The notes under the pieces are model-generated. The model worked only from the letters and a program-made list of their open reading frames with translations. It made no database searches and was not told the origin of the DNA. A stretch of DNA of 43,481 nt, from NCBI GenBank assembly GCA_009781765.1, contig WQVC01000011.1, positions 1-43,481 on the forward strand. Reading direction: 5' to 3'. How positions within the stretch are numbered: the first letter of the stretch is position 1; every line of letters begins with the position of its first letter. The stretch comes from Defluviitaleaceae bacterium. GTDB taxonomy: Bacteria; Bacillota; Clostridia; Lachnospirales; WQUN01. The translations under genes and the position numbers were made by a program. Of the stretch, positions 1 through 43,481 are shown piece after piece.

Positions 1-164
1 CTAAACGACTAAAAACTTTGAAGGGGATGACACCTTATCAATTCATTGTCAAATCTTGGGGCGATAATCCCGACGTTTTTTTAGATGAACCGTGCCACCT
101 CAATCTGGGACTTTACACCTACGGCTTCGATTTAGCTGATTCGATTTTGTTTGCTTTTAAGTAA
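1..164 (+). CDS. IS481-type transposase, C-terminal end (partial)
   Basis: The frame that begins at base 3 is open from the window edge and ends with TAA at 162-164, giving 53 residues. It includes LKTLKGMTPYQFIVKSWG and ends in a stretch with HLNLGLYT. The pattern 'lk.mTPyefi...w...P..f...P.h...GLnT' is what I know from the C-terminus of IS481-family DDE transposases, after the catalytic domain. The DDE residues and left end lie outside the window. The reading continues about 10 residues past GLYT, slightly longer than usual. Family assignment rests on this tail only. Confidence 0.6.
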   Translation, partial: KRLKTLKGMTPYQFIVKSWGDNPDVFLDEPCHLNLGLYTYGFDLADSILFAFK

Positions 165-431
165 GTAAACCGAAGTCCCGGGAACTTCGGGTGCGCAGAG
201 CTTTCGCTCCGCGTTGCCGCGTTGTATGAAAGGTGTGCACATGGGCGTCTGCATTCGGTCGGCCGAATCCGAATGCGTTTGCCCGCTTTCATATATTGCG
301 GCGAGTGGTACAGGTGTTGCAGTGGTACGGGTGAAGCATTGGTGATACATGGCGTTACATACAACCGTTATACAGCGGCTTCGGCACGGAGCGGTGCGGT
401 CAGTTTCAGGGCGAACCCCTTCCTGCGTAAT

Positions 432-505
432 AAGTCGCGTCTGAAATCATTTCGCGCGTCGTCGAAAACCGGCCTAAAGTCGCCGGTTCTCGCCTCGCGC
501 TCAAT
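432..505 (-). repeat. 74-bp dispersed palindromic repeat, copy 1
   Basis: Read on the minus strand this begins ATTGAGCGCGAGGCGAGAAC and aligns without gaps to 13297-13370 on the plus strand, 59 of 74 bases identical by hand count. Its first half contains an inverted repeat, AACCGGC with GCCGGTT around a short loop. A shorter third relative sits at about 42834-42869. The copy here is intergenic; the one at 13297 lies inside a coding sequence in frame. Confidence 0.7.
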
Positions 506-659
506 TGTTTCAGACTGCGATTATTACCTGTTGGCAAACACGTCCTTTGGCATAGAAGCGACTGTTTTGTTTCTCGGTTGCAAAGCGAGTATACTTCAAC
601 GCTCATACGGTGATATCCGGAACCGTTCCCGGAATTTTTCCTGGAAAATTTCCCGGAAT

Positions 660-700
660 AAAAAAAGGATTGAGTCCTGCTTAATTCGGAACTCAATCCT
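660..700 (-). terminator. Rho-independent terminator of the ThuA-like gene
   Basis: On the minus strand, 50 bases after the stop at 750, a stem AGGATTGAGT (691-700) pairs perfectly with ACTCAATCCT (666-675). It is followed by a run of seven T residues and ATT. This is a canonical intrinsic terminator for transcription of the gene at 750-1445. Confidence 0.85.
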
Positions 701-749
701 CCGTCGCCGTACCCATCCGGCGGGCTGTTATCTCAACTGCGGACTTACA

Positions 750-1445
750 TTAGGAATTCGGCTGTTTCCCCGCACACCAACGCACTGCGTTACCGAGCAA
801 TTTTTGAAACTCGGGGTTGCGCCAAACTTCCGCAACATGCCCCGGCGTTAAAACGCAAATGCGTCCTTTGCCTTGCGTGCGAACATACACGCAGGGCGCG
901 ATGTTGGCAGGAGCGTTAAAATACGGCTCGGACTCGTATTTTTCCGGCGTTCCCTGCGCGGCGGAATATGACGCCGCCAAAATATCGACGTCCGCGAGAA
1001 TTTCAATTTGATAATGTTCGTCTTCTTCGCAAAACATGCCGACTCCTTCCGTAACGGGATGCGGCTTTAAAATTCCGCAGGTTACGGGGCAATTATTCGG
1101 ATGAAACACAAATTTGCATCCGATTAACCCGTCCAGAACCGACGTGTCGTTATCTTCGCCCGGAACGGTTCCGCTGTGCGTAACAAGCAGTCCGCCGCCG
1201 GCTTCTACATATTTTACAAATGCATTTTGAACCGCATCCGTTTTCCACGAGCGATTGTCCTCCTTGGAAATATGGTCGCATTTGCTCATAACAACTGCGT
1301 CATACCCCGCAAAGGAAACAGGACAATCCTTCGCATCCGCCACAACATCAAGAGCGAGATGCATTTTTTTTGCAAGCAGCTCGAGTCCCTCTCGCGGAAC
1401 GTCCCCCGGGTGGTAAAAATCGTCGCAAAGCAATAAAATTTTCAT
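750..1445 (-). CDS. ThuA-like domain protein
   Basis: A 231-residue protein matching the ThuA fold (class I glutamine-amidotransferase-like, first described from trehalose utilisation). Visible features: the N-terminal strand MKILLLCDDFYHPGD, the segment GGGLLVTHSGT, a His-rich middle part around FHPNNCPVT and HYQI, and a C-terminal TPGHVAEVWRNPEFQKLL, typical of the family. No signal peptide is seen, so it should be cytoplasmic. The start at 1445 is preferred over an upstream codon at 1463 because AAAGGA lies about 10 bases before it. It is divergent from deoD, sharing a compact promoter region, and has its own terminator. The enzymatic activity of most ThuA-like proteins is unknown; a sugar role is only suggested by the family name. 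Confidence 0.8.
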   Translation of the reverse strand: MKILLLCDDFYHPGDVPREGLELLAKKMHLALDVVADAKDCPVSFAGYDAVVMSKCDHISKEDNRSWKTDAVQNAFVKYVEAGGGLLVTHSGTVPGEDNDTSVLDGLIGCKFVFHPNNCPVTCGILKPHPVTEGVGMFCEEDEHYQIEILADVDILAASYSAAQGTPEKYESEPYFNAPANIAPCVYVRTQGKGRICVLTPGHVAEVWRNPEFQKLLGNAVRWCAGKQPNS

Positions 1446-1462
1446 TTTAATCCGTCCTTTCA

Positions 1463-1491
1463 TTGACCAACATTTTTTTACATATTATACT
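1463..1491 (+). promoter_or_regulatory. deoD promoter (sigma-A type)
   Basis: A -35 box TTGACC (1463-1468) and a -10 box TATACT (1486-1491) are separated by exactly 17 bases. Transcription would begin near 1498, about 50 bases before the deoD start. Confidence 0.75.
1484..1489 (-). promoter_or_regulatory. candidate -10 box for the ThuA-like gene
   Basis: A perfect TATAAT on the minus strand overlaps the -10 box of the divergent deoD promoter, so the two polymerases would compete for the same DNA. I see no good -35 box at the right distance, hence the modest confidence. Confidence 0.4.
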
Positions 1492-1503
1492 TCAAATTAC
1501 AGA

Positions 1504-1530
1504 AGACTTCCTTTGAAAAATCGGAAGTCT
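1504..1530 (+). promoter_or_regulatory. leader hairpin upstream of deoD
   Basis: AGACTTCC (1504-1511) and GGAAGTCT (1523-1530) form a perfect 8-bp stem with an 11-base loop inside the deoD leader, ending a few bases before the GAAAGGAG ribosome binding site. It could protect the mRNA 5' end or act as an operator; no T-run follows, so it is not a terminator. Confidence 0.5.
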
Positions 1531-1549
1531 GAAGAAAGGAGAATGTCTG

Positions 1550-2263
1550 ATGACAATTCCGACCCCTCATATCAGTGCAAAAGAAAATTCATTTGCAAAA
1601 ACCGTTTTAATGCCGGGTGACCCTCTCCGCGCAAAGTTTATCGCGGAAAATTTTTTGGAGATGCCCAAAAAGGTGAACGCCGTGCGCGGAATGTTCGGTT
1701 ACACGGGAACGTACAACGGTACGCCGGTTTCGGTAATGGGAAGCGGCATGGGTTGCCCGTCGATGGGAATTTATTCGTACGAGCTTTTTAATTTTTACAA
1801 AGTTGAAAACATAATTCGCGTCGGCTCGGCGGGTTCAATCAGCCCCGAGCTTGAACTCGGCGACGTCGTAATGGGCGTTGGCGCGTGTTCGGAATCAAGC
1901 TATGCCGGTACGTTTGCGCGTTGCCCGGGAAGTTTTACTCCTACGGGTTCGTTTGAACTTATGCTTAAAGCAAAAAACGCCGCCGATGTTTTGGGCGTAA
2001 AGCTGCATACCGGCAATTTACTTACAACGGATGTTTTTTATAACGACGACAACGTGGGGCTTAATGCGTGGCTTCGCATGGGCGTTTTGGCGGTCGAAAT
2101 GGAAGCCGCCGCGCTTTACACAAATGCCGCCCGCGCCGGCAAAAACGCGCTTTGCATCTGCACAATTTCCGATAAAGTGTTTAGCCGAAGCGAAAGCATG
2201 TCTGCTGACGAGCGCGAAAAATCATTCACCAACATGATTAGCTTGGGGCTGTCGATGATATGA
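1550..2263 (+). CDS. deoD: Purine-nucleoside phosphorylase, DeoD type
   Basis: A 237-residue enzyme, the usual length of the hexameric DeoD family (PNP_UDP_1). It cleaves purine (deoxy)nucleosides with phosphate to the free base and (deoxy)ribose-1-phosphate, in cytoplasmic nucleoside salvage. Visible motifs: TPHISAKENSFAKTVLMPGD at the N-terminus, the phosphate-binding MPGDPLRAK, the central RVGSAGSISPELELGDVV, the substrate-contact VEMEAAALY, and the catalytic Asp in CTISDKVFS. The ATG has GAAAGGAG upstream. Its last codon overlaps the next gene's start (ATGA at 2260-2263), so the two are translationally coupled. Confidence 0.95.
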   Translation: MTIPTPHISAKENSFAKTVLMPGDPLRAKFIAENFLEMPKKVNAVRGMFGYTGTYNGTPVSVMGSGMGCPSMGIYSYELFNFYKVENIIRVGSAGSISPELELGDVVMGVGACSESSYAGTFARCPGSFTPTGSFELMLKAKNAADVLGVKLHTGNLLTTDVFYNDDNVGLNAWLRMGVLAVEMEAAALYTNAARAGKNALCICTISDKVFSRSESMSADEREKSFTNMISLGLSMI

Positions 2264-3483
2264 CGAAAATTGCCTACCTTCGCAAGGTGTGGGCGGAACA
2301 ATATGAAAGCGACCTCAAAGCCGCCGCCGAAACAGGTGAAGCGTTATTGCGCGAGCATTGGCATAATAAAAATTTTCACACAATCGGGTACGCCAACGAC
2401 CTGTTCAATTTGGGTTGCGTTCACGAAGAGTTGGGAAATTTGGAGCGCGCCGCCGCGCTTTTTTCCGACTCCGCACAACAACAGCTCGCCGCAAACGGCG
2501 ACGAGCTTTCATGCGCCGAGCGTGTAAACTCGTTGGCAACAGTTTTAATCCGGCTCGAATTTTGCGAGCCGGCTTTTTTGATGCTCGGAAATGTTGCGGC
2601 AGTTCGGCGTCGTTTGTTGGGCGAGAACGATGTTCTTTACGCTGATGCACTGTACAATTTGGCAAACGCTGCCGCCGAACTCGGTCAAACAAAAGAGGCC
2701 TTGCGTTATCACTTGCAAGCCCTGAAAATTCGCGAAAAATTCGCCCCTGTCGAAGACATCGTAAACAGCCTGCACAGCATCGCATTTGTGTACGAGACCG
2801 AAAAAACTCCCGAAAAGGGAATTATTTTCGCGCAAATGGCGACAATTTTTTCTGAAGAAAACGACGTTATTTACGCAAGTTCCTGCAATTATCTCGCGGA
2901 GCTGTACGAAAATACCGGCGATTACGATGCCGCTTTGCCGCTTTATGACAAAGTTCTTGAAATTACCGGGCGCGAATCGGCAACTGCCGCACATCTTAAC
3001 GTTGCGTTGCGTCGCGCAAATTTGCTTTCGCTTATGCAACGCCCGGAAGAATCTCTTGCCGCACACGAAGAAATTTGCACTGCCCTTACTTTCAGCACGC
3101 GCAGTGTTTTTTACGCAAACTGTCTTCGCGGAATGGCAATGTTGCACAACACCCTCGAAAACCCGACTCGCGCCGAAGAATGCCTTCTCGAAGCCATGAA
3201 AATTCGGCGCGCAATGTGCGAGGACATTACCCTCGACATCACATTTTTAATCAGGCTGTATCTCAGCGAAAACAACACGGAAAAAGCCCTCGAAGCCCTT
3301 GTTTACGCACTGATGTGTTCCGGCTCAAATTCGCCGGAATACAACGAAATGCTCGACAATCTTGAGGAAGTTTTTTCAAAAAGCCCCGCCGCGGAAGAAT
3401 TTATAACCGCGATGGAGCTTCTTAACGACCGCGAAAAATTACGCCCGATTTTAAACAAATGGGAGGCTTGGGAGCAGGAGTAA
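2260..3483 (+). CDS. Tetratricopeptide-repeat protein
   Basis: A 407-residue protein made of helical TPR units with no signal peptide or membrane segment, so a cytoplasmic scaffold is likely. Recognisable units include YANDLFNLGCVHEELGNLER, YADALYNLANAAAELGQTKE, SSCNYLAELYENTGDYDAAL and FYANCLRGMAMLHNTLEN, each with the Gly/Ala/Leu spacing of TPR helices; units resemble those of NB-ARC/kinesin-light-chain type TPRs with 40-44-residue periods. The start overlaps the deoD stop by four bases. The stop (3481-3483) directly abuts the stop of the convergent gene. The partner is unknown, and coupling to deoD gives no clear function. Confidence 0.8.
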   Translation: MTKIAYLRKVWAEQYESDLKAAAETGEALLREHWHNKNFHTIGYANDLFNLGCVHEELGNLERAAALFSDSAQQQLAANGDELSCAERVNSLATVLIRLEFCEPAFLMLGNVAAVRRRLLGENDVLYADALYNLANAAAELGQTKEALRYHLQALKIREKFAPVEDIVNSLHSIAFVYETEKTPEKGIIFAQMATIFSEENDVIYASSCNYLAELYENTGDYDAALPLYDKVLEITGRESATAAHLNVALRRANLLSLMQRPEESLAAHEEICTALTFSTRSVFYANCLRGMAMLHNTLENPTRAEECLLEAMKIRRAMCEDITLDITFLIRLYLSENNTEKALEALVYALMCSGSNSPEYNEMLDNLEEVFSKSPAAEEFITAMELLNDREKLRPILNKWEAWEQE

Positions 3484-4014
3484 TTATTTTTCGTAACGCA
3501 TATTGTCCAAAATTCGTGCGGTTTCCGCATCTAAAAAAATCTCAATGGGATTTTTTTTTATTGGGCGCGTTTTATTGTAGCCGGCAACGGCAGCAAATCG
3601 CGCAGATTCCATTTCCGCCCAAAGGTCGGCGGCGGCAATTCGTGACGCGCCCGCCGCAATAATGATTAACTGCTCGAGGTTGTCGGATGTTGCAACGGTT
3701 ATGCGGTCGCCGGTTGATTTCCCTGCGCGGCGCAATAACTTGTATGTAGCTCGTTCAATATAAATATCAGCGGTTTCCGCCTCTTTTGTAAAAATAATTT
3801 TTATGCCGCGATAATCCTCGACGTTTCCCACGCCGCCCGACACAAGATGCGCGTCAAATACAACAATTATGCGATAACGCGAAAGTGCGCAAAATTCGCA
3901 AAGCGCGTCGCAGAGTTTTTTTCGTGCCGCGTCGAGAGAATCGGCGGCAACGTCCGAAAGCGCGGCGTTCGCATGAATCACATTGTAGCCGTCAACGAGC
4001 AGATAGTGTGTCAT
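3484..4014 (-). CDS. yacP: YacP-like NYN-domain ribonuclease
   Basis: A 176-residue protein of the YacP/NYN (PIN-like) family. In Bacillus the homologue Rae1 is a ribosome-associated endoribonuclease. Visible: LLVDGYNVIHA with the first acidic residue, IVVFDAH, and VATSDNLEQLIII, the acidic positions expected of a PIN-like metal site. The start at 4014 is chosen because homology begins exactly there; longer readings only add sequence that overlaps rlmB. It is the last gene of the ispF operon, the position yacP has in many Firmicutes. The Shine-Dalgarno is weak, and the start overlaps the stop of a 19-codon reading frame that itself begins at the rlmB stop. Confidence 0.85.
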   Translation of the reverse strand: MTHYLLVDGYNVIHANAALSDVAADSLDAARKKLCDALCEFCALSRYRIIVVFDAHLVSGGVGNVEDYRGIKIIFTKEAETADIYIERATYKLLRRAGKSTGDRITVATSDNLEQLIIIAAGASRIAAADLWAEMESARFAAVAGYNKTRPIKKNPIEIFLDAETARILDNMRYEK

Positions 4015-4066
4015 TCGCTCAACACCCGAATTATCAATACGTCGCCGCATTCTGCTTGTTCGCGCC

Positions 4067-4819
4067 TCATGCCTTCGTCCGCCGCCGCACGACTTCATAT
4101 ATAAGCACGCCCGCCGCAACCGACACGTTAAGCGACGCGATTTTTCCGAGCATCGGGATGCTTACCGAAAAATCCGCGTTTTCGGAAACAAGACGCGACA
4201 CGCCTTCGCCTTCCGCGCCGAGAACAATCGCAACCGGCCCGGTCAAATCCGCTTCAAAAAGGCTTGTCCCGTTCATTTCCGCGCAAGCAATCCACAGTCC
4301 CGCTTTTTTCAGCTCGTCTAACGTGCGCGTGATGTTTCCGACGCGAGCAACCGCAACGTGCGACAACGCTCCCGCAGAAGTTTTCGCAACGGTACCGGTA
4401 AGCCCGACCGCCCGCCGCTTGGGAATAATCACGCCGTGAACGCCGCCCGCATCCGCCGAACGCAGAACCGCACCCAAATTATGCGGGTCGGTTACGCCGT
4501 CCAACACGATAATAAAAGGCGGTTCGCCGCGCTCGCGAGCAATTTCCAAAATTTCTTCAACCGAAAAGTACGGCACGGCGGGACAAAGCGCGATAACGCC
4601 CTGATGATGCCCGGTTTCCGAAATCGCGTCTAACTTCGCCCGTTCAACTTCCTGCACAACAAGACGTCGTTCACGCGCTTTTGCCGCAATCATGCGAAGT
4701 GTGCCTTCGACCGGTTTTTCGCCGTCGCGCCGCAAAAGAATCCGGTCGATGGGCTTGTCGTGATTCAATGCTTCAAGGACGGCCTTGCGCCCTTCGAGAA
4801 CCAAGTTCGGGACTTCCAT
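4067..4819 (-). CDS. rlmB: 23S rRNA (guanosine-2'-O)-methyltransferase RlmB (TrmH family)
   Basis: A 250-residue SPOUT methyltransferase. It would methylate the 2'-OH of a guanosine in domain V of 23S rRNA using S-adenosylmethionine. The N-terminal ~75 residues form the RNA-binding substrate domain (LEGRKAVLEALNHDKPIDRI). The SPOUT knot motifs follow: VTDPHNLGAVLRSADAGGVH with the conserved Asn and Arg, VLGAEGEGVSRLV, and IPMLGKIASLNVSVAAGVLI. AGGAGATGATTAA precedes the ATG. It lies between mrnC and yacP as in the typical clostridial operon, 148 bases after mrnC, and those bases contain repeat sequence. Confidence 0.95.
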   Translation of the reverse strand: MEVPNLVLEGRKAVLEALNHDKPIDRILLRRDGEKPVEGTLRMIAAKARERRLVVQEVERAKLDAISETGHHQGVIALCPAVPYFSVEEILEIARERGEPPFIIVLDGVTDPHNLGAVLRSADAGGVHGVIIPKRRAVGLTGTVAKTSAGALSHVAVARVGNITRTLDELKKAGLWIACAEMNGTSLFEADLTGPVAIVLGAEGEGVSRLVSENADFSVSIPMLGKIASLNVSVAAGVLIYEVVRRRTKA

Positions 4820-4940
4820 TTAATCATCTCCTATGTATCGGGGTTTCGTTACGCCCCGCCCGCTTTTTGTTGATAAGTCGCGCTAACGCCCGCTTCACTC
4901 ACTGCGCCCTTTAAAAGCGGGACAAAATTTTTGCTCCCCG
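4820..4940. repeat. degenerate composite hairpin between mrnC and rlmB
   Basis: The spacer between the mrnC and rlmB genes carries split arms of the hairpin unit that recurs at gene ends elsewhere in the window: CCCGCTTTTaaag near 4912-4921 and AAAAAGCGGGCGGGG near 4855-4870 on the minus strand, with inserted sequence between them. It has no terminator T-run, so the operon can continue into rlmB. Confidence 0.4.
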
Positions 4941-4971
4941 TATCGCGAACGTACTTGAGAAGCCCGTTCAG
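4941..4971 (-). repeat. 31-bp dispersed repeat at the mrnC stop
   Basis: On the minus strand it reads TGAACGGGCTTCTCAAG and ends with TTCGCGATA. It recurs with one or two changes at 7357-7387 and more divergently at 42950-42980. Here, and in the Uma2 gene at 42977, its first bases are the TGA stop codon. It contains a short inverted repeat, GAACG with CGTTC around CTTGAGAAG. Confidence 0.6.
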
Positions 4972-5450
4972 AATTTCGCTGTGCACAGCTCGAAAACCTC
5001 CGCAAGCCGCGCCGACTCGCCGTTGTTATGCAAAAAACCGAAAACCGCTTCAAGCCCCGTTGCATGGCGATAGTCTGTTACGGCAGCGTTTTTTGCGCGG
5101 GATGTGCTGTGCAAATTACGTCCGCGCTTCGCAATTGCCTGCTCTTCTTCGGACAGCGCGGAAAAAACGCGATGATACATCGCGGCTTGGGCGGTCGCAG
5201 AAACAAAATCCCTTGCACGACGCGAAATATTTCGAAACGTCACGCCGTCACGCAATAATTTTTCCCGCACAAGCAGCTCGAAAATCGCGTCTCCGAGATA
5301 TGCGAGTTCGGCAGTGCCGAGCTGCCGACCCGTCGAGAAGTTCGCGCCGGCATCGCATTTCGCGCCGACAATCGCGTCAGAACTCCCCCCGACAGAAAGG
5401 CTTTTTGCGGATACGCATGGCGTCTCAGCAGCGGTCACGTTTTTTTCCAT
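4968..5450 (-). CDS. mrnC: Mini-ribonuclease III
   Basis: A 160-residue protein of the Mini-III family: an RNase III catalytic domain without the double-stranded-RNA-binding domain, which matures 23S rRNA ends in Firmicutes. Motifs: AELAYLGDAIFELLVRE with the catalytic Asp-Glu, FVSATAQAAMYH, ALSEEEQAIAKRGRN and the conserved YRHATGLEAVFGFL. Relative to typical members it has about 30 extra residues before the catalytic core (Ser/Ala/Gly-rich); a GTG at codon 5 would not remove them. The gene starts 16 bases inside the end of cysS, and its stop codon lies in a dispersed repeat, so the C-terminus may have been reset by that repeat. Confidence 0.9.
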   Translation of the reverse strand: MEKNVTAAETPCVSAKSLSVGGSSDAIVGAKCDAGANFSTGRQLGTAELAYLGDAIFELLVREKLLRDGVTFRNISRRARDFVSATAQAAMYHRVFSALSEEEQAIAKRGRNLHSTSRAKNAAVTDYRHATGLEAVFGFLHNNGESARLAEVFELCTAKF

Positions 5451-6853
5451 CTTACGCCCGCCGGAGTATCTTCTATTATCACGCCCATGCTTGCGAGTTC
5501 GTCACGAATGCGGTCGGCTTCGGAGAAGTTTCTTGCGGCGCGAGCCTCTTGCCGAGCATTTATCATTTCATTTATTTTCGCTGTTTCGATTTCTTCATTA
5601 TCATTGCCGGTCGGCGCAGTGAGGACGACACCCAAAATTTCGCAAAATTTCAGCAACAGCTTCAGTAATCCGTCCAAATATTCGTGCGAAAATTTCTCAT
5701 CTCCCGCCAATTGCGTGTTAATAAATTTCACAAGCTCGAAAATCGCGGTAATCGCGTCGGCAGTATTAAAATCGTCGTCCATTGCCTCGACGAATGATTT
5801 TTCAAACGATTCCGCCGCAGAAAAAAAGTCTGCCGTATCGTCGGGCTTATTTAACCCTCCGGGTTCTTTCAGCGCGAACGTCAAATTCGTGAGACAATTT
5901 TTAATTCTCTGCAACCCCGCCGACGCCGATTTTAACACGTCATCGTTAAACTCCATGGGCATCCGATAATGCCCGCTCAGAAAATAAAAGCGAATTACTT
6001 CCGACGGAAATTTTTCGCGCATCTCGCGGAACGTAAAAAAATTCCCCCGCGACTTTGCCATCTTTTTGTGGTCGGTGGTTAAGATTCCGCAGTGCATCCA
6101 ACAGCGGGCAAAATCGCGGCCGGTTGCCGCTTCGGTTTGGGCGATTTCGTTTTCGTGATGGGGGAAAATTAAATCCTCCGCGCCGCCGTGAATATCGATT
6201 TCATCGCCGAGATATTTTTTCGCCATCGCGCTGCATTCGATATGCCACCCCGGACGACCGCCCCCCCACGGACTTGCCCATTCCGGCTCGCCGGGTTTTG
6301 CCGGCTTCCACAGCACGAAATCCGGCGCGTTTCGTTTGCCCGCTTCAACTTCTACCCGCGCGCCGGCTTCGAGGTCGTCGATTTTCTTGCCCGACAACTT
6401 GCCGTAGTCGGAAAATTTCGTTACATCATAGTACACCGTGCCGGCGTTTTCATAGGCGAATCCGCCCTCAACAAGCCGCTCAATAAGCGCGATAATCTCC
6501 GGCACTTCCTCGGTCGCCCGCGGATTAACCGTTGCCGGCAAACAATTAAGTTCCGCCAAATCCTCCAACGTATGCCCGATATACCGCTCGGCAATTTCCT
6601 CGGTTGTGCAATTTTCTTCCGCCGCTTTGGCGATAATTTTGTCGTCGATGTCGGTGAAATTTTGCACAAAGTTCACATCGAAGCCCTTGTAATTCAAATA
6701 ACGCCGTATTGCATCGAATACGACGTAAAATCGCGCGTTTCCCATATGAATATCGTTGTAAACGGTTTGCCCGCATGTGTACATTTTAATTTTTTTCGGC
6801 TCAATCGACCGCAAAGGTTCTTTCGTGCGACTCATTGTGTTAAAAATTTTCAT
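5435..6853 (-). CDS. cysS: Cysteinyl-tRNA synthetase
   Basis: A 472-residue class I synthetase of normal length. It activates cysteine with ATP and loads tRNA-Cys. Visible: MYTCGQTVYND with the first zinc Cys, HMGNAR as the HIGH signature, WHIECSAMA with a second zinc ligand, HHENEIAQTEA with further ligands, and KKMAKSRGNF as the KMSKS loop, here KMAKS. Both signature loops are slightly unusual (CGQT rather than CGPT, KMAKS rather than KMSKS) but the rest is standard. AAGGAG precedes the ATG by 8 bases. It follows ispF by 6 bases and overlaps mrnC. Confidence 0.97.
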   Translation of the reverse strand: MKIFNTMSRTKEPLRSIEPKKIKMYTCGQTVYNDIHMGNARFYVVFDAIRRYLNYKGFDVNFVQNFTDIDDKIIAKAAEENCTTEEIAERYIGHTLEDLAELNCLPATVNPRATEEVPEIIALIERLVEGGFAYENAGTVYYDVTKFSDYGKLSGKKIDDLEAGARVEVEAGKRNAPDFVLWKPAKPGEPEWASPWGGGRPGWHIECSAMAKKYLGDEIDIHGGAEDLIFPHHENEIAQTEAATGRDFARCWMHCGILTTDHKKMAKSRGNFFTFREMREKFPSEVIRFYFLSGHYRMPMEFNDDVLKSASAGLQRIKNCLTNLTFALKEPGGLNKPDDTADFFSAAESFEKSFVEAMDDDFNTADAITAIFELVKFINTQLAGDEKFSHEYLDGLLKLLLKFCEILGVVLTAPTGNDNEEIETAKINEMINARQEARAARNFSEADRIRDELASMGVIIEDTPAGVRWKKT

Positions 6854-6859
6854 GCTTTA

Positions 6860-7339
6860 TCAGCTCCTTGAAATCAAGCAAACCGCATGTGCGGAAATTC
6901 CTTCGCCTCTTCCGGTAAAACCAAGACGTTCTTCCGTTGTAAATTTCACATTCACGGCAGACTCGGAAATTCCGATTGCCGTTGCAATATTTCCGCGCAT
7001 TTCCTCGCGATATTTATGCAGTTTCGGTGCTTGGACAACAACAACCGCATCCGCATTTTCTACTTGCCAACCTGCGGAACGCAACGTTCTGCCGACTTCC
7101 CACAGCAATTTCAGGCTGTAAACGCCCTTGAATTTCGGGTCACCGTCATCAAACGACATACCAATGTCGCCAAGCCCGGCTGCACCCAACAGCGCGTCCA
7201 TAACGGCATGAACAAGAACGTCCGCGTCAGAGTGTCCCACAAGCCCTTTTTCATACGGAATTTCCACTCCGCCCAAAACAAGCCGCCGCCCAACCTCAAG
7301 CCTGTGAACATCATAACCCTGCCCAACCCGATATGCCAT
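6860..7339 (-). CDS. ispF: 2-C-methyl-D-erythritol 2,4-cyclodiphosphate synthase
   Basis: A 159-residue IspF. It cyclises CDP-methylerythritol-2-phosphate with release of CMP in the non-mevalonate isoprenoid pathway, acting as a cytoplasmic trimer. Metal-binding residues are visible in GYDVHRL and GHSDADVLVHA; the C-terminal signature is FTTEERLGFTGRGEGISAHA. The start at 7339 begins MAYRVGQGYDVHRL, preceded by AAGGGG; a longer reading from 7396 only translates leader and repeat sequence. ispD, usually adjacent, is absent. First gene of the ispF-cysS-mrnC-rlmB-yacP operon. Confidence 0.97.
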   Translation of the reverse strand: MAYRVGQGYDVHRLEVGRRLVLGGVEIPYEKGLVGHSDADVLVHAVMDALLGAAGLGDIGMSFDDGDPKFKGVYSLKLLWEVGRTLRSAGWQVENADAVVVVQAPKLHKYREEMRGNIATAIGISESAVNVKFTTEERLGFTGRGEGISAHAVCLISRS

Positions 7340-7356
7340 AAAAAAACAACCCCTTA

Positions 7357-7387
7357 TATCGCGAACGCACTTGAGAAGCCCGCTCAG
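7357..7387 (-). repeat. 31-bp dispersed repeat in the ispF leader
   Basis: Second copy of the repeat found at 4941-4971 (about 29 of 31 bases identical). Here it lies in the untranslated leader between the promoter and ispF, 18 bases before the start codon, so its small hairpin could affect translation of ispF. Confidence 0.6.
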
Positions 7388-7419
7388 GTTTATCAAGACC
7401 GTTCGCTATACCAAAGCAA

Positions 7420-7448
7420 ATTATACAACGACTCCCTATGTTTGACAA
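7420..7448 (-). promoter_or_regulatory. promoter of the ispF operon
   Basis: On the minus strand a -35 box TTGTCA (7443-7448) and a perfect -10 box TATAAT (7420-7425) are separated by 17 bases. The leader to the ispF ATG would be about 75 bases. Confidence 0.85.
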
Positions 7449-7554
7449 ATTTGTTGAAAAGATTCCGATATGTACAGACTGTCGGGCGTTTATGCAATAT
7501 GTGCCGCTGCACCGGATAAAAAGATATGATTGTGTCAACGAAGCAGCTTCTTGA
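7438..7554 (+). pseudogene. possible gene remnant, 38 codons
   Basis: An ATG frame reads MFDKFVEKIPICTDCRA... through RIKRYDCVNEAAS and stops within the first bases of the palindrome at 7554-7625. The composition looks protein-like (CxxC, mixed charged and aromatic residues), but I recognise no family, there is no good ribosome binding site, and the ispF promoter lies across its first codons on the other strand. It may be a fragment cut off when the palindrome arrived, or chance. Confidence 0.2.
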
Positions 7555-7625
7555 GGCGACCTCTGAAAACCCGTCTTTTCGCATATGTCGCTTCTCGGAA
7601 CAAAGCGGGTTTTCGGAGGTCGCCT
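7554..7625. repeat. 72-bp palindrome with 20-bp arms
   Basis: The arms 7554-7573 and 7606-7625 match at 19 of 20 positions as inverted repeats (AGGCGACCTCTGAAAACCCG on the left). The loop holds GCATATGTCGCTTCTCG, whose reverse complement recurs in the 111-bp element at 42798-42908. No T-run follows on either strand, so this is not an ordinary terminator, although it lies at the 3' end of the gene ending at 7643. Confidence 0.75.
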
Positions 7626-7642
7626 TAATTGCGCGGAAAGCT

Positions 7643-9151
7643 CTACCGATTTTTTCGGATTCGGTTTGCGATTATTGCCGCCGCAAATGCCGACAGCAAA
7701 AGCCCGGTTGTGAGTGAATGCGCTGCATTTCCGGTTTGCGGCATTTCAAAAGGCGTCGGCGGGGCAATTACAGTTGATGCATCGCCATCGATATTTTCGA
7801 GACGCGCAAAAAGAACGTCCGGAGCGGAAACGTGCGGAGTGTCGAATATTTCGGCGGGCGTTGCCGCGGGAGCATCCGGTTCGGGCATCTCAAAGATACC
7901 GACGAGAACATTCCTGTCGTCGTGTTCCGTTGCGGGGGGAGACTCTGAAGGTAAGGGAGCGGGCGGAGAGGGTCTTCCGGGGCGCGGCGGAGAAGTTATC
8001 GGGGGCGCGGAGATGATGGGTTCATCGTCGAGGTCGTCATCCGGAGGGATGGAGATAACGGGTTCGTCGTCGAGGTCGTCATCCGGAGGGATGGAGATGA
8101 TGGGTTCATCGTCGAGGTCATCATCCGGAGGGATGGAGATAACGGGTTCGTCGTCGAGGTCGTCATCCGGAGGGATGGAGATAACGGGTTCATCGTCCGG
8201 GGGCGCGGAATTTATGGGATAATCCGGAATTTCATCAAATACCGGCGAAGCAGGTTCCGGCGGAAGATTAAACGTCGGTGCGCTCATGTCAAAAGTCGGC
8301 GTTTCCAGCGCGGGCGGCGGCGAAAATTGCGCAATCGGCGGGGTTGGCGGAACGGGCGGTGTGCCGGTGAACGTCGGGATGTTCAGCATTTCCGCCCCGA
8401 TGAACCCGAGCGCGGAAGTGCTTTCCTGCGCGGCGATGATGTCGATAATTTCCGACGCTTCGAAAATTTTGATTTCATATATGCGCACTTGATTTCCCGA
8501 GCGTTGACTGAATGTGAGAGTTCCCTGCATGGCGTCGGCGGTGATTCGCAAGCCCAACGGTCGGTTTCCTCCGCCGATTACATACACTCCGAAAACTCCC
8601 GGCACGGGTGAACCGTCGCCCTGATTTCCGTTCCACGCGGCGACGGTTGCGGGTGCGTCGTTGTGGCCGACCAACCGCACGAACTCGCGAATAATTCCTT
8701 CGCCGGATTCCGGTCGTTGTTGTTGCCATTCCTCCCATCTCGCGAGGATGGCGGCATGAGCTTCTCGTGCGGCAAGATATGCGTCGTATTCCGCCAAATA
8801 TTGCTCGCGCATTTGTTCAAATTCTTCGCGCAAATTATTGTATTGACCGGTGAGCGTGCGCATTTCGTCTTCCCACGCGCTCCATGCCGACGTGTACGCC
8901 GATTTGTCCGCCTCGAATGCTTCACGCGCGGTGTCGTAGAGTTCGCGGGCGGCATCGTAGCGAGCTTGTTCGGCGACGTTTGCTGCATCCCACGCCTCGC
9001 GGGCGACACTGTATGTTTCGCGGGCTGCTTTGTATGTTTCCGAGTTCGGATGAGCGAGAAGAGCTTGCAATGCGGCCTCGTGTGCGCTGAGCGCGTCATA
9101 AAGCGACGGGTCTTCGTAAAACGCGACGATTGAATCGTTATGTTTTTGCAT
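7643..9151 (-). CDS. Repeat-containing protein with a sortase-type C-terminal anchor
   Basis: A 502-residue protein in several zones. About residues 1-140 are Ala/Glu/Arg/Tyr-rich heptad-like helices, probably coiled coil. A middle region of about 100 residues (GVYVIGGGNRPLGLRITADA...) looks beta-rich and is not recognised. A Pro-rich linker follows, then about four and a half 14-residue repeats of the type DDEPVISIPPDDDL, then more Pro/Ser-rich linker. The C-terminus has MPQTGNAAHS, a hydrophobic stretch (LTTGLLLSAFAAAIIA) and a basic tail (NRIRKNR), the pattern of an LPXTG-like cell-wall sorting signal. The N-terminus MQKHNDSIVAFYEDPSL shows no signal peptide, which is at odds with the anchor. 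The start at 9151 is fixed by GGAGGAAATCAA. Function unknown. Confidence 0.7.
   Translation of the reverse strand: MQKHNDSIVAFYEDPSLYDALSAHEAALQALLAHPNSETYKAARETYSVAREAWDAANVAEQARYDAARELYDTAREAFEADKSAYTSAWSAWEDEMRTLTGQYNNLREEFEQMREQYLAEYDAYLAAREAHAAILARWEEWQQQRPESGEGIIREFVRLVGHNDAPATVAAWNGNQGDGSPVPGVFGVYVIGGGNRPLGLRITADAMQGTLTFSQRSGNQVRIYEIKIFEASEIIDIIAAQESTSALGFIGAEMLNIPTFTGTPPVPPTPPIAQFSPPPALETPTFDMSAPTFNLPPEPASPVFDEIPDYPINSAPPDDEPVISIPPDDDLDDEPVISIPPDDDLDDEPIISIPPDDDLDDEPVISIPPDDDLDDEPIISAPPITSPPRPGRPSPPAPLPSESPPATEHDDRNVLVGIFEMPEPDAPAATPAEIFDTPHVSAPDVLFARLENIDGDASTVIAPPTPFEMPQTGNAAHSLTTGLLLSAFAAAIIANRIRKNR
8009..8199 (-). repeat. 42-bp tandem repeat coding for Asp/Pro repeats
   Basis: About four and a half units of 42 bp encode DDEP[V/I]ISIPPDDDL. 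Two unit types alternate (one with TTCATCGTC, the other with TTCGTCGTC on the plus strand), so the array looks like an 84-bp double unit that was duplicated. Unit number is likely to vary between strains by slippage. Confidence 0.85.
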
Positions 9152-9235
9152 TTGATTTCCTCCGGAAGAGATGGTTTTTTCTTTTATAATGCGCCCGCTT
9201 CGACGTAACAATGTGCGGAAAAAACAGGGTATTCA

Positions 9236-9330
9236 CGCCGGGAAAAAAATAAAATCGCGCGAATGCGCGATTTTTTATAGTTTTTGCTCCGCTTTTTTTT
9301 AAAAGCGGGTGCGGGCGGGTGAAGCTCGCG
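9236..9330 (-). terminator. uxaC terminator with attached repeat hairpin
   Basis: A symmetric stem AATCGCGC/GCGCGATT at about 9252-9272 followed on the minus strand by T-rich sequence terminates uxaC. The bases 9277-9330, GTTTTTGCTCCGCTTTTTTTT and the GCGGG-rich sequence after it, are one copy of the hairpin unit described for the composite terminator islands. Confidence 0.75.
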
Positions 9331-9348
9331 ATTTTATTCAGATTCGCC

Positions 9349-10743
9349 TTAAAAATAATTTTTCGCATTAAAATACGCGATATTTTCGGCGATTTTGCCG
9401 ACCCTGCCCATATCGCGGGGGAACTCGCCGTCGTCAACCCACTTTGCGAGTTGCGCCGCGAGAATCCGGCGGAAATATTCGTGGCGCGGATACGAAAGAA
9501 AACTGCGCGAATCGGTGAGCATTCCGACGAAATTGTTAATAATGCCGTGATTTGCAAGCGTTACGAGATGTTTCGCCATGCCCGGTTTGTTGTCGTTAAA
9601 CCACCACGCGCTGCCCCACTGCATTCTGCCGCGAATACCGCGCCCGGCGAAATTGCCAATCATTGTGGCGAGCATGTCGTCGGCGGAAGGGTTGAGGGCG
9701 TATAAAATTGTGCGCGGAAGAGCGTCGCGAGATTCCATGTCGTCCAAAATTCGCGCCAACGCCGGGGAGAAATTCGCGTCCGACACGCAATCGAAGCCGG
9801 TGTCTGCGCCGACCAAACCGAGCATACGCGAGTTATTATTTCGCTGAACGCCCATATGAAGCTGCATCGTCCAATCGCGTTTGTGATATTCGCCGCCGAG
9901 CCACGAAAGCAAGCGCGTTTTGTACGCAACGATATTTGCGGGGCTGAGTTTTTCACCTCGCAAAGCCATTTTTAAAACGGCGGCGGCATCGTCTTCGCGG
10001 GCGCGAGGGTCGAAAACGGGGGGTTCGAGACTGTGGTCAGAAATTTTGCAACCGTTTTCGGCAAAAAAATCAAGACGGCGTTCAAGGGCGGAAAGTAAAT
10101 CTTGCCAACGATATATTTCCGCGCCGGTCGATTCCGCCAAGCGTTTAACATATGCGGCAAAAGTTTCCTTTTCGATTTCGAGCGCGCCGCCGGGTCGGAA
10201 CGTGGGCAAAACAGCAGGTACGCCGGGGGTATTATCTTCGGCGATTTTTATGTGATGTTCGAGAGAATCCGCCGGGTCGTCGGTTGTGGCAAGCCACTCT
10301 ACGCGGGCTTTTTTGAGAAGCGCGTGTACATTGAAGTCGTCTTTCTCGATTTGCGCGTTGCACATTGCGTAAATTTCCGCCGCGTTATCCGACGAAATTA
10401 CGCCGTCGAAGCCGAAATATCGCCAAAGCTCCAAATGCGCCCAGTGGTAAACCGGGTTGCCGATTAAATTTTCGACGGTTGCGCAAAATGCCGAAAATTT
10501 TTCGGGGTCGGAAGCATTGCCGGTAATATGGGATTCCGGAACGCCGTTATGACGCATAAGCCGCCATTTGTAGTGGTCGCCGCCGAGCCAAAGTTCGGTG
10601 ATGCTGCGAAAGCGCGAATTTTGTGCAATTGCCGCCGGGTCGAGATGACAGTGATAGTCAATAATCGGCAAATTTGCGATGCCCGCATAAATTTCGCGAG
10701 CGGTGTCGCTGTGAAGCAAAAAATTTTCGTTTAAAAATTTCAT
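9349..10743 (-). CDS. uxaC: Glucuronate isomerase (uronate isomerase)
   Basis: A 464-residue member of the UxaC family in the amidohydrolase superfamily. It interconverts D-glucuronate/D-galacturonate with fructuronate/tagaturonate, the first step of uronate catabolism. Visible: MKFLNENFLLHSDTAREIY at the start, the metal motif PIIDYHCHLDP, WRLMRHNGVPE, FGFDGVISSD, QLHMGVQRNNN and the C-terminal LTDSRSFLSYPRHEYFRRIL. The start at 10743 is chosen because GAAGGGATGAGCAAA ends just before it; a TTG farther upstream has no support. It stands alone as a uronate gene, consistent with degradation of glucuronoxylan or pectin by the hydrolases nearby. Confidence 0.95.
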   Translation of the reverse strand: MKFLNENFLLHSDTAREIYAGIANLPIIDYHCHLDPAAIAQNSRFRSITELWLGGDHYKWRLMRHNGVPESHITGNASDPEKFSAFCATVENLIGNPVYHWAHLELWRYFGFDGVISSDNAAEIYAMCNAQIEKDDFNVHALLKKARVEWLATTDDPADSLEHHIKIAEDNTPGVPAVLPTFRPGGALEIEKETFAAYVKRLAESTGAEIYRWQDLLSALERRLDFFAENGCKISDHSLEPPVFDPRAREDDAAAVLKMALRGEKLSPANIVAYKTRLLSWLGGEYHKRDWTMQLHMGVQRNNNSRMLGLVGADTGFDCVSDANFSPALARILDDMESRDALPRTILYALNPSADDMLATMIGNFAGRGIRGRMQWGSAWWFNDNKPGMAKHLVTLANHGIINNFVGMLTDSRSFLSYPRHEYFRRILAAQLAKWVDDGEFPRDMGRVGKIAENIAYFNAKNYF

Positions 10744-10774
10744 TTTGCTCATCCCTTCAAAATTGATTTGTGCT

Positions 10775-10783
10775 ATTATACCA
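10775..10783 (-). promoter_or_regulatory. extended -10 promoter of uxaC
   Basis: On the minus strand TGGTATAAT lies 32 bases before the uxaC start. The TG one base upstream of a perfect -10 box can replace a good -35 box, and no clear -35 is visible. The HD-GYP gene begins on the other strand only 75 bases from the uxaC start. Confidence 0.55.
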
Positions 10784-10817
10784 AAGTGCGAAAACAATGC
10801 TATTGGAGGTACGTGCT

Positions 10818-12011
10818 ATGTACACAAAAATTATCCGAATCGAAGAAGCCGAACCGGGAATGACTCTTGCCGCGTCGGTTTATATTATAACGACAACGGG
10901 TACGAACATGCTTGCCGCTCGCCCCGGAACGGTTTTGGACGCAAATTTAATCAAAATGCTCACTGTTCGGAAGGTTGCTTCGATTGAAATAACGTCCGAC
11001 ACTCCGCCTGTTGAGAAGGACGAGCCTGTCATTCCCCGTAAGCCGGTGCCTCAAATAACATACGAGCAGACGCCGGAGCATTATGTTCCGATAAATATAC
11101 TGGTTGACGACAAGCTGAAAAAAGAAGCAATTGACAGCGTGCGGCAACTTTTTACGTGCTTCACAAACCCCGACGGAACAATCAATAAAACAACGGCGTA
11201 TCAATGCGTGAACAATCTTGAGGGCGCGGTGACGAGTCTTCTGGATGTAATCGGCGACGATTCCGGCGGGCTTGTGCATATAAACGACCTCAAGCAGTTC
11301 GACGAATACACATATCACCATTCATTGAGCGTATCTATGTTGGCGATGACAACCGGGCGCGAGTTGGGGCTTGACGGCGACACACTTTTCCGTCTCGGGC
11401 GTTGCGCAATGATGCACGACATAGGAAAACAATTGATACCCATTGACATCATCAACAAGAAGGGCGTACTTACCGACGCGGAATTTGCCATAATCAAAGA
11501 CCATCCCGTTACCGGCGCGAACACGCTGAAAAAAGCGGCAATCGGCGACGTTGAGCTTTGGAACGGAATAATGTTTCACCACGAACGCCCGGACGGTTCG
11601 GGTTATCCCAAGGGGTTGAAAAGCAAGAATATTCCGCTTTTCAGCAAAATCATAGCCGTCGCCGACGTATACGACGCAATCACATCGTATCGCTCGTACC
11701 GGATGCCGATGTTACCCTCCGAAGCATTTGAAGTAATCACGCGCGACGTGAAAAAAGGCTTATTCGACTTGAGCGTAGTGAAGGCATTTTTCTCAAAATT
11801 GGAACTTTATCCGGTAAATACAATACTGGAACTTTCCGACACGCGCCTCGGAATAGTGGTGGAAAGCGAAGGCGCATCGCGCTTGCGCCCGACGATTCGC
11901 ATTTGGGGCAGCACGGAACATGTAAACCTCGCCGCCGCCAACAACGCCCACATAAATATCGTCGGCGTAATGAATCCCGCCGACCTTCCCGCCGGTTACG
12001 AATTTGCATAA
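10818..12011 (+). CDS. HD-GYP domain protein, probable cyclic-di-GMP phosphodiesterase
   Basis: A 397-residue soluble protein. The N-terminal ~110 residues (IIRIEEAEPGMTLAASVYII...) form the short regulatory beta-rich domain often found before HD-GYP. The HD-GYP domain at about 165-340 shows EYTYHHSLSVSMLA, MMHDIGKQLIP (the HD), KDHPVTGANTL, HHERPDGSGYP (the GYP) and VADVYDAITSYRSYR, all metal and substrate motifs intact, so the protein should hydrolyse c-di-GMP. The C-terminal ~50 residues match the usual YPVNTILELSDTRLGIVV tail. GGAGG precedes the ATG at 10818; codons upstream of that are not supported. Confidence 0.92.
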   Translation: MYTKIIRIEEAEPGMTLAASVYIITTTGTNMLAARPGTVLDANLIKMLTVRKVASIEITSDTPPVEKDEPVIPRKPVPQITYEQTPEHYVPINILVDDKLKKEAIDSVRQLFTCFTNPDGTINKTTAYQCVNNLEGAVTSLLDVIGDDSGGLVHINDLKQFDEYTYHHSLSVSMLAMTTGRELGLDGDTLFRLGRCAMMHDIGKQLIPIDIINKKGVLTDAEFAIIKDHPVTGANTLKKAAIGDVELWNGIMFHHERPDGSGYPKGLKSKNIPLFSKIIAVADVYDAITSYRSYRMPMLPSEAFEVITRDVKKGLFDLSVVKAFFSKLELYPVNTILELSDTRLGIVVESEGASRLRPTIRIWGSTEHVNLAAANNAHINIVGVMNPADLPAGYEFA

Positions 12012-12079
12012 AGGGGATTTTGCCGCAACAAACGATTAGCGCGTCATGTTTTAACAAGTGAATAATTTGACAGAATCAG

Positions 12080-15043
12080 GTGATTATTACGAAATATTTG
12101 CCGATTATACTTTTGCTTACGGCGGGTTTTTTAACCCGCCTTTTTGCGTTCGAATTTATCGAAATGCCTTTTGCAAACGATGTTCGCACGTTTCAATTTT
12201 GGGCGATACAACTTGCCGAAAACGGTTTTCGTGCGTTTTACGCCGCCGATTTTTTTTCGGACTATCCGCCGGCATATATGTATGTTTTGTTTGTCGTCGG
12301 TCTGTTTCGCGGTACGGCGTTTTTTGACATCGCAACTTTTTTGCCCGCGATTTTGGCAGATGTCGCAATCGCGTTTGTAATTTATAAAATTGCCGTAAAG
12401 GCCGCCCCGGAGAAAGTTTCTTTCGCGCTGCTTGCCGCCGCCGCGTGGCTTTTCAACCCCGCGATTATTTTGATTTCGAGCATTTGGGGGCAGGTTGAGT
12501 CGGTTTTTGTGCTTGTTCTGCTTGTGTCGCTTGTGCTTTTACGCGAAAAAAAGCTGCTTTCCGCATACATCCTTTTCGCCGTTGCAATTTTAATAAAGCC
12601 GCAGTCGTTGTTCCTCGGACCGGTGTACTTGTTCTCTGTGTACGATTTTTTCGCCTCCGACACAAGACCGGTCGGTCGCAGGATTTTATATTTCGTCGGA
12701 AGTCTTTTTGCCGGAGCGGGCGCAATGTTGCTGATTTCGTGGCCTTTCGGGCTTGAGGCAACAGCGCGCCAGCTTTGGTACGGCATGGATTCCTACAATT
12801 TTGCGTCGGTGAACGCATTTAATTTTTGGGCGATGGTCGGCGGAAATTGGACGCCTCTCGACGCGCAATTTTTCGGCATAACATACGGAACTTGGGGCGT
12901 TGCAATCGCGCTTTTTATAATATTTGCCGCGCTTACGGCACTTTACATCGACAAACGCCGCAACGACGGAAAAAATTTTTTTCTGATTGTTGCCGCACTT
13001 TTTATTTTGATTTTTGCGTTCAGCGTAAAAATGCACGAACGATATTTGTTTCCCGGGCTGCTGTTTCTTGTTGTTTATTGGCTTGAAAACCGCGACCGCC
13101 GCGAATTTATTTTGTATTGGGCGTTTTCTGCGGTGTTTTTTATAAATTGCCTCGAAATTTTGCGATGGGCCGGAGCGGGCTTCGATTGGACTTTGCTTGC
13201 GGCGTCGTCGATACAGGCTGTGCCGTATGTGACGGTTTTTCTCGCAATCGCGCTGATTTTTTTAATTGTGCGAAACGTAAAATTCGCGCCGAAAGAATTG
13301 AGCGCAGGGCGAGAACCAGCAGATTCAGGTCGATTTTCGGCGACGGGCGAGACGATTTCGGAAGCGACTTTGGGGGCAATGAAAAATCCGCCGCCGATGC
13401 GTCGTCGCGATTACGCTTTTCTCGCCGCGCTGATTGCCGTTTACGCAACTCTCGCGCTTACAAATTTGGGCGATATACGAACGCCGCAAACAACGTGGAT
13501 TGCCGAGTCGGATAACAATGTCGCGCACTTTGATTTCGGCGAAAATATTCACGTCGCGGAGTTCGGATTTCTTATGGGGGGGCGGAATCATTTCGGTTTT
13601 GACCTGCATTTTGCCCCGGATGACGCTTTTGACGAGAACTTGGGTGCGGCATGGGAATTCGGACAGCGATTTTCCGGCGGCGATGTTTTCGCGTGGCATT
13701 TTACGCCGCTCGATTTTCACGCGCGCTATGCAGTAATTGTTGCGCAAAACGGGCTTCGCTTGCAGGAAGTATCGTTCCGTTGCGCCGCCGGAGAAATTAT
13801 ACAAATCGCCGGTTGGAGCGACGGCGCGGAAAATTTAATCGACGAACAGCATCTTGTTCCGCGCTACCGATATTTTATGAACAGCACGTATTTCGACGAA
13901 ATTTATCATCCGCGTACCGGCTACGAATTTGCGCACGGACTCGCCGTTTTTGAAACGACTCATCCGCCGCTCGGCAAGGTTTTCATGTCGTGGAGTATTC
14001 GGGCGTTCGGCATGACGCCGTTTGCGTGGCGATTGCCGGGTACGCTTTTCGGCATTGCGATGATTCCGCTTTTGTATGCATTTGCGCGGCTTCTTTTGAA
14101 ATCCAACAATTACGCGCTGTTTGCCGCAATTATTTTCACCTTCGATTTCATGCTTTTTTCGCACACGCGCCTCGCCACAATTGACACTTTCGTGACGTTT
14201 TTTGTGATTGCGATGTATTTTTGTATGTATGCGTACACGCGAAAGCCGTCGCTTTGGTGGCTTGCGATTTGCGGCGCGGCAACCGGACTTGCCATTGCGT
14301 CGAAGTGGCAGGGCTTTTACGCCGCCCTCGGTCTGCCAATTTTATTTTTCCCGACCCTGTGGAAAATTTATTTGCGCGACAAAAAATATGCACTTATCAC
14401 GTTTGCGTCGTGCTTCGGATTTTTTATCTCGTTGCCGCTTGTGATTTACGTGCTGTCGTACATTCCGTTTGTGAACGCGCAGGGCGGCGGCGGATTGCAA
14501 ACAATTTGGAACAATCAGACCGGTATGCTCGGTTATCATTCGTATTATGTACTCGGGGCAGAGCATCCGTTTGCGTCGCCGTGGTGGTCGTGGCCGCTGA
14601 ACGAAGTGCCGCTTTGGCAGTATCGCACCATTGTTTCCGATACTGTGCGGCGCGGCATGAGTTCTATGGGGAATCCGGCGGTATGGTGGTTCGGGATTTT
14701 TGCAACCGGATTTGCGATTTTTTCGCTCGCAAAAAAAAGAGCGCACGAATCGGACACGATGTTTCTTCTTGTTGCATACGCCGTCAACTTTTTGCCGTGG
14801 GTTTTCGTTACGCGCCTGACATTTATTTATCATTATTTCCCGAGCGTTCCCTTTGTGGTTTTGCTTGTCGCGCTGTTTTTCCGGCATCATGTAAAACGCG
14901 ATTGGGTTTGTTTCGCATACGCGGGAGTTGTTTGCGCGTTGTTTGTTCTGTTTTTTCCGGTGCTTTCCGGGATGGAAGTCAGCGTAGCGTTTGTTGAACA
15001 ATTTTTACGATGGCCCGGATTTGACAGGTGGTTCTTTGTGTGA
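12080..15043 (+). CDS. Two-module GT-C glycosyltransferase of the PMT (GT39) type
   Basis: A 987-residue polytopic membrane protein with about twenty hydrophobic segments in two halves. The N-terminal half (1-400) begins YLPIILLLTAGFLTRLFAFE and has the loop FSDYPPAYMYVLFVVGLF, typical of GT-C enzymes. The C-terminal half carries the protein O-mannosyltransferase hallmark YFDEIYHPRTGYEF and THPPLGK at about 603-630. Such enzymes move a sugar from a polyprenyl phosphate to an acceptor outside the membrane. Residues 406-430, in the linker between the modules, are encoded by a dispersed repeat that lies in frame (13297-13370). A GTG at 12080 is the likely start, but the ribosome binding site is poor and a TTG at 12098 is possible. 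It is convergent with the DUF3048 gene. Confidence 0.8.
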   Translation: MIITKYLPIILLLTAGFLTRLFAFEFIEMPFANDVRTFQFWAIQLAENGFRAFYAADFFSDYPPAYMYVLFVVGLFRGTAFFDIATFLPAILADVAIAFVIYKIAVKAAPEKVSFALLAAAAWLFNPAIILISSIWGQVESVFVLVLLVSLVLLREKKLLSAYILFAVAILIKPQSLFLGPVYLFSVYDFFASDTRPVGRRILYFVGSLFAGAGAMLLISWPFGLEATARQLWYGMDSYNFASVNAFNFWAMVGGNWTPLDAQFFGITYGTWGVAIALFIIFAALTALYIDKRRNDGKNFFLIVAALFILIFAFSVKMHERYLFPGLLFLVVYWLENRDRREFILYWAFSAVFFINCLEILRWAGAGFDWTLLAASSIQAVPYVTVFLAIALIFLIVRNVKFAPKELSAGREPADSGRFSATGETISEATLGAMKNPPPMRRRDYAFLAALIAVYATLALTNLGDIRTPQTTWIAESDNNVAHFDFGENIHVAEFGFLMGGRNHFGFDLHFAPDDAFDENLGAAWEFGQRFSGGDVFAWHFTPLDFHARYAVIVAQNGLRLQEVSFRCAAGEIIQIAGWSDGAENLIDEQHLVPRYRYFMNSTYFDEIYHPRTGYEFAHGLAVFETTHPPLGKVFMSWSIRAFGMTPFAWRLPGTLFGIAMIPLLYAFARLLLKSNNYALFAAIIFTFDFMLFSHTRLATIDTFVTFFVIAMYFCMYAYTRKPSLWWLAICGAATGLAIASKWQGFYAALGLPILFFPTLWKIYLRDKKYALITFASCFGFFISLPLVIYVLSYIPFVNAQGGGGLQTIWNNQTGMLGYHSYYVLGAEHPFASPWWSWPLNEVPLWQYRTIVSDTVRRGMSSMGNPAVWWFGIFATGFAIFSLAKKRAHESDTMFLLVAYAVNFLPWVFVTRLTFIYHYFPSVPFVVLLVALFFRHHVKRDWVCFAYAGVVCALFVLFFPVLSGMEVSVAFVEQFLRWPGFDRWFFV
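13297..13370 (+). repeat. 74-bp dispersed repeat, copy 2, in frame inside a gene
   Basis: Gapless match to 432-505 (minus), 59 of 74 identical. It contributes residues GREPADSGRFSATGETISEA, plus a few on each side, to the glycosyltransferase linker without breaking its reading frame. Its central inverted repeat is weaker than in the other copies. Confidence 0.75.
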
Positions 15044-15044
15044 G

Positions 15045-15150
15045 TCTGACCGAAAACAAAAAACCGCGCGTATGCGCGGTTTTTCAGTGTTTTTGTCGAA
15101 CTTTTTTCAGAAAGTTCGTGGGGTTCGAGGCGAAGCCTCGTGAACCATTA
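15045..15150. terminator. bidirectional terminator between convergent genes, with repeat unit
   Basis: CCGCGC-GTAT-GCGCGG at 15064-15079, with A-run before and T-run after, terminates both the glycosyltransferase gene and the convergent DUF3048 gene. It is followed by a hairpin GAACTTTTTTcaGAAAGTTC at about 15098-15120 and the GAGGCGAAGCCTC hairpin, forming one inward-facing unit of the composite island. Confidence 0.8.
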
Positions 15151-15153
15151 TTT

Positions 15154-16347
15154 TTATACACCCTCAATCGTCACGATTCCCTGTTGCTGAAAAACGCAAA
15201 TCCATATCCGACCGGGAGGCATTACGAGGGGCGAGCCGTCCTCAAATGTCCAAACCATCGGCGCGGTGTGCGACGCCTTGCTCCAAAGAACCGGAAAGTA
15301 TTCGCCGTTGGTGACGAAAAACCCCTCCCCGGAACCGACGGTTCGAACATTTCGGCGTCCTGCGTAATCGCCGGGAATTACGGTTGACGTCACAAGCTGA
15401 ATCAAAATATTCGTTACATAAACCGGCGCGATTGTTTCCGCGTCCATTTGAGGGCCTTGCGGATTTTCGACGCGATACTTGTTGTTTTCCGGGTCGAAAA
15501 TAAAAGTGCGCGTGTAGTTCGGCGAAAACGGAACTGTTACCTGCTCGGCGCGGCCGAGGCTTTCGACTTCGTGCGTACCGAAAATAAACCCGAAAGCGGG
15601 GTCGTCGTCGATTTCCGTTCGAAGAGTCGAGCTGTACAGGAAGTTTTCGAGTCGCTCACGCCCTACGAAAGAGCTGTGCTCAAGAGGACGTTGCCCCGTA
15701 TTTCGCGTAAACCACGAGGGATATGTTCTGTCGCGCCAAAAAACGCGACCTTCAAGCTGACCGCCGTCGAGATTATCGATGCGGGTTGCGCGAATATGCG
15801 AATGCCCGGACGGGCTTGCGCCATGGAACACAAAAATTGCGTCGTGATTGAAAGCGAAGTCGATAAAATAATCACGCGCCGAACGCACCGACCCGATTTT
15901 TTCCGGCCATTCCGACTGAAAAACCGCGACAAATCGAGTAACGTCGCCCTCGGCAAGAACCTCGTAAATAATGTCCGCCGACCCGATTCCGTGTTGCGGA
16001 TGCGCCCGCCGAATATTATTTATAACAACCGCAAGCGGCCGTCGAGCGGCGTATTCTTCCTCAATATGCACGCCGGTTAAAAGGCTTGGTACGCCCCAAA
16101 CTTCCTCTTCTTCCTCCTCCTCCTCTTCTTCTTCCTCTTCCTCGTACAGCGGCAACTCAGCCACAGGAAGCAGCAAAATTCCCGGCTCGGCGACTTCGAA
16201 AAATACTTCTTCGTTGTCTCCCGACATAGTAAGGATAATTAAGAAAATCACAATCACACATGCCGCAAGCGCAGACACAAATGAAATTATAAAAGCTCGT
16301 CGGCTTGACCTTATTGTTTCTACAAGAATACCTAATGTTTCTCTCAT
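15154..16347 (-). CDS. DUF3048 (YerB-like) membrane-anchored protein
   Basis: A 397-residue protein with one N-terminal membrane segment (FIISFVSALAACVIVIFLII) and an extracellular DUF3048 domain. Recognisable: RRPLAVVINNIRRAHPQHGI, SADIIYEVLAEGDVTRFVAV, GSVRSARDYFIDFA, FVFHGASPSGHSHI, and the C-terminal motif around VWTFEDGSPLVMPPGRIWI, as in YerB proteins of Firmicutes. The role of the family is not known. The linker before the domain includes 14 Glu in a row (16102-16143). Its ATG overlaps the stop of dgkA (ATGA), so it belongs to the leuD-dgkA operon. Confidence 0.85.
   Translation of the reverse strand: MRETLGILVETIRSSRRAFIISFVSALAACVIVIFLIILTMSGDNEEVFFEVAEPGILLLPVAELPLYEEEEEEEEEEEEEEVWGVPSLLTGVHIEEEYAARRPLAVVINNIRRAHPQHGIGSADIIYEVLAEGDVTRFVAVFQSEWPEKIGSVRSARDYFIDFAFNHDAIFVFHGASPSGHSHIRATRIDNLDGGQLEGRVFWRDRTYPSWFTRNTGQRPLEHSSFVGRERLENFLYSSTLRTEIDDDPAFGFIFGTHEVESLGRAEQVTVPFSPNYTRTFIFDPENNKYRVENPQGPQMDAETIAPVYVTNILIQLVTSTVIPGDYAGRRNVRTVGSGEGFFVTNGEYFPVLWSKASHTAPMVWTFEDGSPLVMPPGRIWICVFQQQGIVTIEGV
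16102..16143 (-). repeat. 14-codon poly-glutamate tract
   Basis: Fourteen consecutive GAA/GAG codons form a 42-base purine microsatellite in the linker of the DUF3048 protein. It is a likely site of slippage; changes in steps of three bases would leave the protein in frame. Confidence 0.9.
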
Positions 16348-16808
16348 TCCAAAAATCTCCCAATCACGCTTGCGGCAACCGCCACTGCGACAATAATTGC
16401 AAAAACGGACGCAAGAAGCACCGCACCCGCCGCCGCATCTTTTGCGATTTTGGCAAGCGGGTGCGATTTTCCGCCGCTAATCATGTCGATAATTGCTTCG
16501 ACGGCGGTATTAACAAGCTCCATTGCAAGCACAAAAAAAACGGCAAACCCAACAAGAATAAACAAAAGCGCGTCAAAAACACCTAAAATTTGAAAAATTA
16601 TACAAGCTAGTATAGCCAAAATTCCCAGTATTATTTGAACGCGAAAGTTTCGTTCGCGCCGGGCAATTACTTGAATTCCGTCGAACGCATCACGAAAAGA
16701 CGCAAAAAAACTGCGGCGTCTTTTTTTTATGGTAGCCGCACCCGGCGTCGAGGGAACGCGCCGCAAGCTGCACGTGTCCCCGGCATCCGGTGCGCGCTTT
16801 TTTATCAT
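16344..16808 (-). CDS. dgkA: Undecaprenol/diacylglycerol kinase, DgkA family
   Basis: A 154-residue membrane enzyme of the prokaryotic DgkA family; in Gram-positives it phosphorylates undecaprenol to feed the lipid carrier pool. Visible: [19 protein letters not shown], three membrane segments, [17 protein letters not shown] with the conserved Glu and Asn, and [17 protein letters not shown]. Most homologues begin at KKRSFxxSF. Here about 27 extra residues come first ([20 protein letters not shown]...), and these are encoded by a dispersed repeat. The starts MIKKR and, after the repeat, TIKKRRR duplicate each other, as if the element had been inserted just after the first codons. The ATG overlaps the leuD stop (ATGA). 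Confidence 0.9.
16736..16800 (-). repeat. dispersed palindromic element inside the 5' end of dgkA
   Basis: The core 16742-16783 matches 40467-40508 at 36 of 42 bases (minus strand begins CCGGGGACACGTGCAGCTTG). Flanks on both sides read ATAAAAAAGCGC and ATAAAAAAAAGACGC, a probable target duplication. The two halves are imperfect inverted repeats of each other (GCGCACCGGATGCCGGGGAC against the complement of the right end). Confidence 0.7.
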
Positions 16809-17296
16809 GCCAACTTCCTTTTTGTGCGTTCAACAAGCCCGCCGACCGCCATAAGCTCTTGCATAAAAACGGGAAACGGCGCGGCTTGATACGTTTTTCC
16901 GGATTTAACATTTGTAATTGTTCCGGTTGTAAAGTCGATTTCAACTTCGTCGCCGGCGGAAATTGCTTGCGCGGCTTCGGGGCATTCCAAAATCGGCAAC
17001 CCTATATTGATAGCATTACGATAAAAAATCCGCGCGAAAGTTTCGGCAATTACGCAGGAAATCCCCGATGCTTTAATGGCAATCGGCGCGTGTTCGCGGG
17101 ACGAACCGCATCCGAAATTCTTATTCGCGACGATTATATCGCCTTGCTTGACGCGATTGGGAAAACTTTGGTCGATGTCCTCCATGCAATGCGCCGCAAG
17201 TGCCTCCGGCCGTGAATCGTTCAGATAACGCGCCGGAATTATTACGTCCGTGTCCACGTTATCGCCGTACTTAAAAACTGTTCCTTTTGCTTTCAT
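16805..17296 (-). CDS. leuD: 3-isopropylmalate dehydratase, small subunit
   Basis: A 163-residue LeuD of the short bacterial/archaeal type. Together with LeuC it isomerises 2- and 3-isopropylmalate in leucine synthesis. Visible: [38 protein letters not shown] (the swivelling-domain signature) and [14 protein letters not shown]. The ATG follows AAAGGAGAGATTCAA. In most genomes it directly follows leuC; here leuC ends at 22140, 4.8 kb upstream on the same strand, with GH5, GH10 and a small membrane protein gene between them. It is translationally coupled to dgkA downstream. Confidence 0.96.
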
Positions 17297-17333
17297 TTGA
17301 ATCTCTCCTTTTTTTGACTCGCCTTCGGCGATT

Positions 17334-17726
17334 TTACGGCAATACCCGTCCGACTTCCAAAAGCGGCAAACCCGCTTCCGTCGGGATATAAATTACATTG
17401 GGGTTGTCCGCCATCAAGCGCACCCAAAGATAACGGATGTACGTTTCAGTCAGCGCATCCTGCACGATGTGCATTGCTTCCGCAGCACCGTGCGCACGTG
17501 CAACTTCGGCGCGGGCGTTAAGAGTTTCGGCTTCAAGCCGCGCTTCCGCCTCAATTACGATGATTTGCTTGTTCCATTCGGCCTGTGCGCGTTCGGCGCG
17601 ACCTTCCATTTCGCGTTGCCAAACGCGGTACGTCGGAATCGCCCAAAGCACCCCACCCACAATTGCAAGCACGAGAATCGCAATCCCAATCCACGCAAAC
17701 GCTGTTTTTACACTGAATGAGTTCAT
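17334..17726 (-). CDS. Small membrane protein resembling an SPFH/band-7 tail
   Basis: A 130-residue protein: one N-terminal membrane helix ([23 protein letters not shown]), a charged Ala/Glu/Arg coiled coil at about 35-85 ([14 protein letters not shown] ... [20 protein letters not shown]), and a C-terminal part [22 protein letters not shown]. The coiled coil plus final segment resembles the end of prohibitin/HflC-type proteins, but the SPFH domain itself is missing. A strong GGGAGGTAATAAA precedes the ATG. It starts about 110 bases after the terminator of the GH10 gene and lies 37 bases before leuD, so it probably heads the leuD-dgkA-DUF3048 unit. Function unknown. Confidence 0.6.
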
Positions 17727-17761
17727 TTTATTACCTCCCGGTTAAATTTTTTTAATTTATT

Positions 17762-17928
17762 CCCGATTAAAACCTTGGGACTTCGCCCCAAACCCCACCC
17801 GCTTTTTGAAAAAAGCGGGGCAAAAACTCTCACAAAATCGCGCGAATGCGCGATTTTTTAATTTTTGTCGAACTTTTTTTAAAAAGTTCGTGGGGGTGCG
17901 GGGGCAAAGCCCCTGCGGTTTCAAGTCG
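17762..17928. terminator. composite terminator island after the GH10 gene
   Basis: Central stem TCGCGC-GAAT-GCGCGA at about 17838-17853 with T-rich flanks on both sides. It is flanked by two inward-facing copies of the hairpin unit: CCGCTTTTTgaAAAAAGCGG on the left (17801-17820) and GAACTTTTTTTAAAAAGTTC on the right (17870-17889), each joined to a CAAAAAC/GTTTTTG box and a GGGGCttyGCCCC-type small hairpin. It ends transcription of GH10. Confidence 0.75.
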
Positions 17929-20199
17929 TCAATCAACAAGCTCCAGTATCGACCAAAAAGCCGGCTTGGGAACAAATTCGTTGCCGTCGAGTGTGAAAAG
18001 CAGCGGCCAACCCATGCTCAACCAACTCCACTCGTCGGTCATCCCCCAAAATGATACGCGGTCGATGTAGTCCGAAAATTCCATGAACAGCGCGAATAAA
18101 TTGCGGTACATAGTTGCTTGGCGACGGAGTTCGGCATTTGTAAGCTGACGTCGTGCCGGACTGTGGAAGCCCGCGCTCCAGTCGGTAAGCTCGCCGAAAC
18201 GCACGTCAAGCTCAGTGATGTGAATACGTGCGCCGGTTGCAGCAAAGCGTTCGATTGTCGCGCGAACTTGGCGCAAATCTGTCCATTCGATGGTGTAATG
18301 TCCCTGCATTCCCAAAATCTCGATGAGCAAGCGACCATCGTAGAGGGGGTCGTTTCGCCAACGCGCGTTGACTTGCTCCGTCATTTGAGCGATTGCCTCA
18401 CGCTTGCCGGGATTGTACTCGCCGTAATCATTGTATTTGAGCAGCGCGTTCGGGTCGGCGAGCCGAGCAAAGCGAAATGCGTAGTAGATGAAGTCCGAGC
18501 CGCATTGTCCGCTTCGCGCACCGTTTGCGAATGCGTTGTACCATTGCGAATAAAATTGCGGGTCGAGGCCGGCATTTGCACGGCGCACGAAATGTCGCCA
18601 GTCGGGGTTTCTGCGCCAATCGTCCGGGCTTATGCCCACGAAAACTTCGTTCACAACTTCCCATACATCAACGCGCCCGCGATAACGCCCGGCAACGGTG
18701 CTGATATGATGCTCCATGTTCGCGACGGCTTCGGCGCGGGTGAGGGGAGTCGTTGAGCCGGAAGCCGTTGTAAACCACAGATGCGACTGCGAATGCCAAA
18801 CAAGCACATGCCCCACCATGTACAAATTATTTTCATACGCCCAATTTATAATGAAATCCGATTCCGCCCAGTTCCAGTCGGCGGGATTGTTAAAATTGGC
18901 GCGATTTGCGAAATTGTTGGGCTTGTGATGATTTTCGGCGGTAATGGCGTTGTAATGATGCAAAAAATGTTCTGCCGCGCCGGGGTGTTGCAAAATTCTG
19001 TTTCGTCCGGTGTGTCCGCCCCAAATGTTGCCGACCATAAAATAATCGGCAAACGCCTCGGCGAGAGAGGGAATATCCGCGCCGGTGAGGTTCTCCGGGG
19101 GAGGGGGGACTTCGAAGGTTCGCGGCGTTCCGGTTGTTACGACGATGCTGTCAACAACAAAGGACATTGCTGCGGCCTCAGAATTTGTTTGTATGCGGAA
19201 AAAGCCGAAATCCGAAAAAGGTCTGCCGTTGTACTCATTTTGAGCGGTAAATGTGTAGGTGAGAGTAAATTCCGGATTTTGCGCGCTTACCGGCTCGCCG
19301 CCGAGCCACGGCCAACTGCCGTCGGCGGAAAGTTGAAGAAACATTTCCGCGTTTGCGGGAATCGGCGAAATTGCGCGTCCGGTTATTTCAATTGTGTACG
19401 ATGCATCCGGCGTGATGTTGAGGGCGTAAATGGGCATGTCGATTCCGTCCCAATTATTTTGACGGCCGGATACATTTATTCCGCCGGTTTCGGTTACGGT
19501 TAAAGTCGCGCCGCCGCTTCGCCGTAAATTTAAAGTGCCGGATGAAATGTTCGCGCCGGGGGAAAGTTCTGAAATATCCGGGTCGTGTGCCAGTGAGTAT
19601 ACATAGCCGCGAGGAATCTCGGGTGAAGGTTCTTCTTGTGACTCCGTCTCGATTTCCGGCACTTCTTCGGAAAGAGGCGGTGTGTGGTAATGCTGTTGCA
19701 CCGGCGGCTCTTCGGCCGGTGCGGTAAACGTGGTTATAATGACGGTTTGACCGTCCCAAGCCACTTCGTAGCCCATGCTTTCAAGCAACGCGCGAATGGG
19801 AAGCATTGTTCTGCCGCCGATGGTTTGCGCGGGAACTTCAAGCGGAACAGTATCCGCGCCGACGGGGTTTCCGTTGTAGCCGGCGACGTTCGTTTGAACT
19901 GTGTAAATTGCAAAATAATCGGCGTCCGGCGCAATTAAAATTGTCACGCCGTCGCGGAATAAAATTGCCGCACGTGCGTCATCGTCCCAATCCACGCGAA
20001 AGCCCAAACGCTCAAAAACTCCGCGCACGGGAACAAGCGTCCGCCCGTCAATTACCGCGGGGGCTTGGTCGGCGAAAATTACCGGTTCGCCGTTGATTGT
20101 AACGAAAATTTCGTCGATTTCGCCGGAATCGGGCGACGCCGCTCCGAGAGTGAAAATCAAAATAATCGCTGAAAATGCCGCCAAAATAAATTTTTTCAT
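17929..20199 (-). CDS. Secreted GH10 endo-1,4-beta-xylanase with copper-amine-oxidase-like and CBM domains
   Basis: A 756-residue protein. Signal peptide at 1-24 (MKKFILAAFSAIILIFTLGA); a copper-amine-oxidase N-terminal-like domain at about 30-155 (AVIDGRTLVPVRGVFERLGF, GGRTMLPIRALLESMGYEV), which in clostridia often replaces SLH domains as a cell-surface module; a Pro/Glu linker; a beta-sandwich at about 200-350 like CBM22/CBM4-9; and a GH10 barrel at about 370-756. GH10 motifs: GHVLVWHSQSHLWF, the acid/base Glu in VDVWEVVNEVF (about residue 517) and the nucleophile Glu in IHITELDVRF (about 662). It cuts the xylan backbone outside the cell. The start at 20199 has GGAG before it. It follows the GH5 stop by 17 bases. 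Confidence 0.93.
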   Translation of the reverse strand: MKKFILAAFSAIILIFTLGAASPDSGEIDEIFVTINGEPVIFADQAPAVIDGRTLVPVRGVFERLGFRVDWDDDARAAILFRDGVTILIAPDADYFAIYTVQTNVAGYNGNPVGADTVPLEVPAQTIGGRTMLPIRALLESMGYEVAWDGQTVIITTFTAPAEEPPVQQHYHTPPLSEEVPEIETESQEEPSPEIPRGYVYSLAHDPDISELSPGANISSGTLNLRRSGGATLTVTETGGINVSGRQNNWDGIDMPIYALNITPDASYTIEITGRAISPIPANAEMFLQLSADGSWPWLGGEPVSAQNPEFTLTYTFTAQNEYNGRPFSDFGFFRIQTNSEAAAMSFVVDSIVVTTGTPRTFEVPPPPENLTGADIPSLAEAFADYFMVGNIWGGHTGRNRILQHPGAAEHFLHHYNAITAENHHKPNNFANRANFNNPADWNWAESDFIINWAYENNLYMVGHVLVWHSQSHLWFTTASGSTTPLTRAEAVANMEHHISTVAGRYRGRVDVWEVVNEVFVGISPDDWRRNPDWRHFVRRANAGLDPQFYSQWYNAFANGARSGQCGSDFIYYAFRFARLADPNALLKYNDYGEYNPGKREAIAQMTEQVNARWRNDPLYDGRLLIEILGMQGHYTIEWTDLRQVRATIERFAATGARIHITELDVRFGELTDWSAGFHSPARRQLTNAELRRQATMYRNLFALFMEFSDYIDRVSFWGMTDEWSWLSMGWPLLFTLDGNEFVPKPAFWSILELVD

Positions 20200-20216
20200 A
20201 TTTTTCTCCATTCATT

Positions 20217-22139
20217 TCACGCTTGTTTCAGGAAAATGCGGGCTATTCGCGAGATGTCGCGTTCGTCACGCAGCGCGAATCCGAAATCGAAACCTTCCAA
20301 GCCTCGCATATCGAAAATTATTCGACCCGGTTCTGTTCGTATGCGTGGGTCGTTGCGCCGAAAAACTGTCCACGGCGACGGATGCCAGCGCGTAAATTCA
20401 AAATCGCCGCGCAAAGACCTGCCCGAAAATTCCACAACAACGAAGTCTGCGGCGTACAGTATGTGCGACGGAATCGCGAAATTTCCTTCGCCGTGTCCGA
20501 AACCTGCACCCTGAGTCCATGTTGTGGATACGGCATCGATGTGGGTTGCAATTACATAAGGAAATTCAATCGGCGGGCGCGGCAAAGACGGTCCGGGAGT
20601 TTTTCCGTAAGCGTCGAAGAGAAGTTCGACGAGCGGGTAATTCCACTCGCCGGCGTTTCGCCAAAGCAATTCATACGGCGCGAACCACGCCGACCGATTC
20701 CACCAAAAAACCGGTACGCCAAGCTCGGCAAGCGCGGGATAAAAATAGCCTGCCCAATCGAGAGCGTCGTCTGCGTTCATGCTGTACGGGCTTGTTTCCT
20801 TGATAACCATGGCAATGCCGAGGTCAAGAGCCGCACGAATTTCCGCCAAATCGCGTAATTCGCGGGCGCGATTTTCTTCGTCGCGAGGATAAAGAAAGCC
20901 GCCGAGCATGATATACGGGTCGTTCGGGGGAGGGGTGAAGAATCGCGATTCCACTCGCCCCTGAAACGTAGCAAGCATGACAACGCGCCTATCGTTGTAG
21001 CCGCCGCTGTTGCGAATAACTTCAAGAACCGATTCGTTAAGTCGCCGCGATTTGTCAACAAGCTCGCGAATTTCCCGGGAAAATCTGTCGTCGCACCAAA
21101 ACCACCCGTCAAGACCGGGGCGGGGTTCATTCATCGGTTCAAAAATCAGACTCTCGGGGTAGTATTTAAACCGCTCGGAAATTTGCGTCCAAACAGAAAG
21201 CAACCAATCCTCGGCATCTTCAAAAGGGCCGTAATGCATGGGGTCATACAAGTCGCGTTCGTGATGCGTGTTGATAATGACATATAAGCCCTCGTACAAC
21301 GCCCAATCGACAACCTCTTGAACCCTGTCCATCCACTCGTCGTAAATAATTAAATCGTCGTTCATGCGCGATGACCAATTTATCGGAATGCGCACGGAAT
21401 CAAAGCCCTTTGCTGCGATGGCTTGCATGTGCCACTGTTCAATTTTCGCGTTACCCCATGTTGTTTCGAGTTCAGTGACGGGACATTGCGTAATTTCGCG
21501 CAAAAATCCGCTTGATTCCATGGTGTTGCCGATATTTATTCCGACGCCGAGCCGCTCCATCATATCCCAACCGGTAACCGGCTCGAACGGCGGGGCAGGG
21601 GATTCGTCGGCAAGCACGAGAGTTGCAAACGCGAAAATAAAAACGAGTGTCGCAACGATAAGCGTCAAACATCCGGATGATTTGCGTATGAATTTTGCGT
21701 GTTCGCCGGGTCTTGCACCGCGGAGCTGCCGCATCTCAACTTGTTCAACGTCGCCGTCATCATAATTCATAATCATGGGTCGGCGACCGGATAAGCGACC
21801 CTTGAAATATCCGCCTTGGTTTTTCCAATTGGCTTCGAGTGCGAAATTATCGAGAGCGTGTTGCGCATCAATAACATGTGCGTTATCGACCGTTGCGACA
21901 TCGCCGTCCAAAAATAACGCCTGCACGTGATTTTCAAAAGATTCTCCGATGGTCGCCGGATAATAATAGCCGTCATGCGACCATTTTGCGAAAACGACGT
22001 CGGGGGTTACAGGGGTTGCCGCCTCCGAAACTAATGCTTTTGTTACGCCGCAATATTCGCAAGTGATGAACTCCGCACCTTCTTGCGGATTAAGGTTTGC
22101 TCCGCACTTTTCGCATTGCAAAGCAATAACGCGCTTCAT
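20217..22139 (-). CDS. Membrane-tethered GH5 glucanase fused to a cytosolic zinc ribbon and Tudor-like domains
   Basis: A 640-residue protein with an unusual order of domains. Residues 1-31 hold a zinc ribbon (C9, C12, C27, C30). Residues 45-145 look like two small SH3/Tudor-like barrels (VVFAKWSHDGYYYPATI; YFKGRLSGRRPMIMNYDDGD). One membrane helix lies at about 157-177. Then comes a GH5 barrel: LGVGINIGNTMESS, GFDSVRIPINWS, IINTHHERD, the acid/base E338 in FEPMNEP and the likely nucleophile E448 in VIKETSP. A further beta-rich region of about 120 residues ends the protein. GH5 enzymes of this type cut cellulose or other beta-1,4-glucans. Topology should place the ribbon inside and the enzyme outside the cell. 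The ATG follows the leuC stop with no gap, and its ribosome site lies in leuC. Confidence 0.85.
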   Translation of the reverse strand: MKRVIALQCEKCGANLNPQEGAEFITCEYCGVTKALVSEAATPVTPDVVFAKWSHDGYYYPATIGESFENHVQALFLDGDVATVDNAHVIDAQHALDNFALEANWKNQGGYFKGRLSGRRPMIMNYDDGDVEQVEMRQLRGARPGEHAKFIRKSSGCLTLIVATLVFIFAFATLVLADESPAPPFEPVTGWDMMERLGVGINIGNTMESSGFLREITQCPVTELETTWGNAKIEQWHMQAIAAKGFDSVRIPINWSSRMNDDLIIYDEWMDRVQEVVDWALYEGLYVIINTHHERDLYDPMHYGPFEDAEDWLLSVWTQISERFKYYPESLIFEPMNEPRPGLDGWFWCDDRFSREIRELVDKSRRLNESVLEVIRNSGGYNDRRVVMLATFQGRVESRFFTPPPNDPYIMLGGFLYPRDEENRARELRDLAEIRAALDLGIAMVIKETSPYSMNADDALDWAGYFYPALAELGVPVFWWNRSAWFAPYELLWRNAGEWNYPLVELLFDAYGKTPGPSLPRPPIEFPYVIATHIDAVSTTWTQGAGFGHGEGNFAIPSHILYAADFVVVEFSGRSLRGDFEFTRWHPSPWTVFRRNDPRIRTEPGRIIFDMRGLEGFDFGFALRDERDISRIARIFLKQA

Positions 22140-23399
22140 CTAAATTTTCTCCGGACTTGTAATGTATCCCGTGAGCGCGCTTGCCGCCGCAACAGCCGGA
22201 CTTGACAAATAAACTTCGCTTTCGGGCGAACCCATGCGCCCCACGAAGTTGCGGTTTGTTGTGGCAAGTGCGCGTTCGCCTTTTGCCAAAATGCCCATAT
22301 GACCGCCGAGGCAAGGACCGCATGTTGCCGGCGAAACAACGCATCCCGCCGTGATGAAGTCTGTCATCAAGCCTTCTTCTATCATTTGAAGAGAAATTTT
22401 TTGTGTGCCGGGAAAAATTAAAACGCGCAAGCCTTTTGCGACCGTTTTTCCGCGCAAAATATCAGCCGCAACGCGCATATCTTCGATGCGCCCGTTTGTG
22501 CAACTGCCGATTACAACTTGGTCGAGCTTTACTTCGCCGACTTCGTCGATTGTGCGAGTGTTGTCGGGCAAATGCGGAAACGCGACCGTCGGGCGCAATG
22601 CCGCGAGGTCGATTGTGTAAACCGCTTCGTACTCGGCGTCCGGGTCGGCAGAATATTCTGTGCCGGGGCGCGATGCGTGTGCGGCAACATATTCGCGAGT
22701 TTTTTCGTCCACGGGGAAAATGCCGTTCTTTGCGCCGGCTTCGATTGCCATGTTTGCGATGCAAAAGCGGTCGTCCATGGAGAGATGCTTCAGCCCGTCG
22801 CCGGAGTATTCCATGGACTTGTACAACGCGCCGTCAACGCCGATTTTGCCGATTATATGCAGAATAATATCTTTGCCGGAAACCCATTTCGCAGGCTTAC
22901 CGACAAGCTCGAATTTCAGCGCGGGCGGCACTTTGAACCATGTTTCGCCGACGGCCATTGCACATGCCATGTCGGTGCTTCCGACGCCCGTCGAAAACGC
23001 GCCCAACGCGCCGTACGTACACGTGTGCGAATCCGCTCCGATAATCGCGTCGCCGGGTACGGCCAAACCTTTTTCGGGAATCAGGCAGTGTTCGATGCCC
23101 ATTTCGCCGACCTCGAAATAATTTTCAATTTCGTATTTATGTGCAAATTCGCGAATTTGCTTGCAATGCTCCGCCGATAAAATATCCTTGTTCGGAGTAA
23201 AGTGGTCGGGGACGATGGCGATTTTTTTCTTATCAAACACCTTGTCCGCTCCGATTTTTGCAAATTCCTTGACGGCAACCGGCGTTGTAACGTCGTTGCC
23301 CAAAACCAAGTCCAACTTCGCTTCGATTAACTGCCCGGCGGTAACGCTTTCAAGCCCCGCGTGCGCCGCAAGAATTTTTTGTGTCATAGTCATGCCCAT
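22140..23399 (-). CDS. leuC: 3-isopropylmalate dehydratase, large subunit
   Basis: A 419-residue LeuC of the HacA/LeuC2 type (shorter than the 465-residue enterobacterial form), the catalytic subunit carrying a [4Fe-4S] cluster. Visible: [40 protein letters not shown] with the first cluster Cys, and [12 protein letters not shown] with the other two. The start at 23399 has AGGAGAGATTTAA before it. The stop TAG is followed at once by the ATG of the GH5 gene. It lies 118 bases after the ABM-like gene, beyond a terminator-like hairpin; no strong promoter of its own is visible. Confidence 0.96.
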
Positions 23400-23429
23400 T
23401 TAAATCTCTCCTTTTAATGCGTAAATTTA

Positions 23430-23517
23430 AGTTCGCGGGCTTCGCCCGCACCCACAAACTTTTTGAAAAAAGTTTGAACAAAAACTTTATTTAAAAATCG
23501 TGCTTTGCGCGATTTTC
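23430..23517 (-). terminator. terminator and repeat unit after the ABM-like gene
   Basis: The stem around AAATCGTGC-TTT-GCGCGATTT at about 23495-23515 with T-rich sequence on the minus strand would end the DUF5721-cimA operon. Next to it lies one hairpin unit: AAACTTTTTgaAAAAAGTTT at 23457-23476 with the CAAAAAC box and the GCGGGCTTCGCCCGC hairpin. Read-through from here could be what transcribes leuC. Confidence 0.65.
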
Positions 23518-23820
23518 TTAATAACTCTTTTCGATGTTGAAGTAATGTCCTTTGCAGTTGTTCATATTGATGAAGGAGTAGAATGTTATTGCAAATTCAT
23601 TTGGGTTGGCGGCTGATTTTTCTTCAAAATTTTTTACATCGTCCATGGTTTCAAATGTTAATAAATCCGCCCACATTTCGCCGTCGCGAACCTGTTGCCA
23701 CGAAACGTAACCCGGCTGCTTTGAGATATATTCATTGTTGAGCCGCTCCGACGCCGTTAAAAAATCTTCAACGGACGCGCTTTTTTTCAAATTATATGAA
23801 ACGTAAAAAATTGCCGGCAT
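23518..23820 (-). CDS. ABM-like (dimeric alpha-beta barrel) small protein
   Basis: A 100-residue protein, MPAIFYVSYNLKKSASVEDF..., with a beta-alpha-beta pattern and the segment QPGYVSWQQVRDGEMWADLLTFETMDDVKNF, which resembles the antibiotic-biosynthesis-monooxygenase/EthD-like ferredoxin fold. These small proteins are often oxygenases or stress proteins of uncertain substrate. The start at 23820 is fixed by AAAGGAGGAAATATC. It is the last gene of the operon, 29 bases after the methyltransferase, which could act in the same modification pathway, but nothing proves it. Confidence 0.6.
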   Translation of the reverse strand: MPAIFYVSYNLKKSASVEDFLTASERLNNEYISKQPGYVSWQQVRDGEMWADLLTFETMDDVKNFEEKSAANPNEFAITFYSFINMNNCKGHYFNIEKSY

Positions 23821-23849
23821 GATATTTCCTCCTTTCGCATGTGATTTTA

Positions 23850-24602
23850 TTATTTGCAAATGAAAAGCCCTTGCTCTTTGCGAATTTTGGAAACCCCGCC
23901 GACAAACCCTTCCGACACGAGCCTGTACAGTTCATCTTCAACGGAATCGGGAACATCGTTGTACGATTTTATATACGCGATTAAATCGTCGATATTTGTG
24001 ACTTCAAGCGAATCGACGTATTCGTGCTTTTCGACTGTGCAAAAAAATTCGCCGAGCAGGTTCGCCCCGTTTTCAAGGGTGAACGTGATATTTTTTGCGT
24101 ATGAGAATGTTGCACTACCTTCGAGCTTTTGGTATATGTCGCCTAATTCCTTCATCGAGTTTTCGCCCAATGTTGATGCAAAAAATCGTCCGCCGGGTTT
24201 CAAAACGCGCCGAATTTCCGACAGTGACTTGTTTTTGTCGGGTACATGATACAGCATATGGTTTGCGATAATAGCGTCGAAATCGGCGTTAGGGTAGGGG
24301 ATGTTTTGCGCGTCGAGCTGCGCGAACGAAAAAACCGCTTCTCCCCTCAGTGAATCGCGAGCTTTTTGAAGCATAAGCGGCGAAAAATCCGAAAGAATAA
24401 TTTCAACTTTTTCGGGTAAATTTTTCTTCCGCCAACCGCTTGCTGTCCCGCAACCGATTTCCAAAACCGTCATGCCCGGCTGAAAATCGTACATATCAAA
24501 AATCCAATTGCCAAAGCCGTATTTGTTTACGCTGTATTTTTCGTGCAAGTTGATTCGCGTTGAAAGAGTATCCGCTTCGATGTACATTTTTTCAACCTGC
24601 AT
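23850..24602 (-). CDS. Class I SAM-dependent methyltransferase
   Basis: A 250-residue cytoplasmic methyltransferase (Methyltransf_11/25 type). Motif I VLEIGCGTASGW binds SAM; ILSDFSPLMLQKAR gives the acidic residue at the end of strand 2; QNIPYPNADFDAIIANHMLYH is motif II/post-II; SEIRRVLKPGGRFFAST is motif III. The C-terminal third (FTLENGANLLGEFF...) is less conserved. The substrate is not evident. The ATG at 24602 lies 3 bases after the GNAT stop; a second ATG at 24587 with CAGGTTG before it is an alternative. Confidence 0.85.
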   Translation of the reverse strand: MQVEKMYIEADTLSTRINLHEKYSVNKYGFGNWIFDMYDFQPGMTVLEIGCGTASGWRKKNLPEKVEIILSDFSPLMLQKARDSLRGEAVFSFAQLDAQNIPYPNADFDAIIANHMLYHVPDKNKSLSEIRRVLKPGGRFFASTLGENSMKELGDIYQKLEGSATFSYAKNITFTLENGANLLGEFFCTVEKHEYVDSLEVTNIDDLIAYIKSYNDVPDSVEDELYRLVSEGFVGGVSKIRKEQGLFICK

Positions 24603-24605
24603 ACG

Positions 24606-25148
24606 TCACACCCTGTTGTATTCCTCGCGCAAAATCGCGTATTGAAATCTGTCGCACCATACGCCGCCGACAAGTTTTGCCTTTAAGTGATGCCCCTCGC
24701 GACGCATACCGATTTTTTCCATCATGCGATACGATGCATGATTATCCACGTTGCAACATGCGATTACGCGGTGCAAATTCAGCGTATCGAAGGCAAATTT
24801 TAATAGCGCGCTGCCGATTTTCGTGCCGTACCCTTGTCCCCAATGATTTTTATCAACAAGCCAACCTAACTCGGGTTCATTGCGGTCGTTAAAAAGAATC
24901 CCTTCGCCGATTAAAACTTCTTCGCATACAACCGCAAACCAAAAATCCTCGCACGGGTCGGCGTTTGCAGCGGCAATTGCGTTGTTCAAAAATTCTCGCG
25001 TTTCGGCTTCGGTTTTCACGCCGTCGCGCCTGTACTGCATGGTTTCGGCATCACTGTGCCAACTGTACACAATCGGGAAATCCGCCTCACGAAATTTTCG
25101 AAAAATAAGTCGTTCGAATTCAAATTCGGTGAACTTCGTTGCTATCAT
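24606..25148 (-). CDS. GNAT N-acetyltransferase (RimJ/RimL-like)
   Basis: A 180-residue GNAT of the Acetyltransf_3 group. Visible: LIFRKFREADFPIVYSWHSD at the N-terminus, ELGWLVDKNHWGQGYGTKIG with the acetyl-CoA pyrophosphate loop (QGYGTKIG), and VIACCNVDNHASYRMMEKIG, the usual 'N..S...mekiGF' motif. It may acetylate a protein N-terminus or a small amine. Its ATG overlaps the lipoprotein gene stop (ATGA). Confidence 0.88.
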   Translation of the reverse strand: MIATKFTEFEFERLIFRKFREADFPIVYSWHSDAETMQYRRDGVKTEAETREFLNNAIAAANADPCEDFWFAVVCEEVLIGEGILFNDRNEPELGWLVDKNHWGQGYGTKIGSALLKFAFDTLNLHRVIACCNVDNHASYRMMEKIGMRREGHHLKAKLVGGVWCDRFQYAILREEYNRV

Positions 25149-26179
25149 TCCAAACGTCCGGTAAAACGCTGAATTATCTCGAAAATTTCCTCACACGGTT
25201 CGACGTCCGCCACGCTTAACAACCGCCCGTGAAAATCAAACAGTATCCATTCGTCGTCAATTTCGGCGAAATATAAATCTAACTGTCCCAAATAGTGTTG
25301 ACGTTCGCCGCCGGCTTGCACGAGCGGGATTCGCCGGTCGTTGTCGTAAACCACCATCGGCTCGCGCAAAATGCGGTGGTCGTCGCTGCTGATTATCGCG
25401 CTTACGCCGCGCATTTGCCGGTCAAGCGGGATTCCCGCGTGGGTGAGAGCGATTCGAATATCGCTGTAATCCCGCAAATTTTCCGAATATCGCGCAACGA
25501 CTTCAATCGGGCATTCAAAAAGATATCGCTCGGTGAAATCAAAACCCCGGTCCCACGGCTTCGGCGATGTAACCCCGATAATTGCGATGTCGATGTCGTT
25601 CCTGGTGACAATAATGTACGGCTCAACGCCCGCGACATACTCGCCGTCGAGAGTTGCGTTAGCGAGCAAAATCGGAAACTCCGCAAGCTGTAAAATCGTG
25701 TGTTCGGATATATTGGGCAATTCGTCGTCCGTTCGCGGAAATTCGTTGTTGCCGAAAACCAATGCGTCATAACCCATTGCGTTCATTATTTCGATTTCGA
25801 CCGCACCGTTAAACGCTTCGAACGGCCCGCGCCTGTAAATGTCGCCGCCGTCAAGCAGCAACACGTTTTCACGCTCGGCACGAATTTCCCGCACAAGGGT
25901 TGCATACGCCGGCACATTATGAAGTACACCGTGCCAATCGTTCGTGTGCAAAATTGTTAAATGAAATTGCGGATAGCCGGAAAAATCGGGGACGTCCGGT
26001 AACGCCTCGATTTCGTGGGGTTCTTGCGAAAGTTCTTCTGCTGCAATTTCAGCCTCAATTTCTTCGCTGTTATCGACATCTTCAAAATTGATTTCGTCAA
26101 GCGTAATTGTAACCGGTTCGCGCGCGCAACCGGCGGCAAAAACCGCAAAAATAAACAAAACAATAAATAATTTTTTCAT
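25145..26179 (-). CDS. Lipoprotein metallophosphoesterase, 5'-nucleotidase-like, with altered motifs
   Basis: A 344-residue protein. Signal peptide MKKLFIVLFIFAVFAAGC with a lipobox Cys at 18, an acidic linker, then a calcineurin-like phosphoesterase domain as in UshA/5'-nucleotidases: LTILHTNDWHG (metal site 1), LLLDGGDIYRRGP (bridging Asp), ALVFGNNEF where most relatives have GNHEF, IALTHAG, and AIISSDDHR where GH(S/T)H is usual. The C-terminal nucleotidase domain is absent. The Asn-for-His change removes the usual catalytic or metal-site residue, so activity may be altered. The start at 26179 has GGGAGGGTCAAA before it. It sits between cimA (13-base gap) and the GNAT gene. Confidence 0.82.
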   Translation of the reverse strand: MKKLFIVLFIFAVFAAGCAREPVTITLDEINFEDVDNSEEIEAEIAAEELSQEPHEIEALPDVPDFSGYPQFHLTILHTNDWHGVLHNVPAYATLVREIRAERENVLLLDGGDIYRRGPFEAFNGAVEIEIMNAMGYDALVFGNNEFPRTDDELPNISEHTILQLAEFPILLANATLDGEYVAGVEPYIIVTRNDIDIAIIGVTSPKPWDRGFDFTERYLFECPIEVVARYSENLRDYSDIRIALTHAGIPLDRQMRGVSAIISSDDHRILREPMVVYDNDRRIPLVQAGGERQHYLGQLDLYFAEIDDEWILFDFHGRLLSVADVEPCEEIFEIIQRFTGRLE

Positions 26180-26192
26180 TTTGACCCTCCCT

Positions 26193-27827
26193 CTAATACG
26201 CAAATACTGCGTATCGCTCGTCCCTGTCCATAATCAGTTTAAATTTGATTGAGTCCATCAACGCTTCCCAACTCGCTTCAACGACGTTCGCGCTTACGCC
26301 CACCGTTGACCATTTGCGTACGCCGTCGGTTGATTCAATCAGAACACGCACCCGCGAATCCGTAGCGTCGTTGCTGTCGAGAACTCGAACCTTATAATCG
26401 GTGAGCCTTACGGCAGCGAGTTGGTCGTGATAGAAGCCCTCCAGTGCCTTGCGCAATGCTCTGTCGAGGGCGGCGACCGGTCCGTTTCCTTCCTCGGCGG
26501 TTATTACATCGATGAATTTTTCGCTTTTGGGAAGAACCGTTTCATCGTCTACGCGAATTTTTACCAACGCCGTTGAATTTTCCGTTTCGGATGTTGATGC
26601 CATGTCTTCGCTTATAATTTTGAATTTAATCAGCTCGAAAAGCGGAATGTAATCGTCCAACACGCGACGAATTTTAAGCGCGAACGAACTTTCCGCGCCT
26701 TCAAATTGATAGCCTTTGTGTTCCTGCTCTTTGAGCTTATCCATGATTTTGCTCATTTCGGCAGAATTTCGCGCAATATCCGGGCGGACTTCCTGTATTT
26801 TTTTCAGCAATGTACTGCGACCGGCAACCTCGCTCATAAGAGTGCGGCGAGCGTTTCCGACGGCTTGCGGGTCGATATGCTCAAAGGATTGCGGATTTTT
26901 CGCAACCGCGTCGATATGCATACCGCCTTTGTGCGCGAATGCCGTTTGCCCGACGTAGGCGGCGCGTCGGTTGAGGGATGTATTTGCAACTTCGGAAACA
27001 AAACGCGCTGCTCGCGTCAAGTTTTGCATTTGTTCGGGCAGAATGCAACTGTAGCCTTTTTTCAACTGCAAATTTGGGATAATTGCCGAAAGATTCGCAT
27101 TTCCGCAACGTTCGCCGAAGCCCGTGAACGTACCCTGTACCTGCGTCGCGCCTGCTTCAACGGCAATCACTGAATTTGCAACCGCCATTTCGCAGTCGTT
27201 ATGCGCGTGAATGCCTACCGGAAGGTCAAATTTCGCCGCGACTTCTTTTACAATATCGAAAATTTCGCCGGGGAACGCGCCGCCGTTTGTATCGCAAAGC
27301 ACGAGCGCATCTGCGCCGCCGTCGCGAGCCGCCGCAAGTGACGCTAACGCATATTCCGGATTTTTTTTATAGCCGTCGAAGAAATGCTCCGCATCGAACA
27401 TCACTTCGCTCATGCGGGTTTTCAAAAACGCAATCGTATCGCGAATCATCTCCAAATTTTCATCAAGGGTCGCGCCTAAAATATCGGTGACGTGAAAGTC
27501 CCAACTTTTGCCGAAAATACATGCTGCGTCCGCGCCGGACTCTAAAAGCGCATTAACATTGGCATCGTCCTTCGCCGAAATTCCTTTGCGGCGCGTGCTT
27601 CCGAACGCAATCAGCTTGGCGTGCCTGAGAGGATTTTCGCCGCCGGTAAAGTGCCGAAAAAATTCCAAATCTTTCGGATTCGAACCCGGATTGCCGGCTT
27701 CAATATAGTCAACCCCAATAGCGTCAAGCTCGCGCGCGATTTTAATTTTGTCCGTAACGGAAAATGAAATTCCTTCAGCTTGCGCACCGTCGCGCAGGGT
27801 TGAATCGAAAATTGTGATTTTTTTCAT
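26193..27827 (-). CDS. cimA: (R)-citramalate synthase
   Basis: A 544-residue enzyme of the CimA/LeuA family. It condenses pyruvate and acetyl-CoA to citramalate, the threonine-independent entry to isoleucine synthesis. Motifs: IFDSTLRDGAQAEGISFSV, YIEAGNPGSNPKDLEFF (the CimA-specific form), VMFDAEHFFDGYKKNP, GIHAHNDCEMAVANS with the metal His-x-His, and a C-terminal LeuA-type allosteric domain (about 400-540) for feedback control. The start at 27827 is chosen because AAGGAGATGGCT gives correct spacing there. LeuCD, encoded nearby, would carry out the next isomerisation. Confidence 0.93.
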   Translation of the reverse strand: MKKITIFDSTLRDGAQAEGISFSVTDKIKIARELDAIGVDYIEAGNPGSNPKDLEFFRHFTGGENPLRHAKLIAFGSTRRKGISAKDDANVNALLESGADAACIFGKSWDFHVTDILGATLDENLEMIRDTIAFLKTRMSEVMFDAEHFFDGYKKNPEYALASLAAARDGGADALVLCDTNGGAFPGEIFDIVKEVAAKFDLPVGIHAHNDCEMAVANSVIAVEAGATQVQGTFTGFGERCGNANLSAIIPNLQLKKGYSCILPEQMQNLTRAARFVSEVANTSLNRRAAYVGQTAFAHKGGMHIDAVAKNPQSFEHIDPQAVGNARRTLMSEVAGRSTLLKKIQEVRPDIARNSAEMSKIMDKLKEQEHKGYQFEGAESSFALKIRRVLDDYIPLFELIKFKIISEDMASTSETENSTALVKIRVDDETVLPKSEKFIDVITAEEGNGPVAALDRALRKALEGFYHDQLAAVRLTDYKVRVLDSNDATDSRVRVLIESTDGVRKWSTVGVSANVVEASWEALMDSIKFKLIMDRDERYAVFAY

Positions 27828-27843
27828 AGCCATCTCCTTTTTT

Positions 27844-28275
27844 CTATTCCCGGTCTGAAACTGCAATGCCCGCCTTTGCGAAAAATTCGCGTATTCGGTC
27901 GTCCCACGTTATATCAAGCGACTTATCTGCAACAAATTCCTTTTGCGCGGTGGCGGTTGTGAAGGTCACGCCGTCGTTTTCGTATACAATATTCAAAAAA
28001 AGCGCGGCGGCGTTTGTATGTATCTCGTCGGCGGATTTTTGAGAGAAAATTATTTTCATGCGGCGCGGTTTGGCGCACATTTTTACGATTTCATATGCCA
28101 TCGGCCGCAGGGATTCCCACGTTGCAAAGCCGCTTTCGTTCGCACCGTCAACGGTAACTTTTACCGCAGCAAGAATTTCAACAGACCTCGCCTCAAATTC
28201 ATCAAATAAATTTTCACGCAAAAGTTTACCCATAAAAATTTTTACAGATGCCTTGTCTAATTCCAACGCCAACAT
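27844..28275 (-). CDS. DUF5721 family protein
   Basis: A 143-residue protein matching DUF5721 of Clostridia: MLALELDKASVKIFMGKLL at the start, VKVTVDGANESGF, WESLRPMAYEIVK, LFLNIVYENDGVTFTTAT, and DKSLDITWDDRIREFFAK near the end. The family has no known function and no membrane segment. The start at 28275 follows GCGGAGGTGGCAAAA. It is the first gene of the cimA operon, 16 bases before cimA, under the promoter at 28296-28324. Confidence 0.8.
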   Translation of the reverse strand: MLALELDKASVKIFMGKLLRENLFDEFEARSVEILAAVKVTVDGANESGFATWESLRPMAYEIVKMCAKPRRMKIIFSQKSADEIHTNAAALFLNIVYENDGVTFTTATAQKEFVADKSLDITWDDRIREFFAKAGIAVSDRE

Positions 28276-28295
28276 TTTTGCCACCTCCGCAGTAA

Positions 28296-28324
28296 AGTTT
28301 AACACACGGCGTTTTTTACGACAA
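28296..28324 (-). promoter_or_regulatory. promoter of the DUF5721-cimA operon
   Basis: On the minus strand -35 TTGTCG (28319-28324) and -10 TAAACT (28296-28301) are 17 bases apart. A 38-bp dyad lies 9 bases upstream of the -35 box. Confidence 0.65.
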
Positions 28325-28332
28325 GGCATGGC

Positions 28333-28370
28333 AAAAGCTATTGGTAGCTGAGCAGTTACCGATAGCTTTT
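28333..28370. promoter_or_regulatory. 38-bp dyad with GCTGAGCAG loop, copy 1
   Basis: AAAAGCTATTGGTA pairs with TACCGATAGCTTTT at 13 of 14 positions around the loop GCTGAGCAG. A second copy at 38386-38425 keeps the loop and inner stem (TATTGGTA) but has different outer base pairs on both arms. Both copies lie upstream of a promoter of a minus-strand operon, which fits an operator or structured element. A T6 run follows on the plus strand, so a terminator reading is possible, but no plus-strand gene ends here. Confidence 0.6.
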
Positions 28371-28413
28371 TTCCTGAAAATAATTGCTAACCGTTTTTAC
28401 ATTTCGTCCACTA

Positions 28414-28419
28414 TATAAT
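28414..28419 (+). promoter_or_regulatory. candidate -10 box of the sigma factor gene
   Basis: A perfect TATAAT lies 38 bases before the start at 28457. The matching -35 position (CCGTTT) is poor, as expected if the gene is activated or read by an alternative sigma factor. Confidence 0.4.
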
Positions 28420-28456
28420 CAAAGGCAAAAATCCCGGGCAAAGGGAGGGGATGTTT

Positions 28457-30022
28457 ATGGGCAAAACAAACGCTCGTATAGCCGATGCGGCAAAAAGCAT
28501 TTACACATACTGCCGCAGTCGAACAAATACGAAAGAAGAAGCAGAAGATTTATCCCAAGACATTTTAGTCGAACTCTTAAAATCGCAGGGAAGTTTGCGC
28601 GACGAAAAAGCGTTTTACGGATTTATGTGGGCTGTAGCCGGCAATGTCTGCAAAAATTGGTATAAAAAACGTCACAGCACCTGCGAATTAAACGACAACG
28701 TAACAGATACCGCTTCATTCACGGAAATGCTCGAAAAAGAATCGGACATTCGCGCATTGCATCGCGAACTCAAACTTCTGCCCGAGCAATACCGCAAAGT
28801 CGTTGTTATGTACTATTTCGACGGCATGAAAGTCGCGGCAATTTCAAAAGCCCTGAACATCTCCGAAAGCATGGTAAAATTTTTGCTTTTTAAAGGTCGT
28901 AAAATTTTGAAGGAGGGAATTAAAATGGAAAGAACGTTTGGAGATTTCAGCTTCAACCCCGCAAGAATGACACTGAGGTTCTTCGCCCCGGACGAACATT
29001 GGCCGCAATGCGTTGAACCGACGTATTTTGAGCGAAACATAATTGCGCAAAACATTCTGCTGACCTGTTACAACGAACCCTGCACGGCGGAAGAAATCAG
29101 CCTGCAATTAGGCATATCCGTGCCGTATCTCGAAAAAGATTTACAAGAACTTTGCGACGCGGGCGTTTTAAAAAAGAATCCCTACGAAACCGACATCGTA
29201 ATTTTCACAAAAGAATTTTCCGAAGAGGCTTTGGCAAAAACAGCCGCACATCAAAAGGAAATCGCAGATATTCTCACAAATTTTCTCGACACAAATCTCA
29301 GTGATTTCAAAAAAATCGGCTTCTTTACGGGAGACCCGGGCGATGACAGCCTTCTGCGATGGCGAATCGCGCACCTGATTTTGGAGCAGGCCGTAATAAA
29401 CGCCAACACCCCTACACCCGCAACAAACGGAATCCTCTATTGGGGTTCGGAAGGCGAAAAATACAGTTGCTTGGCGGCAAACTACGATAACGAAGCCGGC
29501 GACAAATTAAATTTCTTGGAATTTCTGCCGGGTTCGTGGTTGAAGCCGTACAGTTGGGGGCATTTTTGGAATCGTGACGACCGCGTTAAATTGCTGCTCG
29601 AAATCGCGGCGCGCCAAGTGCGCCAAGCGCACATTGAGAACCTGTCAAAAGCGACACATGCTCTCGAAGCCGGCGAGAAAATCGAAGTCGCGGAGTTAAT
29701 CAAACTCGGCTTTTTGAAAAAAGACGGCGATAAAATAACGCCCTGCATTCCCGTCTACACCGCCGCGCAATTCAACCAAGCACTTGCCCTCACTACCGGC
29801 GCAACAGAAAAAATCGCAAAAATCACCGCCGAAGCAGTCGAAATGAGCGCGGACATTTTGGTTCAGCACGCCCCCGCCTCAAAGAAAGCAGAAGCAAAAT
29901 CCGTTGCATGGCTCAAAAACCGCGAACTCGCAATGGACAGACCCGTCGAAATTATGCTCGGAAGCGGCGCGCTTCGCCGCACTTACGAAAACGAACACCC
30001 GGCGGTTTATGCTGTGGTTTAA
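28457..30022 (+). CDS. ECF-type sigma factor with a long C-terminal extension
   Basis: A 521-residue protein. Residues 5-75 match sigma-70 region 2 (EEAEDLSQDILVELLKSQGS, AFYGFMWAVAGNVCKNWYKK) and about 95-150 region 4 (LKLLPEQYRKVVVMYYFDGM, VAAISKALNISESMVKFLLF), the HTH that reads -35 boxes. The remaining ~360 residues begin MERTFGDFSFNPARMTLRFF, contain a winged-helix-like segment (CTAEEISLQLGISVPYLEKDL) and end in helical sequence; I do not recognise the rest. A strong internal AAGGAGGGAATTAAA followed by ATG (28925) lies exactly in frame at the sigma/extension border, so the extension may also be made as a separate protein. No anti-sigma gene is next to it, so the extension may be the control domain. 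The start at 28457 has GGGAGGGG before it. Confidence 0.8.
   Translation: MGKTNARIADAAKSIYTYCRSRTNTKEEAEDLSQDILVELLKSQGSLRDEKAFYGFMWAVAGNVCKNWYKKRHSTCELNDNVTDTASFTEMLEKESDIRALHRELKLLPEQYRKVVVMYYFDGMKVAAISKALNISESMVKFLLFKGRKILKEGIKMERTFGDFSFNPARMTLRFFAPDEHWPQCVEPTYFERNIIAQNILLTCYNEPCTAEEISLQLGISVPYLEKDLQELCDAGVLKKNPYETDIVIFTKEFSEEALAKTAAHQKEIADILTNFLDTNLSDFKKIGFFTGDPGDDSLLRWRIAHLILEQAVINANTPTPATNGILYWGSEGEKYSCLAANYDNEAGDKLNFLEFLPGSWLKPYSWGHFWNRDDRVKLLLEIAARQVRQAHIENLSKATHALEAGEKIEVAELIKLGFLKKDGDKITPCIPVYTAAQFNQALALTTGATEKIAKITAEAVEMSADILVQHAPASKKAEAKSVAWLKNRELAMDRPVEIMLGSGALRRTYENEHPAVYAVV
28910..28927 (+). promoter_or_regulatory. internal in-frame ribosome binding site and start
   Basis: AAGGAGGGAATTAAA precedes ATG at 28925, in the same frame as the sigma factor gene. 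It matches the strong sites used by real genes in this window and falls at the domain boundary, so a second, shorter product is plausible. Confidence 0.5.
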
Positions 30023-30170
30023 GTTCGCAGGCTTCGCCCGCACCCACCCGCTTTTTGGAAAAAGCGGGGCAAAAACACTAAAAAAACCGCGCAAAGCGCG
30101 GTTTTTTGATGAAGTTTTGATGAAACTTTTTCAAAAGTTTCCGGGTTTGGGCAGAGCCCAAGGTCTCAAC
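30023..30170. terminator. composite terminator island between convergent genes
   Basis: The central stem AACCGCGC-AAA-GCGCGGTT at about 30086-30105, with A and T runs, works in both directions for the sigma factor gene and the YjiH gene. Left unit: CCGCTTTTTggAAAAAGCGG with GGGGCAAAAAC; right unit: a GAAACTTTTTCAAAAGTTTC hairpin and a GGGCAGAGCCC small hairpin, oriented inward. Confidence 0.8.
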
Positions 30171-31652
30171 CTATCCTCTGAACAAAATCCGTGTCAAAAG
30201 CACGATTATCGGCAAAGCAAAAACGGTTCTCATAAGGAAAATGATTGCTAAGTGTCCGATATTCAGGGGGATTTTCGACTTGAGAATAAGGATTCCCGTT
30301 TCGGCCATGTAAATAATTTGTACGATGGACAATGCGCCGATAATAAATCGGGTGGCGATAGGCGCAACAAAGAATTCATACAACTCGTAACCGTAGCCGT
30401 AACCCTCGACGTAGTCGCCGGCATAGCCGGTGTAAACGGCAACCGCGTCCTGCCCGCTCAATAAAACGGCGGGAAGAAACATGTCGAAAAATCCGACGAG
30501 CGTAGCGGATGAGTAGTTCATGGCGTATTCGACGCCGAGTAAGCGCATAAATTGCCCGAAAGGCCACGAAGCTATGTCAAAAATCGGGGTTTGAGCGTTA
30601 ATCACGAGAGCAATCGTTCCCCACGCAAGAATGAAAGGAATCAAATCCATAAAAATGTTGAGCCAGTTTGAAAGCCCGGATTTTATAACGCCTGCGGGCG
30701 TAGTTACGCTTGCCCTTTGCGCCGCAAGGCGTGTAGCTTGGCTGAAAATCGAGGTATTCGGGTCGGGTTCTTCAACAATTTGCTTGCCGACTTCGGGCAA
30801 GTATTCGTCTTTGATTCCGCGAAGCGGCCAAATACGCGGCATAATCACCGCAAGAATAATTACCGTTATGCAGATGACGAGATAAAACACCAAAAAATTC
30901 GACATAAGCCCGATAAAATTTGCAATTACGAACGTAAACGGCAGGGAAACGATTGTGAAGTTTACGCAAATTGCCGCCGCTTCACGACCTGTGTAAAAGC
31001 CTTTTTCGTGTTGGTCGCGGGTAATGATAACGCTTGCCGCCGACGAGCTGAACCACGAACCCATAAGGTCAATAGACGAACGCCCCGGAAGGGTGAACAA
31101 AAAGCGCACAACTTTGCGAATCAGCATTCCGAGAAATTCCATAATGCCGAAATCGGTCAGAAGGGGAATCGCAAGCCCGAGAACAAGAAAAATCGTAATC
31201 AGATTCGAACCGGACGAGCCGCCCGCAATCAAATCCATCATCAAACCCGCGCCGTCCCAAGGGCAAAGCAACCAATCCGGACCTACGCCGAAAAAAACCA
31301 TCCACACAAGAACAACGGCAATGCCCTTGCTCACAAAATAAACGGGATGGCTCAAAAATAAATCTTTGAGGCGGCTGTTGTCCATGATGAAACTCGGTTT
31401 AAATACCCACGCAACGACCGTTCCGAGAAACGAAACGGTTATCAAAATCGCGGCAATGGTGAACACCAATCCGAAGCCGCCGAGTTCAAATCTGTTAAGC
31501 GTAAGCCCGAGCCAATTGATTACAAAACCGAGAGGGATGTTAAACGTACCGCCGCCGGCCGGCAACAGCACAACGAACAAAAACAGACCGATAATCGACA
31601 TGATTACAAATTTCGCAACGTGCCGACCTTGCAATTTGTAGTCGTTGTTCAC
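30171..31652 (-). CDS. YjiH family membrane protein (nucleoside-recognition Gate domain)
   Basis: A 493-residue polytopic protein with about ten hydrophobic helices. It matches the YjiH/Gate family: FVIMSIIGLFLFVVLLPAGG near the start, LPGRSSIDLMGSWFSSSAAS, ITRDQHEKGFYTGREAAAIC with the family's conserved YTGREA segment, and VGFFDMFLPAVLLSGQD. The substrate is unknown; relatives are putative transporters. The start is a GTG at 31652, chosen because AAGGAGATGATTTT lies before it and because upstream residues are not membrane-like. It follows ilvC by 51 bases. Confidence 0.82.
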   Translation of the reverse strand: MNNDYKLQGRHVAKFVIMSIIGLFLFVVLLPAGGGTFNIPLGFVINWLGLTLNRFELGGFGLVFTIAAILITVSFLGTVVAWVFKPSFIMDNSRLKDLFLSHPVYFVSKGIAVVLVWMVFFGVGPDWLLCPWDGAGLMMDLIAGGSSGSNLITIFLVLGLAIPLLTDFGIMEFLGMLIRKVVRFLFTLPGRSSIDLMGSWFSSSAASVIITRDQHEKGFYTGREAAAICVNFTIVSLPFTFVIANFIGLMSNFLVFYLVICITVIILAVIMPRIWPLRGIKDEYLPEVGKQIVEEPDPNTSIFSQATRLAAQRASVTTPAGVIKSGLSNWLNIFMDLIPFILAWGTIALVINAQTPIFDIASWPFGQFMRLLGVEYAMNYSSATLVGFFDMFLPAVLLSGQDAVAVYTGYAGDYVEGYGYGYELYEFFVAPIATRFIIGALSIVQIIYMAETGILILKSKIPLNIGHLAIIFLMRTVFALPIIVLLTRILFRG

Positions 31653-31703
31653 AAAATCATCTCCTTTTTTGGTGCCGCGTGCGTATTGGCGCGGCAATGG
31701 CGT

Positions 31704-32726
<1,023 letters not shown>

Positions 32727-32742
32727 TCACTCTTTAAACCAC

Positions 32743-33498
32743 TCACCACTTGTTCAAGTGTTTCGCTTTTTTCATGTACCCGTTAATCAAATACTCGACA
32801 ATGATTTTCTCGTCCCGTTCATTGAACAGAAAGCCGAAATTATCGCCCACAGCACGTGCTGTTTTGCCAAAAAACTCACATACGGAAAAAACGGTATCCC
32901 AATTAGTAATCTCGTCATTTTCCGGGATTTTTTTAAGAGGGGCGGAATTATTCCATTTGAGCATTTGGTTCAGCGTTTGCAATGTCACGGAATTGAGCTT
33001 TTCCGCAGCGAGTTGCGGTTGGTTGCGGGCAATTGCCTTTGCGACATCGGTTAAAAACCACCAAAATCCGGCGCAACATGCCGCATATTTATCCGCTGTC
33101 GGCGCGGTTAAGCAGTTGTCTTTATCCAAAAGCACGACCGTTCGTTTACCCGCGATAAATTTGTTTTGCATCGCTTCTTCCCGGATTTCCGCAAGCAAAT
33201 CCGCGCGGCTTCCGTCCGAAAATAAAATTCCCCATACATAGAATCGCGATAAATCGTTAATATTTTTGCCGAAAAAAATATTTTCGTTTTTCAGACTCTC
33301 GAAAACAAAGGCAATTTCTCCAAAATCACGCAACCATTCTGTGCTTTTCGCAAACGAAGCAATTTCCGTTACGACGAAAACAATGTCATAATCCGAAAAA
33401 GCGTCCGTCGGTGCGTCGGGATTTGCGCGCGAACCATGTAAATAAACAGCTCGTACACGCTCGTCATGTTGCGCAAACTTTGTAAACGAGTCAATCAT
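32743..33498 (-). CDS. Nucleotidyltransferase related to aminoglycoside 6-adenylyltransferase
   Basis: A 251-residue protein of the ANT(6)/AadE family, somewhat shorter than the usual 280-300. Visible: DERVRAVYLHGSRANPDAP and AFSDYDIVFVV, the GS...DxD metal and nucleotide site; WLRDFGEIAFVFES; GSRADLLAEI; LLDKDNCL; YAACCAGFWWFLTDVAKAI; and LLQ-like C-terminal helices. The fold and motifs fit AMP transfer to a hydroxyl group, but whether it acts on streptomycin or another substrate cannot be told. Its ATG overlaps the ilvN stop (ATGA), so it is a coupled member of the ilv operon. Confidence 0.82.
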   Translation of the reverse strand: MIDSFTKFAQHDERVRAVYLHGSRANPDAPTDAFSDYDIVFVVTEIASFAKSTEWLRDFGEIAFVFESLKNENIFFGKNINDLSRFYVWGILFSDGSRADLLAEIREEAMQNKFIAGKRTVVLLDKDNCLTAPTADKYAACCAGFWWFLTDVAKAIARNQPQLAAEKLNSVTLQTLNQMLKWNNSAPLKKIPENDEITNWDTVFSVCEFFGKTARAVGDNFGFLFNERDEKIIVEYLINGYMKKAKHLNKW

Positions 33499-33977
33499 TG
33501 CTTTCCGCCGCGCGAAATTGCCGTCAAGCCTGTGCGGGCGATTTCAATGATGCCGTAGGGTTTCATCAATTCGATAAAGGCGTTCATTTTCATTAAATCG
33601 CCGGTCAGTTCCATTGTGATTGTTTTGACCGAAACGTCGATTATATTTGCGCGGAACACGGTTGCAATATTGAAAATATCCGAGCGGGCGGCGGCGTTTG
33701 CTTCAACTTTTACGAGGCAGAGTTCGCGATAAAGTGCGCTTTCGGCTTCGAGTTCGGTGACATCGTGTACGTCGATGAGCTTTGCAAGCTGCTTTTGAAT
33801 CTGCTCGACAACGCGCTCGTCGCCGTGAAGGGACACGGTGATGCGCGAGTAACGAATATCTTCCGACGCGCCAACGGAAAGGCTGTCGATGTTGTATCCG
33901 CGCCGGCTGAAAAGCCCCACAACGCGCCCGAGTACACCCGCTTTGTTCTCCACCATGATTGACAATACGTGCCGCAT
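33495..33977 (-). CDS. ilvN: Acetolactate synthase, small (regulatory) subunit
   Basis: A 160-residue ACT-domain subunit that confers valine feedback control on IlvB. Visible: RHVLSIMVENKAGVLGRVVG, FSRRGYNIDSLSVG, RITVSLHGDERVVEQIQKQL in the first ACT domain and the second half LMKMNAFIELMKPYGIIEIARTG. The start at 33977 is one base after the ilvB TAA, with GGAAGGGGGC as the ribosome site inside ilvB. The gene could also be called ilvH. Confidence 0.95.
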   Translation of the reverse strand: MRHVLSIMVENKAGVLGRVVGLFSRRGYNIDSLSVGASEDIRYSRITVSLHGDERVVEQIQKQLAKLIDVHDVTELEAESALYRELCLVKVEANAAARSDIFNIATVFRANIIDVSVKTITMELTGDLMKMNAFIELMKPYGIIEIARTGLTAISRGGKQ

Positions 33978-33978
33978 A

Positions 33979-35655
33979 TTATTCGCCCCCTTCCAATACA
34001 TATTCGTCGATGCCGGCTCCCGGCGGAACCATCGGGAAAACACGTTCGTCGTCGCTGATTTCGCAATTGATTACGCAGGGCGTTCCGAGCGCGAGTGCTT
34101 TGTTTATTGCGTCGTCAACTTCGACGGGCTTTGTTACGTTAAACGCCGTCGCGCCGTATGCTTCGGCGAGCTTGACAAAATCCGTCGTTTTGCCGTGAAG
34201 CGACGTTTGCGAATATCGGCGGTCGTAGAACATCGTTTGCCACTGCCGCACCATTCCCAGTGCGTGATTGTTGATAATCACCTCGATTACCGGCAATTCG
34301 TACTCAACGGCGGTGGCAAGTTCGATGTTATTCATGCGAAAACAGCCGTCGCCGGAGATGTTTACAACAGGTGTTCCGGGGTTTGCAACAGCCGCTCCGA
34401 TTGCCGCGCCAAGCCCGAAGCCCATTGTTCCCAAGCCTCCGGATGTAATGAATCGGCGCGGGCGGTCGATTTGCAGATAATGACACGACCACATTTGATG
34501 CTGCCCGACTTCCGTTACGAAAATCGCTTTGTCGCGAGCAAGCTCGCTCAGACGTTGAATGACATATTGCGGCTTCAGCAAGCCGCTTTCTTTGTAGCCG
34601 AGAGGGAATTTTGCTTTTAACTCGTTCATACGACCGGTCCATGCGGCGCGGTCGTTTTTTTGCAAAATCGGGTTTAATAATGAAAGAATTTTTTTCACGT
34701 CGCCCACAAGCGAAAACACCGTGTCGATATTTTTGTTTATTTCCGCAGGGTCGATGTCGATATGCAGAACTTTTGCGCCGGGCGCAAAACGTTTTGCGTT
34801 TGATATTACGCGGTCGGAAAATCTCGCGCCGATTGCAATTAAAAAATCGCACTCCGTTGCAAGACTGTTTGCAGTGGCTGTTCCGTGCATTCCAATCATT
34901 CCGACATTGTGCGGGTCGGAGTCGGGAAATCCGCCGATGCCCATCGCGCTTACGCAAACCGGCGCGTCGATTATTTTTACAAATTCAATAAGCTCCGCCG
35001 TTGCGTCGCCGGCGATAACTCCGCCGCCCGCATAAATCAGCGGCTTTTTTGCGGCATGAATCAGCTCCGCCGCTTCGTTTAACTGCTGCGGAGTTACGCG
35101 CGTGCTTTCGCGCAGGGCAGGGGAGGGCGTTTGCGGCGAAAATTGACACTCCGCCGTTGCGACGTCTTTGGGAATATCCACAAGAACCGGCCCCGGTCGT
35201 CCGGAACGCGCAATATGAAAGGCTCTTCGGATTGTATCGGCAAGGTCGGCAACGTCTTTCACAATGAAATTATGTTTGGTAATCGGCATGGTTATTCCGG
35301 TTGTGTCAACTTCCTGAAAACTGTCTTTGCCGAGCATCGGTACCGAAACATTTCCCGTTATTGCCACAATTGGCGAAGAATCCATATAAGCCGTAGCGAT
35401 TCCCGTTACAAGATTTGTAGCTCCGGGGCCGCTTGTTGCCAAGCAAACCCCGACTTTCCCCGTAGAACGGGCATAACCGTCGGCGGCGTGTGACGCACCT
35501 TGCTCGTGGCTTGTTAAGTAATGGTTGATTTTATCTTTGTACTTGTAAAGCGCGTCGTAAATCGGCAGCACCGCGCCGCCGGGATAACCGAAAATAGTGT
35601 CTGTGCCTTGCTCGATTAAGCATTCGAGTAAAATTTCCGCTCCGTTGAGTTGCAA
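33979..35655 (-). CDS. ilvB: Acetolactate synthase, large catalytic subunit
   Basis: A 558-residue thiamine-diphosphate enzyme that condenses two pyruvates, or pyruvate with 2-oxobutyrate. Visible: DTIFGYPGGAVLPIYDALY, TSHEQGASHAADGYARSTGK with the catalytic Glu, ATSGPGATNLVTGIATAY, the FAD/central domain, and GDGCFRMNNIELATAVEY followed by IINNHALGMVRQWQ, the ThDP-Mg motif. The likely start is TTG at 35655: an in-frame TGA lies two codons upstream and AAGGAC is the only ribosome site. A candidate -10 TATAAT lies at 35690-35695. Confidence 0.96.
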   Translation of the reverse strand: MQLNGAEILLECLIEQGTDTIFGYPGGAVLPIYDALYKYKDKINHYLTSHEQGASHAADGYARSTGKVGVCLATSGPGATNLVTGIATAYMDSSPIVAITGNVSVPMLGKDSFQEVDTTGITMPITKHNFIVKDVADLADTIRRAFHIARSGRPGPVLVDIPKDVATAECQFSPQTPSPALRESTRVTPQQLNEAAELIHAAKKPLIYAGGGVIAGDATAELIEFVKIIDAPVCVSAMGIGGFPDSDPHNVGMIGMHGTATANSLATECDFLIAIGARFSDRVISNAKRFAPGAKVLHIDIDPAEINKNIDTVFSLVGDVKKILSLLNPILQKNDRAAWTGRMNELKAKFPLGYKESGLLKPQYVIQRLSELARDKAIFVTEVGQHQMWSCHYLQIDRPRRFITSGGLGTMGFGLGAAIGAAVANPGTPVVNISGDGCFRMNNIELATAVEYELPVIEVIINNHALGMVRQWQTMFYDRRYSQTSLHGKTTDFVKLAEAYGATAFNVTKPVEVDDAINKALALGTPCVINCEISDDERVFPMVPPGAGIDEYVLEGGE

Positions 35656-35689
35656 GGGGCATCACGTCCTTCATTTTGTGGTTTGTCCG

Positions 35690-35695
35690 ATTATA
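35690..35695 (-). promoter_or_regulatory. candidate -10 box of the ilv operon
   Basis: A perfect TATAAT on the minus strand, 35 bases before the ilvB start and just after the ABC ATPase stop. The -35 position (TGTACG) is a poor match. I see no T-box specifier or terminator in the 49-base gap. Confidence 0.4.
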
Positions 35696-35704
35696 GCGTA
35701 TTTT

Positions 35705-36499
35705 TTATTCTGCGTACACCCGTTTTAAAATATCCTCAAGAGTATCGCCGGCGTCCCGGTATTTTGACAAAAATCCGGTGTGGTCGCCGTCGTAAAGCAA
35801 CTTGCCGCTGTCAATGAGAATCAGCCGCTCCGCGATTTCTTCGATGTCGCCGGTGTCGTGGGTTGTAAGTAAAACCGTTGTGCCTTGCTCTCGGTTGATT
35901 TGCCGCAAAAATGCACGAATACGGTCTTTCACCAAAACATCAAGCCCGATTGTCGGTTCGTCAAGATAGACAACTTTAGGCTGATGCAAAAAACACAGCG
36001 CGAGATTCGCTCGCATTCGTTGCCCGAGGCTCAATTGACGGACCGCTTGCGACAAAAAACTTTCCATTTCAAGGGTTTCAACAAGCATGTCGCGTTGCTT
36101 TTTAAAATCGCGGTCGCTCAACCTGTACATGGTTTTGAATAATTCAAATGTGTCGCGAACCGGTAAATCCCACAATAGCTGTGTTCTTTGTCCGAAAACC
36201 ACACCCATATCAAGCGCGTTTTTTGTGCGATTTTTGCACGGGTCGCGGTCGAAAACACGCACGATTCCGGTGGTCGGCGATAAAATTCCCGTAAGCATTT
36301 TTATCGTCGTTGATTTTCCCGCGCCGTTTGAGCCGATATATCCCACCATTTCGCCGGGTTCAATTGTGAAGCTGATGTCGTCCACTGCGCGTTTTGCTTC
36401 GTATCGCGGGCGAAAAAATTCCGAAAAGCGTGAGCGCGACTCGTCACGCTTGCGGATTTTATAATCTTTGCATACGTTTTTTAACTCAATTTGCGACAT
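35705..36499 (-). CDS. ABC exporter ATP-binding protein
   Basis: A 264-residue ATPase. Walker A GYIGSNGAGKSTTIKML, Q-loop VVFGQRTQLLWDLP, signature LSLGQRMRANLALCFL (LSLGQ), Walker B KVVYLDEPTIGLD, and the H-loop LLTTHD are all intact. The RFSEFFRPRYEAKRAVDDIS segment before Walker A is typical of ATPases that work with ABC-2 family (PF06182) permeases. The start at 36499 has AAAAGGGG before it. The two permease genes lie upstream on the same strand, but a 163-bp MITE now separates them from this gene. Confidence 0.92.
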   Translation of the reverse strand: MSQIELKNVCKDYKIRKRDESRSRFSEFFRPRYEAKRAVDDISFTIEPGEMVGYIGSNGAGKSTTIKMLTGILSPTTGIVRVFDRDPCKNRTKNALDMGVVFGQRTQLLWDLPVRDTFELFKTMYRLSDRDFKKQRDMLVETLEMESFLSQAVRQLSLGQRMRANLALCFLHQPKVVYLDEPTIGLDVLVKDRIRAFLRQINREQGTTVLLTTHDTGDIEEIAERLILIDSGKLLYDGDHTGFLSKYRDAGDTLEDILKRVYAE

Positions 36500-36516
36500 G
36501 CGAAAAGCCCCTTTTC

Positions 36517-36685
36517 TAAGAGCCTGTTTAATATCCCCATTCCGGCATCTTTTCGGCAAATTTTCCGCTCCGCTGCGTCGGCGCGGACTTGCAGAATCTC
36601 TCCGTTATGCTACGTCCGCGCCTTCTTGCGGTGCAAAAAATTTTCCCGAAAATCCACCGAAAGCGGGATATTAAACAGGCTCTAA
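36517..36685. mobile_element. MITE-like palindromic element with TAA duplication
   Basis: GAGCCTGTTTAATATCCC at 36520-36537 and its exact complement at 36665-36682 bound a 163-bp element whose interior is also largely self-complementary (GGCGCGGAC with GTCCGCGCC). The trinucleotide TAA flanks both ends (36517-36519 and 36683-36685). It encodes no protein. If the element and one TAA are removed, the permease stop lies about 15 bases from the ATPase start, a normal operon gap. The TAA duplication suggests mobilisation by a transposase that duplicates TNA, as some IS5-family members do. Confidence 0.85.
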
Positions 36686-37479
36686 GTCCCCGCGCTTTCG
36701 TAACCCCTGCTTACAAACCGCCACACCAACGCCGTTGCTCCGGCGAGAATCAGAGCAACAGCCGGCGCAAGCCACATTGTAACATGCGGAAAAATCCCGT
36801 CCTGCTTTCCGAGAAGAACCTGCACGGGATAAAATCCGACAAAACTGAAAGGCAAAATTGCAGTAAAAATGAACTGCAACGGGCGCGGATAAATCGTAAG
36901 CGGATATTGCAAAAATTCGCGCCCCTGCCAGAAGAACATTGCAAGCGGCGAATGCGAACGCAGACGAAGCGCGGGAAATTCGCATAAAAGCATCAGGCAC
37001 GCGGTAATCATCCCGCCGGAAAGCAATGTAACGAAAAGCCACAGCCATTGCCCCGCGCCCCACGAAATTTCGAGGCGCGTTATGCTGAAAATCATTGCCG
37101 CGCCGGACAATGTAATGTGCGATACATAACCGATATTAAACGTAGTCGCAACAAGATACAAAAACGGCGGCATCGGGCGACAAAAAGCCTCGTCCATGGT
37201 GCCGTTGATTGCCATATTGCGAAATTCGCGGGTCAAATTAAATGTAAACGACGCGCCGAGCGCGTAAGCTAACAGATACATTGCGAACAAAAACAAAACT
37301 TCTTCCGGCGTCCAACCCGCCAAAGTGCCGAAATTCCATACGGTAAGCATGACCATCACCATAAAAATTCCGTAAGAAAACCACTGCGCGATAATTCCTC
37401 CGACCCACGCACCGGGATATTCAAGCCGTGCCTTGAACAGATATTTTACAATTTGAAGAAACACCCGCACATAATGCAT
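36682..37479 (-). CDS. ABC-2 family permease (PF06182-like), second subunit
   Basis: A 265-residue protein with six predicted helices. The N-terminal KARLEYPGAWVGGIIAQWFS and the central FTFNLTREFRNMAINGTMDEAFCRPMPP match the DUF990/ABC2_membrane_6 family, exporters usually encoded as two permeases plus one ATPase. The substrate is unknown. The start at 37479 follows GGGAGGATAAA, one base after the preceding permease's stop. The stop TAG spans the junction with the MITE; removing the element leaves the same stop, so the protein is probably not altered. Confidence 0.88.
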   Translation of the reverse strand: MHYVRVFLQIVKYLFKARLEYPGAWVGGIIAQWFSYGIFMVMVMLTVWNFGTLAGWTPEEVLFLFAMYLLAYALGASFTFNLTREFRNMAINGTMDEAFCRPMPPFLYLVATTFNIGYVSHITLSGAAMIFSITRLEISWGAGQWLWLFVTLLSGGMITACLMLLCEFPALRLRSHSPLAMFFWQGREFLQYPLTIYPRPLQFIFTAILPFSFVGFYPVQVLLGKQDGIFPHVTMWLAPAVALILAGATALVWRFVSRGYESAGT

Positions 37480-37480
37480 T

Positions 37481-38299
37481 TTATCCTCCCTGCACGACAA
37501 GTTTGAATTGTACGCGCCTCCAAATCAGCCGCTCTACGGCGAAAAGCACAACAATCCAAAAAATTGCCGAGCCCAATGCGACGAAAATTTCTCTGCCGTA
37601 AAGCCGCCCCAAATACACTTCCATCGGCACGAACATCGCGAATCGAAACGGCAAAACATCCGCAGCTGCACGAAGCGAATCCGGATAAAACCAAAGCGGC
37701 AAAAATGTTCCGCCGAAAAGCATAAAAAGTGCGCGCTTGTACCACGCGATATACCAAAAATCCGTCAGCCAAAAAACACTGTACGCAAGAATAAGGTCAA
37801 TCAGTGTAAGAATCACGCCGCCGAGTATCGCCGCGACTACAAACCACACAAATGCTTCCGCGCCCGACGGCGGCAAAATTCCGATAAAAATCACTGCAAC
37901 AATAAAAATCGGCAGCGAATGCGACAGCGTTTGGATTATCGCGCCGGCGTGTTTCCCTGCCACAAGTTGAAAATGATACGAACACGGGCGCGACAATTTG
38001 AGCGCGATATCCCCTGACATATTATCCGCGCCGATTACTTCGGAAAGCGACGTTCCCGTAAAACCCGCGCCCCCGGTCAAAATCATAACGACGTCGCCCA
38101 CAACAAAAAATGTCATTGTTTCCGCCAAAGTAACATCGCCGGCGTTTCCGGTTGCAAAAAGCGTGACCCAAAGCGCGTATCTCGCCGCAAGCATAAAAAG
38201 CGCGGATGTAATTCCCGCGAAAATATTCGTACGGTATGTCGCAAAACGGCGAAAATCCTTTGCAATCAAAACGGCATATAGCTTTATGTAATGCTTCAT
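37481..38299 (-). CDS. ABC-2 family permease (PF06182-like), first subunit
   Basis: A 272-residue six-helix permease, a paralogue partner of the following gene: FATYRTNIFAGITSALFMLA, FFVVGDVVMILTGGAGF, NMSGDIALKLSRPCSYHFQL (where the partner has INGTMDEAFCRPMPP). With its partner it should form the membrane pore of an exporter powered by the ATPase at 35705. AAAGGATG lies before the ATG. It is first in the operon, with a promoter at 38321-38348. Confidence 0.88.
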   Translation of the reverse strand: MKHYIKLYAVLIAKDFRRFATYRTNIFAGITSALFMLAARYALWVTLFATGNAGDVTLAETMTFFVVGDVVMILTGGAGFTGTSLSEVIGADNMSGDIALKLSRPCSYHFQLVAGKHAGAIIQTLSHSLPIFIVAVIFIGILPPSGAEAFVWFVVAAILGGVILTLIDLILAYSVFWLTDFWYIAWYKRALFMLFGGTFLPLWFYPDSLRAAADVLPFRFAMFVPMEVYLGRLYGREIFVALGSAIFWIVVLFAVERLIWRRVQFKLVVQGG

Positions 38300-38320
38300 A
38301 ACCCCAACATCCTTTTCACG

Positions 38321-38348
38321 ATTTTAACATTTTTTCGCATTTTTGCAA
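38321..38348 (-). promoter_or_regulatory. promoter of the ABC exporter operon
   Basis: On the minus strand -35 TTGCAA (38343-38348) and -10 TAAAAT (38321-38326) are 16 bases apart, 22 bases before the first permease start. That leaves a very short leader. Confidence 0.55.
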
Positions 38349-38385
38349 ACACACGACGAGCGTTTTGAGAAAACGGTTCGAGCGG

Positions 38386-38425
38386 CAAATCCTATTGGTA
38401 GCTGAGTGGTTACCAATAGGATTTG
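38386..38425. promoter_or_regulatory. 40-bp dyad with GCTGAGTGG loop, copy 2
   Basis: CAAATCCTATTGGTA pairs perfectly with TACCAATAGGATTTG, 15 of 15, around GCTGAGTGGT. It is related to the dyad at 28333-28370: inner stem and loop are the same, outer pairs differ on both arms. It lies 38 bases upstream of the -35 box of the ABC operon. Confidence 0.65.
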
Positions 38426-38522
38426 TGGTCATGCGTGAAACGAACGGCGATTTTTTAAGATTTTTTGCGTTTTGACAGAATTTATTCCCTAAACTTTTCT
38501 TTTGCGAATAAATGTAGCGCGG

Positions 38523-38546
38523 AAAAAAGGAGGGATGACCCCTCCT
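38523..38546 (-). terminator. terminator of the triplicate-domain gene
   Basis: On the minus strand AGGAGGG-GTCAT-CCCTCCT is followed by TTTTTT, about 65 bases after the stop at 38610. A T-run also follows on the plus strand. Confidence 0.75.
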
Positions 38547-38609
38547 CCTTTTTCATACCGAACACCATAATGCATGTGCGCAAATTTTCCGCACAGTTTT
38601 CAAAACTGT

Positions 38610-40412
38610 TTACCTGTGGCTCGGATGCCCTAATCCGTAAACAGTCGGGCGGAATGCAAACTCGCCGCTCGGGATGCCGTCGGGGCTGAGGATAAATGCC
38701 GCCAAAAAGCCCGGATATTCACCCATGTATCTGAAATTTTCAAAATTTACTTGGAGGGCTTTTATCGTTCCGGCGGGAATTTGCAATGTTTTCACTTCAA
38801 TATCGGTTAATTCGAAGTCAGCCAACTCGAAGATAAATGCTACAAGCGTTGCGTCGTAGTCCGCGCGATTTCCGTAGGCAATGTTCAGCCTGTGGCTGAA
38901 TTCACCGTCAAAATCGAAGAAAAACACGGAGTTCTCTGTCGGGTCAAAAGCATCGCGCCGTTCCAAGTCCCCTTCCCTGATAAACAAATACTCGTGAGTG
39001 TGAACTCCGGCTAAAAGCCGCTCAAATTCGTCAAATTCGTACAAAAGTCGCTCAAATTCATCAAAAATCAAGTCGGTTAAATCGGAATCCGGCTGATTTT
39101 GCTCCGCCTCGTACTGCCGAATTTCTTCCGCAAATGCTGTAAAGTCGCTGAAAATCCCGCCGAGCATTTCGTCTAAATACGCTATAGCCGGAACATGTCT
39201 GCCTTCGATAATACCCCAAAGCGCATCCGTAGTATCTATATTGAAAACTTCCATAAAGCCGTTCACGCCGTATCGGTCAACAAGCCGTTCAAGAATCGAC
39301 AAGAACTCTCCGCCTGCTACAGCTGCGATAAAAACATCTTCGTCGGCTACAATGTCCACCACGTCCGATACCGTCATAAAAAATTCTTCTGCGTTATCCA
39401 TGCCCAAAATATCTATAACTCCGATAAACCCGTGCGACGCCGCAAGAAGCAGCGCGGCGGCTTCCGGACCGTTTCGCTGCGCATCGTCCCAAACTTCGCC
39501 GATAAAATCGAAAATTGAGCGCTCAAGCCATTCCGCACCGTAACGACGAATTTGTCGTTCGCGTTCGCCGGAAAATTCAAGCATCCCCGAAATCAGGGCA
39601 ACAAGCTCATCGTGAGTGAGTCCGGACAGCCGAACAATTTCATCAAAATCGAAGTCGGGGTCGTACACCCGGGCAAGCTCGATTGCATTACGCAATGCTA
39701 TTGAAACTTCTTCCGGCGAAGCCTCGCCGCCCGTTGCAATAAAATGCTCTGTTCGCAGCATTTGCGCGGCGGAGTCTTCCCCTGCCCTCCCGACTTGCTC
39801 ACCGAAAAATTCTACAAGAACGAAAGCCGAGTAAGCCAGCCATTGTTCACCGTGACGCGCAATAAGTGCGCGCATGTCTTGGCGAAGTTCCTCCGAAAGC
39901 ATGTCAACGACGTCATAGTGAGAAAGCCCGGCAAGCGCGATAATCTCGTCAAAATCGAAACCGCTTTCTTCGCGGGCAAATTCCGTCGCTGTAAGCAGGG
40001 CGTCGGAAATCATTTCACGCGAAATTTCGCCTGTTGCAATCACGTGATACATCAGCAATGCTCGCGCAGCTGAATCTGTTCCGCCATGCAGGGATTCGTC
40101 CTCAAAATATGCCATAAAGTGCAAGAGGGCGAAATGAAGCCACCAATCTTCGCCGTACTGAATCACGAGCCATTCTATATCGTCGGAGCTTTCGAGCAAA
40201 AGCTCGGACTGAATAATATGAACAACGTCGTCGTGCGTGAGTCCGGCAAGCTCCGCAATTTCATTAAAGTCGAAGCCTTCCTCATAGGCAATTTCGATTA
40301 CGGTAGGCAGCGTTTCGGAAATTTCTTCGCGGGTGACAATCGCCCCTGCCCCGAACACGGGCATTGCGAAAACAAATGTAAAAATCAAAAAAACAAGCAA
40401 TAATTTTTTCAT
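38610..40412 (-). CDS. Secreted protein with a triplicated acidic helical domain
   Basis: A 600-residue protein with a signal peptide (MKKLLLVFLIFTFVFAMPVFGA), no lipobox and no anchor that I can see. Residues from about 28 to 330 contain three imperfect copies of a ~95-100-residue unit. Each has a helix ending in FDF(D/N)EI, then (A/S)GL(T/S)H, then a helix, a Tyr/His-Gly-(E/A)-(D/Q/E)-W segment, and a loop like TDSAA or EDSAA; for example FDFNEIAELAGLTHDDVV, FDFDEIIALAGLSHYDVV and FDFDEIVRLSGLTHDELV. The second half is different: Phe/Glu-rich helices, then a beta-rich end (SVFFFDFDGEFSHRLNIAYG). I recognise no family. The strongly acidic surface suggests metal, cation or polymer binding outside the cell, which is a guess. 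The start at 40412 has AGGAGAGAG before it. Confidence 0.7.
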   Translation of the reverse strand: MKKLLLVFLIFTFVFAMPVFGAGAIVTREEISETLPTVIEIAYEEGFDFNEIAELAGLTHDDVVHIIQSELLLESSDDIEWLVIQYGEDWWLHFALLHFMAYFEDESLHGGTDSAARALLMYHVIATGEISREMISDALLTATEFAREESGFDFDEIIALAGLSHYDVVDMLSEELRQDMRALIARHGEQWLAYSAFVLVEFFGEQVGRAGEDSAAQMLRTEHFIATGGEASPEEVSIALRNAIELARVYDPDFDFDEIVRLSGLTHDELVALISGMLEFSGERERQIRRYGAEWLERSIFDFIGEVWDDAQRNGPEAAALLLAASHGFIGVIDILGMDNAEEFFMTVSDVVDIVADEDVFIAAVAGGEFLSILERLVDRYGVNGFMEVFNIDTTDALWGIIEGRHVPAIAYLDEMLGGIFSDFTAFAEEIRQYEAEQNQPDSDLTDLIFDEFERLLYEFDEFERLLAGVHTHEYLFIREGDLERRDAFDPTENSVFFFDFDGEFSHRLNIAYGNRADYDATLVAFIFELADFELTDIEVKTLQIPAGTIKALQVNFENFRYMGEYPGFLAAFILSPDGIPSGEFAFRPTVYGLGHPSHR

Positions 40413-40442
40413 GTATGACTCTCTCCTTTTTTGCAAAATTAA

Positions 40443-40530
40443 AGTGCGTCAAGCGCACATTGAATACCGGGGACACATGCAATTTGCCGCACGTTCCCTC
40501 GAAGCCGGAATGCCTTCCCGGGGTGTGCAT
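40443..40530 (+). repeat. dispersed repeat related to sequences in dgkA and the sigma factor gene
   Basis: 40467-40508 matches the element in dgkA (36 of 42). 40443-40466 (AGTGCGTCAAGCGCACATTG...) matches 29617-29640 inside the sigma factor gene at 21 of 24, and CTCGAAGCCGG at 40498-40508 recurs at 29663-29673. In one frame it reads VRQAHIEYRGHMQFAARSLE, so it may be a worn coding fragment. Confidence 0.55.
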
Positions 40531-40607
40531 CCACTACCGACAAGTGGCGGAAATTCGGCCAAAAGGCGGGCATTGGCGATAGTGGCAACACGCTTTAACA
40601 CAAAATT

Positions 40608-40649
40608 AAAAGCCGCGTCGCAGAGAAATTCTCTTGCGACGCGGCTTTT
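40608..40649 (-). terminator. terminator of the GH3 gene
   Basis: AAAAGCCGCGTCGCA (40608-40622) pairs perfectly with TGCGACGCGGCTTTT (40635-40649), starting 8 bases after the GH3 stop. A T-rich stretch follows on the minus strand. A very stable intrinsic terminator. Confidence 0.9.
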
Positions 40650-40657
40650 TCGATATA

Positions 40658-42763
40658 CTAAACTTTGGCCTCGGCAATTTTAACTTCGGAGGAAAGAGGT
40701 TTGACACCGATAAGCTCAATACTGCGCTCGTCGGGCTGACCAAAACCTACATGGAGGGTGTGTTCGCCCTCAATTGTGTAAAAATCGCCTTTCCAATCGC
40801 GGCGCAAATATGTGTCTGCCGCAAGCTCAATTTTAACTTTTTGCGTTTTATTGGCCGCAAGCTGCACGGGCGCGATGCCCACAAGACGCCAACGTTCTTT
40901 TTGCTCGGGCGTTTCAACATAAACCTGTACAACTTCGCGTCCGGCTTTTTTGCCCACGTTTTTAACTTTTACGGTAACGGATTTTTTATCCTTGGCAACA
41001 GCAAGGTCGCTTACATCGAATTTTGTGTACGAAAGCCCGAATCCGAAGGGATAAAGCACGTCGCCTTTGTAGTAGCGATAGGTGCGATTATGCATGGAAT
41101 AGTTCCAAAATTCGGGCAAATCGCTTGTCGAGCGGTAGAAAGTAACGGGCAATTTACCCGCCGGATTAACTTTACCCGCGATAATTTCCGCAATTGCGCG
41201 TCCGCCGAGTGCGCCCGGATAAAATGCTTGAATTACACCGGCGCAATGCTCGTCGGCGAAATTGATTGCCATTGCCGAACCGGTTATCAGCACGAGAATT
41301 ACAGGCTTGCCGGCTGCCGCTTCAACGACTTTTTCCAGCAAAAGCTGTTGGCGTCCCACAAGATTTATGTCAACTTTGTCGCCGCTTGCGAACTCGTTGC
41401 CGGTATCGCCTTCTTCGCCTTCAATGTCGGCGTCAAGTCCGAGCACAAGAACCGTTGCGTCGCTTTCGCGGGCGGCAATCATTGCCTCGGAAATACGATT
41501 GTCCTCTTTGGCGAGAACAGATGTTTTCGGCTTGAACAAATGACAGCCTTCCGAGAACATTACTTGCGTGCCGGATTTTTCGGCAAGCTCGCGAATACCG
41601 TCCAAAACGGTTACATAGCGCGTTGCCGTACCGTTGTAATTGCCTTCGAGAGCGCGACGGCTGTCGGCATTGGGGCCGATTACGGCGATTTTTTTCAATG
41701 CTTTGAAATCAAGCGGAAGCGCACCGTTATTTTTCAACAAAATCGGAGAACGGCGCGTAACTTCGAGGTTAAGCGCGTGATGCTCTTCGCAGTCAACAGC
41801 ATCGTAGGGAATGCTTGTGTATTTTTTGTTCTCCTTCGCGCCCAAAAGCCCGAGCTTCATGCGTGATACCATCAGACGTTCGACGGAGCGCGTGATGTCA
41901 TCTTCGCTTAATTTGCCCTGATGCACGGCTTCCGCCGCCATCGACATTACATCGCCGCAGCAGAGGTCGCAACCTTTTTGCACCGCAAGCGCGATTGAAT
42001 CGAGCGGCCCTTCGGTTACATGGTGATGCTTATGGAAATCTTCAATTGCCCAACAATCGGAAACAACATGTCCGTCGAACGCCCATTTTCCACGCAGAAT
42101 ATCAACAAGCAGAAGCTGCGAACCGCAACAAGGCTCGCCGAGCAAGCGGTTATACGCACCCATTACGGACTCGACGCCGGCATTAACAGCCGCTTCGAAT
42201 TGCGGCAGATATGTGTTCCATAAATCATAGGGGTCGCAGATTGCGTCAAAACTGTGACGGTCGGCTTCCGGCCCGCTGTGTACGGCAAAGTGCTTCGCGC
42301 AGGCGATTGCTTTGAGCGAATTTTTGTCTTCGCCCTGTATGCCTTCGATAAACGCGACGCCGAGTTCCGCCGTCAAATACGGGTCTTCGCCGTATGTTTC
42401 ATGTCCCCTGCCCCATCGCGGGTCGCGGAAAATATTTATGTTAGGCGACCAGAAACTGAGTCCCTTATAAATATCGCGGTCGCCTTCTCGTGAAAAAGCG
42501 TGATATTTTGCGCGACCTTCGGTTGCTGTGCAATCAGCGACTTGTTTGAGAAGGTCTTTGTCAAACGTAGACGCCATTGCAATGGCTTGCGGGAACATTG
42601 TTGCCGTACCGGCGCGCGCAACACCGTGCAACGCTTCGTTCCACCAGTTGTATGCGGGTACGTCAAGTCGCTCGATTGCGCCCGCGTAATGCAACATTTG
42701 GCTTACTTTTTCTTCGAGCGACATTTGAGAAACAAGCTCGCGTGCCTTTTCCTTGAAATTCAA
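40658..42763 (-). CDS. Glycoside hydrolase family 3 (beta-glucosidase/beta-xylosidase type)
   Basis: A 701-residue GH3 enzyme without a signal peptide, so probably cytoplasmic. N-terminal barrel: NWWNEALHGVARAGTATMFP, FWSPNINIFRDPRWGRGHET, YGEDPYLTAELG, KHFAVHSGPEADRHSFDA, and the nucleophile Asp in HVVSDCWAIEDFH. The C-terminal alpha/beta sandwich (SPILLKNNGALPL, ARESDATVLVLGLDADIEGEEGD) and fibronectin-like domain (YPFGFGLSYTKFDVSDL) follow. The WWNEALHGVAR form is common in xylosidases and arabinosidases, so it probably takes xylo- or gluco-oligosaccharides released by GH10 and GH5. The start is taken as TTG at 42763, with GAGGTGG before it; GTG at 42772 is less likely. Confidence 0.9.
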   Translation of the reverse strand: MNFKEKARELVSQMSLEEKVSQMLHYAGAIERLDVPAYNWWNEALHGVARAGTATMFPQAIAMASTFDKDLLKQVADCTATEGRAKYHAFSREGDRDIYKGLSFWSPNINIFRDPRWGRGHETYGEDPYLTAELGVAFIEGIQGEDKNSLKAIACAKHFAVHSGPEADRHSFDAICDPYDLWNTYLPQFEAAVNAGVESVMGAYNRLLGEPCCGSQLLLVDILRGKWAFDGHVVSDCWAIEDFHKHHHVTEGPLDSIALAVQKGCDLCCGDVMSMAAEAVHQGKLSEDDITRSVERLMVSRMKLGLLGAKENKKYTSIPYDAVDCEEHHALNLEVTRRSPILLKNNGALPLDFKALKKIAVIGPNADSRRALEGNYNGTATRYVTVLDGIRELAEKSGTQVMFSEGCHLFKPKTSVLAKEDNRISEAMIAARESDATVLVLGLDADIEGEEGDTGNEFASGDKVDINLVGRQQLLLEKVVEAAAGKPVILVLITGSAMAINFADEHCAGVIQAFYPGALGGRAIAEIIAGKVNPAGKLPVTFYRSTSDLPEFWNYSMHNRTYRYYKGDVLYPFGFGLSYTKFDVSDLAVAKDKKSVTVKVKNVGKKAGREVVQVYVETPEQKERWRLVGIAPVQLAANKTQKVKIELAADTYLRRDWKGDFYTIEGEHTLHVGFGQPDERSIELIGVKPLSSEVKIAEAKV

Positions 42764-42797
42764 AGATACCACCTCATAAAATTTTTTATTTATTCCG

Positions 42798-42908
42798 AGA
42801 GAGTGTTGAAAAACAGCCTGAGCTGTGCCTGCATTGCAGGAAACCGACGGATTCAGGTCGGTTTTCGAGATGCGACATATGCGAAAGCGTAATTTTTCAA
42901 CACTCTCT
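42798..42908. repeat. 111-bp element with 16-bp terminal inverted repeats
   Basis: AGAGAGTGTTGAAAAA at 42798-42813 is the exact complement of 42893-42908. Inside are AACCGAC/GTCGGTT (about 42842-42863), related to the 74-bp repeat of 432 and 13297, and GCGACATATGCGAAA (42872-42886), shared with the palindrome at 7554-7625. It lies just upstream of the GH3 gene, so it may influence its transcription. Confidence 0.75.
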
Positions 42909-42949
42909 TCGGATGCATTTTATTCCATCGGTTATTTTTTGTAAACCTT

Positions 42950-42980
42950 TATCGCAAACGCACCCGAAACGCCCGTTCAG
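42950..42980 (-). repeat. 31-bp dispersed repeat at the Uma2 stop
   Basis: A diverged third copy of the repeat at 4941-4971 and 7357-7387. As at mrnC, the TGA stop of the gene is the first part of the repeat (TGAACGGGCGTTTCG on the minus strand). Confidence 0.5.
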
Positions 42981-43362
42981 GCTTCGTCGGAAAGTTCGCT
43001 GTCATCTGCGGTATTCCAATCATCCGGTTTGAATATTTCCTCTAATAAGATGTCTAAACCAAGCAATGTCGGAACCACATCATCTCCACCGTAAGTTCGC
43101 GAGTAGTATTTGCCGTTTTCTAAAAGATAAACGTCAAGTGTTCCGTGTTCGGGGTCGACAATCCAATACTCTTTCACGCCTGCTTCCATATATTTTTTAT
43201 GCTTCAACACGCGGTCGTTATATGTCGTTGACGGCGAAATGACTTCGATTACCATATCCGGTGCACCGATTATTCCGCGTCCTTTGGGGTCAAGTTTGCT
43301 TTTGTCGCGCAGAATAATAACATCTGGTTGTACAACCGTATCGTCAAACTCATTGGTGCTAG
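42977..43362 (-). pseudogene. Uma2 family nuclease-like gene, 5' end lost to an IS insertion
   Basis: The frame carries the C-terminal two thirds of an Uma2 (PD-(D/E)XK-like) protein: FDDTVVQPDVIILRDKSKLD, GAPDMVIEVISPSTTYNDRV, KYMEAGVKEYWIVDPEHGTL, and the LLGLDILLEEIF tail. The first ~60 residues of a normal member are missing; upstream of about NEFDD the frame runs into the left end of the IS5-type element and reads out of it as a meaningless MIHSRRLPPLGF... extension to 43432. The conserved catalytic Asp/Glu-x-Lys-like part remains, but the N-terminal half of the fold is gone, so the product is probably inactive. Confidence 0.75.
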
Positions 43363-43481
43363 GGTGTGTCGTCAAAAGCGAAATGATATAATGGAGAAAA
43401 CCCAAAGGGGGTAATCTCCGTGAATGAATCATGCCACCGCCACGATATAACGGACACGTTGTGGAGCTTGATAGAACCGAA
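43359..43481 (+). mobile_element. IS5-family insertion sequence, left end (partial)
   Basis: GGGTGTGTCGTCAAAAGCG, beginning at about 43363 after CTAG (a possible YTAR target), looks like the terminal inverted repeat of IS5-group elements. A TATAAT lies at 43387-43392 and a AAAGGGGGT ribosome site at 43405-43413. The right end is outside the window. Confidence 0.6.
43420..43481 (+). CDS. IS5-type transposase, N-terminal fragment
   Basis: A GTG start at 43420 opens a frame with CHRHDITDTLWSLIEP, continuing past the window edge. This is the typical beginning of IS5/IS1182-like transposases (a short region with 'yeiTDaqWe.iepllP'). Only about 20 residues are visible and the DDE residues are outside the window, so the subgroup is not certain. 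It interrupts the Uma2 gene on the other strand. Confidence 0.6.
   Translation, partial: MNESCHRHDITDTLWSLIEP

Follow-up and report, generated by a model that had tools for sequence, protein, structure and literature searches.

A single open reading frame in the window, by which we mean the whole 43,481-nucleotide stretch of clostridial DNA analysed here, encodes a zinc ribbon, two Tudor barrels, a membrane helix, a GH5 glycoside hydrolase domain and a C-terminal domain. We think it probable that two accessory genes of the leuC-leuD cassette became joined in frame, in this lineage alone, to give this gene, and that the helix exports and anchors the GH5 enzyme. Each part is of a known kind; the fused order is new among the genomes searched. 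The features are these.

20217..22139 (-): fusion gene, 640 aa, zinc ribbon, tandem Tudor, membrane helix, GH5 and C-terminal domain in that order (continuous frame; Pfam)
22032..22121 (-): zinc ribbon, residues 7-36, with C9, C12, C27 and C30 (Pfam zinc-ribbon matches below the cut-off)
21867..22004 (-): Tudor barrel 1, residues 46-91, cage positions W53, Y60, F76 and D78 (Tudor_3; model; fold match; conservation)
21714..21842 (-): Tudor barrel 2, residues 100-142, with W105, Y111/F112, Y126 and D128 (model; match to the 53BP1 tandem over 46-147)
21609..21674 (-): membrane helix, residues 156-177, with a possible signal peptidase site after A177 (hydropathy; flanking charges; helix in the model)
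21588..21608 (-): linker, residues 178-184, region of the fusion joint (homology to the congener G003 stops before it, homology to GH5 relatives starts after it)
20610..21587 (-): GH5 catalytic domain, residues 185-510, with E338 and E448 (PF00150; solved GH5 relatives; residue alignment)
20220..20609 (-): C-terminal domain, residues 511-640, predicted to be beta-rich (model)
22140..23399 (-): leuC, directly upstream of the fusion gene (syntenic in congeners)
17929..20211 (-): GH10, bearing signal peptide and Cu_amine_oxidN1 domain, which starts 5 nt beyond the stop of the fusion gene (Pfam; homologue at the same locus in the congener G009)
17334..17726 (-): 130-aa membrane/coiled-coil protein, p130 (same locus in G002 and G005)
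16805..17296 (-): leuD, the other border of the cassette (synteny)

The frame has 640 codons and no internal stop. Its ATG abuts the leuC stop without overlap (GGAG...TAGATG) and the GGAG, about 9 bases upstream, falls within leuC, which makes translational coupling to leuC probable. Pfam finds Cellulase, PF00150, in the whole protein at E=7.2e-36 (residues 221-481, 124.5 bits against a cut-off of 23.5) and Tudor_3 in residues 1-180 at E=2.2e-8 (46-89), while PADLOC and NCBIfam searches gave nothing meaningful for the N-terminal part. An earlier note, made from the letters alone, had described two CxxC pairs, two barrel-like segments, one hydrophobic helix and a GH5 core with both catalytic Glu. 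All of these are present, and one frame carries every part it named.

Evidence for a fusion comes from the same locus in other species of the genus. Among 96 genomes searched, 95 of them relatives, one contained a close homologue of the N-terminal part: G003, a Defluviitaleaceae MAG (Emb289P1bin48, contig WQVV01000001) whose isolate code Emb289 reportedly appears in a study of MAGs recovered from the guts of higher termites (PMC7024585). The two are 56% identical over residues 6-178. The G003 protein has the zinc ribbon, the Tudor pair, the membrane helix and the position after leuC in common with ours, but it is a complete 178-aa gene that ends, without an enzyme, in IILIMAAA right behind the helix (L065:3082-3615), and it sits alone in the leuC-leuD gap. 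In G002 the gap instead holds a GH5 orthologue, 69% identical over the GH5 and C-terminal parts (L058:2550-4553), which has no Tudor domains; a signal peptide and a Cu_amine_oxidN1 domain stand where ours has the zinc ribbon, Tudor pair and helix. In G009 the gap is occupied by a GH10 whose N-terminal module is of that kind too. Both halves are therefore at home at this locus and exist apart in other species.

The gap is an accessory-gene site in this genus (window 17297-22139, L058-L065). It holds nucleotidyltransferase/HEPN-type pairs, toxin-antitoxin-like and named by eye, in G001, G004 and G006; GNAT genes in G004, G006 and G007; a HicB-like gene, also named by eye, in G001; GH5 and p130 in G002; the Tudor-helix gene in G003; p130 plus another gene in G005; and DUF6036 with GH10 in G009. 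In other genera of the family leuC and leuD mostly lie next to each other, though G013 and G023 have larger gaps. The p130 protein of the window (17334-17726, minus strand) has one N-terminal membrane helix and a coiled coil like the tail of SPFH/HflC proteins, and it matches phrog_11227, 'protease', at 1.3e-34.

The earlier note held that finding the first 150 residues as a separate gene would argue against a real fusion. Such a gene exists in G003. In our view the fusion still stands, as a recent event limited to one lineage. It has been seen in one MAG of one species, and the N-terminal part is missing from most congeners. A second fused case was found in none of the roughly 800 genomes searched, and a literature search on cytosolic Tudor domains of bacteria and on glycosidases with zinc ribbons found no paper on either, nor one on the combination, which fits the claim that no enzyme with this order has been described.

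The helix is the only segment of the protein with a Kyte-Doolittle value above 1.6, averaging 2.75 over residues 158-176. Its N-terminal flank has a net charge of +3 and its C-terminal flank one of -4, and for this reason an N-in/C-out topology is well supported: the zinc ribbon and Tudor pair would be cytosolic and the GH5 domain outside. This agrees with the earlier note, which placed the N-terminal part in the cytosol and the enzyme at the outer face. Homology to G003 is clear up to about residues 154-157 and homology to the GH5 relatives begins at about 185. DNA alignment of the helix and linker between them (158-184) assigns this stretch to neither parent, tail anchor nor signal peptide. 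The residues ATLVLA-DESPAPP look like the signal-peptide ends and short linkers of the relatives, which makes it plausible that the join fell within the hydrophobic stretches of a tail anchor and a signal peptide.

It could be objected that the join is an error of assembly or sequencing that brought two separate neighbouring genes together. The MAG is in 154 contigs, the parents were probably neighbours and a small lost stretch would be enough. We nevertheless consider this highly improbable. The frame across residues 150-180, where a frameshift or assembly join would have told against the fusion, is perfect, and the join itself is spanned by a helix and a linker. The junction region shares no exact repeat above 12 nt with other parts of the window, and the best non-self match in the genome is 29 bp at 86%, so there is no near copy to mislead an assembler. 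Substitutions at the three codon positions run 0.31/0.25/0.60 for the N-terminal part against G003 and 0.24/0.15/0.46 for the GH5 part against G002. This third-position bias makes both halves look like maintained coding sequence. Since both halves are also syntenic, we see no sign of an artefact as far as this can be tested.

Another objection accepts the fusion and denies that it holds the enzyme. If signal peptidase I cut after A177 (VLA/DESP), the GH5 domain would be released, the zinc ribbon and Tudor pair would stay in the membrane, and roughly the two ancestral proteins would be regenerated. The site obeys the -3/-1 rule of signal peptidase, with V at -3 and A at -1, is followed by a short acidic, Pro-rich linker, and resembles the signal-peptide ends of the G009 GH10 and the G002 GH5. 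However, the hydrophobic core is about 21 residues long, above the usual length for a cleaved signal peptide, and we think cleavage unlikely, though it deserves to be taken seriously.

What does the N-terminal part do? An AlphaFold model of residues 1-184, built from a 12-member alignment (A3), has a mean pLDDT of 85.6 and shows barrels at 48-91 and 100-142 joined by a short helix, and the membrane helix at 156-176. Ahead of them the CxxC pairs C9/C12 and C27/C30, with strands at 24-26 and 33-35 in a small beta fold, form a predicted zinc site, and all four Cys are kept in G003 and in another relative, G148. The top Foldseek matches of the model are tandem Tudor structures of 53BP1. In VIA-align 53BP1 reaches a Z of 11.6 (99 residues, rmsd 2.6), and Crb2 follows with 9.1; the next entries, at Z 7-8, are single Tudor and PWWP domains. 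The predicted structure is thus that of two packed barrels in a 53BP1/Crb2-like tandem. In sequence, the A3 profile matches the Tudor domains of KDM4B, PHF20L1 and PHF20 at roughly 1e-6 to 1e-4. The W, Y, F and D columns coincide in the alignments of PHF20L1 and PHF20 type.

These columns may bear on the ligand. The methyl-lysine cage of 53BP1, which we take to be W1495, Y1502, F1519, D1521 and Y1523, maps by its first four positions to W53, Y60, F76 and D78. Among the 12 family members W53 is present in nine and D78 in ten, while Y60 and F76 are invariant; the fifth position, D80 in ours, is variable. Barrel 2 has the same pattern. The pair resembles the eukaryotic methyl-lysine readers 53BP1 and Crb2 in its two-barrel arrangement and in four of five cage positions by mapping. 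It differs from them in being bacterial, about 20% identical, and joined to a zinc ribbon and a membrane helix. A role in binding a methylated ligand is possible.

The family itself is small. Its profile finds 12 of 392 genomes of the order (the window and G003 counted) and no match among 397 further genomes drawn from across the phylum; the two draws overlap and both are samples. Some relatives are the pair alone, one has a zinc ribbon and the pair without a helix (G148), three have another N-terminal module before the pair (G033, G116, G118), and the rest are longer proteins without a known domain. Scanning genome contigs with the whole fusion as query gave no match; a 3-row alignment retrieved the records of G003 and G148 and no others. 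No relative of the N-terminal part turned up among viral contigs or phage records.

According to Kaur et al. 2018 (PMC5906684), the chromo-like domains of bacteria are consistently secreted, and Firmicutes are a group in which they are under-represented. They too are SH3-fold, Tudor-like barrels with an aromatic cage. The clostridial proteins differ in their predicted location: no signal peptide is seen by eye in the relatives of G003, G148, G126 and G155, and in the window protein the Tudor part precedes the sole membrane helix, with positive-inside charges, and does not share the secreted location of the chromo-like proteins. The clostridial tandem-Tudor family is thus apparently cytosolic and departs from the published description.

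Two further observations concern single members or subsets. The module KIGETxxRRARQLVxxQRAxW, without a Pfam match, precedes the pair at L009:1294-1806, L081:1378-1878 and L082:1369-1887. At L079:1456-1857 a lone Tudor-pair gene follows a DnaK/Hsp70-looking gene, a single instance of a possible functional link.

The earlier note proposed that the cytosolic part has a protein, RNA or the secretion machinery as its binding partner and possibly senses or organises the use of polysaccharide through the tethered enzyme. The topology is compatible with this and the cage residues are conserved. A zinc ribbon, membrane helix and outside domain without a Pfam match also occur together in the congener G004 (L022:949-1647, minus strand), so the topology has a precedent in the genus; TcaA/YvbJ are zinc ribbon, membrane helix and extracellular proteins as well. 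But the N-terminal part stands alone in G003 and is found without an enzyme as the enzyme is found without it, the fusion occurs in one species only, and no regulator or conserved partner gene accompanies it. The note suggested looking for the same N-terminal part on other extracellular enzymes; among the relatives examined none carries a recognised enzyme, and their gene neighbourhoods have no evident shared context. We regard the sensing model as improbable and see little beyond the topology that speaks for it. A more specific version, in which the pair would be a cytosolic reader of a modified (methyl-lysine/arginine-like) bacterial protein tethered to an extracellular glucanase, whose placement would then depend on a mark inside the cell, with an undescribed clostridial tandem-Tudor family behind it, we regard as quite improbable.

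By sequence the enzyme belongs to GH5. E338 (NEP) and E448 (KET) line up with the catalytic Glu of GH5 relatives, and the window protein has the GH5 core and both Glu in common with endoglucanases such as 6q1i and 4w84. It differs from them in its membrane-anchored N-terminus, its extra C-terminal domain and the Phe that replaces the active-site His of the HxY motif. The same Phe is found in the five nearest GH5 relatives, which also keep both Glu, and is a trait of this clade (window 20610-21587; L068, L069, L070, L071, L072). With this His replaced, hydrolytic activity is not certain, although the family assignment is unaffected. The C-terminal domain (511-640) matched no Pfam family, and its model (pLDDT 74.7) had no Foldseek match at E<=0.001, only weak matches to jelly-rolls that include carbohydrate-binding modules. 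Relatives of the GH5 at E<=1e-40 occur in 4 of 295 genomes of the order, and in G002, G009 and G014 the N-termini of the relatives and paralogues resemble signal peptides or lipoprotein signals.

The fusion of two accessory genes, which we favour, would have proceeded as follows. The ancestor would have had a small membrane protein with a cytosolic zinc ribbon, tandem Tudor and C-terminal helix, the form kept by G003, and a secreted GH5 with its own signal peptide, the form kept by G002. A local deletion or recombination would then have removed the stop codon of the first gene and the start region of the second, with the breakpoint probably within the hydrophobic tail-anchor/signal-peptide stretch. 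The tail anchor, or its hybrid with the signal peptide, would now act as a signal anchor and export the GH5, giving a type II membrane protein whose zinc ribbon and Tudor pair remain in the cytosol while the GH5 acts outside on a beta-glucan-type polysaccharide, beside the co-encoded GH10. The Tudor part probably retains its own, unrelated binding activity, and what the enzyme gained would be export and anchoring rather than sensing. None of the congeners examined has both parent genes intact side by side, so we infer the order of events, as we do topology, export and enzymatic activity.

It is unusual to see a domain fusion while congeners still have each of the parents, unfused, at that locus. 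Here the tail anchor of an intracellular membrane protein seems to have taken over from the secretion signal of an enzyme. Behind it lies a small, sparse clostridial family of apparently cytosolic tandem Tudor proteins with conserved cage residues, which would make the existence of methyl-readers in the bacterial cytoplasm directly testable. In our view this family is a more durable lead than the fusion.
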